Of a stretch of DNA of 64,000 bases, positions 1-64,000 are shown piece by piece; within the stretch, counting starts at the first letter, position 1, and every line of letters starts with the position of its first letter. The notes under the pieces are model-generated. The model saw only the letters and a list, made by a program, of their open reading frames with translations, was not told where the DNA came from and made no database searches. The position numbers and the translations under genes were made by a program. Source of the stretch: Streptomyces liliiviolaceus (lineage in GTDB: Bacteria > Actinomycetota > Actinomycetes > Streptomycetales > Streptomycetaceae); assembly GCF_018070025.1 (NCBI RefSeq), contig NZ_JAGPYQ010000001.1, forward strand, positions 5,456,001-5,520,000. The letters are read 5' to 3'.

Positions 1-799
1 AGATCCCGATGGCGATGATGCCGACGAGCACCACCGGGGTGTTGTTGTAGTTGGCGGCGTCCTTGACCATGCCGCCGATACCGGGCAGCCCGTTGACCAG
101 CTCGGCCGCGACGAGGGAGGAGTAGGCGACGCCCACGGCCAGCCGGATGCCGGTCAGTGTCTCCGGCAGGGCGGACGGCACGATGACGTCCTTGACGACG
201 TCCCACCGGGACCCGCCGAGGGCACGGGCCGCCTCGATCAGGCTCTGCGACACGGCGGTCACCGCGGTGGTGGTGGACACCGCCACCGGCGGGAACGCCG
301 CCACGGCCAGCAGGGTGATCTTCGGCTCCTCGTTGATGCCCAGCCAGATGATGAGCAACGAGAAGTACGCCAGCGGCGGCAGGGTCCGCAGGAAGGTGAT
401 CCAGGGCTCGAAGAGCGAACGGACCCAGCCGACGGTGCCCATGACGAGCCCGAAGAGCACCCCGAGCGCGATGCCGATGCCGGCGCCGAGCGCGATGCGT
501 CGCAGGCTGATGCCCAGGTGCTCGATGAGGGTGGTGCCGTTGTAGCCGCGTACTCCGTCGTGGGTCGTGGACACGTCGATGAACGCGCTCCAGACCTTGG
601 CCGGGGGCGGGACGAGTGTCTCGCTCCATGTTCCGCTCGCCGCCAGCAGTTGCCACAGGAGGAGGAACAGCAGGAGCGAGCCGAAGGGCAGGGCGATGTG
701 GCGGACGCGGGCCGTGCCGCCGCGGCGGCGGCGCCGCGCAGGCGGTTCGTCGGGCAGCGGCGCGACGTCGGTCTGCGGCGGGGAGGGGATCGTGGACAT
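1..799 (-). CDS. ABC transporter permease, sulfonate/taurine/nitrate type, C-terminus cut by window
   Basis: Inner-membrane permease of an SsuC/TauC-like importer. Translating the minus strand from the ATG at 799-797 gives 266 residues with no stop before the window edge. A basic N-terminal tail (about 21-34) is followed by a first membrane segment near 36-54, then several hydrophobic segments. The loop EAARALGGSRWDVV (about 189-202) and the following IVPSALPE match the EAA motif by which BPD_transp_1 permeases contact their ATPase. The C-terminal residues, the ATPase and the binding protein would lie off the left edge. The substrate cannot be told from the permease. A second system of the same type lies at 61517-64000. 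Confidence 0.88.
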   Translation of the reverse strand, partial: MSTIPSPPQTDVAPLPDEPPARRRRRGGTARVRHIALPFGSLLLFLLLWQLLAASGTWSETLVPPPAKVWSAFIDVSTTHDGVRGYNGTTLIEHLGISLRRIALGAGIGIALGVLFGLVMGTVGWVRSLFEPWITFLRTLPPLAYFSLLIIWLGINEEPKITLLAVAAFPPVAVSTTTAVTAVSQSLIEAARALGGSRWDVVKDVIVPSALPETLTGIRLAVGVAYSSLVAAELVNGLPGIGGMVKDAANYNNTPVVLVGIIAIGI

Positions 800-1311
800 G
801 GGGACGGGGCCTCCATGGGCGCCATGGGCGCAGGAAGATGAACGGTCGAGGCCGACCGGGGCGGGATGACTCGGAGAACGCACCGAGGTGCGGGAGAACG
901 GACAGCGGTGGCCGCCGCCGGGGACATCACCGGACGGCGGGGCGCGTCAGATTCTCGGAATCAACAACATGCACAGCACGAACAACACGAAACGGGGCGT
1001 CGGCACAGGTCGATGACCAGGCGTCGCACCAGCGGTTCGTGATTCATGGGGCCCATTTGTACAGCAGCCACGGCACTTCACCAAGAGGTGTCCCAATACC
1101 TGGGACCAAGTGTCCGCGCGGGTACGGCCGCAGGGCCGGTGCGGCAGCCGGAACGGCGTGGCGGTTCCGGTGATGTGACAGGTTCGCCGCCCTGTCCCCC
1201 ACTGATCCTGCCGCCGGGGTACGCCGCTTGAGAAGCAGAGGCGTCCCCGGTTCAGGGATGCACGGTTCGGACATGCGCGGTTCAAGCACGCACGGTTCAA
1301 GCACGCACGGT
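800..1311. other. Long intergenic region with no convincing gene
   Basis: No reading frame here shows a start with a Shine-Dalgarno sequence and recognisable protein content. It must hold the promoter of the leftward permease gene. A weak inverted repeat around 1086-1109 (TCCCA and TGGGA arms) is the only dyad noticed. No riboswitch was recognised. The right end is filled by a 15-bp tandem repeat. Confidence 0.5.
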
Positions 1312-1315
1312 TCAG
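1248..1315. repeat. 15-bp tandem repeat, about 4.5 units, reaching a stop codon
   Basis: Units begin at 1248, 1263, 1278, 1293 and 1308 (last partial). The unit CGGTTCAAGCACGCA is exact at 1278 and 1293 and degenerate in the two outer copies. The stop codon of the minus-strand membrane-protein gene (1314-1312) falls inside the last unit, so in the sense direction the array begins at the stop codon and runs into the 3' flank. Confidence 0.85.
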
Positions 1316-1605
1316 GCGTTGACGTGACGGTGGGCGGGGGTTCCGCGCGGAGCGGCGTGGTGTGCGGGCCTGTCCGCGCCCGTGCCCTGCAGACGGTGCA
1401 GCCACAAGGAGGTGACGACCAGCAGACCCATGAACACCAGCATGAAGAGCGCGGACACCCACATCTGCCGGCTCCCCGGATGCTGCCAGCCCACCCAGCC
1501 GGCCGACGCGGCCCACAGCAGAACAGCGGCCGCGTAGAAGGTGCGCATCCGGTGCAACTGCCGTACGGCCCTCAGGGACATGGAGTGATCTTTCTTCGGT
1601 GCCAT
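1312..1605 (-). CDS. Small two-helix membrane protein of unknown function
   Basis: About 97 residues (90 if the ATG at 1581 is used). Two hydrophobic segments are visible, one around YAAAVLLWAASAGWVGW and one around VSALFMLVFMGLLVVTSLWL, followed by a polar tail ending in HRHVNA. The region between the two ATGs (MAPKKDHS) is short and basic; GAAAGA upstream of 1581 could serve as ribosome site for the inner start. An in-frame start further upstream, at 1683, is possible but lacks a ribosome site. The protein family is not recognised and no function is proposed. The stop codon lies in a tandem-repeat unit. Confidence 0.6.
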   Translation of the reverse strand: MAPKKDHSMSLRAVRQLHRMRTFYAAAVLLWAASAGWVGWQHPGSRQMWVSALFMLVFMGLLVVTSLWLHRLQGTGADRPAHHAAPRGTPAHRHVNA

Positions 1606-1833
1606 GCCGGGCCGTGTACCCCCGATGCCTCCCGATTCACCGGTCATCGGCCTGTGTTCCCCCGGTTTCCGGCCGACCGCCACGACGTTCGAAGTCTCGC
1701 CGTACCGCCGCCCCCTGGTCCTCGACCAGACCGGACGGGTCCGGGAGGCATGACTCCTGCGGGGCCGTCGCGGCGGAGTCCTGGGCGGACCGTCCGGAGG
1801 TTCAGCGGACTGCCCGGAGGATCACTCGGCGGT

Positions 1834-2796
1834 CTACTTGGACGCGACCCGGCCCCACGGCTTCGCGCCGGTCGTCAGCGCGTCCCGCGTCGTCGGCCAC
1901 GCGTCGTCGCCGGGGTGGAACCGCGTCCGCAGGTAGGCGGCGGTGAGCCGTCCGACCGCGGCGACCCGCTCGGGGTTCTCGTCCGTGGTCTCGGCGACGT
2001 CGTACCCGGCGATCCCACCGAGCCCGTGTTCGGCGTCGAACAGGGTGAGCAGGGTCTTGGGCCCGGGAGCGAGGGTGTACGGGTCCATGTGCCAGTCCGG
2101 GCCCATGTCGGTGAAGTGCCGCGAGTCGTCCTTGTCGCCCGCGACGACCAGCGTGGGTGTGGTCATCGTGGAGAAGTCGATCACCTTGAAGAACGGGATC
2201 GCCTTGGCCATGGGACCGTTCAGCACGTCACCGCCCCTGCCGGGAGCGGCCAGCAGCACCCCTGCCTTGATACGGGGTTCGGCGAGGTCCACCTCCTCCC
2301 CGCTGTCGGGGTCGGTGACGCGGGCCCCCAGCAGCAGACCGGCGGTGAAGCCGCCCAGCGAGTGCCCCGCGACCGCGGCCTTCCCGTGGTCGATCCGCCC
2401 CGCGAGCTGCGGCACGGCGGCCTCGATCACATCGAGCCGGTCGAGTATGTGCGTCATGTCCTCGGCCCGCGAGCGCCAGAAGAAGGGTCCGCCGGGGGCG
2501 CCGGCGAGCGCGTCGCTCAGCGTCCTGGAGCTGAGGTGGGTCGGCTGGAGGACCACGAACCCGTGCGCCGCCCAGAAGTCGGCGAGCGGCGCGTACCCGT
2601 GCAGCGAGGAGAGGTGGTTGGAGCCGCCGTGACCGTGGGAGAGGAGGATCACGGGCAGCTCGGTCCCGGTCGCCGGCGCGGAGACGCGCACGTGCAGGTC
2701 CACGGGCCGTCCGGGCACGGACAGCACCACCGGGCTGTACGACAGGACGGGCACGGGCGCACCGGGAACGGCGGCGGTGTCGGTGTACGCACTCAT
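1834..2796 (-). CDS. Alpha/beta hydrolase, dienelactone/PAF-acetylhydrolase-like
   Basis: A 320-residue cytoplasmic hydrolase with no signal peptide. The oxyanion region SHGHGG (about 53-58) and the nucleophile elbow GHSLGG (Ser about 146) are clear, and a likely catalytic His sits in FDAEHGLGG. The HGHGG plus GHSLGG pattern is typical of chlorophyllase/PAF-acetylhydrolase-like esterases; the substrate is unknown. It is divergent from the TetR gene at 2924. The shared 127-bp gap carries two copies of a dyad operator, so repression by that TetR protein is likely. Convergent gene pairs do not crowd it downstream. Confidence 0.88.
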   Translation of the reverse strand: MSAYTDTAAVPGAPVPVLSYSPVVLSVPGRPVDLHVRVSAPATGTELPVILLSHGHGGSNHLSSLHGYAPLADFWAAHGFVVLQPTHLSSRTLSDALAGAPGGPFFWRSRAEDMTHILDRLDVIEAAVPQLAGRIDHGKAAVAGHSLGGFTAGLLLGARVTDPDSGEEVDLAEPRIKAGVLLAAPGRGGDVLNGPMAKAIPFFKVIDFSTMTTPTLVVAGDKDDSRHFTDMGPDWHMDPYTLAPGPKTLLTLFDAEHGLGGIAGYDVAETTDENPERVAAVGRLTAAYLRTRFHPGDDAWPTTRDALTTGAKPWGRVASK

Positions 2797-2855
2797 GATC
2801 GGCGCTTCCCTTCGGTCGGGTGGTCAGGCATGTCCGGTCTCGGCTAACCTGAACC

Positions 2856-2892
2856 GGAACGTTGCTCCACATATTATTCGGAACAGCGCTCC
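2856..2892. promoter_or_regulatory. Two TetR-type operators GGAAC-N3-GCTCC between divergent genes
   Basis: GGAACGTTGCTCC (2856-2868) and GGAACAGCGCTCC (2880-2892) each read as GGARC-N3-GYTCC dyads, with centres 24 bp apart. A TATTAT element lies between them (about 2872-2877). The position between the hydrolase and TetR genes suggests autoregulation and co-repression. Confidence 0.65.
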
Positions 2893-2923
2893 GCTTTGTC
2901 AACCGCAGCCGGAAGGAAGCCTG

Positions 2924-3520
2924 GTGTCCACCGAGAACCCCACCGGAAAGGCGACGGCCCGCACCAAACGGGCCGACGCGGTGCGCAATCAGCAGACGCT
3001 GCTCGCCGCCGCCGCCGAGGTCTTCGTCACCTCGGGCGTCGACGCGCCGATCCGCCAGATCGCGGCCAAGGCGGGGGTCGGAATGGGGACGATCTACCGC
3101 CACTTCCCGACCCGGGCGGATCTCGTCACCGCCGTCTACCGCCACCAGATCGAGGCGTGCGCGGAGGCAGGCCCGCGCCTGCTGGCCGAGGCCGATTCGC
3201 CGTTCGACGCCCTCAGCCGCTGGATCGACCTCTTCGTCGACTTCCTGGTCACCAAGCACGGACTCGCCGACGCCCTCCAGTCGGACAGCAGCCGCTTCAC
3301 CGCGCTGCACACCTATTTCCTCGACCGCCTGGGGCCCGTCTGCACGGAACTGCTCACGGCGGCGGTCGACTCCGGCGACATCAGGCCCGGCACCCAGCCC
3401 TACGAGCTGATGCGCGGTATCGGCAACCTCTGCATCGGACGGGACAGCGACCCGCACTACGACCCGCGGCGGCTGATCGAGCTGCTGCTCCTGGGGCTGC
3501 GGCAGCCCCGGCAGGCCTGA
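2924..3520 (+). CDS. TetR/AcrR family transcriptional regulator
   Basis: A 198-residue repressor. Residues about 15-62 form the TetR helix-turn-helix (IRQIAAKAGVGMGTIYRHFPT is the recognition segment), followed by a ligand-binding domain that contains a single Trp-Ile-Asp-Leu helix region. The GTG at 2924 is chosen because GGAAGGA lies 6 bases upstream and the TetR domain begins soon after; more upstream in-frame codons would run through the operators. It is divergent from the alpha/beta hydrolase gene, and the twin dyads between them make that hydrolase the probable target. Ligand unknown. Confidence 0.9.
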   Translation: MSTENPTGKATARTKRADAVRNQQTLLAAAAEVFVTSGVDAPIRQIAAKAGVGMGTIYRHFPTRADLVTAVYRHQIEACAEAGPRLLAEADSPFDALSRWIDLFVDFLVTKHGLADALQSDSSRFTALHTYFLDRLGPVCTELLTAAVDSGDIRPGTQPYELMRGIGNLCIGRDSDPHYDPRRLIELLLLGLRQPRQA

Positions 3521-3693
3521 GCCGGACGCCTGGCGCACCAGCCCCCTCGCCACAAGGAGGTCACGGCATTCCCCGAAGCCTGTGACGACATCTCAAATGA
3601 CTCTGGACACAACGGAGTTGGGACCTCACCATGGTGCGCACATCATGGGTCGGCAGTGGGGTGCCGGCCGGCGGGGCGAGCCGGGGGGTGGCC

Positions 3694-4419
3694 GTGGGAT
3701 ACGAACGATTGCCGCGCGAGTACAGGATGAGACAGTCCCGCAAGAACGCGTTCCTCTGGGTGATCGCCATCGGCACACTCACCCTGGCACTGCCCCTGTG
3801 GAGCGCCGACGACCTGCCCGACTCGGTCCGGTACCCCATCCTCCTGGCATGGGTGGCGCTCATGGGGTGGCTCTTCTACGCCACCCTGCGCTGCCGGACC
3901 GCCGCGGACATCAAGGCGATCCACGTACGCGGCATGGCCACGCGCCGCCGCCTGGCGTGGGAGGACATCCAGGACATCAGGGCGGAGCTCAATCCGGCCT
4001 CGGCGGTGCAGAGCGGCGCGGCCAACGTCCTGGTGCACGCCTACGGCCGGGACGGCAGCAAGGTCCTGCTGCCGTTCGTCGACGACCTTCATGTGAACGT
4101 CGAACGCGAACTGGAACTGCTGGTCGGCGCCTGGGAGGAACTGCGCGGCGACGACTGGGCCCTCGATCCGCAGGCCGCCTTCCTCATCGACCGGCGCGAC
4201 GACCGGCAGGCGGCCTTCATGATGGGGTTCGCCGCCGTGATGCTGGCGTTCATCCCGCTGACCGTACTGATGCTGCTGCCCCTCTTCGTCGACCTGCCGG
4301 AGTGGCTGGCGTCGGTCCTGACACCGTTTTTGGTCATGGGGGTGGGGGCGCCCTTGATCTTCGTACTCACCGCGACGGCCTCGTACCGCAGCCGTCGGAG
4401 CAGCAGCAACAGCGGCTGA
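3694..4419 (+). CDS. PH domain-containing membrane protein
   Basis: A roughly 240-residue membrane protein. Two N-terminal hydrophobic segments (FLWVIAIGTLTLALPLW and YPILLAWVALMGWLFYATL) precede a bacterial PH-like stretch (IHVRGMATRRRLAWEDIQDI), a cytoplasmic region rich in Glu, and two C-terminal membrane segments (FMMGFAAVMLAFIPLTVLML and LTPFLVMGVGAPLIFVL). This layout matches actinobacterial bPH_6-type proteins whose function is not established. The GTG at 3694 is preferred because it follows a GGGGGG stretch and starts just before the first basic segment; an ATG at 3631 in frame is the alternative. A good ribosome site at 3556 leads to no usable frame. Confidence 0.75.
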   Translation: MGYERLPREYRMRQSRKNAFLWVIAIGTLTLALPLWSADDLPDSVRYPILLAWVALMGWLFYATLRCRTAADIKAIHVRGMATRRRLAWEDIQDIRAELNPASAVQSGAANVLVHAYGRDGSKVLLPFVDDLHVNVERELELLVGAWEELRGDDWALDPQAAFLIDRRDDRQAAFMMGFAAVMLAFIPLTVLMLLPLFVDLPEWLASVLTPFLVMGVGAPLIFVLTATASYRSRRSSSNSG

Positions 4420-4497
4420 GGGAGTCGGCGCACGCGGTCGCCCTGCCCGCCGGGGCCGGCGGTGGCTCCACCGGGCACCGCCTGCCGGCCCCCGCGA

Positions 4498-4995
4498 TCA
4501 GTCGGCCGTCGGTAGGGGAAAGAGCAGGCAGCTGCTGGTGGCGTGGGCGAGCAGGCGGTCGGTGGAGTCGAAGAGTTCCGCCTGTGCGAGGGCGGTACGG
4601 CGGCCACTGTTCAGGACGGTGCCGACGGCGCGGACCTTGCCCGTGTCCACGGTGACGGGACGCAGGAACTTCAGGGAGAGGTCGAGCGAGGTGTACGCCA
4701 TGCCCTGGGGCAGCACCGACTGGACGGCGCAGCCGGCCGCCGAGTCGAGCAGCGTGGCGTAGACACCGCCGTGGACGCTGCCGATCGGGTTGTAGTGCTC
4801 CTCGCCCGGCTCCAGGACGAAGACGGCCCGGCCCGGCTCGACCTCCTCCAGGGCGAAACCCAGGGCGGCGGAGATGGGCGGGGCGGGCAGGCGTCCGGCG
4901 ACGATGTCGCGCAGGAAGTCCAGGCCGGTGGCCTTTCCCACGGCGCCCGCCGAGACGGCCGGATCCTCCCAGGTGAACGTACGCGTTCTGTCCAT
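4498..4995 (-). CDS. PaaI-family hotdog thioesterase
   Basis: A 165-residue cytoplasmic protein with the hotdog fold signature VHGGVYATLLDSAAGCA, in which the HGG loop and the Asp are the usual active-site elements of PaaI/YbgC-like acyl-CoA thioesterases. The ATG at 4995 is chosen because GGAGAAGGGG lies just upstream; the ATG at 5016 has no spaced ribosome site. It is divergent from the HxlR regulator at 5097, with a 14-bp palindrome between, which makes the thioesterase the likely target. The acyl-CoA substrate is unknown. Confidence 0.88.
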   Translation of the reverse strand: MDRTRTFTWEDPAVSAGAVGKATGLDFLRDIVAGRLPAPPISAALGFALEEVEPGRAVFVLEPGEEHYNPIGSVHGGVYATLLDSAAGCAVQSVLPQGMAYTSLDLSLKFLRPVTVDTGKVRAVGTVLNSGRRTALAQAELFDSTDRLLAHATSSCLLFPLPTAD

Positions 4996-5042
4996 GACCC
5001 CTTCTCCACCCGTCATTTCCCCAGCTGACTATGTTTACCGAA

Positions 5043-5056
5043 GCTAGCTAGCTAGC
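5043..5056. promoter_or_regulatory. Candidate HxlR operator, GCTAGC repeat palindrome
   Basis: GCTAGCTAGCTAGC is a perfect 14-bp palindrome in the 101-bp gap between the thioesterase and HxlR genes. Its AT content stands out from the surroundings. Operator function is inferred from position. Confidence 0.5.
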
Positions 5057-5096
5057 ACTCTGGCTGTCAATGGTGAAGCTGGCCTAGGGTCGTCCC

Positions 5097-5570
5097 ATGG
5101 AGTGGGTCGAGGTCAGCACCGAGAACTGCACGGTCCAGCGAACGCTGGACGTGATCGGCGAGAAATGGTCGCTTCTCGTGCTCCGGGACGCCATGAACGG
5201 AGTCCGGCGCTTCGACGACTTCCGGCGGCACATCGGCCTCTCGGACGCGGTGCTCGCCGACCGGCTGCGCAAGCTGGTCGGAGCGGGAATCCTGGACACC
5301 GTTCCCTACCAGGAGTCCGGCCGGCGCACCCGGCACGAGTACCGGCTCACGAAGAAGGGCTGGGACCTGTGGCCCGTGATGCTCGCCCTCAAAGGCTGGG
5401 GAGACCGGTACACCGCCGACGCCGACGGGCCACCGCTCGACGTCTTCCACGCGGACTGCGGCGAACCCGTACACACGGTCGTCACCTGTGCCCACAGCCA
5501 CGGTCCGCTACGCCCCCAGGAGGCGCGCACCCGTCCGGGGCCCGCCGCCCGGCCCACCGGCACGCGGTAG
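5097..5570 (+). CDS. HxlR-family winged-helix transcriptional regulator
   Basis: A 157-residue regulator. It has the HxlR hallmarks: an N-terminal Cys (NCTVQRTLDVIGEKWSLLVL, Cys about 11), RRFDDFRRHIGLSDAVLADRLRKL as recognition helix region, and a wing followed by YRLTKKGWDLWPVM. The C-terminal extension of about 45 residues carries two further Cys residues (ADCGEPV, VTCAHSH), so a redox- or electrophile-responsive mode is possible but not shown. The start fits: the ATG at 5097 follows a short leader. It is divergent from the PaaI thioesterase. Confidence 0.9.
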   Translation: MEWVEVSTENCTVQRTLDVIGEKWSLLVLRDAMNGVRRFDDFRRHIGLSDAVLADRLRKLVGAGILDTVPYQESGRRTRHEYRLTKKGWDLWPVMLALKGWGDRYTADADGPPLDVFHADCGEPVHTVVTCAHSHGPLRPQEARTRPGPAARPTGTR

Positions 5571-5634
5571 ACGACCGGTCGCGCACTCGCCGTACGGGAC
5601 CGGACCAGCGATGCCTGTTCCTGTCACTCCTTCG

Positions 5635-6243
5635 TCACTGGCCGCGCCAGATGTTGTCGAAGGCCGCGTTCTCGATGCTCCGCCGCTGCCGTACGGCCTC
5701 CAGCTCCCGCACGGCGTCGTTGACCGCGGCCAGTACGGTCACCACCCTGTCGTCGACGAGGGTCGCGGCGTCCTCGGCCGGCTCCTCGTGGACGCCCACG
5801 GCCGCCGCGAGGAACGCGAGAACGGGCTCGCCGGACGTCCAGCGGTCGGCCGCCCGGCGACGGGCCGGTGAGTCGGTCAGCGTCGTCGTGTCGCTCCGGA
5901 ACGGGATCCACTGGTGGCGCGAGCGAGTGGTTCCCCCTTCCTCGCCCAGGGCGTCGAGATAGGCGGAGGACAGTCCGCGGCCCCGGCGCCACAGCCAGTC
6001 CTCGACGGTCTCGTACGGCGCCTCGCGGGTGAGCGCCGAGGCGGCCTCGTCCAACAACCGGTCCCCCAGGGCTCCCTGCGGGTCGGCGGGCACGATGCGG
6101 TCGTCGTCCAGGGTGAGGGCCCGGGCCTCGCCGAGATCGATCAGCTCGGCCCCCGCGAGGGCCAGCGACAGGTCCCCCTGCCCGACAGGGGCGCTGGACG
6201 CCACGTCCATGGTGATGATCAACAAATCGCGCGGTGTGGTCAT
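5635..6243 (-). CDS. GOLPH3/VPS74 (GPP34) family protein
   Basis: A 202-residue protein starting MTTPRDLLIITMD. The N-terminal pattern TPRDLLIITMDVAS...GQGDLSLALAGAELIDL is the GPP34 fold start, and the helical remainder with LLDEAASALTREAPYETVEDWL fits bacterial members of the family. Eukaryotic GOLPH3 binds PI4P and retains Golgi glycosyltransferases; the bacterial role is unknown. The ATG at 6243 is chosen over the upstream one because GGAG lies 7 bases before it. It sits 108 bp downstream of a glycosyltransferase gene on the same strand, so the two may be co-transcribed. Confidence 0.88.
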   Translation of the reverse strand: MTTPRDLLIITMDVASSAPVGQGDLSLALAGAELIDLGEARALTLDDDRIVPADPQGALGDRLLDEAASALTREAPYETVEDWLWRRGRGLSSAYLDALGEEGGTTRSRHQWIPFRSDTTTLTDSPARRRAADRWTSGEPVLAFLAAAVGVHEEPAEDAATLVDDRVVTVLAAVNDAVRELEAVRQRRSIENAAFDNIWRGQ

Positions 6244-6351
6244 GACGAGCTCCATGTCAGAGGCATCTGCGTCGGAGGTACCGGTGTCAGAGACCTCGGT
6301 CCCGACGCCCTCACTCTAGGCTCCCGCCGGCCGGGAGGCGTGGGCCGTCGA

Positions 6352-7569
6352 TCAGTCCCTGCCGGCCAGCAGAAGCCTGGCGGCCACCGCCGCCCCGTCG
6401 GTGCGGACCGCACCGGCCACGGCGATGGCCCGTTCACGTGTCCCGGGGGCCAGGGCCGTCGCGAGCGCGGCCGACAGGGAGCCGACGGTCGGAACAGGAC
6501 CGTCGTGGGCCGCGCCGATGCCCAACTCGGCCACACGAGCGGCGAAGTACGGCTGGTCTCCGGCCTGGGGCACCACCACCTGAGGTGCGCCGGACCAGGT
6601 GGCCGTCGTGGTCGTACCCGCGCCACCGTGATGGACGACGGCGGCCGCCCGGCCGAACAGGGCCTGATGGTTGGCCTCACCGACGACGAAGCAGTCGTCC
6701 TGGCCGTCGACCGGAGCCAGACCGGCCCAGCCGTGGGAGACGATCACGCGGCGGCCCTGCGCACGGACCGCCTCCACGGTCACCCGCGCGACCTCCACCG
6801 GATCGCCCATGGGAACGCTGCCGAAACCCACGTACACCGGTGGTGTGCCGGCATCCAGGAAGTCCAACAGCTCTGCGGGCAGCGGGCGTTCGTCCGGTAC
6901 GAGCCAGGCGCCGGTCTGCACCACCTCCAGATCCGACGGCTGCCGCCACGGGGCCAGGACCGGGTCGGAGGCCAGCCACGGGCGGTCGGTGAAGACATGG
7001 TCGCGGACGTTGTCCACCGATGCCAGGCCGATCGACGCCCGGTGGGTGTTGATCACCTCGCCGAACACGGTCTGCGCGTCACGGGCGTCCTGGTCCCACA
7101 GCGCCTGGTTGTCGGTCACGTCCGCCGACAGTGGCTTCCCGGGCCGGGGAATCGGCCGGTGATGGGGCGACGGCAGGCTCACCGGCTGGTAGCTCGCGTA
7201 CACATACCGGATGCCCAGTTTCTCGGCGGCCGACTTCACACCCGCCACGGCCGGTACGAGGCCGGTCGCCACCAGCGCATCGGCGCCCGCGCCCGCCGCC
7301 ATGACGTTCTCGTGGAAAGCGGCGACCAATTCGGCCGCGCGCTTGGGGACTCCCCCGGCCGTCGGCGGTGTCCTGCCGGTCACCAGGCGGCGCACCGACT
7401 GCCCGGTCGGCACCATCTCCACGCCGACCCCGGCCAGCCGCTCCGCGAACTCCTCGTCGGGCGGGGCGCACACCCGCACCTCCGCCCCGAGCCCCCGCAG
7501 TTCCACGGCGAGCGCCACCAGCGGTTCGACCCCGCCGCGCGAATCGTAGGCCGCCAACACGACACGCAT
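6352..7569 (-). CDS. UGT/GtfB-like glycosyltransferase (GT1 family)
   Basis: A 405-residue cytoplasmic glycosyltransferase of the GT-B fold. The N-terminal half starts MRVVLAAYDSRGGVEPLVAL, with the acceptor-domain pattern of vancomycin/macrolide-type enzymes. The C-terminal half has the nucleotide-sugar site ANHQALFGRAAAVVHHGGAGTT and the following QVVVPQAGDQPYFA, the PSPG-like region. Such enzymes transfer sugar from UDP/dTDP-sugars to small hydrophobic acceptors. No biosynthetic genes adjoin it, so a detoxifying or macrolide-inactivating role is as likely as a biosynthetic one. The next gene on the strand encodes a GOLPH3-like protein. Confidence 0.9.
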   Translation of the reverse strand: MRVVLAAYDSRGGVEPLVALAVELRGLGAEVRVCAPPDEEFAERLAGVGVEMVPTGQSVRRLVTGRTPPTAGGVPKRAAELVAAFHENVMAAGAGADALVATGLVPAVAGVKSAAEKLGIRYVYASYQPVSLPSPHHRPIPRPGKPLSADVTDNQALWDQDARDAQTVFGEVINTHRASIGLASVDNVRDHVFTDRPWLASDPVLAPWRQPSDLEVVQTGAWLVPDERPLPAELLDFLDAGTPPVYVGFGSVPMGDPVEVARVTVEAVRAQGRRVIVSHGWAGLAPVDGQDDCFVVGEANHQALFGRAAAVVHHGGAGTTTTATWSGAPQVVVPQAGDQPYFAARVAELGIGAAHDGPVPTVGSLSAALATALAPGTRERAIAVAGAVRTDGAAVAARLLLAGRD

Positions 7570-7666
7570 TCAGTACCCCCGCCTCGACGACGTCTTCAGC
7601 CCCTGATGACTCACGAGTGCGATGCCGCACCTGTGTGGAACTATCGCATCGCCGAGCAGGGATGCG

Positions 7667-8467
7667 TCACGTGCTCGCGCCCCCGCTGCGGGCGCGAGCG
7701 GCTTCGAACAGGGCGGGATCGTGGGCGCAGACCACTGCCAGGTGGTCCTCGCCCTCTTCGCGGAGTTCGGCGAGACGGGCCTGATTGGCTCTCAGGGCCT
7801 TGATGTCATGGGCGACGAGACGTTCCTGGAGCCGGAGGGCGGCCGGGACTCGGGTCGTGCCGTCGAGTGTGCCCGGGTGGTAGAACGCGTCTCCGCAGTG
7901 CAGGACCCAGTGGTCGCCGGCGTCGACCGCGACGGCGGCGTGTCCTCTGGTGTGGCCGGGCATCGGCACCAGCACAATGCCGTCGTCGATCCCGGTGAGC
8001 TGCTCGGCGGCGGCGAACCCCCGCCACTGTTCTCCGGTCGGGTCGTGCCGGACCAGTTTCGGGTGGTGGGCCAGTTGCGCGCGCCGGTATCTGCTCTTCT
8101 CCAGTGGTGTCGCCGGTGACAGGGCTCCGTGTGCCTCCGCCGCCGTGACGTGGACCTGTGCGTCCGGGAAGTCGGCGAGTCCCCCGATGTGGTCCAGGTC
8201 GAAGTGGGTCACCACGATGTGGGTGACGTCCTCCGCCCGGAAGCCGAGCCGACCGATCTGGTGCAGCGCGGTCTCGTGGGGGTCGAGGGCGGGGCGGATG
8301 ATGTGGCGCAGACCGCCGATGCGGCGGGCCGGTTCGGCGATGTCCCGGGTGCCGAAGCCGGAGTCGACGAGGACCAGTCCCCTGCCGGTCTCGACCGCCA
8401 GGACATGGCAGACGAGTGGGGCGCCGGGCAGTCGCATCGTCCCGCAGTTCAGGTGGTGGACCTTCAT
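7667..8467 (-). CDS. MBL-fold metallo-hydrolase (lactonase-like)
   Basis: A 266-residue hydrolase of the metallo-beta-lactamase superfamily. The metal motif reads [10 protein letters not shown], that is H-x-D-x-D-H where the classic motif is H-x-H-x-D-H. Further ligands are in MPGHTRGH and [10 protein letters not shown]. This pattern is shared with AHL-lactonase-like quorum-quenching enzymes, though the substrate is unknown. The ATG at 8467 overlaps the stop of the upstream dehydrogenase-VOC gene (ATGA), so the two are translationally coupled. It is the last gene of the 7667-11763 operon. Confidence 0.9.
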
Positions 8468-10056
8468 CCGAGGGCCTCCATCAACTCGGCCATGGCCGAG
8501 GGTCCGCCGTCGATGAGGGCGGCGTCGACGCGCTGGACCGGATGACTGCCGTCCCAATGGGCGGCGGCCGCCCTGATCAGGTCGAAGACGAGCTTCTTGC
8601 TGCCGCCGACGTCGGAGATCTCGATCACCGTGCCGGGGTGGTGTCCGGTCTCCAGGTAGGCGAAGCGTCCGTCGTCGCCGATCCGCCCCTCCTGCCCGAC
8701 GGTGAAGCCGGCGGCGAGCGCACGGTCGTACAGGTCCTGGTAGTTCTCGCTCCAGTACGCGACATGCTGGACGCCCTCGTGCCCGGCGTCCAGGAAGTCG
8801 CGGTACATCGACGGGGCGTCGTCGACGGGGGTGATGAGTTCGAGCTGGATGTCACCGCTGTTGGCGAGCGCGACGTCCATGACCATGTCGGAGGGCTGCC
8901 CCCGGTAGGTGAAGTCCGCGGGCCGTACGTTCCTGAGGTGGAACCAGGGGCCGATCCCGCAGGCGACGAAGTCACGCATGGACGCCTCGATGTCCCGTAC
9001 GACGTAACCGATCTGGGCGATGCCGCCGAACATGTTCGCCGTGGCGGTGGGTGCGGGTGCGGGGCCGGTGTGGGCGTCGGCGAAGGACAGCACGACCTTG
9101 CCCGTGGCGCCGTCGGCGCGGAGCAGGTCGGCTGCGTCCTTCGCGCGGTCGGCGGGGAAGACCGTGTCGAGGCGCGGAGTGATCCTGCCATCCGCGACCG
9201 CGGGCAGCACCTCCTCCTGCAACGCGGCCACGACGTCGCCGAGTTCGGACCGGGTACGGACGCTGAACGTGGTGCCGATCAGCTTCTGGCGCCGGAACGC
9301 GAGGGTGTCCAGGTCGATGCCGGTGCTCGCGCCCGCCAGGCGTCCGATGCTGACGATCGTGCCGCCGACGGCGGTCGCGGACGCGAGCGTCGTGAACAGG
9401 TCTCCGCCGACGTGGTCGAGGGTGAGGTCGGCGCCCTTCCCCCCGGTGGCGGCGAGGACGGCGTCCGCGAGGGACTCGGTGCGGGTGTCGACCGCGATGT
9501 CGGCGCCCGCCTCCAGGAGGACGGCGGTCTTGTCCTTGCTGGTGGTGGTCGCGACGACCGTGCCCGCCCCGAGGGCCTTCGCGAGCTGGATGCCGACCAG
9601 GCCGACCGAGCTGGTGCCGCCGACGACGAGTACCGAGTGCCCGGGCTCGAACCCGGCCTGGGTGACGAGCGCATCATGCTCGGTGATGAGGCCGACGGGC
9701 AGCGTCGCCGCCTCCTCGAAGCCGAGGCCGTCGGGTATGGGGACGAGCATGCGCGGGTGGCACAGGGCGTAGTCGGCGAACGCGCCCGCCGTGATGCCCA
9801 TGACGCGGGTGCCCACGGGGAGTTGGGGTGCGAGCAGACTGCTGGTCTCGACGACGCCCGCGATCTCCATACCCGCGGTGAACGGGCCCTCGCCCTGGGA
9901 GTTGGCGGTGTACGTGCCGTCGAGGGCGTACAGGTCGGCACGGTTCAGTCCGGCGGCCATCACCTGTACGCGGATCGCGCCCAGTTGCTCGGGAAGTTCG
10001 ATCCGCTCGACGGTCCAGTCCTGTCCCCTGCCGCCGATGAGCGCGCGCATGGTCAT
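8464..10056 (-). CDS. Fusion of MDR-type dehydrogenase and VOC (glyoxalase-fold) domain
   Basis: A 530-residue two-domain protein. Residues 1 to about 325 are a quinone-oxidoreductase-like medium-chain dehydrogenase without zinc-ligand cysteines; the NADP-binding loop reads [22 protein letters not shown] Pro/Ala linker ([12 protein letters not shown], about 328-339) leads to a VOC domain starting [20 protein letters not shown] and ending with TVIEISDV. There is no stop, frameshift or change of codon use at the join, so it looks like a true fusion. AGGAGG precedes the ATG at 10056. It is coupled to the MBL gene downstream. A two-step reaction on one substrate is inferred, not shown. Confidence 0.9.
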
Positions 10057-10084
10057 GGTCGAACCTCCTGCGTTCGGGAGCGGA

Positions 10085-10645
10085 TCACTTGACGAAGTCG
10101 GGCGGGGTGGTCTCGGTGAGCCGCGGATCCGGTGCGCCGCCCGCCATGGACAGGGCTCCCCTGACGATGCGGACCAGTTTGAGCAGGCCGCTCGGTTTGC
10201 GCTTGTCGACGCCCGCCACCAGCTGCTTCAGGATGGTCAACTGGTCGAAGTAGATCCGCTCGGTGACGAGGTTCTCGTCCTCGTCGAAGACGAAGAACGC
10301 GTTCATGCGCGTACGGTGTTCGCCGCCGGTGGGCGGGATCTTGCCGAGGGGTCCGAGGTGGGTGCCCAGCAGCCAGAACTCGACGATGACGGCGTCGACA
10401 CTGTGCCGGAACGCGATGATCTCGTGCCGCTGATCGGGGAAGGCGACACGTGTGTCGTCGTAGTAGGCGCGCACGTCCGCGTCGCCGTCGTGCACTCTCA
10501 TCTGCGCGACGAGTTCGTAGTGCGGGTGCGGGAACGTGGACAGGGTGGCGTCCCAGTCCTGGGCCACCTCGTCGCGGAAGTGGTCGAGGACGAGTGTCTC
10601 CCGGGCGCGGAGCACGGACTCGTCGGGCAGCACGAAGCGGTTCAT
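10085..10645 (-). CDS. SnoaL/NTF2-like protein
   Basis: A 186-residue protein starting MNRFVLPDESVLRARETLVL. The region DHFRDEVAQDWDATLSTF plus alternating beta strands and a polar cavity (His, Asp, Glu residues in VRAYYDDTRVAF, HEIIAFRHSVD) is the NTF2-like cone fold found in SnoaL polyketide cyclases, ketosteroid isomerase and ester cyclases. The ATG at 10645 begins the fold; the longer upstream frame has no domain content. Second gene of the operon: 11 bp from the upstream MBL-like gene and 28 bp from the dehydrogenase-VOC fusion. Confidence 0.82.
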   Translation of the reverse strand: MNRFVLPDESVLRARETLVLDHFRDEVAQDWDATLSTFPHPHYELVAQMRVHDGDADVRAYYDDTRVAFPDQRHEIIAFRHSVDAVIVEFWLLGTHLGPLGKIPPTGGEHRTRMNAFFVFDEDENLVTERIYFDQLTILKQLVAGVDKRKPSGLLKLVRIVRGALSMAGGAPDPRLTETTPPDFVK

Positions 10646-10656
10646 GGTCGGGCTCA

Positions 10657-11763
10657 CTATCGGGTGTGGGTGAGGGCGTGGTGGCTGAACGTCGGTTTCG
10701 TGCCGGGGTTCGTCCAGGCACCTGTCAGCTCGCTGGACGGGAAGAACTGCAGGAAACGCGGGTCCTTCTGACTCGGATCGGCGAGGGTCTTCTCCAGGAC
10801 GACCGAGTTGTACTGGTCGGCCGTGGTCTCGATGGTGTTGGCGTTGAGGACGGCCTCGTACTCCCACTCGCGGCTCCACCTGGCGAGCCCCGGCAGCTTC
10901 GAGTGCTCCGGTGTCAGGCATTCGGCCGCGATGACGTTCTCGCTGCTGACCCAGATGCCGGTGGAGGTGTTGACGACCAGGCTCTGGTTGCCGAACACAT
11001 GGCCCGGTGTCTTCACCACGGCGACACCGGGGCCGAGGACCACCGAGCCCTCGATCGGGAGGAACGCCTCGGGCGGTACGTCACGGTAGGCGGCGGGCTG
11101 GTACCAGGGCTTCTGCAGCGGATGCAGTTCGGCCATGCCCGCGAGTTCGTCGCGCTGCACGACGACCTTGGCGTTCGGGAAGGCCGCCTCCGGCCGGCCG
11201 CCGAGATCCTCCTGGTGCGCCGTCGTGCCCACCCAGCGCCGGAGATCCTGCGTGTGGAGGTGGTCGAACAACAGGTAGTCGACGTCCTGCGGTGCGATGC
11301 CCAGCGTGGCGAGATGCTCCAGGACCGTGGCGTACCGGGTCAGCATCAGACGGGCGACGGGGGCGGGTGTCCGCCGGCTGAGCCGGTCGAAGTACGGGCT
11401 GTACTGGCCGAGTTCGACGTCACTGGGCTCGAACAGCAGCACCCTGGCCCGGCCGTCGGTCTCGTGCCAGCGGATGACGAGCATGCGGTTGGTGATCGAC
11501 AGGAACGGCGCGACGGCCCGCGAGGCACGGAAGAGGCCGAACCGCGTCGGGTAGGGCAGCGTGACCAGATCGCAGGTGGTGATGGTGTCGGGCGTACCCG
11601 TCGTCGCGAACTCGCGCTTGAACGTGGCCCCTTCGGCGCGGACCGCGGCCAGCCGAGCGCCCGGGCCGCCCGGTATGCGGCTCGGATCGGTGAGCGAGTC
11701 GACCGGGGTGCCGACGCCCGGCAGGTCGACCACGTTCGCCGTGTTCCACGGAAAGGAGTGCAT
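10657..11763 (-). CDS. MBL-fold-like protein with variant metal motif
   Basis: A 368-residue protein. The motif DHLHTQDLRRWVG occupies the place of the metallo-beta-lactamase HxHxDH, with Gln-Asp replacing Asp-His. VVQRDEL and KTPGHVFGNQSLVV fit later strands, and the His of TPGH matches the third metal-ligand region. So the fold is supported but the metal site is non-classical; it may bind one metal or none. The ATG at 11763 is chosen because GGAG lies 6 bases upstream. First gene of the leftward operon; its promoter region holds the twin CCAC-N3-GTGG dyads. Confidence 0.78.
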   Translation of the reverse strand: MHSFPWNTANVVDLPGVGTPVDSLTDPSRIPGGPGARLAAVRAEGATFKREFATTGTPDTITTCDLVTLPYPTRFGLFRASRAVAPFLSITNRMLVIRWHETDGRARVLLFEPSDVELGQYSPYFDRLSRRTPAPVARLMLTRYATVLEHLATLGIAPQDVDYLLFDHLHTQDLRRWVGTTAHQEDLGGRPEAAFPNAKVVVQRDELAGMAELHPLQKPWYQPAAYRDVPPEAFLPIEGSVVLGPGVAVVKTPGHVFGNQSLVVNTSTGIWVSSENVIAAECLTPEHSKLPGLARWSREWEYEAVLNANTIETTADQYNSVVLEKTLADPSQKDPRFLQFFPSSELTGAWTNPGTKPTFSHHALTHTR

Positions 11764-11785
11764 GCCGGTCTCCATCGGTTTAATT

Positions 11786-11830
11786 CCACGTCGTGGGTAT
11801 TACGCATCACGGTTATAGTCCACACCGTGG
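11786..11830. promoter_or_regulatory. Twin CCAC-N3-GTGG operators between operon and TetR gene
   Basis: CCACGTCGTGG (11786-11796) and CCACACCGTGG (11820-11830) are two dyads with centres 34 bp apart, each followed by GT. TATAGT (11814-11819) immediately precedes the second dyad, as a forward -10 element would. The layout suits a dimeric repressor acting on both divergent promoters. Confidence 0.68.
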
Positions 11831-11842
11831 GTTTCCGCAAGG

Positions 11843-12574
11843 ATGAGGCATGATGAAGAGGTGACGAATCGGACGGCGCCCGCCGACAAGCAGCCCGGAA
11901 CCCCGCCCCGGCGCGGCCGACCACGTAAAGGTGCCGGAACGCTGACCAGGGACGCCGTCATCGGGGCCGCGATCTCCGTCATCGACGAGGAGGGCGTCGA
12001 GGGGGTCAGTATGCGAACCGTGGCCCGGCGTCTGGGAGTCGACGCGAAGAGTCTCTACAACTACGTCGACGGCAAGGACCACCTCCTCGACGCCGTCGCC
12101 GAACACATCCTGGTCGGGATGGCGCTCCCGGAGCCGACGGGGTCGCTCGACGCGGATCTGCGCGCCATCGGCAGGACGTTCCGCGCCGCCACCCTCGCGC
12201 ATCCCCGCGCCGGAACCCTCGTCCTGACCCGGCAGCTCTCGTCCTCGGCCGGCCTGCGGCCCGTCGCCAAGGTGCTGTCGGTACTGCGCGCCGCCGGGTG
12301 CGGTCCCGACGAGGCGGTGCACCTGCTCAGGACCCTGCTGGCCTCGGTCATCGGGACACTGCTGCGGGAGGTCGCGGCGGGTCCTACCTTCGGGGTGGTC
12401 GGACCCGAGGCCGCGGCGGCACGGCAGCGCGACCTGGAGGCCTCGGGCCTGCCGGTGCTCGTCGAAGCGGCTCCGCACCTGGCGCGGTTCCGTCACGACG
12501 AGGAGTTCGAGTACGCGCTCGACCTGATCGTCACCGCCGTCACGAGGAAGGTCGGCGACGGCGGCCGGCCATGA
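11843..12574 (+). CDS. TetR-family regulator with tetracycline-repressor-like C-terminal domain
   Basis: A 243-residue regulator. After a basic Pro/Arg-rich leader (RRGRPRKG), the helix-turn-helix spans about residues 35-82 (VSMRTVARRLGVDAKSLYNYV). The C-terminal half resembles the TetR_C_1 ligand domain (HPRAGTLVLTRQL...EAVHLLRTLLASVIG). The ATG at 11843 follows AAGG; a GTG at 11861 is possible but its ribosome site is too close. It is divergent from the 7667-11763 operon, whose promoter holds two matching dyads, so that operon is the probable target. Confidence 0.88.
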   Translation: MRHDEEVTNRTAPADKQPGTPPRRGRPRKGAGTLTRDAVIGAAISVIDEEGVEGVSMRTVARRLGVDAKSLYNYVDGKDHLLDAVAEHILVGMALPEPTGSLDADLRAIGRTFRAATLAHPRAGTLVLTRQLSSSAGLRPVAKVLSVLRAAGCGPDEAVHLLRTLLASVIGTLLREVAAGPTFGVVGPEAAAARQRDLEASGLPVLVEAAPHLARFRHDEEFEYALDLIVTAVTRKVGDGGRP

Positions 12575-12598
12575 CCGTCCCCGCCCTGGCCCCGTACG

Positions 12599-13282
12599 TC
12601 ACGCGTGCGGCTGCGAAGGCGGTTTCACCAGGCCGCTCTGGTAGGCGATGACGACGAGCTGTGCGCGGTCGTGGGCATGGAGTTTGGTCATGGCCCGCTG
12701 GATGTGGCTGCGTACGGTCAGCGGGCTCAGGACGAGTTGATCGGCGATCTCCGCGTTGGACCTGCCGTGCGCGGCCAGGGCCATGACCTCGCGCTCCCGT
12801 TCGGTCAGGGCCTTGAGGATGTCGGGCAGGGAGGGGAGGGCGTCGTTCCGCGGGGCGGCCAGGAAGCGGATGATGAGCGAGCGTGTGGCGCCGGGCGAGA
12901 GCAGTGCCTCCCCTGCCGCCACGGTGCGGATGCCGGACAGCAGGACCTCGGGGCTGACTCCCTTGCCGAGGAAACCGCTGGCACCGGCGCGCAGCGCCTT
13001 GGCGACGTTCTCGTCGTTCTCGAAGGTGGTGAGGACGAGGACGCGGGTCGCCGACAGTTCCGGCCGGGCGCAGATGGCGGCGGTGGCGGACACTCCGTCC
13101 AGATTCGGCATGCGGATGTCCATGAGGAGGACGTCGGGGCGGTGGGTCTCCGCGAGGTCGACGGCCTCCTGTCCGTCGGCGGCCTCCGCCACGACGGTCA
13201 TGTCGGGGACCGATTCGATGAGGATGCGGAAGGTCGCGCGGAGCAGGGCCTGGTCGTCGGCGAGCAGTACACGAATGGTCAT
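12599..13282 (-). CDS. NarL/FixJ-type response regulator
   Basis: A 227-residue response regulator. The receiver domain starts MTIRVLLADDQALLRATF (acidic pocket), with the phospho-acceptor Asp in PDVLLMDIRMP, Thr in LVLTTF and Lys in FLGKG. The C-terminal LuxR-type helix-turn-helix starts LTEREREVMALAAHGRSNAEIA. The longer open frame upstream of 13282 is non-coding shadow. ATG 13282 overlaps the TGA of the sensor kinase gene (ATGA), so translation is coupled. Its likely target is the MMPL exporter upstream on the same strand, by proximity only. Confidence 0.95.
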   Translation of the reverse strand: MTIRVLLADDQALLRATFRILIESVPDMTVVAEAADGQEAVDLAETHRPDVLLMDIRMPNLDGVSATAAICARPELSATRVLVLTTFENDENVAKALRAGASGFLGKGVSPEVLLSGIRTVAAGEALLSPGATRSLIIRFLAAPRNDALPSLPDILKALTEREREVMALAAHGRSNAEIADQLVLSPLTVRSHIQRAMTKLHAHDRAQLVVIAYQSGLVKPPSQPHA

Positions 13283-14478
13283 GGGGAGGGACTTTCTGAC
13301 GTGCCGGCGAGCGGAATGGCACAGCTGACCTCGAAACCGCCCCGCGGGCGCGGCCCGGCGAGGAAGGTGCCCCCCGCCGCCGTGGCGCGCTCGCGCATAC
13401 CGAGCAGGCCGAAACCGTGGCCGCTGCCGGGCGGCGGCGATCCGGGTCGGTCGGGCGCCGCGTCGTTGGTGACGGTCAGGGTCAGCCGGTGCGGGGTGTA
13501 GACGAGCCGGACCCGGGCGGCGTGGGTCGCGGCGTGTTTGGTGACGTTGGTGAGCGCCTCCTGGATGATCCGATAGCAGGTCAGGTCCACGCCGGGGGCC
13601 AGTGGACGGGCCGGGCCCTCGATCGTGACGGTGACCTCCAGACCGGCCGCGGCACACGCTTCGACCAGTTGGGGCAGTTGTCCCAGTCCCGGTGCGGGAG
13701 CCAGGTCGTCGCCGTCGTCGGTGTCCTGGCGCAGCAGGCCCACGGCCGCCTTGAGTTCGTCGAGCGCCGCGGCGGTGGTCCCCGCCAGCTGGTCGAGGAT
13801 CTGGAAGGCCTGCTCGGGGTGGGTGCGGGAGAGATGGGCCGCGGTGCCCGCCTGGGCGCTGGCCAGGGTCAGATGGTGGGCCACCACGTCGTGCAGTTCC
13901 CTGGCGATGCGCATACGTTCCTGGACCACCCGGTGCCGTGCCTCCTCCTCGCGCTCGTGGGCGATGTGCTCGGCACGGGCCACCGCGTAGTCGCGGCGCA
14001 GTCGGATGTAGCCGCCGAAGGCCGCCGACAGCAGGACCCAGGCCGCCGGGTTGACGACGGCGAGAAGCAGTGAGTCGTGGATCGAGGTGAAGAGCAGACC
14101 CGTGACGACCATGCAGGCGGCGCCGGTCAGTGCGCTGCGCCAGCTGATCGTGCGGCGGACGCGGACACTCGTCGCGTACTGCGCGACCAGCAGCGGTCCC
14201 ATCAGCAGGGGTGTCAGCAGGTAGCCGAGCGCTCCTTGGCCCACGGTGCACACGAGGGTGGCGGCGAGGGTCTTCAGGGGATGGCTCCGGCGCCACGGCA
14301 GCACACCGCAGGCCACGGCGGACAGGACGACGCCGGGCCACACGCGCGGCGGCTCGGTCGCGACCGTCCGGGTGAGCACGACGCCGGAGACGGTGAAGAC
14401 GAGGAGCAAGGTCAGCGTCACGGCCTCGACGGCTCCGGGACGGGTCGTGGTCAGGCGCTGCCAGCTTGTGCTCATCAT
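13279..14478 (-). CDS. Sensor histidine kinase, DesK/NarL-partner type
   Basis: A 399-residue membrane kinase. The N-terminal half has several hydrophobic segments (LTLLLVFTVSGVVL, WPGVVLSAVACGVL, TLAATLVCTVGQG, LTGAACMVVTGLLF). The HisKA_3 motif RIARELHDVVAHHL gives the phospho-accepting His. The C-terminal ATPase has YRIIQEALTNVTKH and GHGFGLLGMRERA. There is no separate extracytoplasmic domain, so it likely senses a membrane-borne or membrane-perturbing signal. It is translationally coupled to its regulator and lies 244 bp downstream of the MMPL gene. Confidence 0.94.
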   Translation of the reverse strand: MMSTSWQRLTTTRPGAVEAVTLTLLLVFTVSGVVLTRTVATEPPRVWPGVVLSAVACGVLPWRRSHPLKTLAATLVCTVGQGALGYLLTPLLMGPLLVAQYATSVRVRRTISWRSALTGAACMVVTGLLFTSIHDSLLLAVVNPAAWVLLSAAFGGYIRLRRDYAVARAEHIAHEREEEARHRVVQERMRIARELHDVVAHHLTLASAQAGTAAHLSRTHPEQAFQILDQLAGTTAAALDELKAAVGLLRQDTDDGDDLAPAPGLGQLPQLVEACAAAGLEVTVTIEGPARPLAPGVDLTCYRIIQEALTNVTKHAATHAARVRLVYTPHRLTLTVTNDAAPDRPGSPPPGSGHGFGLLGMRERATAAGGTFLAGPRPRGGFEVSCAIPLAGTSESPSP

Positions 14479-14650
14479 GCTCCGAGTCGGGTCCGAGGAC
14501 AGACATGATCACAGGTCGACGGCCGCGGCGCCGCTTCACACGGCACCGCGGCCTGGGGTGAGTACTCACCTCCTGGACGGACGGCTCACGTCGGACGGGA
14601 AGAGCCGCTCACGTCGGAGACGACCGTCCGCGTGAGACACCTGCCGCGCA

Positions 14651-14735
14651 TCAGACACGAGCCGCGCGTCAGACACGAGCCGCGCGTCAGACACGAGCCG
14701 CGCGTCAGACACGAGCCGCGCGTCAGACACGAGCC
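14651..14735. repeat. 18-bp tandem repeat, about 4.7 units, starting at the MMPL stop codon
   Basis: The unit TCAGACACGAGCCGCGCG is repeated without change at 14651, 14669, 14687 and 14705, with a partial copy at 14723. The TGA of the MMPL gene (14725-14723) is the first three bases of that partial copy, so the array extends the 3' flank from the stop codon and duplicates the stop in every unit. Confidence 0.93.
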
Positions 14736-17014
14736 GGTCGCCTCGGCGCCGGGGACTCGCCGGCCACGGACCCGCCCCCGTCGACGGTCCGCGTTCCGAG
14801 TCCGCTGCCCTCGACGTCGACATGGGGCAGCACCCGGTCCAGCCGGCGCGGTATCCACCAGGCCTTGTCGCCGAGCAGGGCCAGTACCGCCGGGACGAAC
14901 GCCATCCGCACGACGAACGCGTCGAACAGGACGGCCACCGCGAGACCGAAACCGATGGTCTTGATCATCGACTCCTCCGCGCCGACGAATCCGGAGAACA
15001 CCGCGATCATGATGGCCGCCGCCGCGGCGACCACCCGGGCGCTGTGCCGGAACCCGGTGACCACCGCCTGGGGCGCCCGGTCCCCATGGACGTACGCCTC
15101 CCGCATACGGGCCACGAGGAACACCTCGTAGTCCATCGCCAGGCCGAAGACGATGCCCACCAGGAAGATCGGCATCAGGCTCATGATCGGGCCGGGCTGC
15201 TCCACGCCCAGCAGGTCCGCGCCCCAGCCCCACTGGAAGACCGCGACGACCGCGCCGAGGGAGGCGAGCACCGACAGCAGGAACCCGAAGGCCGCCTTGA
15301 CCGGCACGAGCAGGGAACGGAAGACCACCAGGAGCAGCAGGAGGGCCAGGCCGACGATGACGGCGAGGTAGGGCAGCAGCGCGTCCTGGAGGGCCTGCGC
15401 CACGTCGATGTTCATCGCGGTGCTGCCGGTGACCTCGAAGGTCGCCCCCGTCGCGCTCTCCAGACCCGCGCGCTCGGCACGGATGCTCTGGACGAGGTCC
15501 TTCGTCTTTTCGTCGTTGGGTCCCGTGGACGGCACCGCCGAGAAGAGCGCGGCGTCACCCGCCTCGTTGAACCGCGGCGAGGAGACGGACACGACGCCGT
15601 CCGTGCTGCCGATCCTCTCGGCGATCTCCTTCACGGCCTGCCGGGCGTCGGCCGGGTCCTTGACATCGGCGACGTCCGCCACGACGGTCAGGGGCCCGTT
15701 GAATCCCGCGCCGAAGCCCTCGGCGAGTGCGTCGTAGGCGCGCCGTTCCGTCGACGCGGTCGACTTGGACTCGGCTCCCGGCATGCCCATCTCCAGCTCG
15801 GTGGCGGGCAGCGCCAGGACGCCCAACCCCGCGACACACAGCACGAGTACGGTCACCGGGCGGCGCAGCACGAACCGCGCCCACCGGGACCCGCCGTTCT
15901 CCGTCGCGCCCGCGGCACGGCCTCCTACCGCACGCCCGTCCGCCGCACGCCCGTCGGTGGCGCGGCCACGCTTGCGGTTGCGGCTCCCCTTGCGGCTGCG
16001 GCGGGAGAGCACCGCGTCGGGCCACATGCCGAGCAGGGCCGGCACCAGCGTGAGGGCGATCAGTACGGCGACGACCACGGCGCCCGCGGCGCACAGGCCC
16101 ATCTTGGTCAGCATGGGTACGCCGATCACCGAGAGACCGGCCAGCGCGATCACGACGGTCAGCCCGGCGAAGACGACCGCCGAGCCCGCCGTCCCGACGG
16201 CGATGCCGACGGCCTCGTACGGGTCGCGGCCGGCCGCGCGTTCCTCCCGATAGCGGGAGACCACGAAGAGGGCGTAGTCGATGCCGACCGCGAGCCCGAG
16301 CATCGAGGCGAGCGTCCCCGAGGTCATGGAGAGTCCCAGGGCGCTGCCCAGCGCCATGATGGCGGCCATGCTGACACCGACTCCGACGACGGCCGTCAGC
16401 AGAGGCAGACCGGCCGCGGCGAGCGACCCGAACGTGATCAGCAGCACGACGGCCGCCAACGCGATCCCGATCACCTCGGAGGAGCCCCCGGCCGCGGGCT
16501 GGACGGTGAGCGCGCTGCCTCCGGCCTCGACCGTGAGACCGGAGGCCCTGGCCTCGTCGATGGCCCGTTCCAGCGCGGCCCTGTCGTCGTCCGTGAGCTC
16601 GGAGTCCGAGACCTGGAAGTTCACCGTCGCGTAGGCGGTGGAGCCGTCCTTGCTCACCGCGCCCGCCGTGAAGGGGTCCACGGCGCCGGAGACCCGGGGT
16701 TCGTCCACGGCCCGCTCCACCAGCGTGGTGATGGCCTCGCGCTCGTCGGCCGCGGTCACCTTGCCGCCGTCCGGTGCGATGAACACGATCTGCGCGGTGG
16801 CCCCGTCGGCCGACGAGCCGGGGAAGCGCTCACCGATCAGGTCGAACGCCTTCTGGGCCTCGATGCCGGGCATGAAGGAGGTGGTGTCGTCGGAGGCAGC
16901 GGGGGCCATGACGGCACCGGCCCCGGCGCCGCCGACGATCGCCACCCACAGCAGGGTCACCAGCCAGCGCCGCCGGAAGGCGGTCCGGCCCAGCCGATAG
17001 AGCAAAGTAGCCAC
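14723..17014 (-). CDS. MMPL-family RND transporter
   Basis: A 763-residue membrane exporter. One N-terminal helix (WLVTLLWVAIVGGAGAGAV) is followed by an extracytoplasmic domain, then a block of helices containing GIDYALFVVSRYREE. A second helix and a second extracytoplasmic domain follow, and a final block contains AMDYEVFLVARMREAYVHG. The paired GxDY/MDY segments are the proton-relay signatures of MMPL/SecDF-like RND pumps that move lipids or hydrophobic drugs. An Arg/Gly/Ala-rich linker (about 340-375) sits after the first membrane block. Start is GTG 17014 with GGAG 11 bases upstream. Expression may depend on the adjacent two-component pair. Confidence 0.93.
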   Translation of the reverse strand: MATLLYRLGRTAFRRRWLVTLLWVAIVGGAGAGAVMAPAASDDTTSFMPGIEAQKAFDLIGERFPGSSADGATAQIVFIAPDGGKVTAADEREAITTLVERAVDEPRVSGAVDPFTAGAVSKDGSTAYATVNFQVSDSELTDDDRAALERAIDEARASGLTVEAGGSALTVQPAAGGSSEVIGIALAAVVLLITFGSLAAAGLPLLTAVVGVGVSMAAIMALGSALGLSMTSGTLASMLGLAVGIDYALFVVSRYREERAAGRDPYEAVGIAVGTAGSAVVFAGLTVVIALAGLSVIGVPMLTKMGLCAAGAVVVAVLIALTLVPALLGMWPDAVLSRRSRKGSRNRKRGRATDGRAADGRAVGGRAAGATENGGSRWARFVLRRPVTVLVLCVAGLGVLALPATELEMGMPGAESKSTASTERRAYDALAEGFGAGFNGPLTVVADVADVKDPADARQAVKEIAERIGSTDGVVSVSSPRFNEAGDAALFSAVPSTGPNDEKTKDLVQSIRAERAGLESATGATFEVTGSTAMNIDVAQALQDALLPYLAVIVGLALLLLLVVFRSLLVPVKAAFGFLLSVLASLGAVVAVFQWGWGADLLGVEQPGPIMSLMPIFLVGIVFGLAMDYEVFLVARMREAYVHGDRAPQAVVTGFRHSARVVAAAAAIMIAVFSGFVGAEESMIKTIGFGLAVAVLFDAFVVRMAFVPAVLALLGDKAWWIPRRLDRVLPHVDVEGSGLGTRTVDGGGSVAGESPAPRRPARV

Positions 17015-17443
17015 GAGTAAGGGGTCTCCAGGTCTGGTTCGAGTAGGTGACCAGCCTGGCGTGACGGGGTGCGGCAGGGCATCGTGCGACTACGGGCAAT
17101 GCCCTCTGATGACCAGGCACGAGCGGTCGCGTCCGTCTCCTACTCCAGGAGGAGACGGGACCTACTGCACGAGCACGACCGCGCCCCGCACCCGAAGCCC
17201 GGAGGGCGCTTTGCACACATGTGCCGCGGAAAGCGTTTTCCCTCCACCGTGGCTACACGATTCACCCTTCTCAGGTGCCCTTCCGGGGAACTACTGCCGC
17301 ACGCGCGGCGTCAAACGTATCGGGCTGACCACCCCGGCACTTTGCTTGACGTTTCACCGAGACCTGAGTACGCCGCGCATTCACCCTCCCGCACCGTGCG
17401 CCGAATGCCCGTTGAGCCGCTGACCATTTGGGGACCATTCGCA
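17015..17443. other. Divergent regulatory region between MMPL and FHA genes
   Basis: No gene is supported. Two dyads are visible: perfect 9-bp arms CCGTCTCCT (17133-17141) and AGGAGACGG (17150-17158) with an 8-base loop, and GGAAAGCGTTTTCC (17228-17241), a near-palindrome. The first could be an operator or leader hairpin for the exporter, the second an operator for either gene. Assignments are by position only. Confidence 0.45.
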
Positions 17444-18208
17444 GTGACCACCGTAATCGTGCAGCTTTCCGACGCCGTCGTCCGCCGCTCCGACGACCCC
17501 AGGCCCGAGCCGCGTCTGGTGCGGCTGAGCCCGGGCCAGAGCGCCGAGTTCGGGCGGGGTAAGCCCGGAACACCGCTGCCCATCCCCTTGCGCGACCCCG
17601 CGGTGTCGCGCTGCGCCGGACAGGTGGCCGCCGTGGAGGACTACTGGCGCCTTTCGAATTACAGCGCCGAGGCCACGTACGTCGTGGAGAACCTCGAAGG
17701 CGCGGGAGAACACATCCGTGTCGCACCGGGACGGATTGGTGCACCCGTCCCGTTCGAACTGTCCCGCGTAATTCTGCCATCGGCCGAAAACCCCATGGAA
17801 TTCAAGGTGTTCGCACCCCAGCACGCGTATACGGAAGCAGGGTGCGACAACGCTGCCGGGGAACCGACCACGAGCCCCTTCTCGCTGAACCCCACGTCCA
17901 AGTATTTCCTGGTCCTGCTGGCGCTGTGCGAGCCCCGGCTGCGCTCCCCTTCGAGCGCGGCCGTCCCGGGCGTGGGAGACGTCCTCGAACGGCTGCGAGG
18001 ACTGCCGGGTTGCCAAGATCTGACCCGGTCCGCGCTCAATTACCACATCGACTATCTCGCCGACACGAAGCTGCGGCTGCGGGAGGGCCCGGGCGGTTCG
18101 TACGGCGAGCCGGGAGGCAAGCGCGAACGGCTGGTCAGCCTCGCGCTGCGGTTCAATCTGGTCCGTGAAGAGCATTTGGCCCTGCTCCCCCCAGCCGTCA
18201 GACGCTGA
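17444..18208 (+). CDS. FHA-domain protein with C-terminal winged-helix-like region
   Basis: A 254-residue cytoplasmic protein. The N-terminal half carries a degenerate forkhead-associated pattern: AEFGRG (strand with Gly-Arg), AVSRCAGQVAAVEDYWRLSN (the usual S-R-x-H site, here S-R-C) and YVVENL. FHA domains bind phosphothreonine. The C-terminal half (YFLVLLALCEPRLRS, LTRSALNYHIDYLADTKLRLRE, RERLVSLALRFNLV) looks like a winged helix. Start GTG 17444 follows GGGGA; upstream in-frame codons add no domain. It lies 19 bp before a Ser/Thr kinase gene and is the likely phosphorylation-dependent partner or output. Confidence 0.75.
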   Translation: MTTVIVQLSDAVVRRSDDPRPEPRLVRLSPGQSAEFGRGKPGTPLPIPLRDPAVSRCAGQVAAVEDYWRLSNYSAEATYVVENLEGAGEHIRVAPGRIGAPVPFELSRVILPSAENPMEFKVFAPQHAYTEAGCDNAAGEPTTSPFSLNPTSKYFLVLLALCEPRLRSPSSAAVPGVGDVLERLRGLPGCQDLTRSALNYHIDYLADTKLRLREGPGGSYGEPGGKRERLVSLALRFNLVREEHLALLPPAVRR

Positions 18209-18227
18209 ACCGAAAGGCTCCCCCAGG

Positions 18228-19775
18228 ATGAACAGCTCGCACCCCACTCCCCCGCTCGACCCCGCGCCCGGATACCGCATCTCGGACTGGGAGATCACCG
18301 GCCTGATCGGCTCGGGCAGCTGGGGCAGTGTGTATGCAGCCGAGAAGGTCGTCGACGGTGCCGCGGGCGGCTCGGCCGTCGCCGTCAAGCTCCTGCGCAC
18401 CGACCTGCTGACCCCGGGACAGCGTGCGTCGATGGAGGAACTGGCTCGCAAGGAAGCTCGGTTCAGTACGGAGGCGGACCACCCCCATCTCGTACGCACC
18501 CACGCGGTCGTGACCCTGAGGGATCCCGAGCGGCCCGAACTGGACGGCATGACGGCACTGGTGATGGACCGTGCGGAGCGCAGCCTCCAGGATGTCCTGG
18601 CGGCCGGCGGGACCGGGCGCCCGCTGCCGGAGGCCGAGCGCATCCTCAGCGGGGTGGCTTCCGGACTGGCACACATGCACACGCACGGCTGGATCCACGC
18701 GGACCTCAAGCCCGCGAACATCCTCCTCGGTCCCGAACGGGCCGTGTGGCTGGCGGACTTCGGGCTCACCGTCGAACTGGAGGGCACGCACGCGTACGTT
18801 CCGCCGCTGGGGTCGCTCGACCACGTGCCCCCGGAGTGGTGGTCGGAGCGCACCGGCGTCCACGGCACGACCGTGCGCAAGACGGCGGACATCTGGGCGT
18901 TCGGGGTGCTGGCGCACCAGGTGCTGACGGGTGGCCTGCATCCGTTCCCTGGCGGGACGGCGCGGGCTCGTTCGCTGGCCGCCCAGGCCTACGCCAACGG
19001 TTCGGCCCCGCTGCGCCTGGACGACTCCCTCGGACCGGAGTGGCGCAAGCTGATCGTGGAGTGCCTGGCTCCCGATCACGCCTCCAGGGCGGCCCTGGAC
19101 GCGGGTGAACTGTCCCGCCGGGTGGGGGCGTTGCACGCCGAGCGCCTTCCCCGGCCCGTGTACAGACGTCCGGCGGTCCTGCTCGCCGCCGGTCTCACCG
19201 CCTGCGCCGCCGTCGCCGGCACCTTAGTGGCCTTCGTGCCCTCCGACGGCAAGGACGCCCCGGAGAAGTCGAAGTCCTCGGCGACCGCGACCGCGCTCTC
19301 CGACACCGCGCTGCCCGGGGCCATCCCCGCCGACTCCGATGTGCCCGTCTCGCTGCGGCGGATCATCACCGACGCCGCGAAGCGGTGCACCGACGAGGAG
19401 GTCACCCCCGCTCTGCTGGCCGCGATGCTCAAGGCCGAGAGCGGTTTCGACCCGAAGGCGTCCCGGCCCGCCACCGGTGAGCACGGCATCGCCATGTGGA
19501 CGCCCGCGGTCTTCAAGGCATGGGCGGTGGACGGGGACCGCGACGGGGACAAGGACTACATGTCGCCCGCCGACGCCATCGGCACGATGTCCGTGTTCAC
19601 CTGCTGGCTCGACCAGCGCTTCAAGCAGAACGATCTGCGGGAGAACCTGCCGGGTCTGATCGCGGCCGGTTACCGCACGAGCGACCGGACCGTCATCGAG
19701 GCCGGTGGCGTACCCAAGGACGTGCAGCCCTACGTGGACGAGGTCCTCGCCAACCTCAAGGAGTACACGGCCTGA
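18228..19775 (+). CDS. Ser/Thr protein kinase fused to an extracytoplasmic lytic-transglycosylase-like domain
   Basis: A 515-residue membrane protein. Kinase domain about 20-300: Gly loop GSGSWG (28-33), Lys54, catalytic loop HADLKPAN (Asp159; HAD instead of HRD), DFG (177-179) and PPEWW where APE is usual. A helix at about 315-337 crosses the membrane. Residues about 370-515 match a soluble-lytic-transglycosylase fold, with ALLAAMLKAESGFDP giving the catalytic-type Glu404, then HGIAMWTP and AAGYRTSDRT. So cell-wall contact outside may control phosphorylation inside. Codon 333 is TTA, so translation should depend on the bldA tRNA. Confidence 0.85.
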   Translation: MNSSHPTPPLDPAPGYRISDWEITGLIGSGSWGSVYAAEKVVDGAAGGSAVAVKLLRTDLLTPGQRASMEELARKEARFSTEADHPHLVRTHAVVTLRDPERPELDGMTALVMDRAERSLQDVLAAGGTGRPLPEAERILSGVASGLAHMHTHGWIHADLKPANILLGPERAVWLADFGLTVELEGTHAYVPPLGSLDHVPPEWWSERTGVHGTTVRKTADIWAFGVLAHQVLTGGLHPFPGGTARARSLAAQAYANGSAPLRLDDSLGPEWRKLIVECLAPDHASRAALDAGELSRRVGALHAERLPRPVYRRPAVLLAAGLTACAAVAGTLVAFVPSDGKDAPEKSKSSATATALSDTALPGAIPADSDVPVSLRRIITDAAKRCTDEEVTPALLAAMLKAESGFDPKASRPATGEHGIAMWTPAVFKAWAVDGDRDGDKDYMSPADAIGTMSVFTCWLDQRFKQNDLRENLPGLIAAGYRTSDRTVIEAGGVPKDVQPYVDEVLANLKEYTA

Positions 19776-19787
19776 CACATCGGGCCC

Positions 19788-19821
19788 GGGGCCGCCCCTG
19801 ACATGCGTCAGGAGCGGTCCC
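19788..19821 (+). terminator. Hairpin after the kinase gene
   Basis: A 15-bp arm at 19788-19802 pairs with 19807-19821 at 13 of 15 positions around a 4-base loop. There is no T tract, as is common in Streptomyces. Confidence 0.6.
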
Positions 19822-19885
19822 GGCCGTCCCCCGCATAGCGTCGGCGGATCATTCCGACACCGTACGCAACAGGGGGCATCTGATC

Positions 19886-21250
19886 ATGCGGCACTTCTCA
19901 TCCCTCCGCAGCGGGCCGGGAGCGGCCGCCCGCAGCGGGCCGAAGGCGGCGCGGCGGGCCCTGCTCCCGGTGGGCGCCCTGCTGCTCGCTCTGGCGGCAG
20001 CGGGCACCAGCGCGTCCGCCGCTCCGGCCGCACCGGGTGGCGCGACGGCCGAGGACGGAGGCACGGTCTCCCCCGCGACCGCCCAGGTCGAGGTCCCGGC
20101 CGATGTCACCGCCGGTGTCGCGGTCTACGACCGGCAGACCGGTACCTTCACCGAGCAGCTGAACACGAGCACGCAGTTCCGCTCGGCATCCGTCGTCAAG
20201 CTGCTGCTGGTGCTCGACTTCTTCCGGAACCGCGGTCCGAACTACACGATCCCGGCCGCCGACCGCGCCCTGCTGGAACCGATGCTCCGCAGCAGCGACG
20301 ACGACGCGGCGGACCACTACTGGGAGGTCAACGGCGGCGCGGCGATCATCGAGCGCATGAAGCAGGACCTCGCCCTGAACGACACGGCCGGTCCGCCCGC
20401 GGGGTACGAGGGCTACTGGGGTTACACGGCCGTCTCGGCCCGGGACACGGTCAAGATCTACCGCTACATCCTGGAGCAGGCCGCGGCGCCCGTACGGGAG
20501 TTCATCATGTCCAACCTGCGGCAGTCGACGCGCTGCGCCTCGGACTCCTTCGACCAGCACTTCGGCATTCCCGGCGCCTTCGAGAAGCCCTGGGCCGTCA
20601 AGCAGGGCTGGTCGGGCGAGTACGAGAAGGGCACCTGCGGTCCGGACGGCGCGAGGAACGCGACCGCGGCGTCGAAGTCCGCGGGCCGGGATGCCGCAGG
20701 AGCGAAGTCGGCGGACGCGAAGCCCAAGGGCACGAAGTCCAAGAGTACGAAGTCCGCGGGTGCCGAGCCCAAGGGTGCGAAGTCCGCGGATGCCGAGCCC
20801 AAGGGCACGAAGTCCGCGGAGTCGGTGAACCTGTCCCGGCCCGCCCTGCACACCACCGGCACGGTCGGCTCGGGCGACCGGACCATCGTCGCCGTCCTCA
20901 CCCTGCACCCGCTCGGCACCACCTACGGCCAGGCCTACACCGACATCGGCAGGCTGACCCGCAGTCTCGACGTGCCCGGCGCGACCAGGCCGGCCGGAAA
21001 GTGGTACGGCACCTGGGGTGAGCGGGTCGCCGTCCGGACGGCGACCACCACCGGGTCGGACTCCAAGACCCGGCTGCCCGCCGGCGTGGAGGTCCTGATC
21101 AGCTGCCAGAAGCAGGGCGAGACCGTCTCCGTACCGCCGTACACCAACAACTGGTGGGCGTATCTGCCCCAGTACGGCGGCTACATGTCCAACATCTACG
21201 TCAGCGCTCCGGACAACAAGCTGCCCGACGTGCCGGTCTGCGCCTCCTGA
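19886..21250 (+). CDS. Secreted SxxK serine hydrolase (class A beta-lactamase-like) with Lys-rich insert
   Basis: A 454-residue exported protein. A basic N-terminus and hydrophobic core (LLPVGALLLALAAAG) end in an Ala-rich cleavage site near residue 46. The catalytic SxxK is SVVK (Ser102, Lys105), an SDD at about 137-139 sits where SDN is expected, and KQG (239-241) stands in for KTG. Directly after KQG, residues about 257-313 form a low-complexity insert of Lys/Gly/Ser/Ala/Pro-Glu repeats, then the fold resumes (TIVAVLTLHPLG). The last 70 residues look like an SH3-type beta domain (GVEVLISCQKQGETVS). It may act on peptidoglycan next to the kinase, by inference. Confidence 0.82.
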   Translation: MRHFSSLRSGPGAAARSGPKAARRALLPVGALLLALAAAGTSASAAPAAPGGATAEDGGTVSPATAQVEVPADVTAGVAVYDRQTGTFTEQLNTSTQFRSASVVKLLLVLDFFRNRGPNYTIPAADRALLEPMLRSSDDDAADHYWEVNGGAAIIERMKQDLALNDTAGPPAGYEGYWGYTAVSARDTVKIYRYILEQAAAPVREFIMSNLRQSTRCASDSFDQHFGIPGAFEKPWAVKQGWSGEYEKGTCGPDGARNATAASKSAGRDAAGAKSADAKPKGTKSKSTKSAGAEPKGAKSADAEPKGTKSAESVNLSRPALHTTGTVGSGDRTIVAVLTLHPLGTTYGQAYTDIGRLTRSLDVPGATRPAGKWYGTWGERVAVRTATTTGSDSKTRLPAGVEVLISCQKQGETVSVPPYTNNWWAYLPQYGGYMSNIYVSAPDNKLPDVPVCAS

Positions 21251-21287
21251 CGTCCACCGGGCCCCGGACAGCACCTCGTGACCGGCC

Positions 21288-21323
21288 CCGTGGGGGCACC
21301 GCGCAACCGCGGTACCCCCACGG
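21288..21323 (+). terminator. Strong hairpin after the serine hydrolase gene
   Basis: Sixteen-base arms (21288-21303 and 21308-21323) pair at 15 positions around the loop CAAC. Confidence 0.75.
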
Positions 21324-21472
21324 CTCGTTCGGCCGGCAGGACTTTGAACACTCACAGTACAAAGTATGGACATGCCAAGTGAAAGCCCCGTAGGTTGGCG
21401 GCGCACCGCAGCCACGTCAGAGAAGACCGGAACGCAATCCGGCACGGTCCGGTCCCGCTTCATGGAGGACCG

Positions 21473-24400
21473 TTGTCCCACCATCAGTTCCTGCGTGCCC
21501 GAAGACTTCTCACCTCCCTACTGACCGGGGCCGTTCTGACCGGCGGCCTCCTCGCCGCACCGGGGTCCTCGGCCGCCACGCCCGCCGCCGCGGCCATTCC
21601 GCCCCAGGAGCCCGGGGTCACCCTGCGCGTGTTCGACGTGCAGACACCGCTGAGCAAGCTGTGCACCCTCAAGCCCGGCCAGACCCCCAACCACGACGCG
21701 CTCAAGTCGACGGTGGACTGGTCCACGACCGATGACTTCGGCGGCTTCTCCGACCGGTTCGTCTCGGAGGTGACCGGCTATCTGGTCGTGCCGAGCGACG
21801 GCACCTACGGTCTGCGCCTGACCAGCGACGACGGCTCCCGGCTGAGCATCGACGGCGCCACCGTCATCGACCACGACGGACTCCACGGCGCGGAGCCCAA
21901 GGACACCTCCGTCCAGCTCACGGCGGGCTCGCACCCCCTGCGCATCGAGCACTTCGAGCGGGACGGCGGGCAGGAGCTGCGCCTCGCCTGGAAGCCGCCG
22001 GGCGCGAGCGACTTCACGACCGTGCCGCGCGAATCGCTGAGCACGGACGCCGGAGTCGTACGGGTCACAGCCCCCGGGCGCAAGGAGTGCGAGGCGAGCG
22101 GCGACACCCCCGGCGACGGCCTCCCGCTCACCGACGTACGCCCCGACCTGGACCTCACCGATCTGCGTCCCGACGGCTTCGAACCGCAGGTCACCGGGAT
22201 GGACTGGCTGCCCGACGGACGGCTGGCGATCAGTACCTGGGGCGGCTCCGACAACGTTGCCGGGGAGGTGTACCTGCTCGACAACGTGACCGGCGAGACC
22301 AGCAAGGACAAGGTCACCGTCAAGAAGGTGGCGAGCGGGCTGCGGGAGCCCATGGGCATCAAGTACGTGGACGGCTCGCTGTACGTCTCGCAGAAACACG
22401 AACTGACCCGGCTCGTCGACAAGAACCGCGACGACGTGGCCGACGAGTACCGCACCGTCGCGACGTGGCCGTACGGCAAGAACTTCCACGAGTTCGCCTT
22501 CGGACTCCTGTACCGCGACGGCTACTTCTACGTGAACCTCTCCGTCTCCATCAACCTCGGCGGCGCGACCACCGTTCCGCAGCCGGCGCCGGGCCGCGGG
22601 ACCACGTACAAGGTCAGCAAGAAGAGCGGGAAGATCAGTCCGATCGCGGGCGGTCTGCGGACGCCGAACGGGATCGGCTGGGGGCCGGAGGGCGAGATCT
22701 TCGCCACGGACAACCAGGGCGGCTGGCTGCCCTCGTCGAAGCTCGTGCACGTCAAGCAGGGCCGCTTCTTCAACCACTACACCGAGCCGTCCGGTGCCTT
22801 CGACGCGGCCACTCCGACCGCGCCGGTGCTGTGGCTGCCGCAGAACGAGATAGCCAACTCGCCCTCGACACCCCTGTATGTGAAGAAGGGGCAGTTCAAG
22901 GGTCAGATGCTGATCGGCGACGTGACCTACGGCGGTCTGCAGCGCGCGTACCTGGAGAAGGTCAAGGGCCAGTACCAGGGCGCCGTGTTCCGCTACACGC
23001 AGGGCCTCGAAGCCGGTGTGAACCGCCTCAGCTACGGTCCCGACGGCTCGATCTACGCCGGTGGTCTGGGCGCGGACGGCAACTGGGGCCAGGAGGGCAA
23101 GCTCAAGTTCGGTCTGCAGAAGCTCACGCCCAACGGCGGCAACACCTTCGACATCAAGACGATGCGTGCCGTACCGGGCGGCTTCGACCTGACCTACACC
23201 CAGCCGGTGTCGGAGAAGACCGCCGAGGAACTGGCGAAGCACTACAAGGCCGAGCAGTGGCGGTACACCCCGACCAGCGACTACGGCGGTCCGAAGATCG
23301 CCGAAGAGGTGCTTCCCGTGCGGTCGGCCGAGCTGTCCGGGGACAAGCGCACCGTGAAGCTGCGGCTGGACGATCTGAAGCCCGGCCGGGTCGTGCACCT
23401 GCGCTCCCCGCGCCCCTTCACCTCCGAGTCCGGTGAGTCGCTGTGGAACACCGAGGCCTGGTACACGCTCAACGCCATGCCCGGCAAGCAGCCGCCCGCC
23501 GCCACCACGTACGAGGCCGAGGAGGCCCGGCTCACGGGCGTGGCCGGCGTCGCCACGGACCACGTCGGCTACTCCGGCAGCGGGTTCGTCGCGCGGTACA
23601 ACACGGAGGGCAAGGTCGGCACGACCTTCGACGTACAGGTCAAGAAGTCGGGCACGTACGACGTCAACCTGCGCTACTCCAACGGCCCGAACCCGTTCGA
23701 GGGGACCAAGTCGCTCTCCCTGTACGCCAACGGGAAGAAACTGCGGCAGGTGAAGCTCGCCTCCACCAGCAACTGGGACACCTGGTCCACGCAGACCGAA
23801 CAGGTGAAGCTGCGCAAGGGCGACAACACCATCTCCTACCGTTACGAGGCCGGGGACACCGGCCATGTCAACCTCGACCTGATCACCGTCCGGCCCAAGG
23901 GTGCGCCCCTCACCCTCTTCGACGGGACCGCGGCCTCACAGTCGCAGTGGCAGCACACGGACGGCCGACGGCTTCAGTGGCCGCTCGCCGACGAGGGGTC
24001 CATGGAGGTGTGCTGCGGTGACATCCGGACCGTCGACGCCTACCAGGACTTCAAGCTGCACGCCGAGTTCCGGGTCCCGCTGCTGCCCGACGACGTCACC
24101 GGGCAGAACCGAGGGAACAGCGGGATCTTCATCCAGGACCGCTATGAGCTGCAGATCCTCGACTCCTACGGTGACACCACCCTGGACACCAACGAGGCCG
24201 GAGCCATCTATCTGAAGAAGGCGCCGGACGTCAACGCGGCCAAGGCGCCCGAGACCTGGCAGACGTACGACATCGTCTTCCGTGCCGCCCGCTACGACGA
24301 CAGCGGCAAGAAGACGGCGGACGCCCGGCTGACCGTGGTGTGGAACGGTCAGAAGGTGCACGACGACATCACCCTCGACAGCCCCACCGCCTCGGGGCGT

Positions 24401-24490
24401 GCCGAGACGCCGTCGACGGGGCCGATCCGGCTGCAGGACCACGGGAACAAGGTCAGGTTCCGCAACATCACACTGGAGCCGCTCTCATGA
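21473..24490 (+). CDS. Secreted multidomain protein: PA14, beta-propeller, CBM and 3-keto-disaccharide-hydrolase-like (DUF1080) domains
   Basis: A 1005-residue exported protein. Signal peptide about 1-38 (LLTSLLTGAVLTGGLLAAPG). A PA14-like beta domain spans about 45-190 (GYLVVPSDGTYGLRLTSDDGSRLSIDG). A six-bladed sugar-dehydrogenase/NHL-like propeller follows to about 590 (GMDWLPDGRLAISTWGG, RTPNGIGWGPEGEIFATDN). A CBM6/35-like module spans about 680-810 (TYEAEEARLTGVAGVA). The C-terminal 190 residues match DUF1080 (NSGIFIQDRYELQILDSYG). Likely binds and processes an extracellular glycan. Start TTG 21473 has GGAGG 4 bases upstream; an ATG at 21395 would place the signal peptide internally. 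Confidence 0.82.
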   Translation: MSHHQFLRARRLLTSLLTGAVLTGGLLAAPGSSAATPAAAAIPPQEPGVTLRVFDVQTPLSKLCTLKPGQTPNHDALKSTVDWSTTDDFGGFSDRFVSEVTGYLVVPSDGTYGLRLTSDDGSRLSIDGATVIDHDGLHGAEPKDTSVQLTAGSHPLRIEHFERDGGQELRLAWKPPGASDFTTVPRESLSTDAGVVRVTAPGRKECEASGDTPGDGLPLTDVRPDLDLTDLRPDGFEPQVTGMDWLPDGRLAISTWGGSDNVAGEVYLLDNVTGETSKDKVTVKKVASGLREPMGIKYVDGSLYVSQKHELTRLVDKNRDDVADEYRTVATWPYGKNFHEFAFGLLYRDGYFYVNLSVSINLGGATTVPQPAPGRGTTYKVSKKSGKISPIAGGLRTPNGIGWGPEGEIFATDNQGGWLPSSKLVHVKQGRFFNHYTEPSGAFDAATPTAPVLWLPQNEIANSPSTPLYVKKGQFKGQMLIGDVTYGGLQRAYLEKVKGQYQGAVFRYTQGLEAGVNRLSYGPDGSIYAGGLGADGNWGQEGKLKFGLQKLTPNGGNTFDIKTMRAVPGGFDLTYTQPVSEKTAEELAKHYKAEQWRYTPTSDYGGPKIAEEVLPVRSAELSGDKRTVKLRLDDLKPGRVVHLRSPRPFTSESGESLWNTEAWYTLNAMPGKQPPAATTYEAEEARLTGVAGVATDHVGYSGSGFVARYNTEGKVGTTFDVQVKKSGTYDVNLRYSNGPNPFEGTKSLSLYANGKKLRQVKLASTSNWDTWSTQTEQVKLRKGDNTISYRYEAGDTGHVNLDLITVRPKGAPLTLFDGTAASQSQWQHTDGRRLQWPLADEGSMEVCCGDIRTVDAYQDFKLHAEFRVPLLPDDVTGQNRGNSGIFIQDRYELQILDSYGDTTLDTNEAGAIYLKKAPDVNAAKAPETWQTYDIVFRAARYDDSGKKTADARLTVVWNGQKVHDDITLDSPTASGRAETPSTGPIRLQDHGNKVRFRNITLEPLS

Positions 24491-24526
24491 CCCGAAGCGA
24501 TGTGCGGTGAGGTGAAGTGATCTGAG

Positions 24527-24554
24527 GCCGGGCCCGGTTGACACCGGGCCCGGC
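24527..24554 (+). terminator. Perfect 12-bp stem terminator
   Basis: GCCGGGCCCGGT (24527-24538) pairs exactly with 24543-24554 around the loop TGAC, 36 bp after the multidomain gene. Confidence 0.82.
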
Positions 24555-24660
24555 TCTCGTACGTGGGGTCTGCCGGGGGTCGGCGGTAGTGCCTGCGGTA
24601 CCCCGGGCCGGGCAGCGTATGGGTTCGTGACGGCCCCTGTCCGCGCGGGAATCTAGGGGC

Positions 24661-26079
24661 ATGACGCGAAGCAAGGCAGTAATCATTCCCTCGGTCCTCC
24701 TCTCCCTCGGCGCCATGGCGGTCGCCACCCCCGCCCTCGCGGACGCGGTGAAGGGCTCACCGGACCCGGCTCCGGTCTCTGCGGCGGCCACCACGACCAC
24801 GTCCCGGGGCGTGGCTTCCGGGCAGAGCCTGGAGAGTGTGGTCGACGCCATCGAACGCAGTGCCCGCACCCTGAAGAGCACGCGTCCCGAGGGCGGTCTG
24901 CGGGACCTCGACGCGCTGGGCCGCATGGTCGGCGACGCCGACGTGGTGGGCCTGGGCGAAGCCACCCACGGTTCGCAGGACTTCTTCCAGATGAAGCACC
25001 GGGTCTTCCGCTACCTGGTCGAGAAGAAGGGCTTCCGCACCTTCTCCCTGGAGCTGGCCTGGAGCAGCGGCGTACGGGTCAACGAGTATGTGCTGTACGG
25101 CAAGGGCGAGTTGAAGGACATAGCACGCGAGGAGTTCCAGGGCGCGTACCGGATCTGGAACAACCAGGACTACATCGACCTCATCGAGTGGATGCGTGAC
25201 TACAACCGCAGCCACCCGAAGGACCCGGTGCGGTTCATGGGCAACGACATGGGCTACGCGGGGCCGGAGTCTTACGAGCGGGTGACGGACTACGTGGGCC
25301 GCGAACACCCCCAACTGCTTGAGCGCGTCACGGAGTTGTACCGCGGGCTGGCTCCGACCACCGACGCGGGCACCTACAGCGACCAGTATCTGCAACTGCC
25401 GCTCGCCGAGCGTGCGGAGCGGTCCGAGCGGACCCGGAAGGTGTACGAGCTGCTGCGGGACCAGCGGCCGGCGCGCGGCGACCGGCAGGCGCACCTGTGG
25501 GCCGTGCAGCACGCCAGGGCCATTCACCAGATGGCCAAGGGCTACTCGCTCGACGTCACCGACGAGGCCGAGGTCACGAAGATGATGCGAATGCGCGACG
25601 AGGTGATGGCCGAGAACGTGGCGTGGTGGCACAAGCACACCGGCGACAAGGTCCTGCTGTCGGCGCACAACACCCATGTGTCCTACGACTCGTTCGACGA
25701 GCGATACCCCAAGACCCAAGGGGCCTTCCTGCACGATGTGTTGGGCAAGGACTACGTCAGCATCGGCTTCAGCTTCCACCAGGGCGCGTTCGCGGCGTTC
25801 GGCGCCGACGACAACGTGATGCGGACCTACCGGGTGGGCGCGGCTCCGGCGGGCTCCAACGAGGACACCCTGGACAAGGTCCGCCAGGAGGACTACATCC
25901 TCGACATGCGTACGGCTCCCAACGCCGCCCGTGCCTGGCTGGCGAAGCCGCGTGTCACGTACAACATCGGCGCGGGGTGGCCCGACCCGATGACGTACAA
26001 GATCGGCCTCGGGAAGGCGCACGACATCCTCATCCATCTGAACGAGGTCGAGGCCACCGAGTATCTGGGCACTCCCTGA
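24661..26079 (+). CDS. Exported erythromycin-esterase-family protein
   Basis: A 472-residue protein. Residues 1-27 form a Sec signal peptide (IPSVLLSLGAMAVATPALA then DAV). The erythromycin esterase fold follows, with GLGEATHGSQDFFQMKHR (His in EATHG), FSLELAW, RFMGNDMGY and LLSAHNTHVSYD, which carry the conserved Glu and His residues of the EreA/EreB/succinoglycan-biosynthesis family. Cytosolic members hydrolyse macrolide lactones; an exported one could act on extracellular macrolides or polysaccharide esters. The ATG follows AGGGG. It is bounded by a terminator upstream, so it is its own unit. Confidence 0.88.
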   Translation: MTRSKAVIIPSVLLSLGAMAVATPALADAVKGSPDPAPVSAAATTTTSRGVASGQSLESVVDAIERSARTLKSTRPEGGLRDLDALGRMVGDADVVGLGEATHGSQDFFQMKHRVFRYLVEKKGFRTFSLELAWSSGVRVNEYVLYGKGELKDIAREEFQGAYRIWNNQDYIDLIEWMRDYNRSHPKDPVRFMGNDMGYAGPESYERVTDYVGREHPQLLERVTELYRGLAPTTDAGTYSDQYLQLPLAERAERSERTRKVYELLRDQRPARGDRQAHLWAVQHARAIHQMAKGYSLDVTDEAEVTKMMRMRDEVMAENVAWWHKHTGDKVLLSAHNTHVSYDSFDERYPKTQGAFLHDVLGKDYVSIGFSFHQGAFAAFGADDNVMRTYRVGAAPAGSNEDTLDKVRQEDYILDMRTAPNAARAWLAKPRVTYNIGAGWPDPMTYKIGLGKAHDILIHLNEVEATEYLGTP

Positions 26080-26170
26080 CCCCTCGGATCGTCCGGGTCC
26101 CCCACCACGCTCGCTAGTGTCGCCAGAAACTGGCTGTGTATCTTCGTCGCACCCCTTGTAGGCCCAGAAG

Positions 26171-26178
26171 TGTCGACA
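26171..26178. promoter_or_regulatory. TGTCGACA site upstream of the beta-helix gene
   Basis: An 8-bp palindrome, in context AAGTGTCGACAGTAAC, 129 bp before the start of the beta-helix protein. The same palindrome occurs at the GntR promoter and the FAH operon promoter. Confidence 0.45.
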
Positions 26179-26307
26179 GTAACGTTCAGTCGAACCTCGC
26201 CTGCAGGCCTTCTCCATGGGTTCGCCCGCCGACCGCCACCTGCGCCGTGCGCCGCTCCGGTGACGGTCGGCCATGCCCGAATGCACTGGAAGACAAGGGA
26301 GTTCACA

Positions 26308-28344
26308 GTGGTACGCAGAAGCAGCACAGGTGCGGACCGGCCGGCCGGAGCGTCCGTGATGGACCAGGACGTCACCTATCGGGCCCGCCCCCGCGCTCTC
26401 CTCGTGGCGATCGCCGGACTCGCGGTCACCCCCGCACTCACCACCCCGGCCTCGGCACATTCCACGAAGCACACCGCGGGACACTCCACGAAGGCCGGCA
26501 AGACTCTCGTCGTCGGCTCCGGGGAGACCCTGGAACTCACCGCGACCACCACGGTGAGCCGGCTCGTCATCAAGGAGGGCGGGGTCATCGCCGCCCCGGA
26601 AGGACACCGTCTCACCCTCACCGTCAACGGTGTGGAGACGGGCGCCGAACTGAGCGAACTCACCGACGGATACGGCGGGTTGGCCACCGCCGTCGCCGCC
26701 GGCACCTACCGGGGAACGGTGGTCCTGGACGTCGCCGTGGCCAACGACGTCCCCTTCGGCGACCTCAGCTTCCCGATCCGGCAGGCTCTCTACGTCGACT
26801 CCGCCGGTGTCGACGAGAGCAGGTCCGTCCCCTCCAACGTACGCGGCGGGACCGTCACGGACACCGCCGCGCGGGGCATCACCCTGCTGTCCAACGGCGA
26901 GTCGTACAACGGCGTGTACGTCACGGGCGGCGGCTCCTACAACCTGACCAGGCCGAGGATCGCCTTCGACGGCAACGGCCGCTGCGACTTCATCGGCTAC
27001 GGCGCCTCCGTCGTCGGCACCGGAGAGGGCACCAACCTCGTCGTCGACGGGGCCGTCATCAGGAACGAGGGCGTGGTCCGCACCGCGGTCATCGCCGACG
27101 CCACCGCCAACGTCGTCGTCAAGAACTCCACACTCCACTGCGCCGACGGCAGCCACGTACCCGACGAGTACCCGGAGACCGGCACCGGCGACACCCGGTA
27201 CATGATCACCGTGCCGTGGATGCTGGGCCTGTCGGGCAACGTCCGCACCACCAACCTGCTCGGCGCGAGCACCCGCGCGTCGTACGTCAACTCCTCGATC
27301 ACGTCGGAGAAATGGGGTGCCCTGTCCGTCGACGGCGGCAGCAAGTGCACCCTCACCGCCATCAACAGCCATATCGGCAACACCAAGGGCCAGGGCTACG
27401 GTTCGTACGCCATCGGCAGCGTCACCGAACACTTCCTCGGCTGCACCTTCGACGTCGGCGACTACGCGCTCATCCACTGGGGCGCCTCGGCACACTACGG
27501 CGACAGCACCAGGGAAGCCGTCGCAGCGCTCAACGACTCCCTGGAAATCGGCCTCACCAAGGCCGAGTTGAAGAAACTCCCGGTCCGCTCGACCGTCATC
27601 GACGCGGGCCGTTTCATGGTGCTCTGGTACGCGGCCGGCTCGGTCACCGTCGACGGGGGCACCCGGGTCAGGACCGGCAAGACCACCTTCATGTGCAAGG
27701 CGGTCGCGGCCGAGGTCACCGTCGACGGGTCCGAGGGCGCCACCCTCGACCCGGGCAACGGTGTCATCTTCCAGCTGATGGACACCGACCGGCCCAGCAG
27801 CGTCCCGGTCACGGGCAAGCCCTGGAAGACCGAGATGACCGGCACCTACACCGAGCCCACCGGCGCCCCCGCCAAGTCGTCGACCTGGGTCACCACCAGC
27901 GCCCAGGCCACCGACGCGACCGCCTCCTTCACCGACATCAAGCTGAGCGGCGACTTCTACAACGCGGTCCGCGGTGGCGGCAACGCGGGCCTCCAGGGAC
28001 AGAACCTGGTCCTGGACCTCACCCGCACCACCCTCAAGGGCGTCGTCTCCGCCACCACCACGAAGCACCGGGTGCCCACCATCACCATCGCCGGGTACCG
28101 GGAGATCAGCGAGGTCACCAACACCGTGTCCCCGGTCGTCAACAACGGTGTCGTGGTGACCCTGGGCAGCGGCTCCAGCTGGACGGTGACCGGCACCTCG
28201 TATCTGAGCGCGCTGACCCTGGCCGCCGACGCGACCGTCAAGGCCCCTCGGGGCAAGGCCGTCACGCTCACGGTCGACGGCACGCCCACCGCCATCGAGG
28301 CGGGCCACTCCTACACCGGGGCGCTCACGCTGACGGTGGCGTGA
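26308..28344 (+). CDS. Secreted right-handed beta-helix protein
   Basis: A 678-residue exported protein. The hydrophobic stretch LLVAIAGLAVTPALTTPASA gives a signal peptide after a longer-than-usual polar N-terminus of about 30 residues. The body is Gly/Thr/Val/Asn-rich with repeating short strands (LVVDGAVIRNEGVVRTAVIADATANVVVKN is one run, cited here in part: VVVKNSTLHCADG), the pattern of pectate-lyase-like/polymer-forming beta-helices. No catalytic Asp cluster was identified, so it may be a lyase, an adhesin or a structural protein. GTG 26308 has AAGGGAG 6 bases upstream; the longer frame from 26170 has no ribosome site. Confidence 0.7.
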   Translation: MVRRSSTGADRPAGASVMDQDVTYRARPRALLVAIAGLAVTPALTTPASAHSTKHTAGHSTKAGKTLVVGSGETLELTATTTVSRLVIKEGGVIAAPEGHRLTLTVNGVETGAELSELTDGYGGLATAVAAGTYRGTVVLDVAVANDVPFGDLSFPIRQALYVDSAGVDESRSVPSNVRGGTVTDTAARGITLLSNGESYNGVYVTGGGSYNLTRPRIAFDGNGRCDFIGYGASVVGTGEGTNLVVDGAVIRNEGVVRTAVIADATANVVVKNSTLHCADGSHVPDEYPETGTGDTRYMITVPWMLGLSGNVRTTNLLGASTRASYVNSSITSEKWGALSVDGGSKCTLTAINSHIGNTKGQGYGSYAIGSVTEHFLGCTFDVGDYALIHWGASAHYGDSTREAVAALNDSLEIGLTKAELKKLPVRSTVIDAGRFMVLWYAAGSVTVDGGTRVRTGKTTFMCKAVAAEVTVDGSEGATLDPGNGVIFQLMDTDRPSSVPVTGKPWKTEMTGTYTEPTGAPAKSSTWVTTSAQATDATASFTDIKLSGDFYNAVRGGGNAGLQGQNLVLDLTRTTLKGVVSATTTKHRVPTITIAGYREISEVTNTVSPVVNNGVVVTLGSGSSWTVTGTSYLSALTLAADATVKAPRGKAVTLTVDGTPTAIEAGHSYTGALTLTVA

Positions 28345-28400
28345 TCCGCACGTGAACCGGCTCTGACCGGCTTAGACCGGATGCGCCCGGACGTGAACCG

Positions 28401-28430
28401 GCCCCCGGGATGTCACCACATCCCGGGGGC
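28401..28430. terminator. Perfect 13-bp bidirectional hairpin between convergent genes
   Basis: GCCCCCGGGATGT (28401-28413) pairs exactly with 28418-28430 around CACC. It separates the beta-helix gene from the convergent Tat-exported hydrolase gene. Confidence 0.85.
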
Positions 28431-28460
28431 GGGTGTCCGTCGTGCCGCCGCCTCCTCCTG

Positions 28461-29435
28461 TCAGTGCCGACCGCGCTTCCCGAGGTCGTGCTTCTTCAGG
28501 AACGTGATCAGGAGACGGTTCCAGGCGGCGGGCTGTTCCCAGTGCGGGTTGTGGCCGGCCTCGTCGACCACATGGGTCTGCACCCTGCGGAGGTGCTGGG
28601 CGTTGAGGCGCATGACGGACGGCGGGCTGTACAGGTCGCCGTCCCCGGTGATCAGCTGGACCGGGAGTGTCAGTGTCTCCAGGGCCGCCCAGGTGATGGT
28701 GTGCGCGAGGGACTGCGCGAAGGCGTCGGCGGTCCGGGCACGGGCGTTGATGGCCAGCCAGGCCGCCACCCCGTCCAGGTCACCGCCCCGGTAGGAGGGC
28801 CCCAGTTCCTTGACGGCCACGGGCAGATCCCCGAACGGGTCCGGCTGGAGCGCCTCGGTCAGCTCCAGATACTCGGCGTCCTGTACTCCCATGATGCTGC
28901 CGGAGACGGTGAGGCTGAGCAGCCGGTCCTCGTGCGCGAGGGCGTAGTCGATCGCGAGCGGGCCCCCGGCGGCCGAGCCGGAGAGGTGGAAGCGGTCGAG
29001 GCCGAGACGGTCGGCGAGCGTGTCGAGGTCCCCGGACGCGGTGTCGGCCTCCGCCTTGGCGCCCGCGACGGAACGGTACGCGCCCCGCCGCGAGTAGCCG
29101 ATGACACGGTGACCGGCCGCGGCCAGGACGGGCTGCTGGTACGGCCAGCTCTCCCCGCTGCCGGAGCCGGGGTGCAGCAGCACGACCGGTTCGCCGCTGC
29201 CGCCGGTGTCCCAGCACCACAGACTGCCGCCGCCGACCACGGACACCTGGTACTCGGTGACGGGCCGCTGAGCCGGCACCGGTACCGGCTTCCAGGGAAG
29301 GCCCGTACCGGTGGTGGCACGGGCGGTTCCCGCGACCGCGCCGGTCGTCGTCAGCGCGGCGAGGGCGACGCCGCCGACCATCGCCCGTCTGCTGAGGGCC
29401 GAGGCGGACGACGGAGTCCTGCTGTCGTTTTCCAT
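28461..29435 (-). CDS. Tat-exported alpha/beta-hydrolase-fold protein with Ala at the nucleophile position
   Basis: A 324-residue protein. A twin-arginine motif SRRAMVG (about 15-21) precedes a hydrophobic stretch to about 40. The fold has HPGSGSGESW (oxyanion loop, about 88-97), an elbow LSGSAAGG (151-158), an acid in TGDGDLYS (265/267) and a His in DEAGHNPHWEQP (His295). In the usual G-x-S-x-G-G elbow the third residue is Ser; here it is Ala155. So acid and His are kept but the nucleophile is not, and ordinary ester hydrolysis looks unlikely. It is divergent from the GntR gene and shares TGTCGACA sites with it. Confidence 0.85.
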   Translation of the reverse strand: MENDSRTPSSASALSRRAMVGGVALAALTTTGAVAGTARATTGTGLPWKPVPVPAQRPVTEYQVSVVGGGSLWCWDTGGSGEPVVLLHPGSGSGESWPYQQPVLAAAGHRVIGYSRRGAYRSVAGAKAEADTASGDLDTLADRLGLDRFHLSGSAAGGPLAIDYALAHEDRLLSLTVSGSIMGVQDAEYLELTEALQPDPFGDLPVAVKELGPSYRGGDLDGVAAWLAINARARTADAFAQSLAHTITWAALETLTLPVQLITGDGDLYSPPSVMRLNAQHLRRVQTHVVDEAGHNPHWEQPAAWNRLLITFLKKHDLGKRGRH

Positions 29436-29475
29436 TCTTTTCCTCCCATGAGTTCCTTTTGCGCTTCCTCACAGG

Positions 29476-29535
29476 TGTCGACAGGGGGTACCTGATCGCC
29501 GCCGGGATTGATCTCCTTATGCGGTAGTGTCGACA
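29476..29535. promoter_or_regulatory. Two TGTCGACA operators in the hydrolase/GntR divergent region
   Basis: TGTCGACA occurs at 29476-29483 and 29528-29535, 52 bp apart (about five helical turns), in the 152-bp gap between the divergent genes. FCD-type GntR proteins typically bind short T-GT-N-AC-A palindromes, which this fits. Confidence 0.65.
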
Positions 29536-29587
29536 CCGTTGAGCCACCTTTGAAGATCTCTGGACCCGAAACAGGGGGACACGGCGC

Positions 29588-30328
29588 ATGTCGGATCAGG
29601 ACACGCACCTGGTGCTGGAGCGACTGCTGCGGCTACGGGACCGACGGGAACCGCTGGTGGCACAGATCGCCGAATGGGTCGGCGCCGGCATCATCGAGGG
29701 CCGGCTGCAGCCGGGGCAGGACCTCAACAGCGTCGAGCTGTCGCGCCGGTTCGACACGAGCCGCACCCCGGTGCGCGAGGCCCTGATGCTCCTCGAACAG
29801 GAGGGCCTGGTCGAGATGAAGGCCCGGCGCCGCCCCCGGGTCGCCGCCCCCTCCCTCACGGACATCAAGGACATCTATCAAGTACGCCGTCAGCTGCTGT
29901 CGATGCTCGCGGGCCTGCTGGTCCAGCGGGCCACCGACGCCCAGCTGACCGAGCTGCGCACCCGGGTGGAGGCGATGCGCGAACTCGCCGACGCCGCCGA
30001 CGTGGACGCGTACTTCTGGAGTCATGTGCTGCTCCAGGAGCGGATGACCGAGATCGTGGGCAACACCACCCTCAAGCAGATCCTCGACTCGCTCGCCCTG
30101 CGGACGCTGATGCTGCGGCACCTGAGCCTGACCCGCCCCGGCCGGCTGGCCTACAGCGTGGACGACCAGGAACGGCTCATCCAGGCCTGCGAGGAACGCG
30201 ACGGGGAGCTCGCCTCGGCGCTGATCGCCGGTGCGACCGTGCGGGCGCTGCGGGCCGTGGAGGAGCAGATCGAGCAGGACACCCCGGGCAGCGGCAAGTC
30301 GGCCCGCAAACGCCGCTCGGCCGACTGA
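29588..30328 (+). CDS. GntR-family (FCD) transcriptional regulator
   Basis: A 246-residue regulator. The winged-helix domain spans about 20-85 (GIIEGRLQPGQDLNSVELSRRF then SRTPVREALMLLEQEGLVE), and an all-helical FCD-like effector domain follows (DIKDIYQVRRQLLSMLAGLL...YFWSHVLLQERMTEIVGN). FCD members sense carboxylic acids, often pathway intermediates. It is divergent from the Tat-exported hydrolase. The gap has two TGTCGACA palindromes, and the same motif sits in the FAH-operon promoter at 36184 and before 26308, so it is the probable regulator of the whole 26-37 kb region. Confidence 0.92.
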   Translation: MSDQDTHLVLERLLRLRDRREPLVAQIAEWVGAGIIEGRLQPGQDLNSVELSRRFDTSRTPVREALMLLEQEGLVEMKARRRPRVAAPSLTDIKDIYQVRRQLLSMLAGLLVQRATDAQLTELRTRVEAMRELADAADVDAYFWSHVLLQERMTEIVGNTTLKQILDSLALRTLMLRHLSLTRPGRLAYSVDDQERLIQACEERDGELASALIAGATVRALRAVEEQIEQDTPGSGKSARKRRSAD

Positions 30329-30344
30329 CACCTCCACCCTGCCG

Positions 30345-31163
30345 TTATTTGGCGAGCACTCCTCCGTCCACGGGGAAGTTCCCGCCCGTCACCCAGGTCG
30401 ACTCGTCGGACAGCAGATAGACGGCGCACCAGGCGATGTCCTCGGGTCTGCCCACCCGGCCCAGCGGGATACGGGCCAGCAGCGCCTCCTGGGCCGCGCC
30501 CTCGTGCGCGCCCGCCGACTCGGTGGCGGGGGTGCGGACCATGCCCGGTGAGATGGTGTTGGCCCGGATGCCCAACGGCCCTCCCTCCACGGCGAGTTGA
30601 CGGGTCATCCCGAGCACGGCGGCCTTGCCCGCGCAGTGGGCGACCATCCCGAAGGTGCCGCTGCCGCGGAAGGCGTTGACCGAGGCGAAGTTGACGATTG
30701 AACCGCCCCCGGACGCCTCCAGGTGCGGCCAGGCGGCCTGCACCGGAAGGAAGACGACATCGACCTCGCCCCGCATGGTCGGCGTCCACTGTGTGTCGAA
30801 GTCCATGTCGGCCGCTGTCGCCATGTGCGGGGCGATGGCACCGGCGGTGACCAGGGCGTCCACCCGGCCGTGCGACGCGAAAGCCTCGTCGGCGAACCGC
30901 CGGGCGTCGGCCGGGTCGGTCATGTCCAGCGGGGCGAGCACCTCGACGGCGAGGCCGCGGTCGGCGGCGAGCTTGCGGGTGCGCTCGGCGGCTGCCGGGT
31001 CCACGTCGCAGCCGACCACGGTGGCGCCCTGCTCGGCGAAGAGCAGCGCGCATCCCTGGCCGATACCGGCACCCGCGCCGGTGACCAGGGCGACCTTGCC
31101 GTGCAGCCGACCGGTACGACCGGTACCGGACTCAGCCGTGGGCCCGGAGCGGGGAGCGGTCAC
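30345..31163 (-). CDS. SDR-family oxidoreductase with catalytic Tyr replaced by His
   Basis: A 272-residue short-chain dehydrogenase. The coenzyme motif is TGAGAGIGQG (about 29-38), a Ser is present in NFASVNAF (Ser161), and DGG closes the C-terminus (FPVDGGVLAK). The catalytic Y-x-x-x-K reads AHCAGKAA, so residue 176 is His and Lys180 is retained. The His codon (30638-30636) is CAC. GTG start 31163 overlaps the TGA of the upstream gene. It is the last gene of the 30345-36167 operon. It may still reduce poorly, act as an isomerase/lyase, or be non-catalytic. Confidence 0.9.
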   Translation of the reverse strand: MTAPRSGPTAESGTGRTGRLHGKVALVTGAGAGIGQGCALLFAEQGATVVGCDVDPAAAERTRKLAADRGLAVEVLAPLDMTDPADARRFADEAFASHGRVDALVTAGAIAPHMATAADMDFDTQWTPTMRGEVDVVFLPVQAAWPHLEASGGGSIVNFASVNAFRGSGTFGMVAHCAGKAAVLGMTRQLAVEGGPLGIRANTISPGMVRTPATESAGAHEGAAQEALLARIPLGRVGRPEDIAWCAVYLLSDESTWVTGGNFPVDGGVLAK

Positions 31164-31723
31164 GTCGTCCTCCTGAGAACGAGGTAGGGGTCAGGTTGCG
31201 GGGACGGAGCCGCCGGCAGCTCCACCTCCAGCGCGACCAGAAATCGGGAGACCATGCTGTACGCGGCTGCCGTGACGGTCAGTTCGACCAGCTCGGCCGG
31301 GTCGAAGTGGGCGCGCACCGCGTCGAAGACGTGGGCGGGGACGTGGACGTCGCGGGTCATGGCGTCGGTGTAGGCGACGACCCTGCGCTGCCGTTCGTCG
31401 AGGTCGGGATGGGTGGCGGCGGCCTCGGCGCGGAGTGCGTCGAGGTGCCGGTCGTCGAGTCCGGCGGCACGTGCGTCGCCTTCGTGGGCGGCCCATTCGT
31501 AAGGCGCCCGGTTGAGCACGGCGATGCGCAGGACGATGAGTTCGCGGATGTCGGCGGGCAGGGTCGTACGCTGCCGGACGGCACCCAGCAGAGTGTTCCA
31601 GCCGTCCGCCACCTGTGGACTGTGGAGCAGCATCCGGTCCAGTGGGCGCAGTGTGCCGCCGCGCCGCTCGCGGATGCGCTCCGCGATGTCACCGGCTCCG
31701 TCGGTACCCGGGAGTCGAGCCAC
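31160..31723 (-). CDS. Carboxymuconolactone decarboxylase-family protein
   Basis: A 187-residue AhpD-like protein. The conserved region is LPADIRELIVLRIAVLNRAPYEWAAHEGDARAAG, split here as ELIVLRIAVLN and YEWAAHEGDA; the usual C-x-x-C of peroxidase members is absent, so the decarboxylase/hydrolase-type subgroup is more likely. Start GTG 31723 has AAGGGA 6 bases upstream; the earlier in-frame GTG at 31768 overlaps the upstream esterase gene and adds only polar residues. It is the fifth gene of the operon and is coupled to the SDR by a GTGA overlap. Confidence 0.88.
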   Translation of the reverse strand: MARLPGTDGAGDIAERIRERRGGTLRPLDRMLLHSPQVADGWNTLLGAVRQRTTLPADIRELIVLRIAVLNRAPYEWAAHEGDARAAGLDDRHLDALRAEAAATHPDLDERQRRVVAYTDAMTRDVHVPAHVFDAVRAHFDPAELVELTVTAAAYSMVSRFLVALEVELPAAPSPQPDPYLVLRRTT

Positions 31724-31764
31724 GGGTGTTCCCTTCTGAGGTCTCCAGGTCTGCCCGCGCGTGC

Positions 31765-33180
31765 TCACGCGGGTGGGGCGGGGCGACGCAGGACGTCCTG
31801 ACGCACGGTGTCGCCGAAGAACATGGCGGGTGAGGTGTCGGGTCCGGTGAACCGGGGCCAGGGCGGCAGCTCCGGGCCGACCACGCCACCCGGATCACCC
31901 GGATCACCCGGATCACCCGTGGCGACGAAGCGCGCCCAGGTGTCGGCCATCAGCGCGGCCAGTCCCCGGTCGGCGTCCTGCCAGGGCCAGTCGGGTCTGC
32001 GGTCGAGATTGTCGAGGACGTACGGGAGTTCGGCGGTGTGGTACACGCCCAGGTCGGACGCGGCGGGCCGCTCGGCCAGGCCGGGCAGCAGCGGGGGCCG
32101 CCGCTCGAACCGGTACATCCAGGTCGGCGCACCCGTGGCGGCGTGGGACCGCGCCCACTGCCATACGGGCCCCACGAACCGGGCGTCGCCCACGGCCTCG
32201 GCGTCGGAGCCCCGGTCCGCGGAGGCGTAGACCGTGCCCTCGTCGCGGTTGGTGCCCACCAGCAACGGGACCCGGTGCTGGCGTCCCGTGCCGTAGACGT
32301 CGTCGGTCGGTTCGGTGAGGATCCTGCCGTCGACGACGGGCCCGAAGTGACCGCGCACGACGAGTTCGACGCCGGAGACGCGGCGCAGGCCGTCGATGTC
32401 CCGGCCGCCGAACTCCTCCGCGTACGCCAGTCCCCGTTTCTGTGCCTCGCCCTGGCCGGGCAGCGGGCCCTCCGCGCGGCCCACGCCCGAGGCGCTCTGG
32501 CCCAGGGCCGCCCGGAAGTGAGGGCGGGCCGCCGGTGCGGCCATCAGATGGCAGATGTGGGCGGCGCCCGCGGAGTTGCCCGCGAGGGTGACCCGGTCGG
32601 GGTCGCCGCCGAAGGCCGCGATGTGCGTACGGACCCAGGCGAGGGCGGCTGCGATGTCGAGGAGGCCGTAGTTGCCGGAGGCGTCGAGGTCGTCCTCCGC
32701 GGCCAGACCGGGGTGGGCGAGGAAGCCCAGGGCGCCGAGCCGGTGGTTGAGGGTGACGACCACCAGGCCCCGGCCGGCCAGGGCGCGGCCGTCGTGGATG
32801 TCCTGGGAGCCGTGGCCGTAGCGGTTGCCGCCGCCGTGGATCCACACCATGACGGGGAGGCCCGTGCCCGGCGCCGGATCAGGTGTCCACACGTTGAGGT
32901 ACAGACAGTCCTCGCTCATGACCAGCGCGCGCCGGTCGGCGAAGTTGGTGCGGTACATGACCGAGTCACTCGGCGGTTGCGGCTGGAGCGGCGCCGGACC
33001 GAACTGCTCGGCCCTGCGCTCACCGTCCCAGTGGGCGGCGGGCCGGGGCGGTCGCCAGCGCAGGTCGCCGACCGGGGGTGCGGCGAAGGGGATGCCCCGG
33101 AAGACGGCGACCCCGCCGTCCCACTCCCCCACCAGTCGCCCGGCGCCGGTCCGCGCCCTGGGGGCGCCCGTGCCACTCAC
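31765..33180 (-). CDS. Type-B carboxylesterase/lipase
   Basis: A 471-residue cytoplasmic esterase. Diagnostic segments are FRGIPFAAPPVGDLRW, EDCLYLNVWTP, the oxyanion WIHGGGN, and the elbow LAGNSAGAAH with the Ser of GNSAG. A catalytic Glu is likely in GTNRDEGT; the His, usually near the C-terminus, is probably in VYHTAELPY. No signal peptide. GTG 33180 overlaps the amidohydrolase stop (GTGA). Fourth gene of the operon. It should release an acid from an ester intermediate, in keeping with the amidohydrolase and FAH enzymes around it; substrate unknown. Confidence 0.92.
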   Translation of the reverse strand: MSGTGAPRARTGAGRLVGEWDGGVAVFRGIPFAAPPVGDLRWRPPRPAAHWDGERRAEQFGPAPLQPQPPSDSVMYRTNFADRRALVMSEDCLYLNVWTPDPAPGTGLPVMVWIHGGGNRYGHGSQDIHDGRALAGRGLVVVTLNHRLGALGFLAHPGLAAEDDLDASGNYGLLDIAAALAWVRTHIAAFGGDPDRVTLAGNSAGAAHICHLMAAPAARPHFRAALGQSASGVGRAEGPLPGQGEAQKRGLAYAEEFGGRDIDGLRRVSGVELVVRGHFGPVVDGRILTEPTDDVYGTGRQHRVPLLVGTNRDEGTVYASADRGSDAEAVGDARFVGPVWQWARSHAATGAPTWMYRFERRPPLLPGLAERPAASDLGVYHTAELPYVLDNLDRRPDWPWQDADRGLAALMADTWARFVATGDPGDPGDPGGVVGPELPPWPRFTGPDTSPAMFFGDTVRQDVLRRPAPPA

Positions 33181-34418
33181 GCCGGTGCCTCGGACACCGG
33201 GGGTGCCTTGTACAGCGAGCCGTTCTTCATGATCGCCACGAGTCGGTCGCGGTCCTGGAGGATGCCGATGTCGTCCAGCGGATCGCCGTCGACCAGGACC
33301 AGGTCGGCGAGGAACCCCTCCCGGATCAGGCCCAGTTCGTCGCCCATGCCCATCACCTGACCGCCGTACTCGGTGGCCGCGCGCAGTGCCTCGGCGGGGG
33401 TGAAGCCGAACCAGTCGACGAAGAGCTGCAGGTCGCGGGCGTTGCGGCCGACCGGGTTCCAGGCGAAGCCGTAGTCGCCGCCCGGGACGACCCGGATGCC
33501 GCGCCGGACGAGTTCGGGGACGACCTCCCGGACCGCCTTCTGGGTGGCCTCGACCTCCATGCCGGGCTCGGGCTCGCTGTCGGCCTCGTGCAGGTTGGCG
33601 TGGATGATGCCGGGGGTCGGCGCCACGAACAGCCGGTCGCGTGCCACCTCCAGCAGGTCGAGGGCCTCCTCGTCGGCGAAGGTGCAGTGGTAGACCGCGC
33701 GGATGCCATGACGCACGGCCATCTTGATCGACTCGGCCGCGTGGGCGTGGGCCGTCAGCCAGACGCCCCGCTCACGGGCGACCGCCGCTGCCGCCGCGAC
33801 CTCCTCCTCGGTGAACTGCACGATCCGTGAGGTGCCCTGCACCACCGCGCTCTCGCCCGACAGCGACAGCTTGACGATGTCGACACCCAGGTCCGCCATC
33901 TCCCCGACGAAACGGCTCACCGACCCGGGGTCGGAGGCCCGGCCGTCGATGCCCGGGAAGTCGTACACCCCCGGTTCGACCATCCCGGCGGTGCCTTCCC
34001 AGGAGGCCGCCTTGAAGCGCGGTCCCGGCATCCAGCCCTCGTCGAACGCCTTGCGGGCGGCCGTCTCGGTTCGGGGCAGACGGTTGCCGCCGGAGTACGC
34101 GCTGGTGAAGCCCTGGTCCAGCAGGACGCGGCCCGCGTGGGCCACCAGCAGGGCCTTCTCCTCGTCGGGCTCGTCGCGGCGGCGGGAGCGGTGCTCGACG
34201 GTGGAGCCGAAGCCGAGGTGGGTGTGGGAGTCGACCAGGCCGGGGATCAGGGTGCCGCCTCCGCCGTCCACGATCCGCGCGCCCGACCGGCCGGTGGCCG
34301 GGATCCGGGCGGCGACGGCGGTGATGCGCGCGCCCTCGACGAGGACCTCAGCGGGGAAGGGATCGCGTCCCGTCCCGTCGAAGACCCGGACTCCGGTGAA
34401 GACGGTGGTATCGCTCAT
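33177..34418 (-). CDS. Metal-dependent amidohydrolase (imidazolonepropionase/prolidase-like)
   Basis: A 413-residue cytoplasmic TIM-barrel hydrolase. Metal ligands are visible in order: DSHTHLG (HxH), the Lys of DIVKLSLSG, TAHAHA, the His of YHCTFADEE and the Asp of VPGGDYGF. The C-terminal beta domain ends with GFLADLVLVDGDPL. Such enzymes cleave cyclic amides, lactams or dipeptides. ATG 34418 overlaps the preceding FAH gene stop (ATGA). It is the third gene of the six-gene operon. Together with the FAH enzymes it suggests ring opening of a heterocycle, but the substrate is not identifiable. Confidence 0.92.
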   Translation of the reverse strand: MSDTTVFTGVRVFDGTGRDPFPAEVLVEGARITAVAARIPATGRSGARIVDGGGGTLIPGLVDSHTHLGFGSTVEHRSRRRDEPDEEKALLVAHAGRVLLDQGFTSAYSGGNRLPRTETAARKAFDEGWMPGPRFKAASWEGTAGMVEPGVYDFPGIDGRASDPGSVSRFVGEMADLGVDIVKLSLSGESAVVQGTSRIVQFTEEEVAAAAAVARERGVWLTAHAHAAESIKMAVRHGIRAVYHCTFADEEALDLLEVARDRLFVAPTPGIIHANLHEADSEPEPGMEVEATQKAVREVVPELVRRGIRVVPGGDYGFAWNPVGRNARDLQLFVDWFGFTPAEALRAATEYGGQVMGMGDELGLIREGFLADLVLVDGDPLDDIGILQDRDRLVAIMKNGSLYKAPPVSEAPA

Positions 34419-35290
34419 CGTGCGCTCCTGAAGGTGTGCCGCATCTCGCCCAGCCCGCCGATTCTGCTGACCAGGGTGTCATCGGGAGCTATGAAGCGCT
34501 GTGGGGTGCGGCGGTTGCCGACGCCGGCGGGGGTCCCGGTGAAGATCAGGTCGCCGGGTCGCAGCGGGCAGATCGCGCTGAGGTGGGCGACCAGCCGCGG
34601 CACCGGGAAGATCATGTTCGAGGTGCGGTCGTGCTGGACCCTCTCCCCGTTGAGTTCACAGGTCAGTTCCAGGTCGTCGCGGTCGGCGAGTTCGTCGACG
34701 CCGACCAGGGCGGGGCCCACCGGGCCGAAGCCGGGGAAGGACTTGCCGAGCGAGAACTGCGCCGGTCGGCCCGCGAGTTGGACGATCCGCTCGGACAGGT
34801 CCTGTCCCACGGTGAGCGCGACGACCGGGTCCCAGCCGTCCTCCTCCGGCACCCGGTGGGCGTCGCGGCCGATCACGGCGACCATCTCCAGTTCCCAGTC
34901 GACATGACCGGGCGGCAGGTCGATGGTGCCGTAAGGACCGGTGAGGCAACTGGGGAACTTGGTGAAGACCAGCGGCTCGGCCGGTTCCTCGTAACCCGCT
35001 TCCGCCGTGTGCGGGCGGTAGTTGAGGGCCACGGCGAAGATCTGGCGCGGCTCGGGGACGGGTGCGCGCAGGTCCGACTCCTTGTACGGGACGGCCGTCG
35101 CCGGGTCGACGTCGGCGGACCAGCGCAGCAGGGCGTCCCATTGGGCGAACACGGCGCGCGGGTCGGTGTCGAAGCCGCCGGCGGACACGTCCACGGCGCC
35201 ACCGGCACCGCTGCCGTCGCTTCCGTTACCGGTGTCGCCGGTGTCGCCGGTCAACAGGGCGAGGCGGCCCGCGAGGTTGGCGATCCGCAT
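34415..35290 (-). CDS. FAH-family hydrolase (fumarylacetoacetate hydrolase-like), second of two
   Basis: A 291-residue member of the FAH superfamily. NYRPHTAEAG carries the catalytic His and VDWELEMVAVIGRDA the metal-binding Glu pair; KSFPGFGPVGP, TSNMIFPV and GDLIFTGTPAGVG complete the family pattern. A Gly/Asp/Ser-rich stretch of about 25 residues (GDTGDTGNGSDG) is inserted near residue 15-40. It lies 4 bp after the other FAH gene and overlaps the amidohydrolase start. FAH enzymes cut C-C bonds of diketo acids or decarboxylate/isomerise them; two in tandem suggests successive steps or a heteromer. Confidence 0.92.
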   Translation of the reverse strand: MRIANLAGRLALLTGDTGDTGNGSDGSGAGGAVDVSAGGFDTDPRAVFAQWDALLRWSADVDPATAVPYKESDLRAPVPEPRQIFAVALNYRPHTAEAGYEEPAEPLVFTKFPSCLTGPYGTIDLPPGHVDWELEMVAVIGRDAHRVPEEDGWDPVVALTVGQDLSERIVQLAGRPAQFSLGKSFPGFGPVGPALVGVDELADRDDLELTCELNGERVQHDRTSNMIFPVPRLVAHLSAICPLRPGDLIFTGTPAGVGNRRTPQRFIAPDDTLVSRIGGLGEMRHTFRSAR

Positions 35291-35294
35291 GGCC

Positions 35295-36167
35295 TCACAC
35301 CCACTGTTCCGCGGGCGGCTCGGGTGTGCCGTACGCGTCCTGCCAGGAGACGACACGGTTGCGCAGCACGCCCAGGTGCTCGATCTCGGCCTCGACGACG
35401 TCGCCGGGCTTCAGGTAGTTGGCGAAGGGGTCCTCGGTGCTCGCCGCGACCCCGGCGATGGTGCCGGTGGTGATGATGTCTCCGGCGCTGTAGGTCTGCG
35501 GGGAGTGGTAGGCCACCAGTTGGGGGATCGACACCGACATGCGGGAGGTGTTCGACTTCTGCCGTACGTCGCCGTTGACGCGCAGTTCCATGTCGAGGTC
35601 GTGCGGGTCGTCGATCTCGTCCGCGGTGACGATGTAGGGGCCGATCGGGCAGAAGGTGTCGATGGCCTTGGAGAAGGAGAAGACACCTGACTCCATCTCC
35701 TTGCGCTGGATGTCGCGCGCGGTGATGTCGTTGAAGACCAGGTAGCCGCCGATGTGCTCGGCGGCCTGCTCGGCGGTGAAGAACTTGCCGGGTTTGCCGA
35801 TGACCACGGCGAGTTCCAGCTCGTAGTCCATCTCCCGGGTCAGGTTGGCCGGGTACACGATCGGCTCGTCGTGGCCGATGATCGCGTCCACGTTCTGGAA
35901 GAAGACGATGCCCTTGTTGACCGGGTGCGACCAGTCGACCCGTACCAGGTCTTCGTGGTGCTCGCGGAAGTTGCCGGCCGTGTGGAAGAACTTCTTGGGC
36001 ACGATCGGCGCGCGCAGCCGGACGTCCGCGAGTGGATACGTCCGCCCGGTCTCGGCGACCTGCCCGTCGCGCTCGAAGAACACCCGGGTCGACGGAACGT
36101 CCAGCTCGATCACCGTGTCGCCGTCCAGGCGGCCCACGAGTCCGTCGTCGAACGTCACCAGTTTCAT
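35295..36167 (-). CDS. FAH-family hydrolase (fumarylacetoacetate hydrolase-like), first of two
   Basis: A 290-residue FAH enzyme. FHTAGNFREHHEDL gives the catalytic His region, MDYELELAVVIGKPGKFF the metal ligands, FNDITARDIQ and NGDVRQKSNTSRM the active-site lid, and GDIITTGTIAGVA the conserved glycine turn. ATG 36167 has GAGGAGG 5 bases upstream; the longer open frame is shadow of the divergent SDR gene. It is the first gene of the leftward operon, and its promoter lies in the 108-bp gap that carries TGTCGACA and TGTGGACA. Confidence 0.92.
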   Translation of the reverse strand: MKLVTFDDGLVGRLDGDTVIELDVPSTRVFFERDGQVAETGRTYPLADVRLRAPIVPKKFFHTAGNFREHHEDLVRVDWSHPVNKGIVFFQNVDAIIGHDEPIVYPANLTREMDYELELAVVIGKPGKFFTAEQAAEHIGGYLVFNDITARDIQRKEMESGVFSFSKAIDTFCPIGPYIVTADEIDDPHDLDMELRVNGDVRQKSNTSRMSVSIPQLVAYHSPQTYSAGDIITTGTIAGVAASTEDPFANYLKPGDVVEAEIEHLGVLRNRVVSWQDAYGTPEPPAEQWV

Positions 36168-36183
36168 CTGACCTCCTCGTAAC

Positions 36184-36244
36184 TGTCGACACTCACCCTC
36201 CATGATTCCGGTATTCACGTCAACAGTGGCGTCAAGTGTGGACA
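36184..36244. promoter_or_regulatory. TGTCGACA and TGTGGACA sites between FAH operon and SDR genes
   Basis: TGTCGACA at 36184-36191 and the near-match TGTGGACA at 36237-36244 (in AGTGTGGACACA) lie 53 bp apart in the divergent promoter. The spacing is almost the same as the 52 bp of the GntR promoter pair. Confidence 0.62.
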
Positions 36245-36275
36245 CATTGAAGGAAGGTCGATTACGGTCCGGGGC

Positions 36276-37106
36276 ATGAACCGGAGCATCAGGACGACGT
36301 GGAACTTCACCGGCACACGGGCCCTCGTGGCCGGTGCGGGCGGGATCGGCTCCGCCGTGATCGAGGCCCTGGCGGACGCGGGCGCGGACGTGGCCGTGCT
36401 GGACCGGGACGCGGGACAACTGGCCGAGGTCACGCGCACGGGCGGTTCGGGCGGTTCGGGCGGTACAGGCCGTACGGGCGGTACGAGTGATTCCGGCCGT
36501 ACAGGCGGTCGACGCGGCACAGTGCGCGGCCTGAGTGTGGACCTCACCTCCGCCGACGCCTGCCACGACGCGGTCGCGGACGCCGTCGGATTCCTGGGCG
36601 GTCTGGACGTGTTCGTGCACGCCGTCGGCGCCAACGACCGCCGGCCCGTGCTGGAGACGCCCGACGAGGTCTGGGAACGCCTCGTCGCCATCAACCTCAG
36701 CAGCGGCTTCTGGCTGGGCCGGGCCGTGGGCAACGTCATGGTCCCCGGCGGCTACGGCCGCGTCGTCTATCTGTCCTCCGTGTCGGGGCTGCTGGCCCAT
36801 CGCGACCACGCGCCGTACGCGGCGACCAAGGGCGGCATCAACCAGCTCATGCGGGTCATGGCCCGGGAATGGGCGCCCCACGGCGTCACCGTCAACGCGG
36901 TCGCTCCCGGCTACACCGAGACCGACCTGACCCGCGCCTACCTGGCCAAGCCGGGGATGCGCGCCTCGATGGAGGCGCTGGTGCCCGCCGGACGACTGGG
37001 CCGCCCCGAGGATCTGGTCGGCCCCACCCTGTTCCTCTCCTCCGCCGAGGCCGCTTTCATCACCGGACAGGTGCTGTACGCGGACGGCGGCCGGACCCTC
37101 GTCTGA
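36276..37106 (+). CDS. SDR-family oxidoreductase with Gly/Ser/Thr loop expansion
   Basis: A 276-residue short-chain dehydrogenase. The NAD(P) motif is GAGGIGSAV (about 20-28), HAVGAN takes the place of NNAG, Ser is in YLSSVSG, and YAATKGG carries Tyr and Lys. Between strand 2 and strand 3 (about residues 54-80) sits a Gly/Ser/Thr/Arg-rich insert encoded by reiterated GGTTCGGGC-type units; normal SDRs have a few residues here. It starts the forward transcript divergent from the FAH operon. The SDR set suggests oxidation of a hydroxy acid or sugar intermediate. Confidence 0.9.
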   Translation: MNRSIRTTWNFTGTRALVAGAGGIGSAVIEALADAGADVAVLDRDAGQLAEVTRTGGSGGSGGTGRTGGTSDSGRTGGRRGTVRGLSVDLTSADACHDAVADAVGFLGGLDVFVHAVGANDRRPVLETPDEVWERLVAINLSSGFWLGRAVGNVMVPGGYGRVVYLSSVSGLLAHRDHAPYAATKGGINQLMRVMAREWAPHGVTVNAVAPGYTETDLTRAYLAKPGMRASMEALVPAGRLGRPEDLVGPTLFLSSAEAAFITGQVLYADGGRTLV

Positions 37107-37180
37107 CGCACAGGTCACCCGACCGCCCGCCGCACCCGTCAAGCCGCGTCCCGACCCGCCCGACACCCCAAGGAGCCGTC

Positions 37181-37960
37181 ATGACCAACTCGCAGCGATT
37201 CACCGACAAGACCGTGCTCGTGACCGGCGCAGGTACCGGATTCGGCGCCGAGATCGCCGTCCGGGCAGCCCAGGAGGGCGCCGATGTGGCGATCCATTAC
37301 CGCAGTTCGCGTGCGGGTGCGGCGGCCACCGCCGAGCGCGTGACCGCGCTGGGCCGCAAGGCCGTGATCGTCCAGGCCGACATAGCCGAGCACGAGCAGA
37401 TCAGGCGCATGGCGGACGAGGTGTGGGAGGCGTTCGGCCGGCTCGACGTGGCGGTCAACAACGTCGGTGACGTGGCCCGCGAGCAGATGTCCTGGCGGGA
37501 CCTCACCGAGGAGTCCGTCGACCATGTCCTCGCGGTCGACATCAAGGGCACGCTGCTGTGCACGCACGAGTTCGGCGCGCGGATGCTGGAACAGGAGGGA
37601 GGCGGCTCGATCGTCAACATCGGTTCGACGGTGGTGGCTCGGGGCAGTGCGCGGGCGCCTCAGTACGCCGCCGCGAAGTACGGGATCATCGGCCTGACCA
37701 AGTCGTACGCCCAGGCCTTCGCCCCTGCCGTCCGGGTCAACGTCTTCGCGCCCGGGTTCATCGAGACGCCCGCGACGCTGGGCCGGGAGGACTGGAAGAA
37801 CGGGCGCGGGGAGCAGCTGCGCAAGGCGACTCCGATGGGGCGCATCCCGGGGCCGGAGGAGCTGGCGGGGGCCGCGCTGTTCCTGGCCACGGAGGACGCG
37901 CACCACATCACCGGCGGCTTCCTGATCGCCGACGGCGGCTACAACATGATCGGCGCGTGA
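37181..37960 (+). CDS. SDR-family oxidoreductase
   Basis: A 259-residue short-chain dehydrogenase with a complete active site: TGAGTGFGAEIA (coenzyme loop), NNVG, Ser in NIGSTVV, and QYAAAKYG (Tyr and Lys). IADGGYNM closes the fold. The acidic-free YRSSRA after strand 2 favours NADP(H). ATG 37181 has AGGAG 5 bases upstream; the longer overlapping frame upstream is shadow. It follows the first SDR gene by 74 bp and ends before a terminator. Confidence 0.94.
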   Translation: MTNSQRFTDKTVLVTGAGTGFGAEIAVRAAQEGADVAIHYRSSRAGAAATAERVTALGRKAVIVQADIAEHEQIRRMADEVWEAFGRLDVAVNNVGDVAREQMSWRDLTEESVDHVLAVDIKGTLLCTHEFGARMLEQEGGGSIVNIGSTVVARGSARAPQYAAAKYGIIGLTKSYAQAFAPAVRVNVFAPGFIETPATLGREDWKNGRGEQLRKATPMGRIPGPEELAGAALFLATEDAHHITGGFLIADGGYNMIGA

Positions 37961-37961
37961 C

Positions 37962-38006
37962 GGGAGGACGGCGGCGTCCCGCTTCACCGGACACCGCCGC
38001 CCTCCC
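37962..38006. terminator. Long hairpin between convergent SDR and aldehyde dehydrogenase genes
   Basis: Arms 37962-37979 and 37989-38006 pair at 16 of 18 positions around a 9-base loop. It can serve both strands. Confidence 0.78.
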
Positions 38007-38024
38007 GCCACTGCTGACTGCTGA

Positions 38025-39359
38025 CTACGCCACCGTGCGGATCAGCTTCTTGTTGACGAACTCCTCGATGCCCGGACGGCCCAGTTCGCGTCCGAAGCCC
38101 GAGCGCTTGATACCACCGAAGGGCAGTTCGGCGCCCTCGGCGCCGACACCGTTGACGAAGACCATGCCGGCCTCGATCCGGTCGGCGACACGCGCGGCCT
38201 GGGCCGGGTCGGTGGTGAAGACGTAGGAGCCGAGGCCGTACGGGGTGTCGTTGGCGATGCGGACGGCGTCGTCCTCGTCGGTGGCGGCGAAGACCATGGC
38301 GACCGGGCCGAACAGTTCCTGCCGGGCGGCGGTGTCCTCGGTGGTGAGTCCGGTGAGGACACCGGCCGGGAAGTGCGCCCCCTCGCGCCGGCCGGTGCTG
38401 TGCAGGGTCGCGCCCTCCGCGACGGCCGCGTCCACCTGGCGGGCGAGGTTCTCGGCGGCGGCCACGGACGACAGAGGCGCGCCCGTCTCCCCGGCGAGGA
38501 GCCGGGCACTGAACTTCTCTACGAACTGCTCGTACAGGTCCTCGACGACCACGAACCGCTTGGCCGCGTTGCAGGCCTGGCCGGTGTTGTCGAGGCGGGC
38601 GGCGACGGCGGATTCGACGACGGCGTCGAGGTCGTCGGTGGACAGGACGACGAACGGGTCGGAGCCGCCGAGTTCGAGGACGACCTTCTTGAGGTGGCGG
38701 CCGGCGATCTCGGCGACGGCGGAGCCCGCCCGCTCGGAGCCGGTGAGCGAGACGCCCTGGACGCGCGGGTCGGCGATCACGTCGGCGATCTGCTCGTTGG
38801 TGGCGTAGACGTTGACGTACGCCCCGGCCGGGAAGCCCGCCTCGGCGAACAGCTTCTCCAGCAGGGCTGCGGTGGCGGGGCACTGCGGGGCGTGCTTGAG
38901 GACGATGGTGTTGCCGATCGCCAGGTTCGGGGCGGCGAAGCGGGCGACCTGATAGGCGGGGAAGTTCCACGGCATGATGCCGAGCAGGACACCCACCGGG
39001 CTGCGCCGGATGACGGCACTGCCCGCTCCGGACGTCACGTCGAGCGGTTCGTCGGCGAGGAACTCCTCGGCGTGGTCGGCGTAGTAGTGGTAGATCTCGG
39101 TGCAGAAGCCGACCTCGCCCTCCGCCTCGGCGAGGGGCTTGCCCATCTCACGCACGATGCTCGCGGCCAGCTCGTCCTGGTGCTCGGCGTGCAGGTCACC
39201 GAGCCTGCGCAGCAGTGCGGCCCGCTCACCGACCGTACTGGAGCGGCCCCACGCGGCGGCGATGTGGGCGGTGTCGACGGCAGCCGCGACCTGGGCGTCG
39301 GTGGCGGTCGGGTAGGTCTCGACGACCTCTGCGGTGGCCGGGTCGGTGACGGCGTACAT
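38025..39359 (-). CDS. NAD(P)-dependent aldehyde dehydrogenase, succinate-semialdehyde type
   Basis: A 444-residue aldehyde dehydrogenase. MPWNFPAYQVARFAAPNL, LTGSERAGSAVA and LELGGSDPFVVL (general-base Glu) are present, and the nucleophilic Cys is in NTGQACNAAKR. The length (444) and the lack of an N-terminal extension match the short GabD/Sad-like group. It is preceded on the strand by an alcohol dehydrogenase gene 89 bp away and by an APC permease, so the operon imports and oxidises an alcohol or amine through an aldehyde to an acid. Ends at the convergent terminator. Confidence 0.94.
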   Translation of the reverse strand: MYAVTDPATAEVVETYPTATDAQVAAAVDTAHIAAAWGRSSTVGERAALLRRLGDLHAEHQDELAASIVREMGKPLAEAEGEVGFCTEIYHYYADHAEEFLADEPLDVTSGAGSAVIRRSPVGVLLGIMPWNFPAYQVARFAAPNLAIGNTIVLKHAPQCPATAALLEKLFAEAGFPAGAYVNVYATNEQIADVIADPRVQGVSLTGSERAGSAVAEIAGRHLKKVVLELGGSDPFVVLSTDDLDAVVESAVAARLDNTGQACNAAKRFVVVEDLYEQFVEKFSARLLAGETGAPLSSVAAAENLARQVDAAVAEGATLHSTGRREGAHFPAGVLTGLTTEDTAARQELFGPVAMVFAATDEDDAVRIANDTPYGLGSYVFTTDPAQAARVADRIEAGMVFVNGVGAEGAELPFGGIKRSGFGRELGRPGIEEFVNKKLIRTVA

Positions 39360-39448
39360 GCTCTTCTCCAGGTGCTGCGTGGTGAGGGTCTGGCGGGGTT
39401 ACCGGGCTGCGGCCCGGCCCGCGAGTCACGGGCCGCGCCGCCGTGCCG

Positions 39449-40579
39449 TCATGGTTCGAGGATCGTCCGCTTTCCGGTGTTGGACCGGAGGTCGTCGAAC
39501 GCGAGCGGTGCCTCCTTCAGCGGGCGGACCTTCCCGATCAGGTCGTCCAGCGGCAGGCGCCCGGCGAGGTACAGACGGGCCAGCTTGGGGATGTCCAGCT
39601 CGCCGACGCTGGAACCATAATTGCACCCGAGGATACGTTTGCCCTGGTCGGCGAGGTCGAAGAGGTCGAACGAGCCGGTCGCGCCGGTGGCCGCCATACC
39701 GACGAGGACGGCCGCTCCGCCGGAGGTGAGCATGGCGGGAAGCGTCTCGACGACCTTCGGGCTGCCGATCGCCTCGAAGGCGTAGTCCACTCCCCCGAGC
39801 TCGTCCTGGCACCAGGCGGCCACGTCGTCGCGGGCCCCGTCGAGGGTGTGGGTGGCGCCGAACTTCCTTGCCGCTTCGAGGCGTTCGGGCGAGAGGTCTA
39901 CGGCGACGATGGGGTCGGCGCCGACCAGGGCCAGGCCCATCACCACGGAGAGACCGACTCCGCCGGTGCCGATGACGACGGCCGACTCACCGGGCCGTAC
40001 GCCCGCGGTGTTCACGACCGCGCCGATCCCGGTGGTGATGGAACAGCCGAGCAGCGCGCCGATGCCGAAGGGCAGTTCCTTCGGGACCTTCACCGCGGCC
40101 GTCTCGGGAACGACCAGCCGGTCGGTGAAGGCGCCGAGACCCAGGTAGGGCCAGACCTCCTCACCGTCGGCCTCGGTGAACGGGGTCGTGCCGTCGGGGA
40201 GGGTGTTGGCGACGGCCTTGGTGCCGGTGCACAGCCAGCCCTGGCCGGCCACGCACTTGCGGCAGCGGCGGCACGGCGCGAACCAGGACAGGACCACGTG
40301 GTCGCCGGGCCGCACGGAGGTGACACCGGGGCCGATCCCCGTGACCACGCCCGCCGCCTCGTGCCCGAGGACGAGCGGGCGGTCGGTGGGCCAGTCACCG
40401 GACACGATGTGCAGGTCCGAGTGGCACACACCGGCGGCGCGCATCTCGATCTCGACCTCACCGGGACCGGCGGGGCGCAGGGTGACCTCGCGCGTACCGA
40501 GACCCGCCTCGGGGTCGAAGACGATGGCGGTGGAGGACACGGCTGGCGAGGACACGGCCGGGGAGGACTTCGACGGCAT
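39449..40579 (-). CDS. Zinc-dependent alcohol dehydrogenase, class III-like
   Basis: A 376-residue medium-chain dehydrogenase. Catalytic zinc ligands: Cys in AGVCHSDLH and His-Glu in LGHEAAGVV. Structural zinc: four Cys in CRRCRKCVAGQGWLC. Coenzyme loop VIGTGGVGLSVVMG, followed by VDLSPERLEAA, with Asp favouring NAD. The N-terminus has a Ser/Pro repeat (SSPAVSSPAVS). ATG 40579 shares its A with the TGA of the permease gene (TGATG). Second gene of the operon, feeding its aldehyde to the downstream dehydrogenase. Confidence 0.94.
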   Translation of the reverse strand: MPSKSSPAVSSPAVSSTAIVFDPEAGLGTREVTLRPAGPGEVEIEMRAAGVCHSDLHIVSGDWPTDRPLVLGHEAAGVVTGIGPGVTSVRPGDHVVLSWFAPCRRCRKCVAGQGWLCTGTKAVANTLPDGTTPFTEADGEEVWPYLGLGAFTDRLVVPETAAVKVPKELPFGIGALLGCSITTGIGAVVNTAGVRPGESAVVIGTGGVGLSVVMGLALVGADPIVAVDLSPERLEAARKFGATHTLDGARDDVAAWCQDELGGVDYAFEAIGSPKVVETLPAMLTSGGAAVLVGMAATGATGSFDLFDLADQGKRILGCNYGSSVGELDIPKLARLYLAGRLPLDDLIGKVRPLKEAPLAFDDLRSNTGKRTILEP

Positions 40580-42075
40580 CAGGACGCCTTCACTTCTTCT
40601 GCGGTCCGGCCGTCCGTGGCCGGACGCGGGGCGAGCTTGGTGTGGGGTTTGGCGACCACGACGTACACGAGGCCGATGACGAACAGCGCGGAGAAGACCA
40701 GGATCACGGCCCAGACCTGCATCCAGCTGCCGCCGACGGGGGCGAGTTCGGTACGCGGCCAGGCGATGTTGACCGCTTCGAACAGCAGCCACAGCACGGC
40801 GATCACGTTGACGACGAGCCCGGTGCGGCCGAGCCGCAGCTGGCCCGCGGCGGGGTTCCAGCGTCCGCTGAGCCGGGCCACGAGGGCCACCACCGCGACC
40901 GCCAGGAAGACGAAGTAGAAGCCGCCCGAGCCGAACGCGATCAGGGTGGCCGCCGCGTTGCCGTTCAGCCCCAGCAGCAGGCCCAGCCCGGCGAGGACGG
41001 CGGTCGCGATGAGGGAGACGTACGGGATCTGGCGGGGGCCGACGGTCGCGAGCGTCGTGGAGAAGGGCAGCTGGCGGTCGCGGGCGAAGGCGTACACGGC
41101 GCGGCCGATGTAGGTCTGGATGGAGATGGCGCACGCGAAGAACGCGATCAGGACGACCACGATGAACGGCTTCTCGCTCCAGCCGCCGAGCCCCTGGGTC
41201 ACGGCCTCGAAGACGGGGTCGACGATCGCGCCGGAGACGGCGTCCTCGGGGCGGCGCAGCGCGAGCGTCACGGCGAGACCGGTCAGCAGAACGGTGAAGG
41301 CGACGAAGAGGTACGCGCGCAGCAGGGCGCGCGGCACGCTGCGGCGGGGCTGTTCGGTCTCCTCCGCGACCTGCGTGGTCGCGTCGAAGCCGAGGAAGGC
41401 CCAGCCGGCGACCGCGAGACACGTCAGCAGTCCGGCTGTCACGGAGCCGCCGGAGACGTCCTGCGCGCCCAGGGTCTCGAAGAGGATCCCGAAGCCGTTG
41501 TTCCGCACGAAGAGCAGGAGGATGAGGCTCACCGCGATGGAGGCGACGCCCTCGGCGATGATGCCGGCGTTCAGGAAGTGCTTCACCGGGTTGACGCCGA
41601 GCAGGTTGATGCCGAGCGCGACGGCGACGAAGACCACGCCGAGCAGTACGTGCAGGGCGGGCGAGGGGACGCCGTCGCCGGCCAGCATGTACAGCCAGGT
41701 CGCGCCCAGGTAGGCCACGGTCGTCAGTGAGGCGACGGCCGAGGCGAGGTAGATCCAGCCCACCAGCCAGCCCAGGCGTGGGCCGCCCAGTCTGCGCACC
41801 CATTGGTAGACGCCGCCCGTGATCGGGAACTGGGAGGACAGCTCGGCGTAGACCACGGCCACCAGCAGCTGGCCGAGGAAGGCGACGACGACCGCCCAGA
41901 TCCAGGTGGGGCCCGCGAAGACGAAGCCCAGCTGGACGACGGCGTAGATGCCGACCACGGGTGAGATCGTCGCGAACCCGATCGCGAAGACGGCCCACGC
42001 GGACAGGGTCCGTTTCAGCTCCTGCTCATAGCCGTACTCGGCGAGTTCACCGTCATCGGTGCGGGTGTCGTCCAC
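40579..42075 (-). CDS. APC-superfamily amino acid/amine permease
   Basis: A 498-residue transporter with 12 or so hydrophobic segments. The first is FAIGFATISPVVGIYAV, with the broken helix motif GFATISP typical of substrate-binding TM1; FITGGVYQW-like SSQFPITGGVYQWVRRLGG follows. The start is GTG 42075, with AGGAG 6 bases upstream. The open frame extends to 42288, but that part is Arg-rich repeats and overlaps the regulator promoter. With the alcohol and aldehyde dehydrogenases downstream and a BetI-like regulator divergent, an amine or amino-alcohol is the likely substrate. Confidence 0.92.
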   Translation of the reverse strand: MDDTRTDDGELAEYGYEQELKRTLSAWAVFAIGFATISPVVGIYAVVQLGFVFAGPTWIWAVVVAFLGQLLVAVVYAELSSQFPITGGVYQWVRRLGGPRLGWLVGWIYLASAVASLTTVAYLGATWLYMLAGDGVPSPALHVLLGVVFVAVALGINLLGVNPVKHFLNAGIIAEGVASIAVSLILLLFVRNNGFGILFETLGAQDVSGGSVTAGLLTCLAVAGWAFLGFDATTQVAEETEQPRRSVPRALLRAYLFVAFTVLLTGLAVTLALRRPEDAVSGAIVDPVFEAVTQGLGGWSEKPFIVVVLIAFFACAISIQTYIGRAVYAFARDRQLPFSTTLATVGPRQIPYVSLIATAVLAGLGLLLGLNGNAAATLIAFGSGGFYFVFLAVAVVALVARLSGRWNPAAGQLRLGRTGLVVNVIAVLWLLFEAVNIAWPRTELAPVGGSWMQVWAVILVFSALFVIGLVYVVVAKPHTKLAPRPATDGRTAEEVKAS

Positions 42076-42236
42076 GTTCGTCTCCTGACGCTTCCTGACG
42101 GTGATGCGTGTGCGGGTTCTGACAGTGATGCGCGTGCGGGCGGCCGTCCGGCCTTCCCGGTCCGTCGTGGCGTGACACCAGGGGCGGACGAGGGGCGGTT
42201 CTCGGACCGCGGTCGACGGTTTTCGGTCGGCAACCC

Positions 42237-42281
42237 TTATTGGGCGCATGACCAATTGCTTATTGGTCGCATACTCAATAA
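42237..42281. promoter_or_regulatory. Two BetI-like operators between permease and TetR genes
   Basis: TTATTGGGCGCATGACCAAT (42237-42256) and a second copy at 42260-42281 form a 23-bp-period direct repeat. Each is also a dyad: ATTGG-N8-CCAAT in the first, TTATTG-N10-CAATAA in the second. AT-rich in a GC-rich region. They lie just before the TetR start. Confidence 0.7.
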
Positions 42282-42291
42282 CATTCACGGC

Positions 42292-42966
42292 ATGACGTCA
42301 AGAGGTCCGGGCAAGCGGGTCCGCAAGGCTCCCGCGGAGCGTCGCCACGAGATCGTCGCGGCTGCCGCGCAGGTCGGCCTCGTCGAGGGTCTTGAGTGCA
42401 TCACCCTGCGCAGGGTCGCCGACGAACTCGGCGTCCGGCCCGGACTCGTCGGCCACTACTTCCCGGCGGCCGACGCCCTGGTGGCCGAGGCCTTCACGGC
42501 CGCCACCATGGCCGACCTGGACACCCTGCTGCCCGAGCGGCCGGACGACTGCGGCGACCACTCCCGCGACCACTCCGGTGACGGCTCCGCGCGGGCGGTC
42601 CTGCGGCGGTTCTTCACGCTGATGTCCAGCACCGAGTTCGACAACGTGAGCAGGCTCTGGCTCAACGCCCGCCACCTCTCGCGCTACCGCCCCGGGCTGC
42701 GCGAGCACGTCGTGGCGCAGGAGCTGCTGTGGTGCACGCGTATCGAGAAGGCGATCACCGCCGGTACGGGATCAGGGGATTTCGTCTGCGCCGACCCTAG
42801 GGGCGCGGCCGTCCGCATCCTGGTGGCGATCGACGGGGCCAGCGCCTACATCAACACCAGCGCCGAACAGCGCGGGGCCCCGATCACCCACTTGGCCAGG
42901 ACCGTGGCGGAGGCCGAACTGGGGCTCGGGGCGGGGGCGTTGGAGCCGGCGGGCGGGCCTTCCTGA
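42292..42966 (+). CDS. TetR-family regulator, BetI-like
   Basis: A 224-residue repressor. The DNA-binding domain spans about 12-60 (RRVADELGVRPGLVGHYFPAADALV). The C-terminal half matches BetI-type TetR_C_6 (SRLWLNARHLSRYRPGLREHV). A His/Asp-rich loop (CGDHSRDHSGDG, about 83-94) looks like a short duplication. ATG 42292 is chosen because the operators lie directly before it and the fold begins soon after. It is divergent from the permease/dehydrogenase operon, which is its probable target. Confidence 0.9.
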   Translation: MTSRGPGKRVRKAPAERRHEIVAAAAQVGLVEGLECITLRRVADELGVRPGLVGHYFPAADALVAEAFTAATMADLDTLLPERPDDCGDHSRDHSGDGSARAVLRRFFTLMSSTEFDNVSRLWLNARHLSRYRPGLREHVVAQELLWCTRIEKAITAGTGSGDFVCADPRGAAVRILVAIDGASAYINTSAEQRGAPITHLARTVAEAELGLGAGALEPAGGPS

Positions 42967-42969
42967 GGC

Positions 42970-43006
42970 GCGGCAGCACCCTGCGGGTTCCTGCAGGTGC
43001 TGCCGC
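42970..43006. terminator. Hairpin between convergent TetR and DoxX genes
   Basis: GCGGCAGCACC (42970-42980) pairs exactly with 42996-43006. Confidence 0.72.
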
Positions 43007-43017
43007 GAAGGATCAGA

Positions 43018-43083
43018 GGGATCAGGCGGTCAGAGGGATCAGACGGTCAAGGGGATCAGACGGTCAGGGGGATCAAGCGGTCA
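43018..43083. repeat. 17-bp tandem repeat, four units, starting at the DoxX stop codon
   Basis: Units start at 43018, 43035, 43052 and 43069 with consensus GGGATCAGACGGTCARG. The DoxX stop (TGA, 43083-43081) is the end of the last unit, so the array follows the stop in the sense direction and repeats TGA. Confidence 0.88.
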
Positions 43084-43530
43084 CCGGGACCCTTCGGTCA
43101 CCGGCTCGGTGACCGGGCGCGTGGCACGCTCGCGTCCCGCCAGGCGCTCCAGCGCGAAGGCGCCCGGGCCGAAGAACACGATGAGCAGGAACCCCCAGCA
43201 GAAGAGCACGGGGGCCAGCCCGCCGTTCTGCAGCGGGAAGAGGCCGTCCTGCTGGTGCTCCGTGAAGTACGCGAACGCCATGATCCCCGAGCTGAGGAAC
43301 GCCGCGCCGCGCGTGGCGACCCCGAGGAGCACCAGGGCGCCGCACACCAGCTCGATCACCCCGGCGTACCAGAAGGGCCAGTCGCCCGTCGGACTGGCCT
43401 TGCGGTCCAGCACCCCGAAGACCGTGGCGGCGCCCTCGGATGCGAACAACAGGCCGAGAACCATACGGAACAGGCCCAGTACGAAGGGCTGGCGCGACGT
43501 CAGCCAGTCGCCGAGGCGCGAAGTGGTCAT
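43081..43530 (-). CDS. DoxX-family membrane protein
   Basis: A 149-residue protein with four hydrophobic segments: LGLFRMVLGLLFASEGAA, WYAGVIELVCGALVLLGV, RGAAFLSSGIMAFAYF and APVLFCWGFLLIVFFG. FASEG and YAGVIELV are DoxX/DUF417-type motifs. The family is linked to redox and membrane stress, but no function is proven here. ATG 43530 has GAGGAG 6 bases upstream. It stands alone, with the MerR gene divergent 363 bp away. Confidence 0.92.
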   Translation of the reverse strand: MTTSRLGDWLTSRQPFVLGLFRMVLGLLFASEGAATVFGVLDRKASPTGDWPFWYAGVIELVCGALVLLGVATRGAAFLSSGIMAFAYFTEHQQDGLFPLQNGGLAPVLFCWGFLLIVFFGPGAFALERLAGRERATRPVTEPVTEGSR

Positions 43531-43893
43531 CAGAACTCCTCAAGAGTCGGTAGGCGATCGGTCGATGCTTGACCGGTCAGTACGTGATCGACGGAAGGAG
43601 GGGGAAATGGACCACGGAGTCCGGGTCGCGCCCCTCAGTCGTCCGTACGTGCGCGGGACGCCCCGGGTTCAAACAGATGCCGAGGTCGTGGGCGCCTGAG
43701 CGGCTCCCGCCGGCGCGCCGGCCTTCGTGACGGGCCTCGTGACGACCCTCGCGGCGGGCTTCGTGACTACCCGCGCGGCGGGCTTCGCGACGAGCTTCGT
43801 GACGGCTTTCGTGGCGGGGCCGGTGCGGCGGCCGGTGCAGCCTGTGCGCGGCCGGTTTGACTTGAAGCGCTTCAAGTAACGGAGGCTACTCAT
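43531..43893. other. Divergent intergenic region with imperfect reiterations
   Basis: Apart from the MerR operator at its right end, the region holds imperfect repeats of GCGGGCTTCGTGAC-like units (about 43725-43820). These create a 74-codon Lys/Ala/Val-rich minus-strand frame that has no ribosome site and would start on top of the MerR gene; I do not call it. Confidence 0.5.
43860..43877. promoter_or_regulatory. MerR operator, perfect 18-bp palindrome
   Basis: ACTTGAAGCGCTTCAAGT, 16 bp before the MerR start. MerR proteins of the NmlR/AdhR type bind CTTG-x-AG...CT-x-CAAG palindromes of this form. TTGACT overlaps its left end. Confidence 0.75.
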
Positions 43894-44346
43894 ATGTCAG
43901 CGACCAGACAGCAAGCCGCGGACCTGACCATCCAGGAGATGGCCCGGCGCTCGGGCTTCGCCGAATCCACGCTCCGCTACTACGAGAAGATCGGCCTCCT
44001 GGGCCCGGTCGCCCGCGACGAGTCCAGTGGTCATCGCCGGTACGGGCCCGCGACCGCGGACCGTGTCGAGGCACTGTCCTGCCTGCGTTCGGCCGGGATG
44101 ACGGTCACCGGGATGCGGCGCTATCTGGACCTGCTCGCCCGCGGGGACTCCGCAGCGGCCGAACAGCGGGACCTGTTCGCCGGGCAGGCGGAGGTGCTGG
44201 CCGCCGACATAGAACAGCTTCAGCTGCGCCTGACGTATCTGCGGCGCAAGGCGGACCTGTGGGACGCCCGGGTCCGCGGGGACGCCGCCGCCGAGAAGCA
44301 GGCGGCCGAGGACGTCCTCGACGTCATGACCCGATTCCGATTCTGA
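43894..44346 (+). CDS. MerR-family transcriptional regulator
   Basis: A 150-residue regulator. The winged helix (LTIQEMARRSGFAESTLRYYEKIGLLGP) spans about 11-40, followed by RRYGPATADRVEALSCLRSAGMTV and a coiled coil (AEVLAADIEQLQLRLTYLRRKADL). There is one Cys in SCLRSAGM, no metal-site cluster. This resembles the aldehyde/electrophile-responsive NmlR group. GGAGG lies 8 bases before ATG 43894. The SDR gene follows 31 bp later on the same strand, so regulator and target likely share a transcript. Confidence 0.94.
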   Translation: MSATRQQAADLTIQEMARRSGFAESTLRYYEKIGLLGPVARDESSGHRRYGPATADRVEALSCLRSAGMTVTGMRRYLDLLARGDSAAAEQRDLFAGQAEVLAADIEQLQLRLTYLRRKADLWDARVRGDAAAEKQAAEDVLDVMTRFRF

Positions 44347-44377
44347 TCCTCTAGAGCGCAACTCAAGGACTGAAGAC

Positions 44378-45457
44378 ATGAACGCAGAAGATCTCACCAC
44401 CGCCCCGCAGGAACCCGGCACCGTGCTCGTCACCGGCGGTACGGGACTCGTCGGCAGCCACTCGATCGCCCGGCTGTTGCGCGAGGGGTACCGGACCAGG
44501 GTGACGATTCGCGAGCCGGGGCAGGAGGCCGGGATACGGGCGGCACTGCGCCGGGCGGGTGTCGATCCGGCGGATCGGCTGGAGTTCGCCGTCGCCGACC
44601 TAGGCTCGGACGCCGGGTGGGGAGCGGCCCTGGCCGGCGTCGACCACGTACTGCACCACGCCTCCCCCTTCCCGGTCAGGCCACCGGAGACGGAGGACGA
44701 GCTGATCCGGCCTGCTCGCGAGGGTGCGTTGCGGGTCGTCGCGGCGGCCCGGGAGGCCGGGGTGCCGCGGGTCGTGATGACATCCTCCTACGCCGCCGTC
44801 GGGTACACGCTGAAGCCCGACAACCACTACTCGGAGACGGACTGGACCGACCCCGACACCGACGGCCTGCCCGCTTACCACAAGTCGAAAGTCCTGGCCG
44901 AGCGCGCGGCCTGGGACTACGTCCGCGCCCATGGCGACATCGAACTGACCGTCATCAACCCCACAGGCATCTTCGGTCCCCCGCTGGGCGACCGGCCGTC
45001 CGGCTCCGTCGGACTGGTCCAGGGCATGCTGACCGGGCAGCTGCCGGTGGTGCCGGTCATGTACTTCGGCGTCGTGGACGTACGGGACGTCGTGGATCTG
45101 CATCTGCGCGCCATGCTGCACCCGAAGGCGGCGGGCGAACGTTTCATCGCCGTCGGCGGACCGTCGATCAGCTTCTTCGACATGGCGGGCGTCCTGCGCC
45201 GGCACTTCCCCGCCGCAGCCGGTCTGCTGCCCGCCACGGAACTGACCGTCGAACAGGTACGCGAGGCGGCGAAGACCGATCCGGCTCTGCGGGACGCCGC
45301 GACACTGCGGGGCCGCGTCCCTGTCATCAGCAACGAGAAGGCCCGTACGGTCCTGGGCTGGCAGCCGAGGGACGTCACCGAGACGATCGTGGCGACGGCG
45401 GACAGCCTGATCGAGGGCGGTCTGACCCTGCCGACGGACGCCGACCGCCGTCCGTGA
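44378..45457 (+). CDS. Extended-SDR NAD-dependent epimerase/aldehyde reductase
   Basis: A 359-residue extended short-chain dehydrogenase of the dihydroflavonol-4-reductase-like group. The NADP motif is TGGTGLVGSHSIARLL (about 19-34), HHASPFP stands for the usual NAASP turn, Ser is in MTSSYAAV and Tyr/Lys are in YHKSKVLAE. VINPTGIFGPP follows. It reduces an aldehyde or ketone, in keeping with an electrophile-responsive MerR regulator next to it. Confidence 0.93.
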   Translation: MNAEDLTTAPQEPGTVLVTGGTGLVGSHSIARLLREGYRTRVTIREPGQEAGIRAALRRAGVDPADRLEFAVADLGSDAGWGAALAGVDHVLHHASPFPVRPPETEDELIRPAREGALRVVAAAREAGVPRVVMTSSYAAVGYTLKPDNHYSETDWTDPDTDGLPAYHKSKVLAERAAWDYVRAHGDIELTVINPTGIFGPPLGDRPSGSVGLVQGMLTGQLPVVPVMYFGVVDVRDVVDLHLRAMLHPKAAGERFIAVGGPSISFFDMAGVLRRHFPAAAGLLPATELTVEQVREAAKTDPALRDAATLRGRVPVISNEKARTVLGWQPRDVTETIVATADSLIEGGLTLPTDADRRP

Positions 45458-45548
45458 CGGGCCCGGTGCCCCGCACTCCTGGCTCAGTTGCCCCGATTGC
45501 CGCGGTGGCCCGGCTAGCCTGGGGGTTTCGCCATCGAGAGGAGCCGCC

Positions 45549-45725
45549 ATGCCGGAGGAACCGACACCGGGAGGCCCGTTGGGCACAGCGATGCGAAAGG
45601 TGACGTTCCCTGACGGGTCGCGCGGGATCATCCTGGTGCAGGCGGGCACCTCGCAGGAGGAGGCGGATCAGCAGGCGGCCCAGGTGTGGGCCGAGCGGTC
45701 GGAGCGGGGCCGGTCAGGCAACTAA
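45549..45725 (+). CDS. Small 58-residue protein of unknown function
   Basis: A complete frame of 59 codons from ATG 45549 to TAA 45725, with AGGAG 5 bases before the start. Third codon positions are G/C-rich as in real genes. The product begins MPEEPTPGG, has a short beta-like section (KVTFPDGSRGIILVQAG) and a polar helical tail (EEADQQAAQVWAERSERG). No family is recognised. It sits 91 bp after the SDR gene and may be co-transcribed, although a gap with no hairpin allows either view. Confidence 0.72.
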   Translation: MPEEPTPGGPLGTAMRKVTFPDGSRGIILVQAGTSQEEADQQAAQVWAERSERGRSGN

Positions 45726-45831
45726 AGGGTGTTGCACCGGGGCGGTGCGGTGGTACTGCCGGACGGCACTCGCGCGCACCCACCGCCGATCACCGCCGCC
45801 CGCCACAACCACATCACCAGGTATCCGCGGC

Positions 45832-47562
45832 CTATCCAGTACCTGAGCGGCGAGCGTCGTCCAGGACGTCACGCAGTGCCCAGTAGGCGGGTTTCGCCTC
45901 GTAGGTCGCGTCCCAGGGAAGAGCGTTTCCCGGACTCGGGGGATAGTGGCGCAGGTCGGCCGTGGAGCCGTACTTGTCGGTGAAACCCCAGGTCGAGAAC
46001 GAGGTGCAGTTGGGTTCTTCGCCGCAGACTGCGAGTTTTCCCGCCAACTGGTCGGCCTGGATGTCCTCTTCTTCATCGTCGACGAGGACGTCCGCCTCCG
46101 AGACCCGGGCCTTGAGGCCGAGCTCGGCCAGAGCCCGGACCTTGCGTCGGAAGACCTCGGGGTCGGTACGGTCGCCGACGGCGTATTCGTGGTCCTGGAA
46201 ACCGACGCCGTCGATCGGAACGCCCCGCGCCTTCAACCGGATCAGCAGCGCGTAGAGGGCATCCCAGCGTGGACCGTCCTCCTCCACCCCGTACTCGTTG
46301 AGGTACAGCACCGCGTGCGGGTCGGCCTCACGGGCAGCATGGAAGGCGATGTCGATGTACTGCTCACCCATCGCTTCGAACCACAACTGTGGCCGCACGC
46401 CCCGGTTGCCGTTGGAGTAGTCCTCGTCCTCGTCGGACATGGGCTCGTTCACCACGTCCCATTCCGCCACCTTCCCCCGGAAGTGGCTTGCTACCGCGCG
46501 TATGTGCTCCACCATGACGCGCCTGCGTTGTTCGTGCGTCATCTCGGCGCGCATCCATGCGGGCAGGGCTTCGAACCAGACGAGGGTGTGGGCGTGCACC
46601 TTCATCCTGTTGGCCTCGGCGAAGTCCACCAGGACATCGCCTTCCGCGAACGCGAACACGCCGCGTCGAGGCTGGACGAACTGCGGCTTGAAGTCGTTCT
46701 CCGGCGTGAGCATGGAGAACTCCTCACCGGCCGTCCGGCGATAGGCGCTGTCCGTCAGCAAGGGGCCCGCGGCCAGGGCGGTTCCCATACGGATCGGGCG
46801 TGGGAGAGCCGCCGCCAGATCACGGATCGCATCGCTGGACCGGGGCACTCGCAGGCCAGGCGCGTCCACGACGGACATCCGGCCCCGTCCCAGTGACCGG
46901 GCGTGGAGATCGCTGAGGGTCCAGCCCTTCCCGCGGGCTCCCGCATCCGCGCCGAACCAGATGCGGCCACCGCTGAAGACGTCCCGCGCGGGAACCGTTC
47001 CCACGACCCTGCCGTCTGCCTCCAACACAAGCCTGTTCGCGTGGACTTCGACGGCGAGGCGGACTTCGAGCCCCAGGCCGCTCCCGAAGGTCCGGGTCAT
47101 CGCAGGTCTGTCGGAGTCACCGTCCCAGCGGTCGATCCGGAGCCTCCCGCCGGCCACGCCGATACGCACGCCGCGCCGTTCGTAGCGCCATTCGTCGTAG
47201 ATGACCGGCGTCTCACCGTACAGATGCAGGTAGGCGTCCGTGTCATCCGTGCGCCGCAGGCCGGCTTCGATCCGGACGTCCCCTCGGAACACCATGTGGG
47301 GACCGCGCAGGTTCACCGGTGGGTTCGGCTGTCCGCCAGTACCGTCCTGGCGTGTGATGCGCCGGTCGAGGGGGGTGACCCGTACCCCTGCATCCGTGGG
47401 CTTCCCGCCGGCGAAGTGAGCCCAGTCCCTGCCGTTCAGGAGGTCCTCCACAGGTCCCCCCGCGGGTGCGGAGGTGCTGGCACGGTCCCCCGGGACACCA
47501 GCGACCAAGGCACACACAACCGCGATGACAGCGCTCTTTCGCAACCGCATGAACAGCAGCAC
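45832..47562 (-). CDS. Secreted GH10 endo-xylanase-like enzyme with N-terminal beta domain
   Basis: A 576-residue exported protein. Signal peptide within the first 25 residues (AVIAVVCALVAGVPG). Residues about 35-235 form a non-catalytic, beta-rich region (VFRGDVRIEAGL, AYLHLYGETPVIYDEWRY) that is not a recognised CBM. The catalytic barrel follows, with GTALAAGPLL, KVHAHTLVWF and the acid/base Glu in EWDVVNEP. The nucleophile is likely in ARVSEADVLVDDEEED, where GH10 normally has TELD. The usual xylan subsite residues are only partly recognisable, so the substrate could differ from xylan. No ribosome site decides between the two close ATG starts. Confidence 0.85.
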   Translation of the reverse strand: MLLFMRLRKSAVIAVVCALVAGVPGDRASTSAPAGGPVEDLLNGRDWAHFAGGKPTDAGVRVTPLDRRITRQDGTGGQPNPPVNLRGPHMVFRGDVRIEAGLRRTDDTDAYLHLYGETPVIYDEWRYERRGVRIGVAGGRLRIDRWDGDSDRPAMTRTFGSGLGLEVRLAVEVHANRLVLEADGRVVGTVPARDVFSGGRIWFGADAGARGKGWTLSDLHARSLGRGRMSVVDAPGLRVPRSSDAIRDLAAALPRPIRMGTALAAGPLLTDSAYRRTAGEEFSMLTPENDFKPQFVQPRRGVFAFAEGDVLVDFAEANRMKVHAHTLVWFEALPAWMRAEMTHEQRRRVMVEHIRAVASHFRGKVAEWDVVNEPMSDEDEDYSNGNRGVRPQLWFEAMGEQYIDIAFHAAREADPHAVLYLNEYGVEEDGPRWDALYALLIRLKARGVPIDGVGFQDHEYAVGDRTDPEVFRRKVRALAELGLKARVSEADVLVDDEEEDIQADQLAGKLAVCGEEPNCTSFSTWGFTDKYGSTADLRHYPPSPGNALPWDATYEAKPAYWALRDVLDDARRSGTG

Positions 47563-48093
47563 TCCGTATTCTCAGCCCGTCTTCCGACGGCATCGCCGCC
47601 CTCAGCCGCACCGTCGCGGAGCACCGTCCTCCCCAGCCGCAGCCGCGGCAAGAACGGTGCGCCACCGATCGAGCCGCCCCGCTGTGACTGATCGCCATTG
47701 TCTCAGGCGCGAGTGAGGCACCGTCGACCGAGGACCGTTCGAGAACGACGGCCGGAGAGCGGTCGGCACGGTCGGCACGGTCGGCATTGGGATCGTCTCA
47801 TCCTGATTCCGCAGCTCGCGGGACTGGGGCTGGGGCTGCGGGTGGGGCTGATGTGGTCCAGGGGTGACGGATTCCTGCCGGTCAGCATCATGATCACTGC
47901 CGGGGGGATCGCCGGTCACCTCTGGACGGATGTTCGCGAGGACGCGGAAGGCCCGCAGAAGGGGGTCGCGTGGCGGGCATTCATGCGGACCTTGGTCAGG
48001 ATGCGCCAGGACTTGAGTTGAGCGAACCCGTACTCGACGGCGGCGCGTCCGCGGCTGATCAGCCGGTTCCCTTCCTCGCCGGGACGCCGGGCA
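47563..48093. other. Intergenic region holding a transposase relic and small repeats
   Basis: Besides the transposase fragment, a 9-bp unit GGTCGGCAC occurs about three times (47761-47784). The 107-codon forward frame at 47698-48021 is antisense to the relic and has no protein features. Confidence 0.6.
47914..48068 (-). pseudogene. IS5-type DDE transposase C-terminal relic, frameshifted
   Basis: Reading the minus strand from 48068, the frame gives NRLISRGRAAVEYGFAQLKS then WRILTKVRMNARHAT, which matches the C-terminal end of DDE_Tnp_4/IS5-family transposases. A shift of one base near 47965 continues it as LLRAFRVLANIRPEVTG, the usual end. The rest of the element, its inverted repeats and its target duplication are missing, so this is a decayed insertion. 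Confidence 0.75.
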
Positions 48094-48687
48094 CTACTCG
48101 GGCCCGGGCGTCTCCCGGGTACGGGCCTGGTGTCGGCGGGCCTTGAGCCGGTTCCCGCAGGTCTTCATCGAGCACCACCGTGCGGTGTTGGCACGGCTGC
48201 GGTCCAGGAGGAAGAGCCGGCATTCGGGGTTCTCGCACGGCCGCAGCCGACCGGGCATGCGCTCGCTGACGTCCGCCCACGCGAGGACGAGTTCCGCGGC
48301 GAGCCTGCGCTCCGTCGGCGCCTCCAAGTGCCACTCGATGCCCGACGCGCTGGGCTGAGGAACCTTGTGCACGCCGGCGAGGAGCTCACTCAGCCGGGTC
48401 TCCGCCGCCGTGGCCGACGCCACCGCCTGGAGGGCGTCCCGGGCGGTACGCAGCCACTGGCGCTCCTCGTCGCCGCCGAGACCCCCGTGCTCCCGCGCCC
48501 ATCTGTCCAGCTCCTGGTCGGCACGCCACAGGTCCTGGCGTGTGCCGTCCACGACAGGGGTGCTGTTCAGCGCCTGCATCAGCGCTTGGTCGTCCAGCAC
48601 GGCTCCCACCTCATCGACTAACTCCATTGAGACGTTTGACAGGTTACCCCAAGTGCGGTCTACTGGACGCCGAGAGGTAACCGTCAT
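48094..48687 (-). CDS. CGNR zinc-finger (ABATE-type) regulator
   Basis: A 197-residue protein. The C-terminal zinc finger is clear: CENPECRLFLLDRSRANTAR then WCSMKTCGNRLKARRH, with CxxxxC and C-x4-CGNR. The N-terminal portion is helical and matches the ABATE (stress-induced regulator) layout. ATG 48687 leaves only 21 bp to the divergent hydrolase gene; an inner ATG at 48627 would leave 81 bp and put the inverted repeat at 48642-48682 in the promoter. Neither has a ribosome site. It probably regulates the divergent hydrolase. Confidence 0.85.
   Translation of the reverse strand: MTVTSRRPVDRTWGNLSNVSMELVDEVGAVLDDQALMQALNSTPVVDGTRQDLWRADQELDRWAREHGGLGGDEERQWLRTARDALQAVASATAAETRLSELLAGVHKVPQPSASGIEWHLEAPTERRLAAELVLAWADVSERMPGRLRPCENPECRLFLLDRSRANTARWCSMKTCGNRLKARRHQARTRETPGPE
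48642..48682. promoter_or_regulatory. Inverted repeat GGTTACC/GGTAACC near the CGNR/hydrolase divergent start
   Basis: GGTTACC (48642-48648) and GGTAACC (48676-48682) are exact complements, flanked by TGACA and GTCA. The 27-base spacing is long for a hairpin and suits a protein-binding pair of half-sites. Confidence 0.45.
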
Positions 48688-48708
48688 GAACCATCGAAGG
48701 GGTTAGCC

Positions 48709-49575
48709 ATGGTCGAGATCCGCCATCAGTACGCGACAGTGCGGGGACATCGCGTCTTCTACCGCGAGGCAGGCCCCCGCGAGGCGCCGACCCTCGTGCT
48801 GCTGCACGGGTTCCCCACCAGTTCGCGGATGTTCCGCCACCTCATTCCGGCACTGGCCGACCGATTCCATGTCATCGCCCCAGACCACCTCGGCTTCGGC
48901 AGCTCCGACGCCCCACCCGCGGACGCGTTCACCTACACCTTCGACTCCCTGACCGACATCACCGAAGCCCTTCTGGACCAGCTGGGCGTCACCCGCTACG
49001 CGGTGTACGTGCAGGACTACGGCGCACCCGTCGGGTGGCGGCTGGCCCTGCGCAACCCGGACGCGATCACCGCGGTGATCACCCAGAACGGCAACGCCTA
49101 CGAGGACGGTTTCGTCCCGGAGTTCTGGAAGCCCGTGCGGGCGTACTGGGACAGCCCGGGGCCGGAGACCGAGCCGGCCGTACGGGCCGCCCTCTCGCTC
49201 GACGCCATCCGCTGGCAGTACCTGCACGGAGTGGACCGGCCCGAGCTTGTCGATCCCGACACCTGGACCGCCGACCACCGCGAGGTCAACAGGCCGGGCA
49301 ACGACCTCGTCCAGCTCGCCCTGTTCGGCGACTACGCGAGCAACCCGCCTCTCTATCCCCGGCTGCACGCCTACTTCCGGGAACGCCGGGTGCCCCTCCT
49401 CGCGGTCTGGGGCGCGGGCGACGAGATCTTCGGCCCGGACGGCGCGCGCGCCTTCGCCCGGGACCTGCCGGACGCGGAGATCCACCTGATACCGGGCGGC
49501 GGCCACTTCCTGCTCGAAAGCCACCTCGACACCGTGGCCGGATACATCCGCGGGTTCCTGACCGTCAACGGCTGA
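48709..49575 (+). CDS. Haloalkane-dehalogenase/epoxide-hydrolase-like alpha/beta hydrolase
   Basis: A 288-residue cytoplasmic hydrolase. LLHGFPTSSRMFRHLIP gives the oxyanion region, and the nucleophile elbow reads VQDYGAPVG, so the nucleophile is Asp as in dehalogenases and epoxide hydrolases, not Ser. The catalytic His is in GGGHFLLESH. Trp and Asn halide-stabilising residues are not clearly assignable, so epoxide or acyl substrates remain possible. GAAGGGG lies 6 bases before ATG 48709. Divergent from the CGNR regulator. Confidence 0.9.
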   Translation: MVEIRHQYATVRGHRVFYREAGPREAPTLVLLHGFPTSSRMFRHLIPALADRFHVIAPDHLGFGSSDAPPADAFTYTFDSLTDITEALLDQLGVTRYAVYVQDYGAPVGWRLALRNPDAITAVITQNGNAYEDGFVPEFWKPVRAYWDSPGPETEPAVRAALSLDAIRWQYLHGVDRPELVDPDTWTADHREVNRPGNDLVQLALFGDYASNPPLYPRLHAYFRERRVPLLAVWGAGDEIFGPDGARAFARDLPDAEIHLIPGGGHFLLESHLDTVAGYIRGFLTVNG

Positions 49576-49598
49576 GTACGGCCCCCGGCGCACGGACC

Positions 49599-51020
49599 CT
49601 AGATCGAGAACCGCTCCTTGCGGAGCAGCGGGCGCACCCGGGAGGTGAAGCCCGCCGTACGGAACGGCGTCTGGAGCAGGCCGGGGCGCAGATGCTGGGC
49701 GATGGCCGCGGTGATCATGCCTTGGTCCAGGGCCAGTACGTGGTCGCTCACGCGGCCGGTCGTCACATCGACCGAGTCGCGGAAACCGTAGCGGTCGTCG
49801 TAGGCACCGAAGGCACGGTCCAGGGCGCGGAGATTGGAAAGGGCCTCCGTCGGGGCCTGGGGCAGGGCGAGGAAGGAGGCGTGCGGGGTGACGACGCCCA
49901 GGGAGTTGTAGCCGTCCTCCTGCATACCGATGGCGTCCACGCCGTACTCCCGGTAGCCGCCGGCGGGTATGGAGGCCGGGGAGAAGCCCCAGTAGCCCAA
50001 GTCCTCCTCGATCAGGCCGTGTTCGATATGACTGCGGACGTATCGCTGGTGGCTGGCGCCCCAGGAGCGTGGGGACCACTCGGACTCGGGCACGAACAGC
50101 GGGACCATCAGCGCCTCGAACATCGAGCCGCCCCAGGTGGGGACGAGGTTCCGGCCGCGGTAGGTGTAGTGGCCCTCCCACACGCGTACGCCGTCGATCT
50201 CGACGTACTCGCCCTGCGGTTCCTGTTCCTGGCCCATACCGGGCAGCAGAGTGCGGAACAGGTGCCAGTAGTGCTCGGTGGGCAGTGAACCGTCGGCGAT
50301 CCCGAGGTAACTGGCCATACGGGGTTCGGTGTTGAGGGCACCGTAGTGATGGCCCGTGGGTTCGCCCTTGCCGGGCTTGTCAGGCCAGAAGCCACCGCGC
50401 AGCTGGCCCGGACCGGCGACGGGGTCGGCCGGGTCGTAGGGCGTGTAGTAGTACGACCAGTCGGCGTCGGCGAGGAGGGCGGCGACGCGGGGGCGCAGTT
50501 CGGGAGCGGCGTCCGCGGCGATCCGCAGGCCGGTCACGAGCCACGCGTTGTCGACGCTGGAGAGGAAGGGCCGCACCGGGTCGCCGGTCTCTGGCCAGGC
50601 CGTCAGCAGTGAACCGTCGTGCGCGTCGTACCAGTTGAACCACATGCCGTGCGCGCGCTCCAGGCGTTCCACGGCAGCGACGGTGCGGGCCAGCCGGCGG
50701 TGCATGGTGGCGGCGGAGATGACACCGAGTCCGGCGGCCGCGACGGTGGACCACAGTCCGCAGCCGATGTTGGTCGGCGAGGTCTGCGCGGACGGCACCG
50801 GCGTTCCGCTGCCGCTGACGTCGATCTTGTCGGCGGCCAGGCCGAGTTCGGTCGTCATGGCCTCCATCGAGCGGTGGGTCGCGACGAACCAGTCGCGCAA
50901 CAGGCGGCGTTCGGTGTCGGTCCGTCCGGCCGCGGCTGCGTGGGCCGTGCCGGTGAGGGACGTGGCACACGTGGCGGCGGCGGTGGTCGCTGCGGCGGTC
51001 AGGAAGCTACGACGGTTCAT
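49599..51020 (-). CDS. Tat-exported glycoamylase-family (GH144-like) beta-glucanase
   Basis: A 473-residue exported enzyme. NRRSFLTAAATTAAATCATS is a twin-arginine signal. The (alpha/alpha)-barrel has SSVDNAWLVTGLRIA, TWGGSMFEALMVPLFV (the W-GGSMFE signature of PF10091) and YREYGVDAIG. PF10091 contains GH144 endo-beta-1,2-glucanases and relatives. Catalytic residues are not assignable by eye. It is the last gene on the strand of the sugar-importer locus, separated from the GH1 gene by a strong hairpin. The product oligosaccharides may feed the ABC importer and the GH1 enzyme. Confidence 0.8.
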   Translation of the reverse strand: MNRRSFLTAAATTAAATCATSLTGTAHAAAAGRTDTERRLLRDWFVATHRSMEAMTTELGLAADKIDVSGSGTPVPSAQTSPTNIGCGLWSTVAAAGLGVISAATMHRRLARTVAAVERLERAHGMWFNWYDAHDGSLLTAWPETGDPVRPFLSSVDNAWLVTGLRIAADAAPELRPRVAALLADADWSYYYTPYDPADPVAGPGQLRGGFWPDKPGKGEPTGHHYGALNTEPRMASYLGIADGSLPTEHYWHLFRTLLPGMGQEQEPQGEYVEIDGVRVWEGHYTYRGRNLVPTWGGSMFEALMVPLFVPESEWSPRSWGASHQRYVRSHIEHGLIEEDLGYWGFSPASIPAGGYREYGVDAIGMQEDGYNSLGVVTPHASFLALPQAPTEALSNLRALDRAFGAYDDRYGFRDSVDVTTGRVSDHVLALDQGMITAAIAQHLRPGLLQTPFRTAGFTSRVRPLLRKERFSI

Positions 51021-51140
51021 GCGGCTCTGGCTCCTCTGCGGTGAGCAGGCAGGCGGAAGGGTGCGTGTCCGTGGTGCGAAGCGGCGGTACGAAGGCGAGG
51101 CGATGGAGCGGAGGGGTGCGGCGGTGGAACGGGGACGGGG

Positions 51141-51177
51141 CGGGAGCCGGCCGGTGTCAGGTGCCGGCCGGCTCCCG
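51141..51177. terminator. Perfect 14-bp hairpin between GH1 and GH144-like genes
   Basis: CGGGAGCCGGCCGG (51141-51154) pairs exactly with 51164-51177 around a 9-base loop. It lies 16 bp after the GH1 stop and 121 bp before the GH144-like start, and so may end most transcripts of the upstream operon. Confidence 0.8.
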
Positions 51178-51192
51178 GTCTGGGGGGTGCGG

Positions 51193-52395
51193 TCAGACCG
51201 CGGCGCGCGGCAGGACGCGGTCGCGGCCGAGGCTGCCGAGCCACACGGCGGACGGCTTAGCCGTGCGCTCGAAGGTGTGCGGGTCCACGGCGATGAGCCC
51301 GAAGGTCGGCTTGAACGAGCCCCATTCGTAGTTGTCGAGGGCGCTCCACGCAAGGTAGCCCCGCACGTTCAGGCCGTCCTCGATCGCGGCGGCGACCTCG
51401 CCGAGGGCGCCGGTGTAGTAGTCGACGCGACGGCTGTCGTCCGAGGCGGCGATGCCGTTCTCGGTGACGATCAGCGGGGTGCTGTCGCCGATGACCTCGG
51501 CGGTGTGGCGCAGGGCGTAGCCGACGGCGGCCGGGTAGTACTCCCACTGCGTGAGGGTGCGTTCGGCGTCGTCGGGCGCCGGGACGGGACCGGACTCGGT
51601 GATCTTGGTACGGGTGTAGGACTGCACGCCGATCCAGTCGTCGCCGCGGGCGGCCTCGATGAAGACGTCCTCGCGGGGGTGGCGGTAGTCGGCGGTGACC
51701 TGCTCGGCGCCGGGCAGGGCCTGGTAGACCTGGTTGGCGATGGTCCAGCCGACCTGGATGTCGGGGTGGCCCGCGCGGATGACCTTGACGGCCGCGTGGT
51801 GGGCGGCGATGACCGCGCGGGTGGTCTCCTCGTCGGGGGTGGGCAGACCGGCGGGCGGGAAGCCCTGGTTCCCGGTCTTCGCGAGGCCTGCCATGACGGC
51901 GATCATGTTCGGCTCGTTGATGGTGCACACATGCCGGACGCCGTCGGCGATGACGGGCGCGCACTCCTCGACGTACCGCGCGAAGAGTTCGACGGCGCCG
52001 TCGGCGGTCCAGCCGCCGAAGTCCTCGAACCACTGCGGGACGGTGAAGTGGTGCAGGGTGACCATCGGGCGCAGCCCGCGGGCGAGGGCGCCTTCGACCA
52101 TCCGGCGGTAGTGGGCGATCTCGGCGCGGGAGAAGGTGCCGCGGACCGGCTCGATGCGGGCCCACTCGATGCTGAAGCGGTAGTCGGTGAAGCCCAGTTC
52201 GGCGAGCAGGTCCATGTCCTGCTCCCAGCGGTGGTAGCTGTCACAGGCGTCCAGGCTGGGCTCGGCGATCCCGGCCGCGGGGTCGTGCTCCTTGCGCCAC
52301 CAGTCGCTGTTGACGTTGTTGCCCTCGATCTGGTGGGCGGCGGTGGAGGCGCCCCACAGGAAGCCGTCGGGGAAGCGGGTGGTGGAGTGCGTCAT
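51193..52395 (-). CDS. GH1 beta-glucosidase
   Basis: A 400-residue cytoplasmic glycosidase. The N-terminus FLWGASTAAHQIEG is the GH1 start signature. The acid/base Glu is in CTINEPN and the nucleophile in LIVTENG. WSALDNYEWGSF lies near the aglycone site. With no signal peptide, it hydrolyses imported oligosaccharides. It follows the two permease genes of the importer (153-bp gap) on the same strand. The GH144-like enzyme nearby suggests beta-1,2-gluco-oligosaccharides, but other beta-glucosides fit equally. Confidence 0.94.
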   Translation of the reverse strand: MTHSTTRFPDGFLWGASTAAHQIEGNNVNSDWWRKEHDPAAGIAEPSLDACDSYHRWEQDMDLLAELGFTDYRFSIEWARIEPVRGTFSRAEIAHYRRMVEGALARGLRPMVTLHHFTVPQWFEDFGGWTADGAVELFARYVEECAPVIADGVRHVCTINEPNMIAVMAGLAKTGNQGFPPAGLPTPDEETTRAVIAAHHAAVKVIRAGHPDIQVGWTIANQVYQALPGAEQVTADYRHPREDVFIEAARGDDWIGVQSYTRTKITESGPVPAPDDAERTLTQWEYYPAAVGYALRHTAEVIGDSTPLIVTENGIAASDDSRRVDYYTGALGEVAAAIEDGLNVRGYLAWSALDNYEWGSFKPTFGLIAVDPHTFERTAKPSAVWLGSLGRDRVLPRAAV

Positions 52396-52548
52396 CGTCG
52401 GTTTCTGTCTTTCTGGTGTGGGGGTGGGAGGGGAAGTCGGGGTGGTGGTGGCACGGCGATCCGGCCCGGGGGTCGGCGCGGCGACCGGCGGGTGCGGGAG
52501 GCCGGGTGGAACGGGGCCGAGGGGGCAGGTCCTGGCAGTCAGGCGGGG

Positions 52549-53436
52549 TTACTTCAGGCCCGCCGTCGCGATGCCCTGGGTGAAGTGCCGCTGCAGGACG
52601 GCGAAGACGGCCAGGACCGGCAGGACGACGAGGAGCGAGCCGGCCATCAGCATGCCGTTGCCGCCGCCGACCGTGCGGTTGGGATCGTTGGCGAAGGTCG
52701 CGAGCGCCACCGGCAGCGTGTACTTGCCCGGGTCGTTGGTGGCGATCAGGGGCCAGATGAAGTTGTTCCAGGAACCGAGGAAGGTGAAGATCGTCAGCGT
52801 CGCGAGGGCGGGCTTGACCAGCGGGATCACGATCCGCCAGAAGATGTACCACTCCCCCGCGCCGTCGAGGCGGGCCGCCTCCAGCAGTTCGTCGGGCACG
52901 GACTGCATGAACTGCCGCATGAGGAACACCCCGAACGCGCCCGCCGCGAAGGGCAGGACCAGTCCGGCGTACGTGTCGATGAGGCCGAGGCCGTTCATCA
53001 GCACGTACAACGGGAGGATCATGAGGTTGCCGGGGACCATCAGGGCGGCCAGCACGAGCGCGAAGACCTTGGAGCGGCCGGTGAAGTCGAGCTTGGCCAG
53101 GGCGTAGCCCAGCATGGAGCAGAACAGCAGGTTGCTGACGGTCACCAGGACGGCCACGATCAGCGAGTTCAGGAAGTACTGCGGCATGTCGAGCTGGTCG
53201 AGCAGCGCCGTGAAGTTGTCCAGCGTCCAGCGGGAGGGGATCCACACGGGCGGGTTCGCCGTGAGGTCCTGCTTCGTCTTGAACGCGGACAGCGCCATCC
53301 ACAGGAACGGGGCGGCCATCACCAGCAGGGCGACCGAGGCGATCACGTACAGCAGCGGGGTGCGTCCCCGGCCGGTGCGGCGGCGGGCCGGGTGCACCGG
53401 GGACTCGGGGGTTTTCTCGACGGTCTCGGCGGTCAT
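52549..53436 (-). CDS. Carbohydrate ABC transporter permease (MalG/LacG type)
   Basis: A 295-residue membrane protein with six helices. LYVIASVALLVMAAPFLWMAL is the first, and the C-terminal EAA loop reads EAARLDGAGEWYIFWRIVIPL. RHFTQGIATAGLK ends it, a form typical of sugar importers. ATG 53436 overlaps the preceding permease stop (ATGA). The ATPase is absent from the locus, as is usual in Streptomyces, where MsiK serves several sugar importers. Confidence 0.93.
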   Translation of the reverse strand: MTAETVEKTPESPVHPARRRTGRGRTPLLYVIASVALLVMAAPFLWMALSAFKTKQDLTANPPVWIPSRWTLDNFTALLDQLDMPQYFLNSLIVAVLVTVSNLLFCSMLGYALAKLDFTGRSKVFALVLAALMVPGNLMILPLYVLMNGLGLIDTYAGLVLPFAAGAFGVFLMRQFMQSVPDELLEAARLDGAGEWYIFWRIVIPLVKPALATLTIFTFLGSWNNFIWPLIATNDPGKYTLPVALATFANDPNRTVGGGNGMLMAGSLLVVLPVLAVFAVLQRHFTQGIATAGLK

Positions 53437-54413
53437 CGGGTGTTGTCCTTCAGCAGTCGGAGCTGGAGCACCGTGATGCCCATGATCACGACGAACAGGA
53501 CGTACGCCATGGCGCTGGCATAGCCCATGTGGAAGAAGTTGAAGCCTTCGCGGTACATGTCGAGCGACACGGTCAGCGTGGAGTCGGACGGGCCGCCCTG
53601 GGTCATCACGAAGGGCTCCTCGAAGACGTTCAGGTAGCCGATGGTGGTGATGACCGTGGCGTACAGCAGGGTGGGCCGCAGCAGGGGGATCGTGATGCCG
53701 CGCAGTTCCTGCCAGGCTCCGGCGCCGTCGAGGCGGGCCGCTTCGCGGACGTCCGTGGGGATCGCCTGGAGGCCGGCGATGCACAGCACCATGACGGTGC
53801 CCATGTTGCGCCACACCGCCATGGTGATCAGGGACGGCATCGCCCAGGTCTCCGAGCCGAGGAAGTCCGGTGCGGTCAGGCCGACTTCGGAGGCGAGGGA
53901 GGCGATCAGGCCGTCGGACGGGTCGAGCACGAAGCGCCAGACGACGGCCACGGCGACGATGGTCGTGACGACCGGCGCGTAGAAGCCGACGCGGAACAGG
54001 GTGCGGGCCCGGTGGATGCCGTTGTTCAGCAGGATCGCCGCGAGCAGCCCGAGGACGATGGTCGCGGGTACGCCGACGATCACGAAGTAGCCCGTGTTGA
54101 ACAGGGCCTTGAGGAACTTGTCGTCCTGGAACAGCTGGGTGTAGTTGTCCAGGCCGACGAACTCCGCCTCCAGCGGGCGCGTGACGTTCCGGGCCCCGAA
54201 GTCGGTGAAGCTCATCAGGAACGTGGCGACGATCGGGAAGAGCATGAAGACGCCGAACAGCACCAGGAACGGTGTGGAGAACAGCCATCCGGTCAGGTTG
54301 TGCTTGCTGAGCGAGCGGTTGCCGCGGCGGTTGCGACCTGCCTTGCCACCGCCGTGCGGGCTCTTGTCGACGGCCGCCGCCTGCGGGGCGGCCGGTCCTG
54401 TGGTGAGGGACAT
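53433..54413 (-). CDS. Carbohydrate ABC transporter permease (MalF/LacF type)
   Basis: A 326-residue membrane protein. After a basic N-terminal tail (GGGKAGRNRRGNRS), helices begin at WLFSTPFLVLFGVFMLFPIV. The EAA loop is EAARLDGAGAWQELRGITIPLL. VMTQGGPSDSTLTV is the MalF-type periplasmic signature. It follows the binding-protein gene by 35 bp and is coupled to the second permease. Confidence 0.93.
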   Translation of the reverse strand: MSLTTGPAAPQAAAVDKSPHGGGKAGRNRRGNRSLSKHNLTGWLFSTPFLVLFGVFMLFPIVATFLMSFTDFGARNVTRPLEAEFVGLDNYTQLFQDDKFLKALFNTGYFVIVGVPATIVLGLLAAILLNNGIHRARTLFRVGFYAPVVTTIVAVAVVWRFVLDPSDGLIASLASEVGLTAPDFLGSETWAMPSLITMAVWRNMGTVMVLCIAGLQAIPTDVREAARLDGAGAWQELRGITIPLLRPTLLYATVITTIGYLNVFEEPFVMTQGGPSDSTLTVSLDMYREGFNFFHMGYASAMAYVLFVVIMGITVLQLRLLKDNTR

Positions 54414-54448
54414 GAGGGGGACTTTCTCCTACGGCCTCCTGCTGCCTG

Positions 54449-55693
54449 CTACTGCACGAGGCCTTCGATCTCGGACTGGGCCTTGTCCAGCGCTTCCTTC
54501 GCGGAGGACTTGCCCTGGGTGACCGACTCGATGGCGGTGTCCACCTTGGAGGTGATCTCGGTCAGCTTGGGCTGGGAGGGGGTGGCGCGGGCGGTGTCCA
54601 TCTGCTGCCGCCACACCTGCATGGTCGGGTCGTCGGCGAGGTCGCCGGTCGTCCAGGCCTCGGTGTTGGCGGGCAGGTCGTTGGTCCGCTCGAACCAGTC
54701 GGTCTGGCCCTTCGCGCCGGTGAGATAGGCGACCAGTTCCTTGGCGGCGGCCTTGTGGTCGCTGTCCGCGGAGATGGCCAGGCTGGAACCGCCGGCCATG
54801 GACACGGACGCCACGTCGGCGGGTACGGGGGCGACGGCCCACTTGCCCTTGAGGTCGGGGTAGTTCTCGTCGATGAGGTTCGTGAGCCAGGGGCCGCCGA
54901 AGAACATGGGTACGGCGCCGGTGTTGAAGTCCTTGGTGACGTCGTAGCCGGGGCGTACGGACTTCTCGCTCAGGCCCTTGTCGAAGTAGCTGCCGTAGTT
55001 CTCCAGCGCCTTGACGGCCGCGGCGGAGTTCACGGCGGCCTTGCCGTCGTCGTCGATGATGGCGCCGCCGGCGGAGTACAGGAACTGGTAGAAGCTCTGC
55101 ACGGTGTCGAGGCCGCCCGGCTGGATGGACAGGCCCCACTTGGTGCCGGCCTTCTCCTGGTACGCCTCGGCGGCGCTCTGCAGGTCGGCCATGGTGGCCG
55201 GGGCCTTCTCGATGCCGGCCTTCTTGGCGAGGTCGGTGCGGTAGAAGAGCACGCGCGTGTCGACGTACCACGGGGCGCCGTAGGTCTTGCCGTCGTAGGA
55301 GCCCTGTTGCCAGGCGGCGGGGAAGTAGTCGGTCTCGTGGATGGTCTTGGAGTCGACCGGCTCCAGGACGCCCATGTCGGCGAACTCGCCCAGGTAGCTT
55401 CCGCCCATCTGCACCACGTCGGGCAGCTTGCCCGCGGCAGCGGCGGCGACCAGCTTCTGGTGGGCCACGTCCCAGCCGATCGGGGTGACCTTCACCGTGA
55501 GGTTGGAGTGGGTCTTCTCGTACTCCTTGGCCACGTCGCCGAGCTTCTCCCCCTCCGTCCCCATCGCCCATACGGTCAGGGTCTGCTTGGCGTCTGCTGC
55601 CACGCCCGCGCCACCCGAGCCGCCACAGGCGGTGAGGGTGAGCGCAGACGCCAGGGTGAGTGCGATCGACCCGGTTGCGGCGGCGCGGTTCAT
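54449..55693 (-). CDS. Sugar-binding lipoprotein of an ABC importer
   Basis: A 414-residue extracellular binding protein. The lipobox LTLTACGG places the lipidated Cys at about residue 23. The mature part has TLTVWAMGTEGEKLGD and PDVVQMGGSYLGEFADMG, the type I sugar-binding pattern (SBP_bac_1), and RTDLAKKAG. AAGGAGGAG precedes ATG 55693. First gene of the operon; its promoter carries the LacI-type operator at 55785-55798. Confidence 0.94.
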   Translation of the reverse strand: MNRAAATGSIALTLASALTLTACGGSGGAGVAADAKQTLTVWAMGTEGEKLGDVAKEYEKTHSNLTVKVTPIGWDVAHQKLVAAAAAGKLPDVVQMGGSYLGEFADMGVLEPVDSKTIHETDYFPAAWQQGSYDGKTYGAPWYVDTRVLFYRTDLAKKAGIEKAPATMADLQSAAEAYQEKAGTKWGLSIQPGGLDTVQSFYQFLYSAGGAIIDDDGKAAVNSAAAVKALENYGSYFDKGLSEKSVRPGYDVTKDFNTGAVPMFFGGPWLTNLIDENYPDLKGKWAVAPVPADVASVSMAGGSSLAISADSDHKAAAKELVAYLTGAKGQTDWFERTNDLPANTEAWTTGDLADDPTMQVWRQQMDTARATPSQPKLTEITSKVDTAIESVTQGKSSAKEALDKAQSEIEGLVQ

Positions 55694-55769
55694 GGGCGGC
55701 TCCTCCTTGAGCTGTACGACTGACGTTCGTGAGGGGGGTTCACGACTGACGTTCACGGCTGCCGGTCGT

Positions 55770-55800
55770 GATGTATGCGCTGTCTGTAAGCGCATACATC
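55770..55800. promoter_or_regulatory. LacI-type operator in the sugar-importer promoter
   Basis: Exact 11-bp arms GATGTATGCGC (55770-55780) and GCGCATACATC (55790-55800) with a 9-base centre. The second half reads TGTAAGCGCATACA (55785-55798), which matches TGAAAGCGCATTCA upstream of the LacI gene at 12 of 14 positions. Confidence 0.75.
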
Positions 55801-56470
55801 ACTCTGTGGCAGCCGTTCCTGACCTGGCAAGAGGGGACTTGGTCACACTCCCGTAACGGGCGGGACATTTGGTGGGCGGTTCGCGGTGTTCGGGCACCCG
55901 GGGATGTTGGGGGACAGTCTGTGCGGGAGCAACGCAAAACGGATCATTGCATGGGTTTGCGCTCCGCTTGGGGTGGGGGTTGGGGGGCCGGGGTTGAGGG
56001 GTTGGGGGGGGCGGGGGCGCTGTTGGGGTGCGCTGTTTCCCGCGGTCCTTTGTGGGGCGGGCCGTTGTCGGGTGCGGGTTGTGGGTGGCTGGGCGCGCCG
56101 TTCCCCGCGCCCCTTCCGGGGCCGGGGTCCGCCGTCGCGTGCCGGTCGTCGTTCCCCGCGCCCCCCTCCGGGGCCGGGGTCCGCTGACGGGTGCCGGTCG
56201 TCGTGGGCTGAGCGCGCCGTTCCCCGCGCCCCCCTCCGGGGCCCGGGACCGCCGTCGCGTGCCGGTCGTCGTGGGCTGAGCGCGCCGTTCCCCGCGCCCC
56301 CCTCCGGGGCCCAGGACCGCCGTCGCGTGCCGGTCGTCGTGGGCTGAGCACGCCGTTCCCCGCGCCCCCTCCGGGGCCGGGATCGGTGTTCTCCGTGCCC
56401 CTCCCTGGGCCGGGATCGGTGTTCTTCGTGGCCCTCCGGGGGCCCAGGGTGGGGTGGTTACAGTCCGTGT
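55801..56470. other. Gene-free GC-rich region between importer promoter and next gene
   Basis: After the importer promoter the sequence loses codon structure. It contains G-runs (55970-56010) and the 68-bp repeats. No frame with a ribosome site or recognisable product exists on either strand. Confidence 0.65.
56100..56375. repeat. 68-bp tandem repeat of GTTCCCCGCGCCCC type
   Basis: The block beginning GTTCCCCGCGCCCCCCTCCG recurs at 56100, 56151, 56219, 56287 and 56355. The last three intervals are exactly 68 bp, with near-identical units that end in GCCGTCGCGTGCCGGTCGTC and GTGGGCTGAGC. GTTCCCCGCGCCCC is a common intergenic element of Streptomyces genomes. Confidence 0.88.
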
Positions 56471-57448
56471 GTGGCTTTTTCTTTTCGCTTTTCTGTGGGT
56501 GAGCCGGGCTCCGGGTACGGGGTTGAGGAGTTGTTGGGTGTGGGGGTGCCGGGGGCGCCGGGGGACTTCGGTGGGTTCTGGCGGGGGCTGTGGGACGCCG
56601 CGGCGCGGGTGGCGCCGCGGTCGGTGCTCGGCGATGTCGTGGAGGAGCTCGACGGCTTCCGCGTGCACGAGGTCTCCTACGACGCGCTCGGCGGCAGGTG
56701 TTCCGCTTTGCTGGCGCTACCGTGCGACGGGCCCGTACGCCATGGCTTTGTCATCGGGCACGGCTACGGCGGGCGCCAGGACGTCGGCGCCGACCTCCCG
56801 CTGCCGCTGCCGGAATCCGCGGCGATCCTGCCGATCGCGCCCGGCCTCCCCGCCCTCGGCCTGCGGCCGGGAGTGCCCTCGGACCCGGACGGGCACGTGC
56901 TGCACGGCATCGGCTCGCGGGACACCTACGTCATCGGCGACTGCGTCACGGCGGTGTGGGGCGCCGCCTCGGCCCTGCTGGAACTGGTTCCCTCGCCCAC
57001 CCTGGACGGCGAGCGGCTGGGATACCTCGGCGAGAGCTTCGGCGGCGGGATCGGTGCGCTGGCGCTGCCCTGGGACGACCGGTTCGCCGCGGCCGCACTG
57101 ACCGTGCCGACCTTCGGGAACCACCCACTGCGGTGCACCCTCCCCTGCACCGGCAGCGGCGAGTCCGTACGCGCCCACGTCCGTCGGCATCCGGAAGCCC
57201 TCGACGTCCTCGCGTACTTCGACGCGGCGACCGCGGCAACACATCTGCGTATCCCGGTGCTGTCCGCCTGCGCCCTGTTCGACCCGGTCGTGCCGCCGCC
57301 GGGCCAGTTCGCGGTGCACAACGCGCTCGCCGGTCCGCGTCGACTGGAGGTTCTTGACGCCGGGCACTCCGCCTACCCGGGCGAGGCCGAGCAGCGACGA
57401 CAACTGGCGCACGTCACATCCGAGTTCTTCGAATCGTGGATGAAGTGA
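56471..57448 (+). CDS. Acetyl-xylan-esterase-like alpha/beta hydrolase (CE7/AXE1 type)
   Basis: A 325-residue cytoplasmic hydrolase. GHGYGGR forms the oxyanion region, the elbow is GYLGESFGGGIG with Ser in GESFGG, and His is in DAGHSAYPGE. HGIGSRDTY and DRFAAAALTVPTFG are CE7 family patterns. It likely deacetylates sugar oligomers, which fits the carbohydrate locus nearby. The start is GTG 56471, directly followed by TTT-rich codons; no clear ribosome site, so a downstream start is possible. The region upstream is a repeat array. Confidence 0.78.
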   Translation: MAFSFRFSVGEPGSGYGVEELLGVGVPGAPGDFGGFWRGLWDAAARVAPRSVLGDVVEELDGFRVHEVSYDALGGRCSALLALPCDGPVRHGFVIGHGYGGRQDVGADLPLPLPESAAILPIAPGLPALGLRPGVPSDPDGHVLHGIGSRDTYVIGDCVTAVWGAASALLELVPSPTLDGERLGYLGESFGGGIGALALPWDDRFAAAALTVPTFGNHPLRCTLPCTGSGESVRAHVRRHPEALDVLAYFDAATAATHLRIPVLSACALFDPVVPPPGQFAVHNALAGPRRLEVLDAGHSAYPGEAEQRRQLAHVTSEFFESWMK

Positions 57449-57513
57449 AGGTGGGCGGAAGTAACCGGGCTACCGGACGCAGTTGACGTGTCGGCTCGTG
57501 CACACTTCCCCTC

Positions 57514-58383
57514 ATGACAACCATCTCGACGCTCGACGGGCGACAGCTCGACATGGCCGTGACCGGGCCCGCGGACGGAATCCCGCTGCTCTTCCACCAC
57601 GGCACGCCCGGCAGCGTGCGGCCGATCCGTTCCATGGAGCGCGCCGCTCACGAACGCGGGCTGCGGTTCGTGACCTTTTCCCGTGCCGGGTACGGCGCGT
57701 CCACGCGCGCGCCGGGACGCGCCGTCGTGGACGTGGTCCCGGACGTGCGGGCCGTGCTCGACCACCTCGGTGCGCCGCGCTGCCTGGTCAGCGGCTGGTC
57801 GGGCGGCGGGCCGCACGCCCTGGCCACGGCGGCACGGCTGCCCGACCGGGTGGCCGGAGTCCTCGTCATCGCCGGGGTCGCGCCGTACGGCTTGCCGGAG
57901 GTGGACTTCCTGGCCGGCATGGGCGAGGGGAACATCGAGGAGTTCGGGCTGACCGTACGAGGGGAGGCCGCGCTGCGCCCGTACTTGGAGAGGGAGGCGG
58001 CCGGACTGCGCGACACCGACGCGGCAGGGCTGATCGCCGGTATGCGGAGCATCCTCTCCCCGATCGACCGGGCCGCGCTGACGGAGGAACTCGGCGAGGA
58101 CCTGGCCGCGAACTTCGCGGAGGGACTGCGGCTCGGTGTGGACGGCTGGCTCGATGACGACCTCGCGTTCACCAGGCCCTGGGGGTTCTCGCTGGAGGAG
58201 ATCACGGTGCCCGGCTTCGTCTGGCAGGGCAGCGAAGACCTGATGGTGCCGTTCGCCCACGGGCAGTGGCTCGCCGCGAACCTTCCGCGGGCCGTGGCCC
58301 ACCTCGAAGAGGGTGAGGGCCATCTCTCGGTGGCCGTGGGCGCCGCCGACCGCATGCTGGACGAGCTGATCCGAACGCTCTGA
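57514..58383 (+). CDS. Alpha/beta hydrolase
   Basis: A 289-residue cytoplasmic hydrolase. [14 protein letters not shown] gives the oxyanion loop, [12 protein letters not shown] the nucleophile elbow (Ser of GWSGGG), [10 protein letters not shown] the acid and [10 protein letters not shown] the His. The [10 protein letters not shown] pattern is common in Streptomyces proteins without known substrate. It is 65 bp after the CE7-like gene and ends at a hairpin shared with the convergent DUF1963 gene. Confidence 0.9.
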
Positions 58384-58411
58384 GCTCCTGCTCCGGGATC
58401 CGGTTCCGGCA

Positions 58412-58440
58412 CCCTGATCCGGACGCGACCCGGATCAGGG
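58412..58440. terminator. Hairpin at convergent gene ends
   Basis: CCCTGATCCGG (58412-58422) pairs exactly with 58430-58440; the right arm includes the stop codon of the DUF1963 gene. Confidence 0.7.
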
Positions 58441-59313
58441 GTTCCAGAACACCGCGGTGAACGTCCGGTCGAAGCGCCGCGCCGCCAGATCCGTCCGCTG
58501 GATCACCCAGTGGACGGAGGAACTCTCCCAGCCCTGTACGTCCATCCCCGCCTGCCAGTCCGCCAGCAGCACCCAGTCCGCGACATCGTCCGAGACCGGT
58601 CCGTCCCAGTGGCCCGCCTGCGCCGCCCGCACCACCCTGGACACGGCACCGGAGACCGGATCGGTGTGGACCACCTCCTCGTTGGCGTATCCCCCGATCT
58701 GCAGCGGCCCTTCGGGGGCGATGGTGTCCCGGGTGTGCTCCCAGGCCGCGACGAGTTCCTCCGAGCGCGGATGTCCGGGAAGCGGCCCGCTCCCCGGCTT
58801 CTCGGGGATGTCGACCGCGTGGTGGTACGGCAACGAGACCTCGGTGGTCGCCCGCAGCGTCCCTTGCGGGAACTCCTGGAACATCGCCTCGTAGTCGTCG
58901 AAGTCGTAGGGGTTCCAGGCGTGGCTGTCCCGTTCCACCACGACCGTGCCCGCGGGGACGTACACCGCGCTCCCCATGGTCTCGTGGTCGTCCGCCGTCT
59001 CGGGGAAGGCGAACAGCAGCAGGTGACCGTCGGCGGGCAGCGGAAGGTCCGTCGCGTCGGCGGGCAGGGCCGCGAGGTCGATGGAGGCGACGAAGGGGTG
59101 CTCGGGATCCGGTAGGTCCGCCGGAAGCAGGAGCGGACCGCCGAACCGGCCCACGACCGGGCCTTGTCCGCCCTCGTCCCGCGTCAGCGTCGCGCACGGG
59201 CGGGCGAGGGTCGTCCATCGCTCGACGTCGTCGGCCGGGACGCCGCGCGCGATCGCCTCGTCGCGGAACAGCCGTAATCGGATCTGCGTTTCGGATGCCA
59301 TGGCAGCGGTCAT
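58435..59313 (-). CDS. DUF1963 (YwqG-like) protein with a TTA codon
   Basis: A 292-residue cytoplasmic protein. VVGRFGGPLLLPADLP, VASIDLAALP, HLLLFAFPETADDHETM and QIGGYANE are the successive DUF1963 patterns; function is unknown across bacteria. Codon 13 (59277-59275) is TTA, in the segment IRLRLFRD, so translation should depend on bldA tRNA. Two starts are possible (ATG 59313 or 59301); the longer is given. Its upstream leader carries a 14-bp tandem repeat. Confidence 0.85.
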   Translation of the reverse strand: MTAAMASETQIRLRLFRDEAIARGVPADDVERWTTLARPCATLTRDEGGQGPVVGRFGGPLLLPADLPDPEHPFVASIDLAALPADATDLPLPADGHLLLFAFPETADDHETMGSAVYVPAGTVVVERDSHAWNPYDFDDYEAMFQEFPQGTLRATTEVSLPYHHAVDIPEKPGSGPLPGHPRSEELVAAWEHTRDTIAPEGPLQIGGYANEEVVHTDPVSGAVSRVVRAAQAGHWDGPVSDDVADWVLLADWQAGMDVQGWESSSVHWVIQRTDLAARRFDRTFTAVFWNP

Positions 59314-59338
59314 GGTCGAACCGTAGCGGGAGGCACTG

Positions 59339-59422
59339 ACACGAAGGGTCTGGCGCGAAAGCTCTGGCGCGTAGGGTCCGGCGCAAAGGGTCCGACACGA
59401 AGGCTCCGGCACGAAGGCTCCG
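59339..59422. repeat. 14-bp tandem repeat, six units
   Basis: Units such as GCACGAAGGCTCCG start at 59339, 59353, 59367, 59381, 59395 and 59409, with drift between copies. It lies in the gap between the DUF1963 start and the LacI gene end. Confidence 0.8.
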
Positions 59423-59478
59423 GCACCGGACCGTGGGCCACCGGACGAACGTGCCGAACGCGCCTACCGCGCCGAACG

Positions 59479-60576
59479 TCAGACGACCGTCGGCAGGACC
59501 GTCGTCTCCTCACAGCCGCAGCTCGCCCGGCGGGCCACACTGACCGGCAGCATCAGGGAGACGGGCTCCTGCGGAGGCCGTCCGCTCAGCCGCTGTACGA
59601 GCAGGTCGACGGCCTCCTCCCCCATGCGCACCATCGGCTGTCGCACGGTGGTCAAGGCGGGGCGCACCATGCGACTCAGCGGGATGCCGTCGAAGCCGGT
59701 CACGACGACGTCGTCGGGTACGCGCAGGCCACGGCGTTCGAGCTCCTGGAGCGCGCCCACCGCCATCTGGTCGTTGGCGAACACGAACGCCTCGGGGCGC
59801 TCGCCGCTTCCCTCGCACAGCAGGCGGGCGGCGCGGGCGCCCTCGGCCTGGGTCATCATCGGCATGCGCAGGGCCGGTGCGACGGAGGCCTCGACACCCG
59901 CCTCGACACCCGCCTCGACGCAGGCCCGGCGGAAGCCCCGGAACCGTGCCTCGACGTCCGGTGAGTCGTCCACGAGTCCCACGTAGGCGAGGCGGCGCAG
60001 CCCGTGGTCGTGGACCAGGTGCCGGGTCAGCTCGTACTGGCCGTCCTCGTTGGCGACCTCGACGTGGTCGAGATGGTCCAGGGAGGGGTCCTGCGCACGG
60101 GGGCCGGCGAGCATCACGACCGGTCGGCGCCGGGAGATCGCTTCGAGTTCCTCCGTCGGCACCGTGCGGGCCATCACGGCGAAGCCGTCCACCCGGCCGG
60201 CGACCTGGGCGACGAGGCTCTCCGGGCCCCCGGCGAGGGAGGCCGCGATCAGCAGCGCGTACCCGTGCCGGCGGGCCGCGCGTTCCATGCCCCGGATGAT
60301 CTGGTCCGAGTAGAGCATCGCGGCGTCGTCGTCCTCGGCGCCGACCGTGTCGGGGTCGGAGTAGTCCGGGAAGCACAGGCCGAGGACACCGGTGGAACGG
60401 CTGGCGAGACCACGGGCGTTGCCGCTGGGCACGTATCCCAGCTCGCTCGCCGCCGCCAGCACGCGTTCGCGAGTGGCGGCGCGTACGGAGTCGGGGCTGC
60501 GGTACACCCTGGACACCGTGGCGATGGACACTCCGGAGCGTTCGGCCACGTCGTACACCGTGGGAATCGCGTTCAC
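59479..60576 (-). CDS. LacI-family transcriptional repressor
   Basis: A 365-residue repressor. The helix-turn-helix is TVYDVAERSGVSIATVSRVY near the start, and the hinge ELGYVPSGNARGLAS precedes a periplasmic-binding-like core (GVLGLCFPDYSDPD, FVFANDQMAVGAL, VVVTGFDGIPLS). An in-frame repeat (EAGVEAGVEASV) sits around residue 215. Start GTG 60576 is used because the open frame upstream runs over the operator and has no domain. The operator TGAAAGCGCATTCA lies 56 bp upstream. The sugar importer at 54449-55693 has a matching site, so it is the likely target; sugar ligand unknown. Confidence 0.92.
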   Translation of the reverse strand: MNAIPTVYDVAERSGVSIATVSRVYRSPDSVRAATRERVLAAASELGYVPSGNARGLASRSTGVLGLCFPDYSDPDTVGAEDDDAAMLYSDQIIRGMERAARRHGYALLIAASLAGGPESLVAQVAGRVDGFAVMARTVPTEELEAISRRRPVVMLAGPRAQDPSLDHLDHVEVANEDGQYELTRHLVHDHGLRRLAYVGLVDDSPDVEARFRGFRRACVEAGVEAGVEASVAPALRMPMMTQAEGARAARLLCEGSGERPEAFVFANDQMAVGALQELERRGLRVPDDVVVTGFDGIPLSRMVRPALTTVRQPMVRMGEEAVDLLVQRLSGRPPQEPVSLMLPVSVARRASCGCEETTVLPTVV

Positions 60577-61105
60577 GATGCGGCGCCGTTCATGGGTCAG
60601 GCCCCCGTCTCTTGTGATGCATGCATGTCGATGAAAGCGCATTCACATTAGGGGCGGGCAGGTCCGTGAGGCAACCGGAGCGTCTCTGACCGGCCAAGTT
60701 CGCGACCAAGTCCGCGACCGAGCCGGGCCGGGCCGGGCCGAGCCCGACCGGCCGGATGCGAAGGGCTCGGTCGACGCTCGGCTTCGGCTTCGGCTTCGGC
60801 ACATGGCCAAGACAGAGCGCAACCATGAACGGGTGAAGCGGCCCCACGTCGCCCAGTGCGGGCGGAGAGAGCGGGAGTACTCCCGGGCGGCTGGCTGCCC
60901 TTGCGTGACGGGTCGGCGAAGGCGGCGAAGCTCCCGGCGGGCGGGCGCGCGGCGCCCGGCATGTGACCGGAGTGGTGGATCCGCACGCGCGCCGGTCGCG
61001 TCCGTCTGCCGGACCGCTCCGGGAACCGCCGCTCCGGGAACCGCAGCTCGGGGAGCCACCGCTCGGGGGCGGCGATCCTGATGCCGGTCCGACGGACCGG
61101 GCTCC
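60577..61105. other. Intergenic region with LacI promoter, no gene
   Basis: Holds the LacI operator, ATGCATGCAT (60617-60626) and, near the right end, short GCTCCGGGAACC-like reiterations (about 61017-61060). Forward and reverse frames are Arg-rich and repeat-like with no start site support. Confidence 0.5.
60632..60645. promoter_or_regulatory. LacI autoregulatory operator
   Basis: TGAAAGCGCATTCA, a 14-bp near-palindrome 56 bp upstream of the GTG start, matching the LacI/GalR consensus with a central GCGC. Confidence 0.72.
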
Positions 61106-61513
61106 TCAGTCGCGGTCGAGCAGTTCGATGAGGTTGCCGTAGGGGTCGGTGACGAAGGCCATGACGGCTCCGGGGCGTGGGGCCGGCCGCGGAGTCATGC
61201 TCACCCCGGCTCCGGCCTCGACGAGCCGTGCGAACTCCGCCGCCACGTCCTCGACGCACAGGCACATATGGCCGAAGCCGTGTGTGCCCGCCGCGTCGAG
61301 GGCACTGCCTGGTGCCGGGCCCGGGCGGGCCGAGGGGCGGTGCAGCAGTTCGATGCGGTACCCGCTGGCGGCGTGCAGGAGCATGACCCCGCGCAGATCG
61401 GTGCCCGGAATCGCGAACACCGGGGCCGCGGTGAGGTCCAGCGCAGCGCAGTACCAGGCGGTGGCGGCCTCCAGGTCGGGCACGGAGATGCCCACGTGGT
61501 CGAAGCGGGTCAT
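61106..61513 (-). CDS. VOC-family (glyoxalase/bleomycin-resistance-fold) protein
   Basis: A 135-residue metalloenzyme-like protein. FDHVGISVPDLEAATAWYCA has the first metal His, GYRIELLHRP a Glu, GFGHMCLCVEDVAAEFA the second His, and GNLIELLDRD the second Glu: a complete H/E/H/E set. Substrate unknown. ATG 61513 lies 3 bp after the ABC ATPase stop, so it is the last gene of the transporter operon. It may modify the imported compound. Confidence 0.92.
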   Translation of the reverse strand: MTRFDHVGISVPDLEAATAWYCAALDLTAAPVFAIPGTDLRGVMLLHAASGYRIELLHRPSARPGPAPGSALDAAGTHGFGHMCLCVEDVAAEFARLVEAGAGVSMTPRPAPRPGAVMAFVTDPYGNLIELLDRD

Positions 61514-61516
61514 CGG

Positions 61517-62506
61517 TCAGCGCACCGCCCGTACGGTCTTCTCCCGGGCCGGGCCCTCGCCCCGCCGGGTGTCACCCGTGCTGCCGTCTGTGGTGCCGCC
61601 CGTGGTCCCACCTGACGACAGGTCGTGCGTCGGCTCGGTCGGCGCCGAGGTCCCCGCGGCCGACGTTCCACCCCCTCCCCCTCCCTGTTCCTGCCCCTGC
61701 CCTTGCCCTTGTGCCTCGCGGATCATGGTCAGGACCCGGGTCCGCAGGTCGGTGAAGCGGGGGTCGGCGCGGGTGGTGATCTGGTCGCGGTCGGCGCCCA
61801 GGTCGACCTGGAGGTTGTCGACGACAGTGGTCGGACGGCCGCCGATGACGACCACGCGGTCACCGAGGTAGACGGCCTCGTCGATGTCGTGGGTGACGAG
61901 GACGACGGTGATGCCTAGGTCGGCGCGGAGCGAGAGGGTCAGATCCTCCAGGTCGAAGCGGGACTGGGCGTCGACCGACCCGAAGGGTTCGTCCATCAGC
62001 AGTACGGGCGCCTCGTACGCGAGTCCGCGGGCGATGGCCACCCGCTGCTGCATACCGCCCGAGAGCTGCCAGGGGTACTTGTCGCCGACGTCCGCCAGGC
62101 CGACGGCGCCCAGGCATTCCTCGGCCCGCCGGTTGCGTTCGGCGCGCGTGACCCCCATCCCCTCCAGGGGGAAGGCCACGTTGTCCCGTACCCGCATCCA
62201 GGGCAGCAGGGAACCGCGGTAGTCCTGGAAGACGACCGCGATGTCGGCGTGCGGGCGGGTGAGGAGTTCGTCGCCGTAGCGGATCGTGCCCGTGGTGGGG
62301 CGGATCAGACCGGACAGACAGCGCAGCAGGGTGGTCTTGCCGGCGCCGGACGGACCGACGACACAGACGAGTTCACCGGGGTCGACCCGCAGCGAAAGGC
62401 CCTCGATCACCCGGTGCTCGTCCGCGCCGTGGCCGAACGTCTTGCAGACGTCCTCCACGACCAGGCTGGATCCGCCCCCGCCCGCCTTCACGTGTCGCTG
62501 CATCAT
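61517..62506 (-). CDS. ABC transporter ATPase, sulfonate/taurine/nitrate type, with extended tail
   Basis: A 329-residue ATPase. Walker A is GPSGAGKTT, Q-loop VFQDYRGSLLPW, signature LSGGMQQRVAIARGL, Walker B LLMDEPFGSVD, H-loop LVTHDIDEAVYL. The LLPW before the signature is typical of SsuB/TauB. After the nucleotide-binding domain about 70 residues of Gln/Gly/Thr/Ser repeats (starting about QGQGQGQEQ) extend the protein well beyond the usual 260. ATG 62506 overlaps the permease stop (ATGA). Confidence 0.94.
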   Translation of the reverse strand: MMQRHVKAGGGGSSLVVEDVCKTFGHGADEHRVIEGLSLRVDPGELVCVVGPSGAGKTTLLRCLSGLIRPTTGTIRYGDELLTRPHADIAVVFQDYRGSLLPWMRVRDNVAFPLEGMGVTRAERNRRAEECLGAVGLADVGDKYPWQLSGGMQQRVAIARGLAYEAPVLLMDEPFGSVDAQSRFDLEDLTLSLRADLGITVVLVTHDIDEAVYLGDRVVVIGGRPTTVVDNLQVDLGADRDQITTRADPRFTDLRTRVLTMIREAQGQGQGQEQGGGGGGTSAAGTSAPTEPTHDLSSGGTTGGTTDGSTGDTRRGEGPAREKTVRAVR

Positions 62507-63330
62507 GTCTTGGCCTCGCTTCGGGACATGGTTCGGGACATGGACCGCCTGGCACGCGGCGGACGCTGGTGGTACCAGCCGAGGAGCATGTACTCGGCCG
62601 CCAGGAGGAGCACGCTCAGGCCGTAGCCGAGGATGCCGATCAGCACGGTGCCGGCCCAGGTCTCCGGGACGGCGAAACTCGAACCGCTCTGCAGGATGAA
62701 GTTGCCCAGGCCCACCGGTGATCCGTAGATCTCGCTGACGACCATCAGGACCACCGCGATCGACAGGGCCACGCGGATACCGGCGAAGATCTGCGGCAGG
62801 GCGCCGGGAAGCACCACTTTCAACAACCGCAGTCTCCAGGGGATGCGGTAGCCGCGGGCGGTCTCGTGCACGGCCGGGTTGATGCCGTGCACCCCGCTGA
62901 TGGTGTTGAGCAGGATCGGCCAGAGCGAACCGAGGGCGATGAGGAAGACCTTCGGACCGGAGCCGATGCCCAGGGTCAGGATGATGACCGGGACGAACGC
63001 CACGGTCGGGGTGGCCCGGGCGAAGTCCAGGAGCGGGGCGGTCGCCTGTCGCAGCAGGTCGATCTCGCCGATGACGAGGCCCGCGCCGACACCCACGACC
63101 GTGGCGAGGGCCAGACCGAGTGCGATGTTGCGCAGGGAGAACAGCAGGTCGCCGACGAGTCCGCCGTGCAGGAGTTCCCGCCACAGGGTGGCGAGCACAT
63201 CGGTGGCGGGCGGGAAGTAGAAGCTGGTGCTGCCCGCGGTGGCGAGCAGGAGGACGGCGACGCACAGGACCGGCAGCCACAACTGCTTGAGCAGGGACTG
63301 CCACAGGGCGCCCGGAGAACGCGTGGACAT
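62503..63330 (-). CDS. ABC transporter permease, sulfonate/taurine type (second)
   Basis: A 275-residue membrane protein. The first helix is WLPVLCVAVLLLATAG, and the EAA-like loop reads ETARGYRIPWRLRLLKVVLPGALP. ATPTVAFVPVIILTLGIGSGP follows. A C-terminal Arg-rich tail (RPPRARRSMSRT) faces the cytoplasm. It lies 14 bp after the other permease gene and overlaps the ATPase start. Confidence 0.93.
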   Translation of the reverse strand: MSTRSPGALWQSLLKQLWLPVLCVAVLLLATAGSTSFYFPPATDVLATLWRELLHGGLVGDLLFSLRNIALGLALATVVGVGAGLVIGEIDLLRQATAPLLDFARATPTVAFVPVIILTLGIGSGPKVFLIALGSLWPILLNTISGVHGINPAVHETARGYRIPWRLRLLKVVLPGALPQIFAGIRVALSIAVVLMVVSEIYGSPVGLGNFILQSGSSFAVPETWAGTVLIGILGYGLSVLLLAAEYMLLGWYHQRPPRARRSMSRTMSRSEAKT

Positions 63331-63344
63331 GGTGTCTCCCCTCG

Positions 63345-64000
63345 TCAGTCGGTGTGGGTCGGCGGACGCCAGCGCAGCAGACGACGTTCGGCGATCGTGG
63401 ACAGCAGGTTGATCGAGTAGCCGATCGCGCCCGCGGTGATGATGTAGGCGTACGCCCGGGACGCGGCGCCGCCCTGCTGCGCCTGCACGACCTCGTGGCC
63501 GATGCCCGGGAGAGTGGTGAGCACCTCGACGCCGATGGCCACGAGCACGGAGGTCGTCGCCGCCAGCCGCAGTCCGGTCATGACCGAGGGCGTGGCGCTG
63601 GGCAGGATCACCTTGCGGAAGCGCAGCAGCCGGGGGACGCGGTAGCTGTCCATGGTCTCCGCGATCATCGGGGTCACGGACCGGGCGCCGTACTGGGCCT
63701 GGAGGAAGACGGGAAAGACACAGGCGAGGAGGACGACGGTGGTCTTCATCGTCGGGGTCGACCCCAGCACCAGCAGGAACACCGGCAGCAGGGCGATGAC
63801 CGGGAAGGACCGCAGGACGTCGACGAGCAGCCGGGACGACTGCTCGGCCGCCGCGTAGGTACCCGTGACCAGGCCCAGCGGTACGCCGATGACGGCGGCG
63901 GCGACGAAGCCGGTCACGGCTCCGTCGAGGGTGTCCCCCACCGCCTGCCAGTAGACGGGGTCGCCGAACAACTGCGGGAACTGCCCGAACACCGCCGTCG
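63345..64000 (-). CDS. ABC transporter permease, sulfonate/taurine type (first), N-terminus cut by window
   Basis: At least 215 residues; the frame runs off the right edge, and members of this family usually have an extra helix of about 50 residues in front. The EAA-like loop is DSYRVPRLLRFRKVILPSATP, with EVLTTLPGIGHEVVQAQQ after it. Two distinct permeases in one operon point to a heterodimeric channel, unlike the homodimer of SsuC. A binding protein gene would be expected further right. Confidence 0.9.
   Translation of the reverse strand, partial: TAVFGQFPQLFGDPVYWQAVGDTLDGAVTGFVAAAVIGVPLGLVTGTYAAAEQSSRLLVDVLRSFPVIALLPVFLLVLGSTPTMKTTVVLLACVFPVFLQAQYGARSVTPMIAETMDSYRVPRLLRFRKVILPSATPSVMTGLRLAATTSVLVAIGVEVLTTLPGIGHEVVQAQQGGAASRAYAYIITAGAIGYSINLLSTIAERRLLRWRPPTHTD

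Follow-up and report, generated by a model that had tools for sequence, protein, structure and literature searches.

Paired FHA and receptor-kinase genes with varied outer domains suggest a new family of cell-wall sensors in actinomycetes

The stimuli that activate bacterial receptor kinases are described as an outstanding question (PMC6069109). Here, we analyze a 64,000-nucleotide stretch of the Streptomyces liliiviolaceus genome (contig NZ_JAGPYQ010000001.1; hereafter the window) that encodes an FHA-fold protein beside a membrane Ser/Thr kinase. We consider it fairly likely that these two genes form a dedicated receptor-kinase module, in which the kinase's lytic transglycosylase (LT)-fold outer domain would serve as a peptidoglycan receptor rather than as an efficient enzyme. 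Comparison of related sequences further suggests a new family of cell-wall sensors, made up of receptor kinases whose outer domains vary but are largely directed at the wall and which have FHA partners of their own.

The gene order originally predicted for the window is borne out: a divergent FHA gene (17444..18208, + strand, 254 amino acids) is followed after a gap of 19 bp by the membrane Ser/Thr kinase gene and then by a gene for a secreted SxxK-type protein. The conserved unit, however, is the FHA-kinase pair and not the three-gene order. From 81 FHA and 76 kinase open reading frames we recovered 73 adjacent pairs, with a 4-bp overlap of the two genes in 55 of the 73 when start codons are taken as chosen by our script. 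By hand comparison of 121 genomes, the FHA gene is present in all 54 kinase-bearing genomes (kinase E<=1e-40) and the kinase gene in 54 of the 56 FHA-bearing ones. Adjacency holds even at loci from other families where the orientation differs: the two genes are convergent at L172 and L184 and divergent at L176 and L177, the latter with an unlike kinase catalytic domain and the same ectodomain. An FHA gene stands without an adjoining kinase at seven loci of the named set, which retains 80 of 114 loci. In a mirror-tree comparison of 72 of the 73 pairs, with the kinase remnant L075 left out of both the trees and the test, FHA and kinase distances correlate with r 0.907, whereas none of 999 permutations exceeds 0.15. 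The prediction that the two genes are conserved neighbors is thus upheld, and the pair is co-inherited.

The window kinase has the build of a receptor. Residues 1-312 (18228..19163, +) make up its catalytic domain and juxtamembrane region and precede a single transmembrane segment placed by helix prediction at residues ~315-335 (19170..19232, +), and the Pkinase match (residues 22-289) includes Lys54, the motif HADLKPAN with Asp159, and the DFG Asp177; the kinase is of the non-RD type. It shares a Pkinase domain and a single transmembrane helix with PASTA-type receptor kinases, no PASTA family is found among its Pfam matches, and it scores 89.3 bits against NCBIfam NF033483 (cut-off 450), over residues 21-296 only. 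DFG, kept in the window kinase, is replaced by DFN in 41 of 76 kinases and by DFS or DFA in three, so some members of the family may have altered activity. Thr187, in the activation-loop motif GTHAY (18786..18788, +), is a candidate site of phosphorylation and FHA docking; a threonine occupies this place in 72 of the 76 kinases.

Outside the membrane, the kinase was predicted to carry a transglycosylase domain that might sense or cut peptidoglycan. Structure prediction supports a lysozyme-like LT fold for this region (residues 351-515; 19278..19772, +), which also has an Asp-rich, EF-hand-like loop from Asp435 and cysteines at positions 387 and 459. The LT signature is given as ES-GLMQ-AYNAG (PMC8517470); the window ectodomain keeps the ES-motif glutamate as Glu404, and has Met423 at the Gln of GLMQ and Arg483 at the Asn of AYNAG. 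The same pattern recurs in all 152 transglycosylase-like kinase ectodomains compared: the catalytic Glu is invariant, the Gln is replaced by Met, Arg or Leu, and the Asn is replaced by Arg. This set combines 33 ectodomains from loci, the window included, with 119 from database proteins (120 listed out of 354 found), redundancy kept; the remaining listed protein, P0149, falls outside the motif pattern and was left out, though it contains KAESDF and GIAMWTP. An invariant Glu is as compatible with retained catalysis as with binding.

Because the Gln and Asn are both replaced while the Glu is kept, the ectodomain probably senses rather than cuts, as judged from these residues, and of the two activities first proposed, sensing gains support and cutting is less favored. 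Alternatively, the membrane-anchored ectodomain may be an active transglycosylase, its cutting either controlled by the kinase domain or reported through it. Besides the universal Glu, this reading can draw on the aromatic residue preceding the AYNAG Asn position (Tyr in 145 and Trp in seven of the 152), on the fold match to active LTs, and on an Asp-rich loop like that of MltB-type enzymes. We nonetheless regard it as unlikely, since the two replacements are universal in the kinase ectodomains whereas two conventional SLT proteins of the same genome (of three such paralogues, with C1:5745256 left out) keep both residues, and since in other kinases of the family the same place holds a binding-type domain, PG_binding_1.

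Indeed, related kinases bear several kinds of outer domain. The 76 kinases comprise 34 with a transglycosylase-like ectodomain, 16 with an unnamed domain (CSL), 15 with I36, and six with a peptidoglycan-binding domain; a joint Pfam scan of 25 proteins matched I36 in 15 and PG_binding_1 in six, equal to the sizes of two ectodomain clusters, and SH3_3 in one. Three kinases (L110, L111 and L112) have next to no ectodomain, L120 is truncated where its contig ends, and only a remnant is left of L075; one SLT-type kinase, L103:5543, has an extra C-terminal domain, which hhalign scores at 4.2% against the C-terminal domain of the SxxK protein (for L103:5543-7588). We know of no peptidoglycan binding by I36 or the unnamed domain; an SH3-like identity for the latter was considered and rejected (hhalign 0.8% and 0.4%). 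With L103:5543 and L120 relabelled rather than counted as "other" and L110-L112 left out, six ectodomain changes are needed on the kinase tree (least possible three) and five on the FHA tree, with three and two changes, respectively, for the SLT type. The AU test does not reject a tree in which the SLT-type kinases all group together (p 0.065), which leaves repeated exchange of this type unproven. A quick kinase tree also flagged long branches.

The FHA proteins follow these outer domains. In 66 of 68 labelled pairs (of the 72 in the trees), the nearest FHA protein's kinase has the same ectodomain type, against 23.1 after shuffling with the corrected labels. This bears on a second alternative, in which the pair is a general Hanks-kinase/FHA unit responding to an intracellular signal and the ectodomain merely localizes the kinase to the wall. 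Such a reading would accommodate the kinases without an ectodomain (L110, L111), the FHA-only loci and the different ectodomains on related kinases, but we hold it to be improbable: it does not anticipate FHA lineages that track ectodomain type, and localization would not need the secreted hydrolases or matching domains that adjoin particular types.

Genes for secreted wall hydrolases near the pair count in favor of the receptor reading. The window's secreted SxxK protein (19886..21250, +) appears beta-lactamase/D,D-peptidase-like, with SVVK from residue 102, a C-terminal SH3-like domain, and a Beta-lactamase2 score of 19.7 bits, below the cut-off of 22. Its gene is a subclade-specific neighbor outside the conserved pair, adjoining 10 of 14 window-type loci and the pair in one of 107 other genomes (Fisher 8e-11, kinship ignored, the 107 including G026, G032 and G048, where window-type pairs occur as fragments). 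It is convergent to the pair in eight of those 10 loci; in the named set, 27 of the 29 SxxK neighbors are convergent too, and two of the 29 (L255 and L262) are weak partial matches of 61-63 bits. A three-gene cassette as the conserved unit, as first proposed, is thereby ruled out. Elsewhere, an M23 peptidase lies within 3 kb of seven of 13 paired I36 kinases, and of L128, and five of eight M23 proteins beside I36 kinases themselves contain an I36 domain. Among 16 CSL kinases, 12 have a match within 3 kb to an M23 query that was extended by a propeller part; the M23 domain proper occurs in the examined stretch of 11 of the 16 loci, often several kb off, and we give this little weight.

Such neighbors raise a third possibility: the kinase would control the adjoining secreted hydrolase, SxxK here and M23 elsewhere, and its ectodomain would detect either that hydrolase or what it produces. 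The enrichment of the SxxK gene at window-type loci and the M23 genes near I36 kinases, with their shared domain, fit this proposal, which we consider conceivable though doubtful. Against it, the convergent SxxK genes are not co-transcribed with the pair at those loci, and for most of the 73 pairs neither an SxxK nor an M23 neighbor was found within 3 kb, the CSL counts from the propeller-containing query apart.

For the module that we favor, the inner partner would be the FHA-fold protein. Structure prediction gives it an FHA beta-sandwich over about residues 1-125, with FGRG from residue 36, VSR from 54 and LSN from 70. The GR and the Ser of SxxH have a phosphate-binding role in FHA domains, and the window protein retains both. 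Of the motifs listed for the domain (GR, SxxH and NG; PMC1262709), it lacks the His of SxxH and the NG, with VSRCAG and SAEAT instead. Arg38 and Ser55 are invariant in 47 close homologues; in a wider set of 81, Arg38 is kept in 78, Ser55 in 67 (Pro replacing it in 12) and Asn72 in all. Pfam PF00498 gives no match above cut-off for the window protein (best homologue E 0.0034), which is not among the 12 FHA-domain matches in its genome. Residues 150-247 form a conserved helical part of unassigned fold, modelled at low pLDDT (about 50). The predicted FHA fold thus stands, while the winged helix and DNA-associated role proposed with it find no support: Pfam on 47 homologues gave nothing usable, TEF-3 was the best match when 31 C-terminal parts were searched against PDB sequences (E 0.69), and the MarR and GerE sets scored 1.5-1.7% in hhalign.

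We propose that the kinase is held in the membrane by one helix with its LT-fold domain outside, and that the likely ligands of this domain are glycan strands of peptidoglycan or pieces of them. Ligand binding would alter kinase activity, and phosphothreonine on the kinase, possibly Thr187, or on a substrate would recruit the FHA partner, which may pass the signal on through its conserved C-terminal helical part. Since related kinases bear I36, PG_binding_1 or the unnamed domain, one inner signaling unit could serve several envelope inputs. More tentatively, and at somewhat less than even odds, a family of actinomycete receptor kinases may use as its peptidoglycan receptor a transglycosylase that is disarmed at two positions of its signature, with the Glu kept. 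The whole sensor would then be exchanged in step with the FHA effector inherited alongside the kinase, and in several lineages also in step with a neighboring secreted wall hydrolase able to bear the same domain. This would amount to plug-in wall-status signaling, with two or three differently tuned nearby copies in some strains. The family offers a natural domain-swap series, in which one inner unit is combined with various outer domains, each with its matched FHA protein, so that ligand, kinase and effector can be tested by comparison. Binding of glycan strands or ends by the disarmed transglycosylase, if it holds, would give antibiotic-producing actinomycetes a wall receptor outside the PASTA class.

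Open-access PMC papers gave no description of this kinase/FHA family, although a subscription paper may hold one, and "transglycosylase" and "SLT" are absent from the main text of PMC1262709, PMC6213207 and PMC2877116. Known receptors for comparison include the PASTA kinases, reported to bind muropeptides (PMC6448482), and the beta-lactam receptors BlaR1 and MecR1 (PMC9834060). Like PknB, PrkC and Stk1, the window kinase combines a Hanks-type kinase inside, one helix, and a peptidoglycan-directed domain outside; unlike them, it has a lysozyme-fold ectodomain in place of PASTA repeats, relatives with other ectodomains, a non-RD catalytic loop, and an FHA gene directly upstream, with a short overlap in most pairs of the family. 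PMC6273383 describes another Streptomyces receptor kinase, S. coelicolor PknB (SCO3848), with genetic links to the FHA proteins SCO3843 and SCO3844. That kinase differs in its PASTA ectodomain and in sharing an operon with genes for a phosphatase, a PBP and an FtsW/RodA protein; judged by locus numbers, neither of its FHA genes directly adjoins it. With the lytic transglycosylases MltB/Slt35, MltC and Slt70, the ectodomain shares fold, catalytic Glu and Asp-rich loop, and differs in its replaced Gln and Asn and its fusion to a kinase. In the mycobacterial PknH-EmbR pair, EmbR has a DNA-binding domain, whereas none was identified in the FHA protein found here. The sensor of BlaR1 and MecR1 has a beta-lactamase-like fold, likewise a wall-enzyme-like fold reused outside the cell, joined to an inner metalloprotease instead of a kinase. 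If our reading is true, the LT-fold kinases would parallel BlaR1 in having a wall-enzyme fold turned sensor.

The conserved unit is a gene pair encoding an FHA protein (17444..18208 in the window) and a Ser/Thr kinase (from 18228), whose outer domain varies by lineage. Of 121 genomes of the genus, 54 encode the kinase, every one of them together with the FHA protein, which is present in 56. The fetched contexts contain 81 FHA and 76 kinase ORFs that form 73 pairs, a count that misses the pair at locus L128 solely owing to its start call; by the start codons that our script chose, the two genes overlap by exactly 4 bp in 55 of the 73. A kinase with a lytic-transglycosylase-like (SLT-type) ectodomain adjoins the FHA gene in 65 of 80 named FHA loci, and nine have no kinase at the script's threshold, two of these (L192 and L230) lying at contig ends. 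Across the class, FHA matches at E<=1e-5, a few of them weak, occur in 32 of 296 genomes and 11 of 114 genera. Among 16 stretches outside the genus, an SLT-type kinase adjoins the FHA gene in eight (L172, L176, L177, L178, L181, L182, L184, L185), three have another kind of kinase (L171, L174, L180), and a profile search finds no kinase in L173, L175, L179, L183 or L186. Orientation is changed in four of those eight, and the L176 and L177 kinases share the ectodomain type while their catalytic domains are only remotely alike (70-81 bits, versus at least 372 in the other six). The genes thus remain neighbours even where one has been inverted or the catalytic domain is dissimilar, which argues that FHA protein and kinase are functionally linked. 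Database records (P0003-P0120) often name this family's FHA protein 'serine/threonine protein kinase', with no recorded Pfam domain.

The FHA proteins follow their own kinases. A mirror-tree comparison gives r 0.907 (maximum over 999 permutations 0.15), and with corrected labels the nearest FHA protein has a kinase of the same ectodomain type in 66 of 68 cases, both figures being inflated by strain kinship. Tandem loci are a better control because their pairs sit in one genome; there, the FHA protein matches its own kinase's type in 15 of 17 cases, or 16 if the SLT-plus-extra kinase is scored as SLT. Neighbouring pairs, two or three together, differ in outer domain at eight loci. The ectodomains, C-terminal to the helix, form four clusters: SLT-like (33, plus the kinase at L103:5543-7588 with SLT and an extra domain), CSL (16), I36 (15) and PG_binding_1 (6). 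Pfam, at E up to 0.1, finds SLT in 45/45 and 15/19 of two SLT groups, 15 I36 and 6 PG_binding_1 proteins among 25 scanned together, and no common ectodomain family in the 16 CSL proteins. The CSL domain (L082-L097), which has no Pfam match, carries the motif CSLGLAIDP and conserved cysteines. Four types require at least three ectodomain replacements, and more are likely: once the labels are corrected, six changes are needed on the kinase tree and five on the FHA tree (minimum possible three). SLT occupies two places on the kinase tree, but its grouping in a single clade cannot be rejected (p 0.065), and the quick tree flags long branches. In 41 of the 76 kinases (clade L098-L140), some of which may be altered in activity, DFN replaces DFG, with the HxDLKPxN loop intact; for many DFN-type pairs (L104, L106, L117, L126 and similar loci), vertical inheritance is suggested by nearby genes that resemble by eye purH, purN, folD and mdh.

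The original prediction held that the kinase may sense or cut peptidoglycan, and substitutions in the SLT-like ectodomain make a sensor likelier and a cutter less likely. SLT enzymes share an ES-GLMQ-AYNAG signature, according to PMC8517470, and in the genome from which the window comes its E, Q and N are kept by two SLT proteins, by eye SLT-NlpC/P60-like enzymes. All 152 kinase ectodomains compared keep the Glu, but none keeps the Gln (Met in 132, Arg in 19, Leu in 1); the following Phe is always Trp and the Asn always Arg. Distant families likewise have a GIARW motif and Arg at the Asn position. A search restricted to short proteins returned 34 matches, 10 of them, going by match names only, partial or kinase. 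We read the domain as an enzyme fold turned receptor, in which the invariant Glu would leave weak or altered catalysis possible.

Neighbouring genes point to the envelope rather than to a single fixed operon. Of the proposed cassette of FHA, kinase and secreted SxxK genes, the pair is conserved, but the SxxK gene (19886..21250) adjoins 29 of the 65 named SLT loci, in 27 convergently, with two of the 29 resting on weak matches. It occurs in 22 of 121 genomes, adjoining the pair in 11. Window-type pairs have it as a neighbour in 10 of 14 cases (eight convergent), CSL pairs in 1 of 16. A secreted M23 peptidase is encoded within 3 kb of the I36-type kinase in 7 of 13 cases, plus L128, and five of these eight peptidases (L124 by Pfam; L107, L125, L128 and L131 by tblastn) have an I36 domain of their own, so that sensor and neighbouring hydrolase have a domain family in common. 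Kinase-less FHA genes adjoin secreted proteins at L224, L228 and L231, and the one at L224 can be aligned, at 99.2%, to the C-terminal domain of the SxxK protein; at these loci and at L234, likewise kinase-less, the secreted proteins are small and look SH3-like. In genome G109, which holds locus L068, equal-scoring SxxK paralogues lie at both chromosome ends (C1:1465-2601 and C1:10348056-10349192), as in terminal inverted repeats. An ORF at 24661-26079 of the window resembles by eye an erythromycin-esterase-type protein.

Sequence and structure prediction together document domain order, predicted folds, substitutions, co-inheritance and varied outer domains. In the mechanism that we propose, the ectodomain would be a receptor for peptidoglycan or fragments of it, and kinase activity would change on ligand binding. 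The threonine of the GTHAY site (Thr in 72 of 76 kinases; Thr187 here), or another phosphothreonine, would dock the FHA protein via that protein's Arg38 and Ser55, and the conserved C-terminal part of the FHA protein may relay the signal onward, possibly to transcription. A DNA-binding fold, sought in the FHA protein that had been predicted to be DNA-associated, could not be demonstrated. The initial observation was correct, and homologues strengthen its main idea, with two corrections, on the ectodomain's likelier role as a sensor and on the FHA-kinase pair as what is conserved.

Our searches of open-access papers turned up no description of such kinases. The window's kinase does not belong to the PASTA kinases (89 bits against a cut-off of 450), and two of the signature motifs of lytic transglycosylases are not intact in its outer domain. 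The sensor fold of BlaR1 is enzyme-like. BlaR1 resembles the window's system in reusing such a fold as a sensor (PMC9834060). In its working, the system would also be comparable to those PASTA kinases that have FHA partners, such as PknB of S. coelicolor with SCO3843/SCO3844 (PMC6273383).
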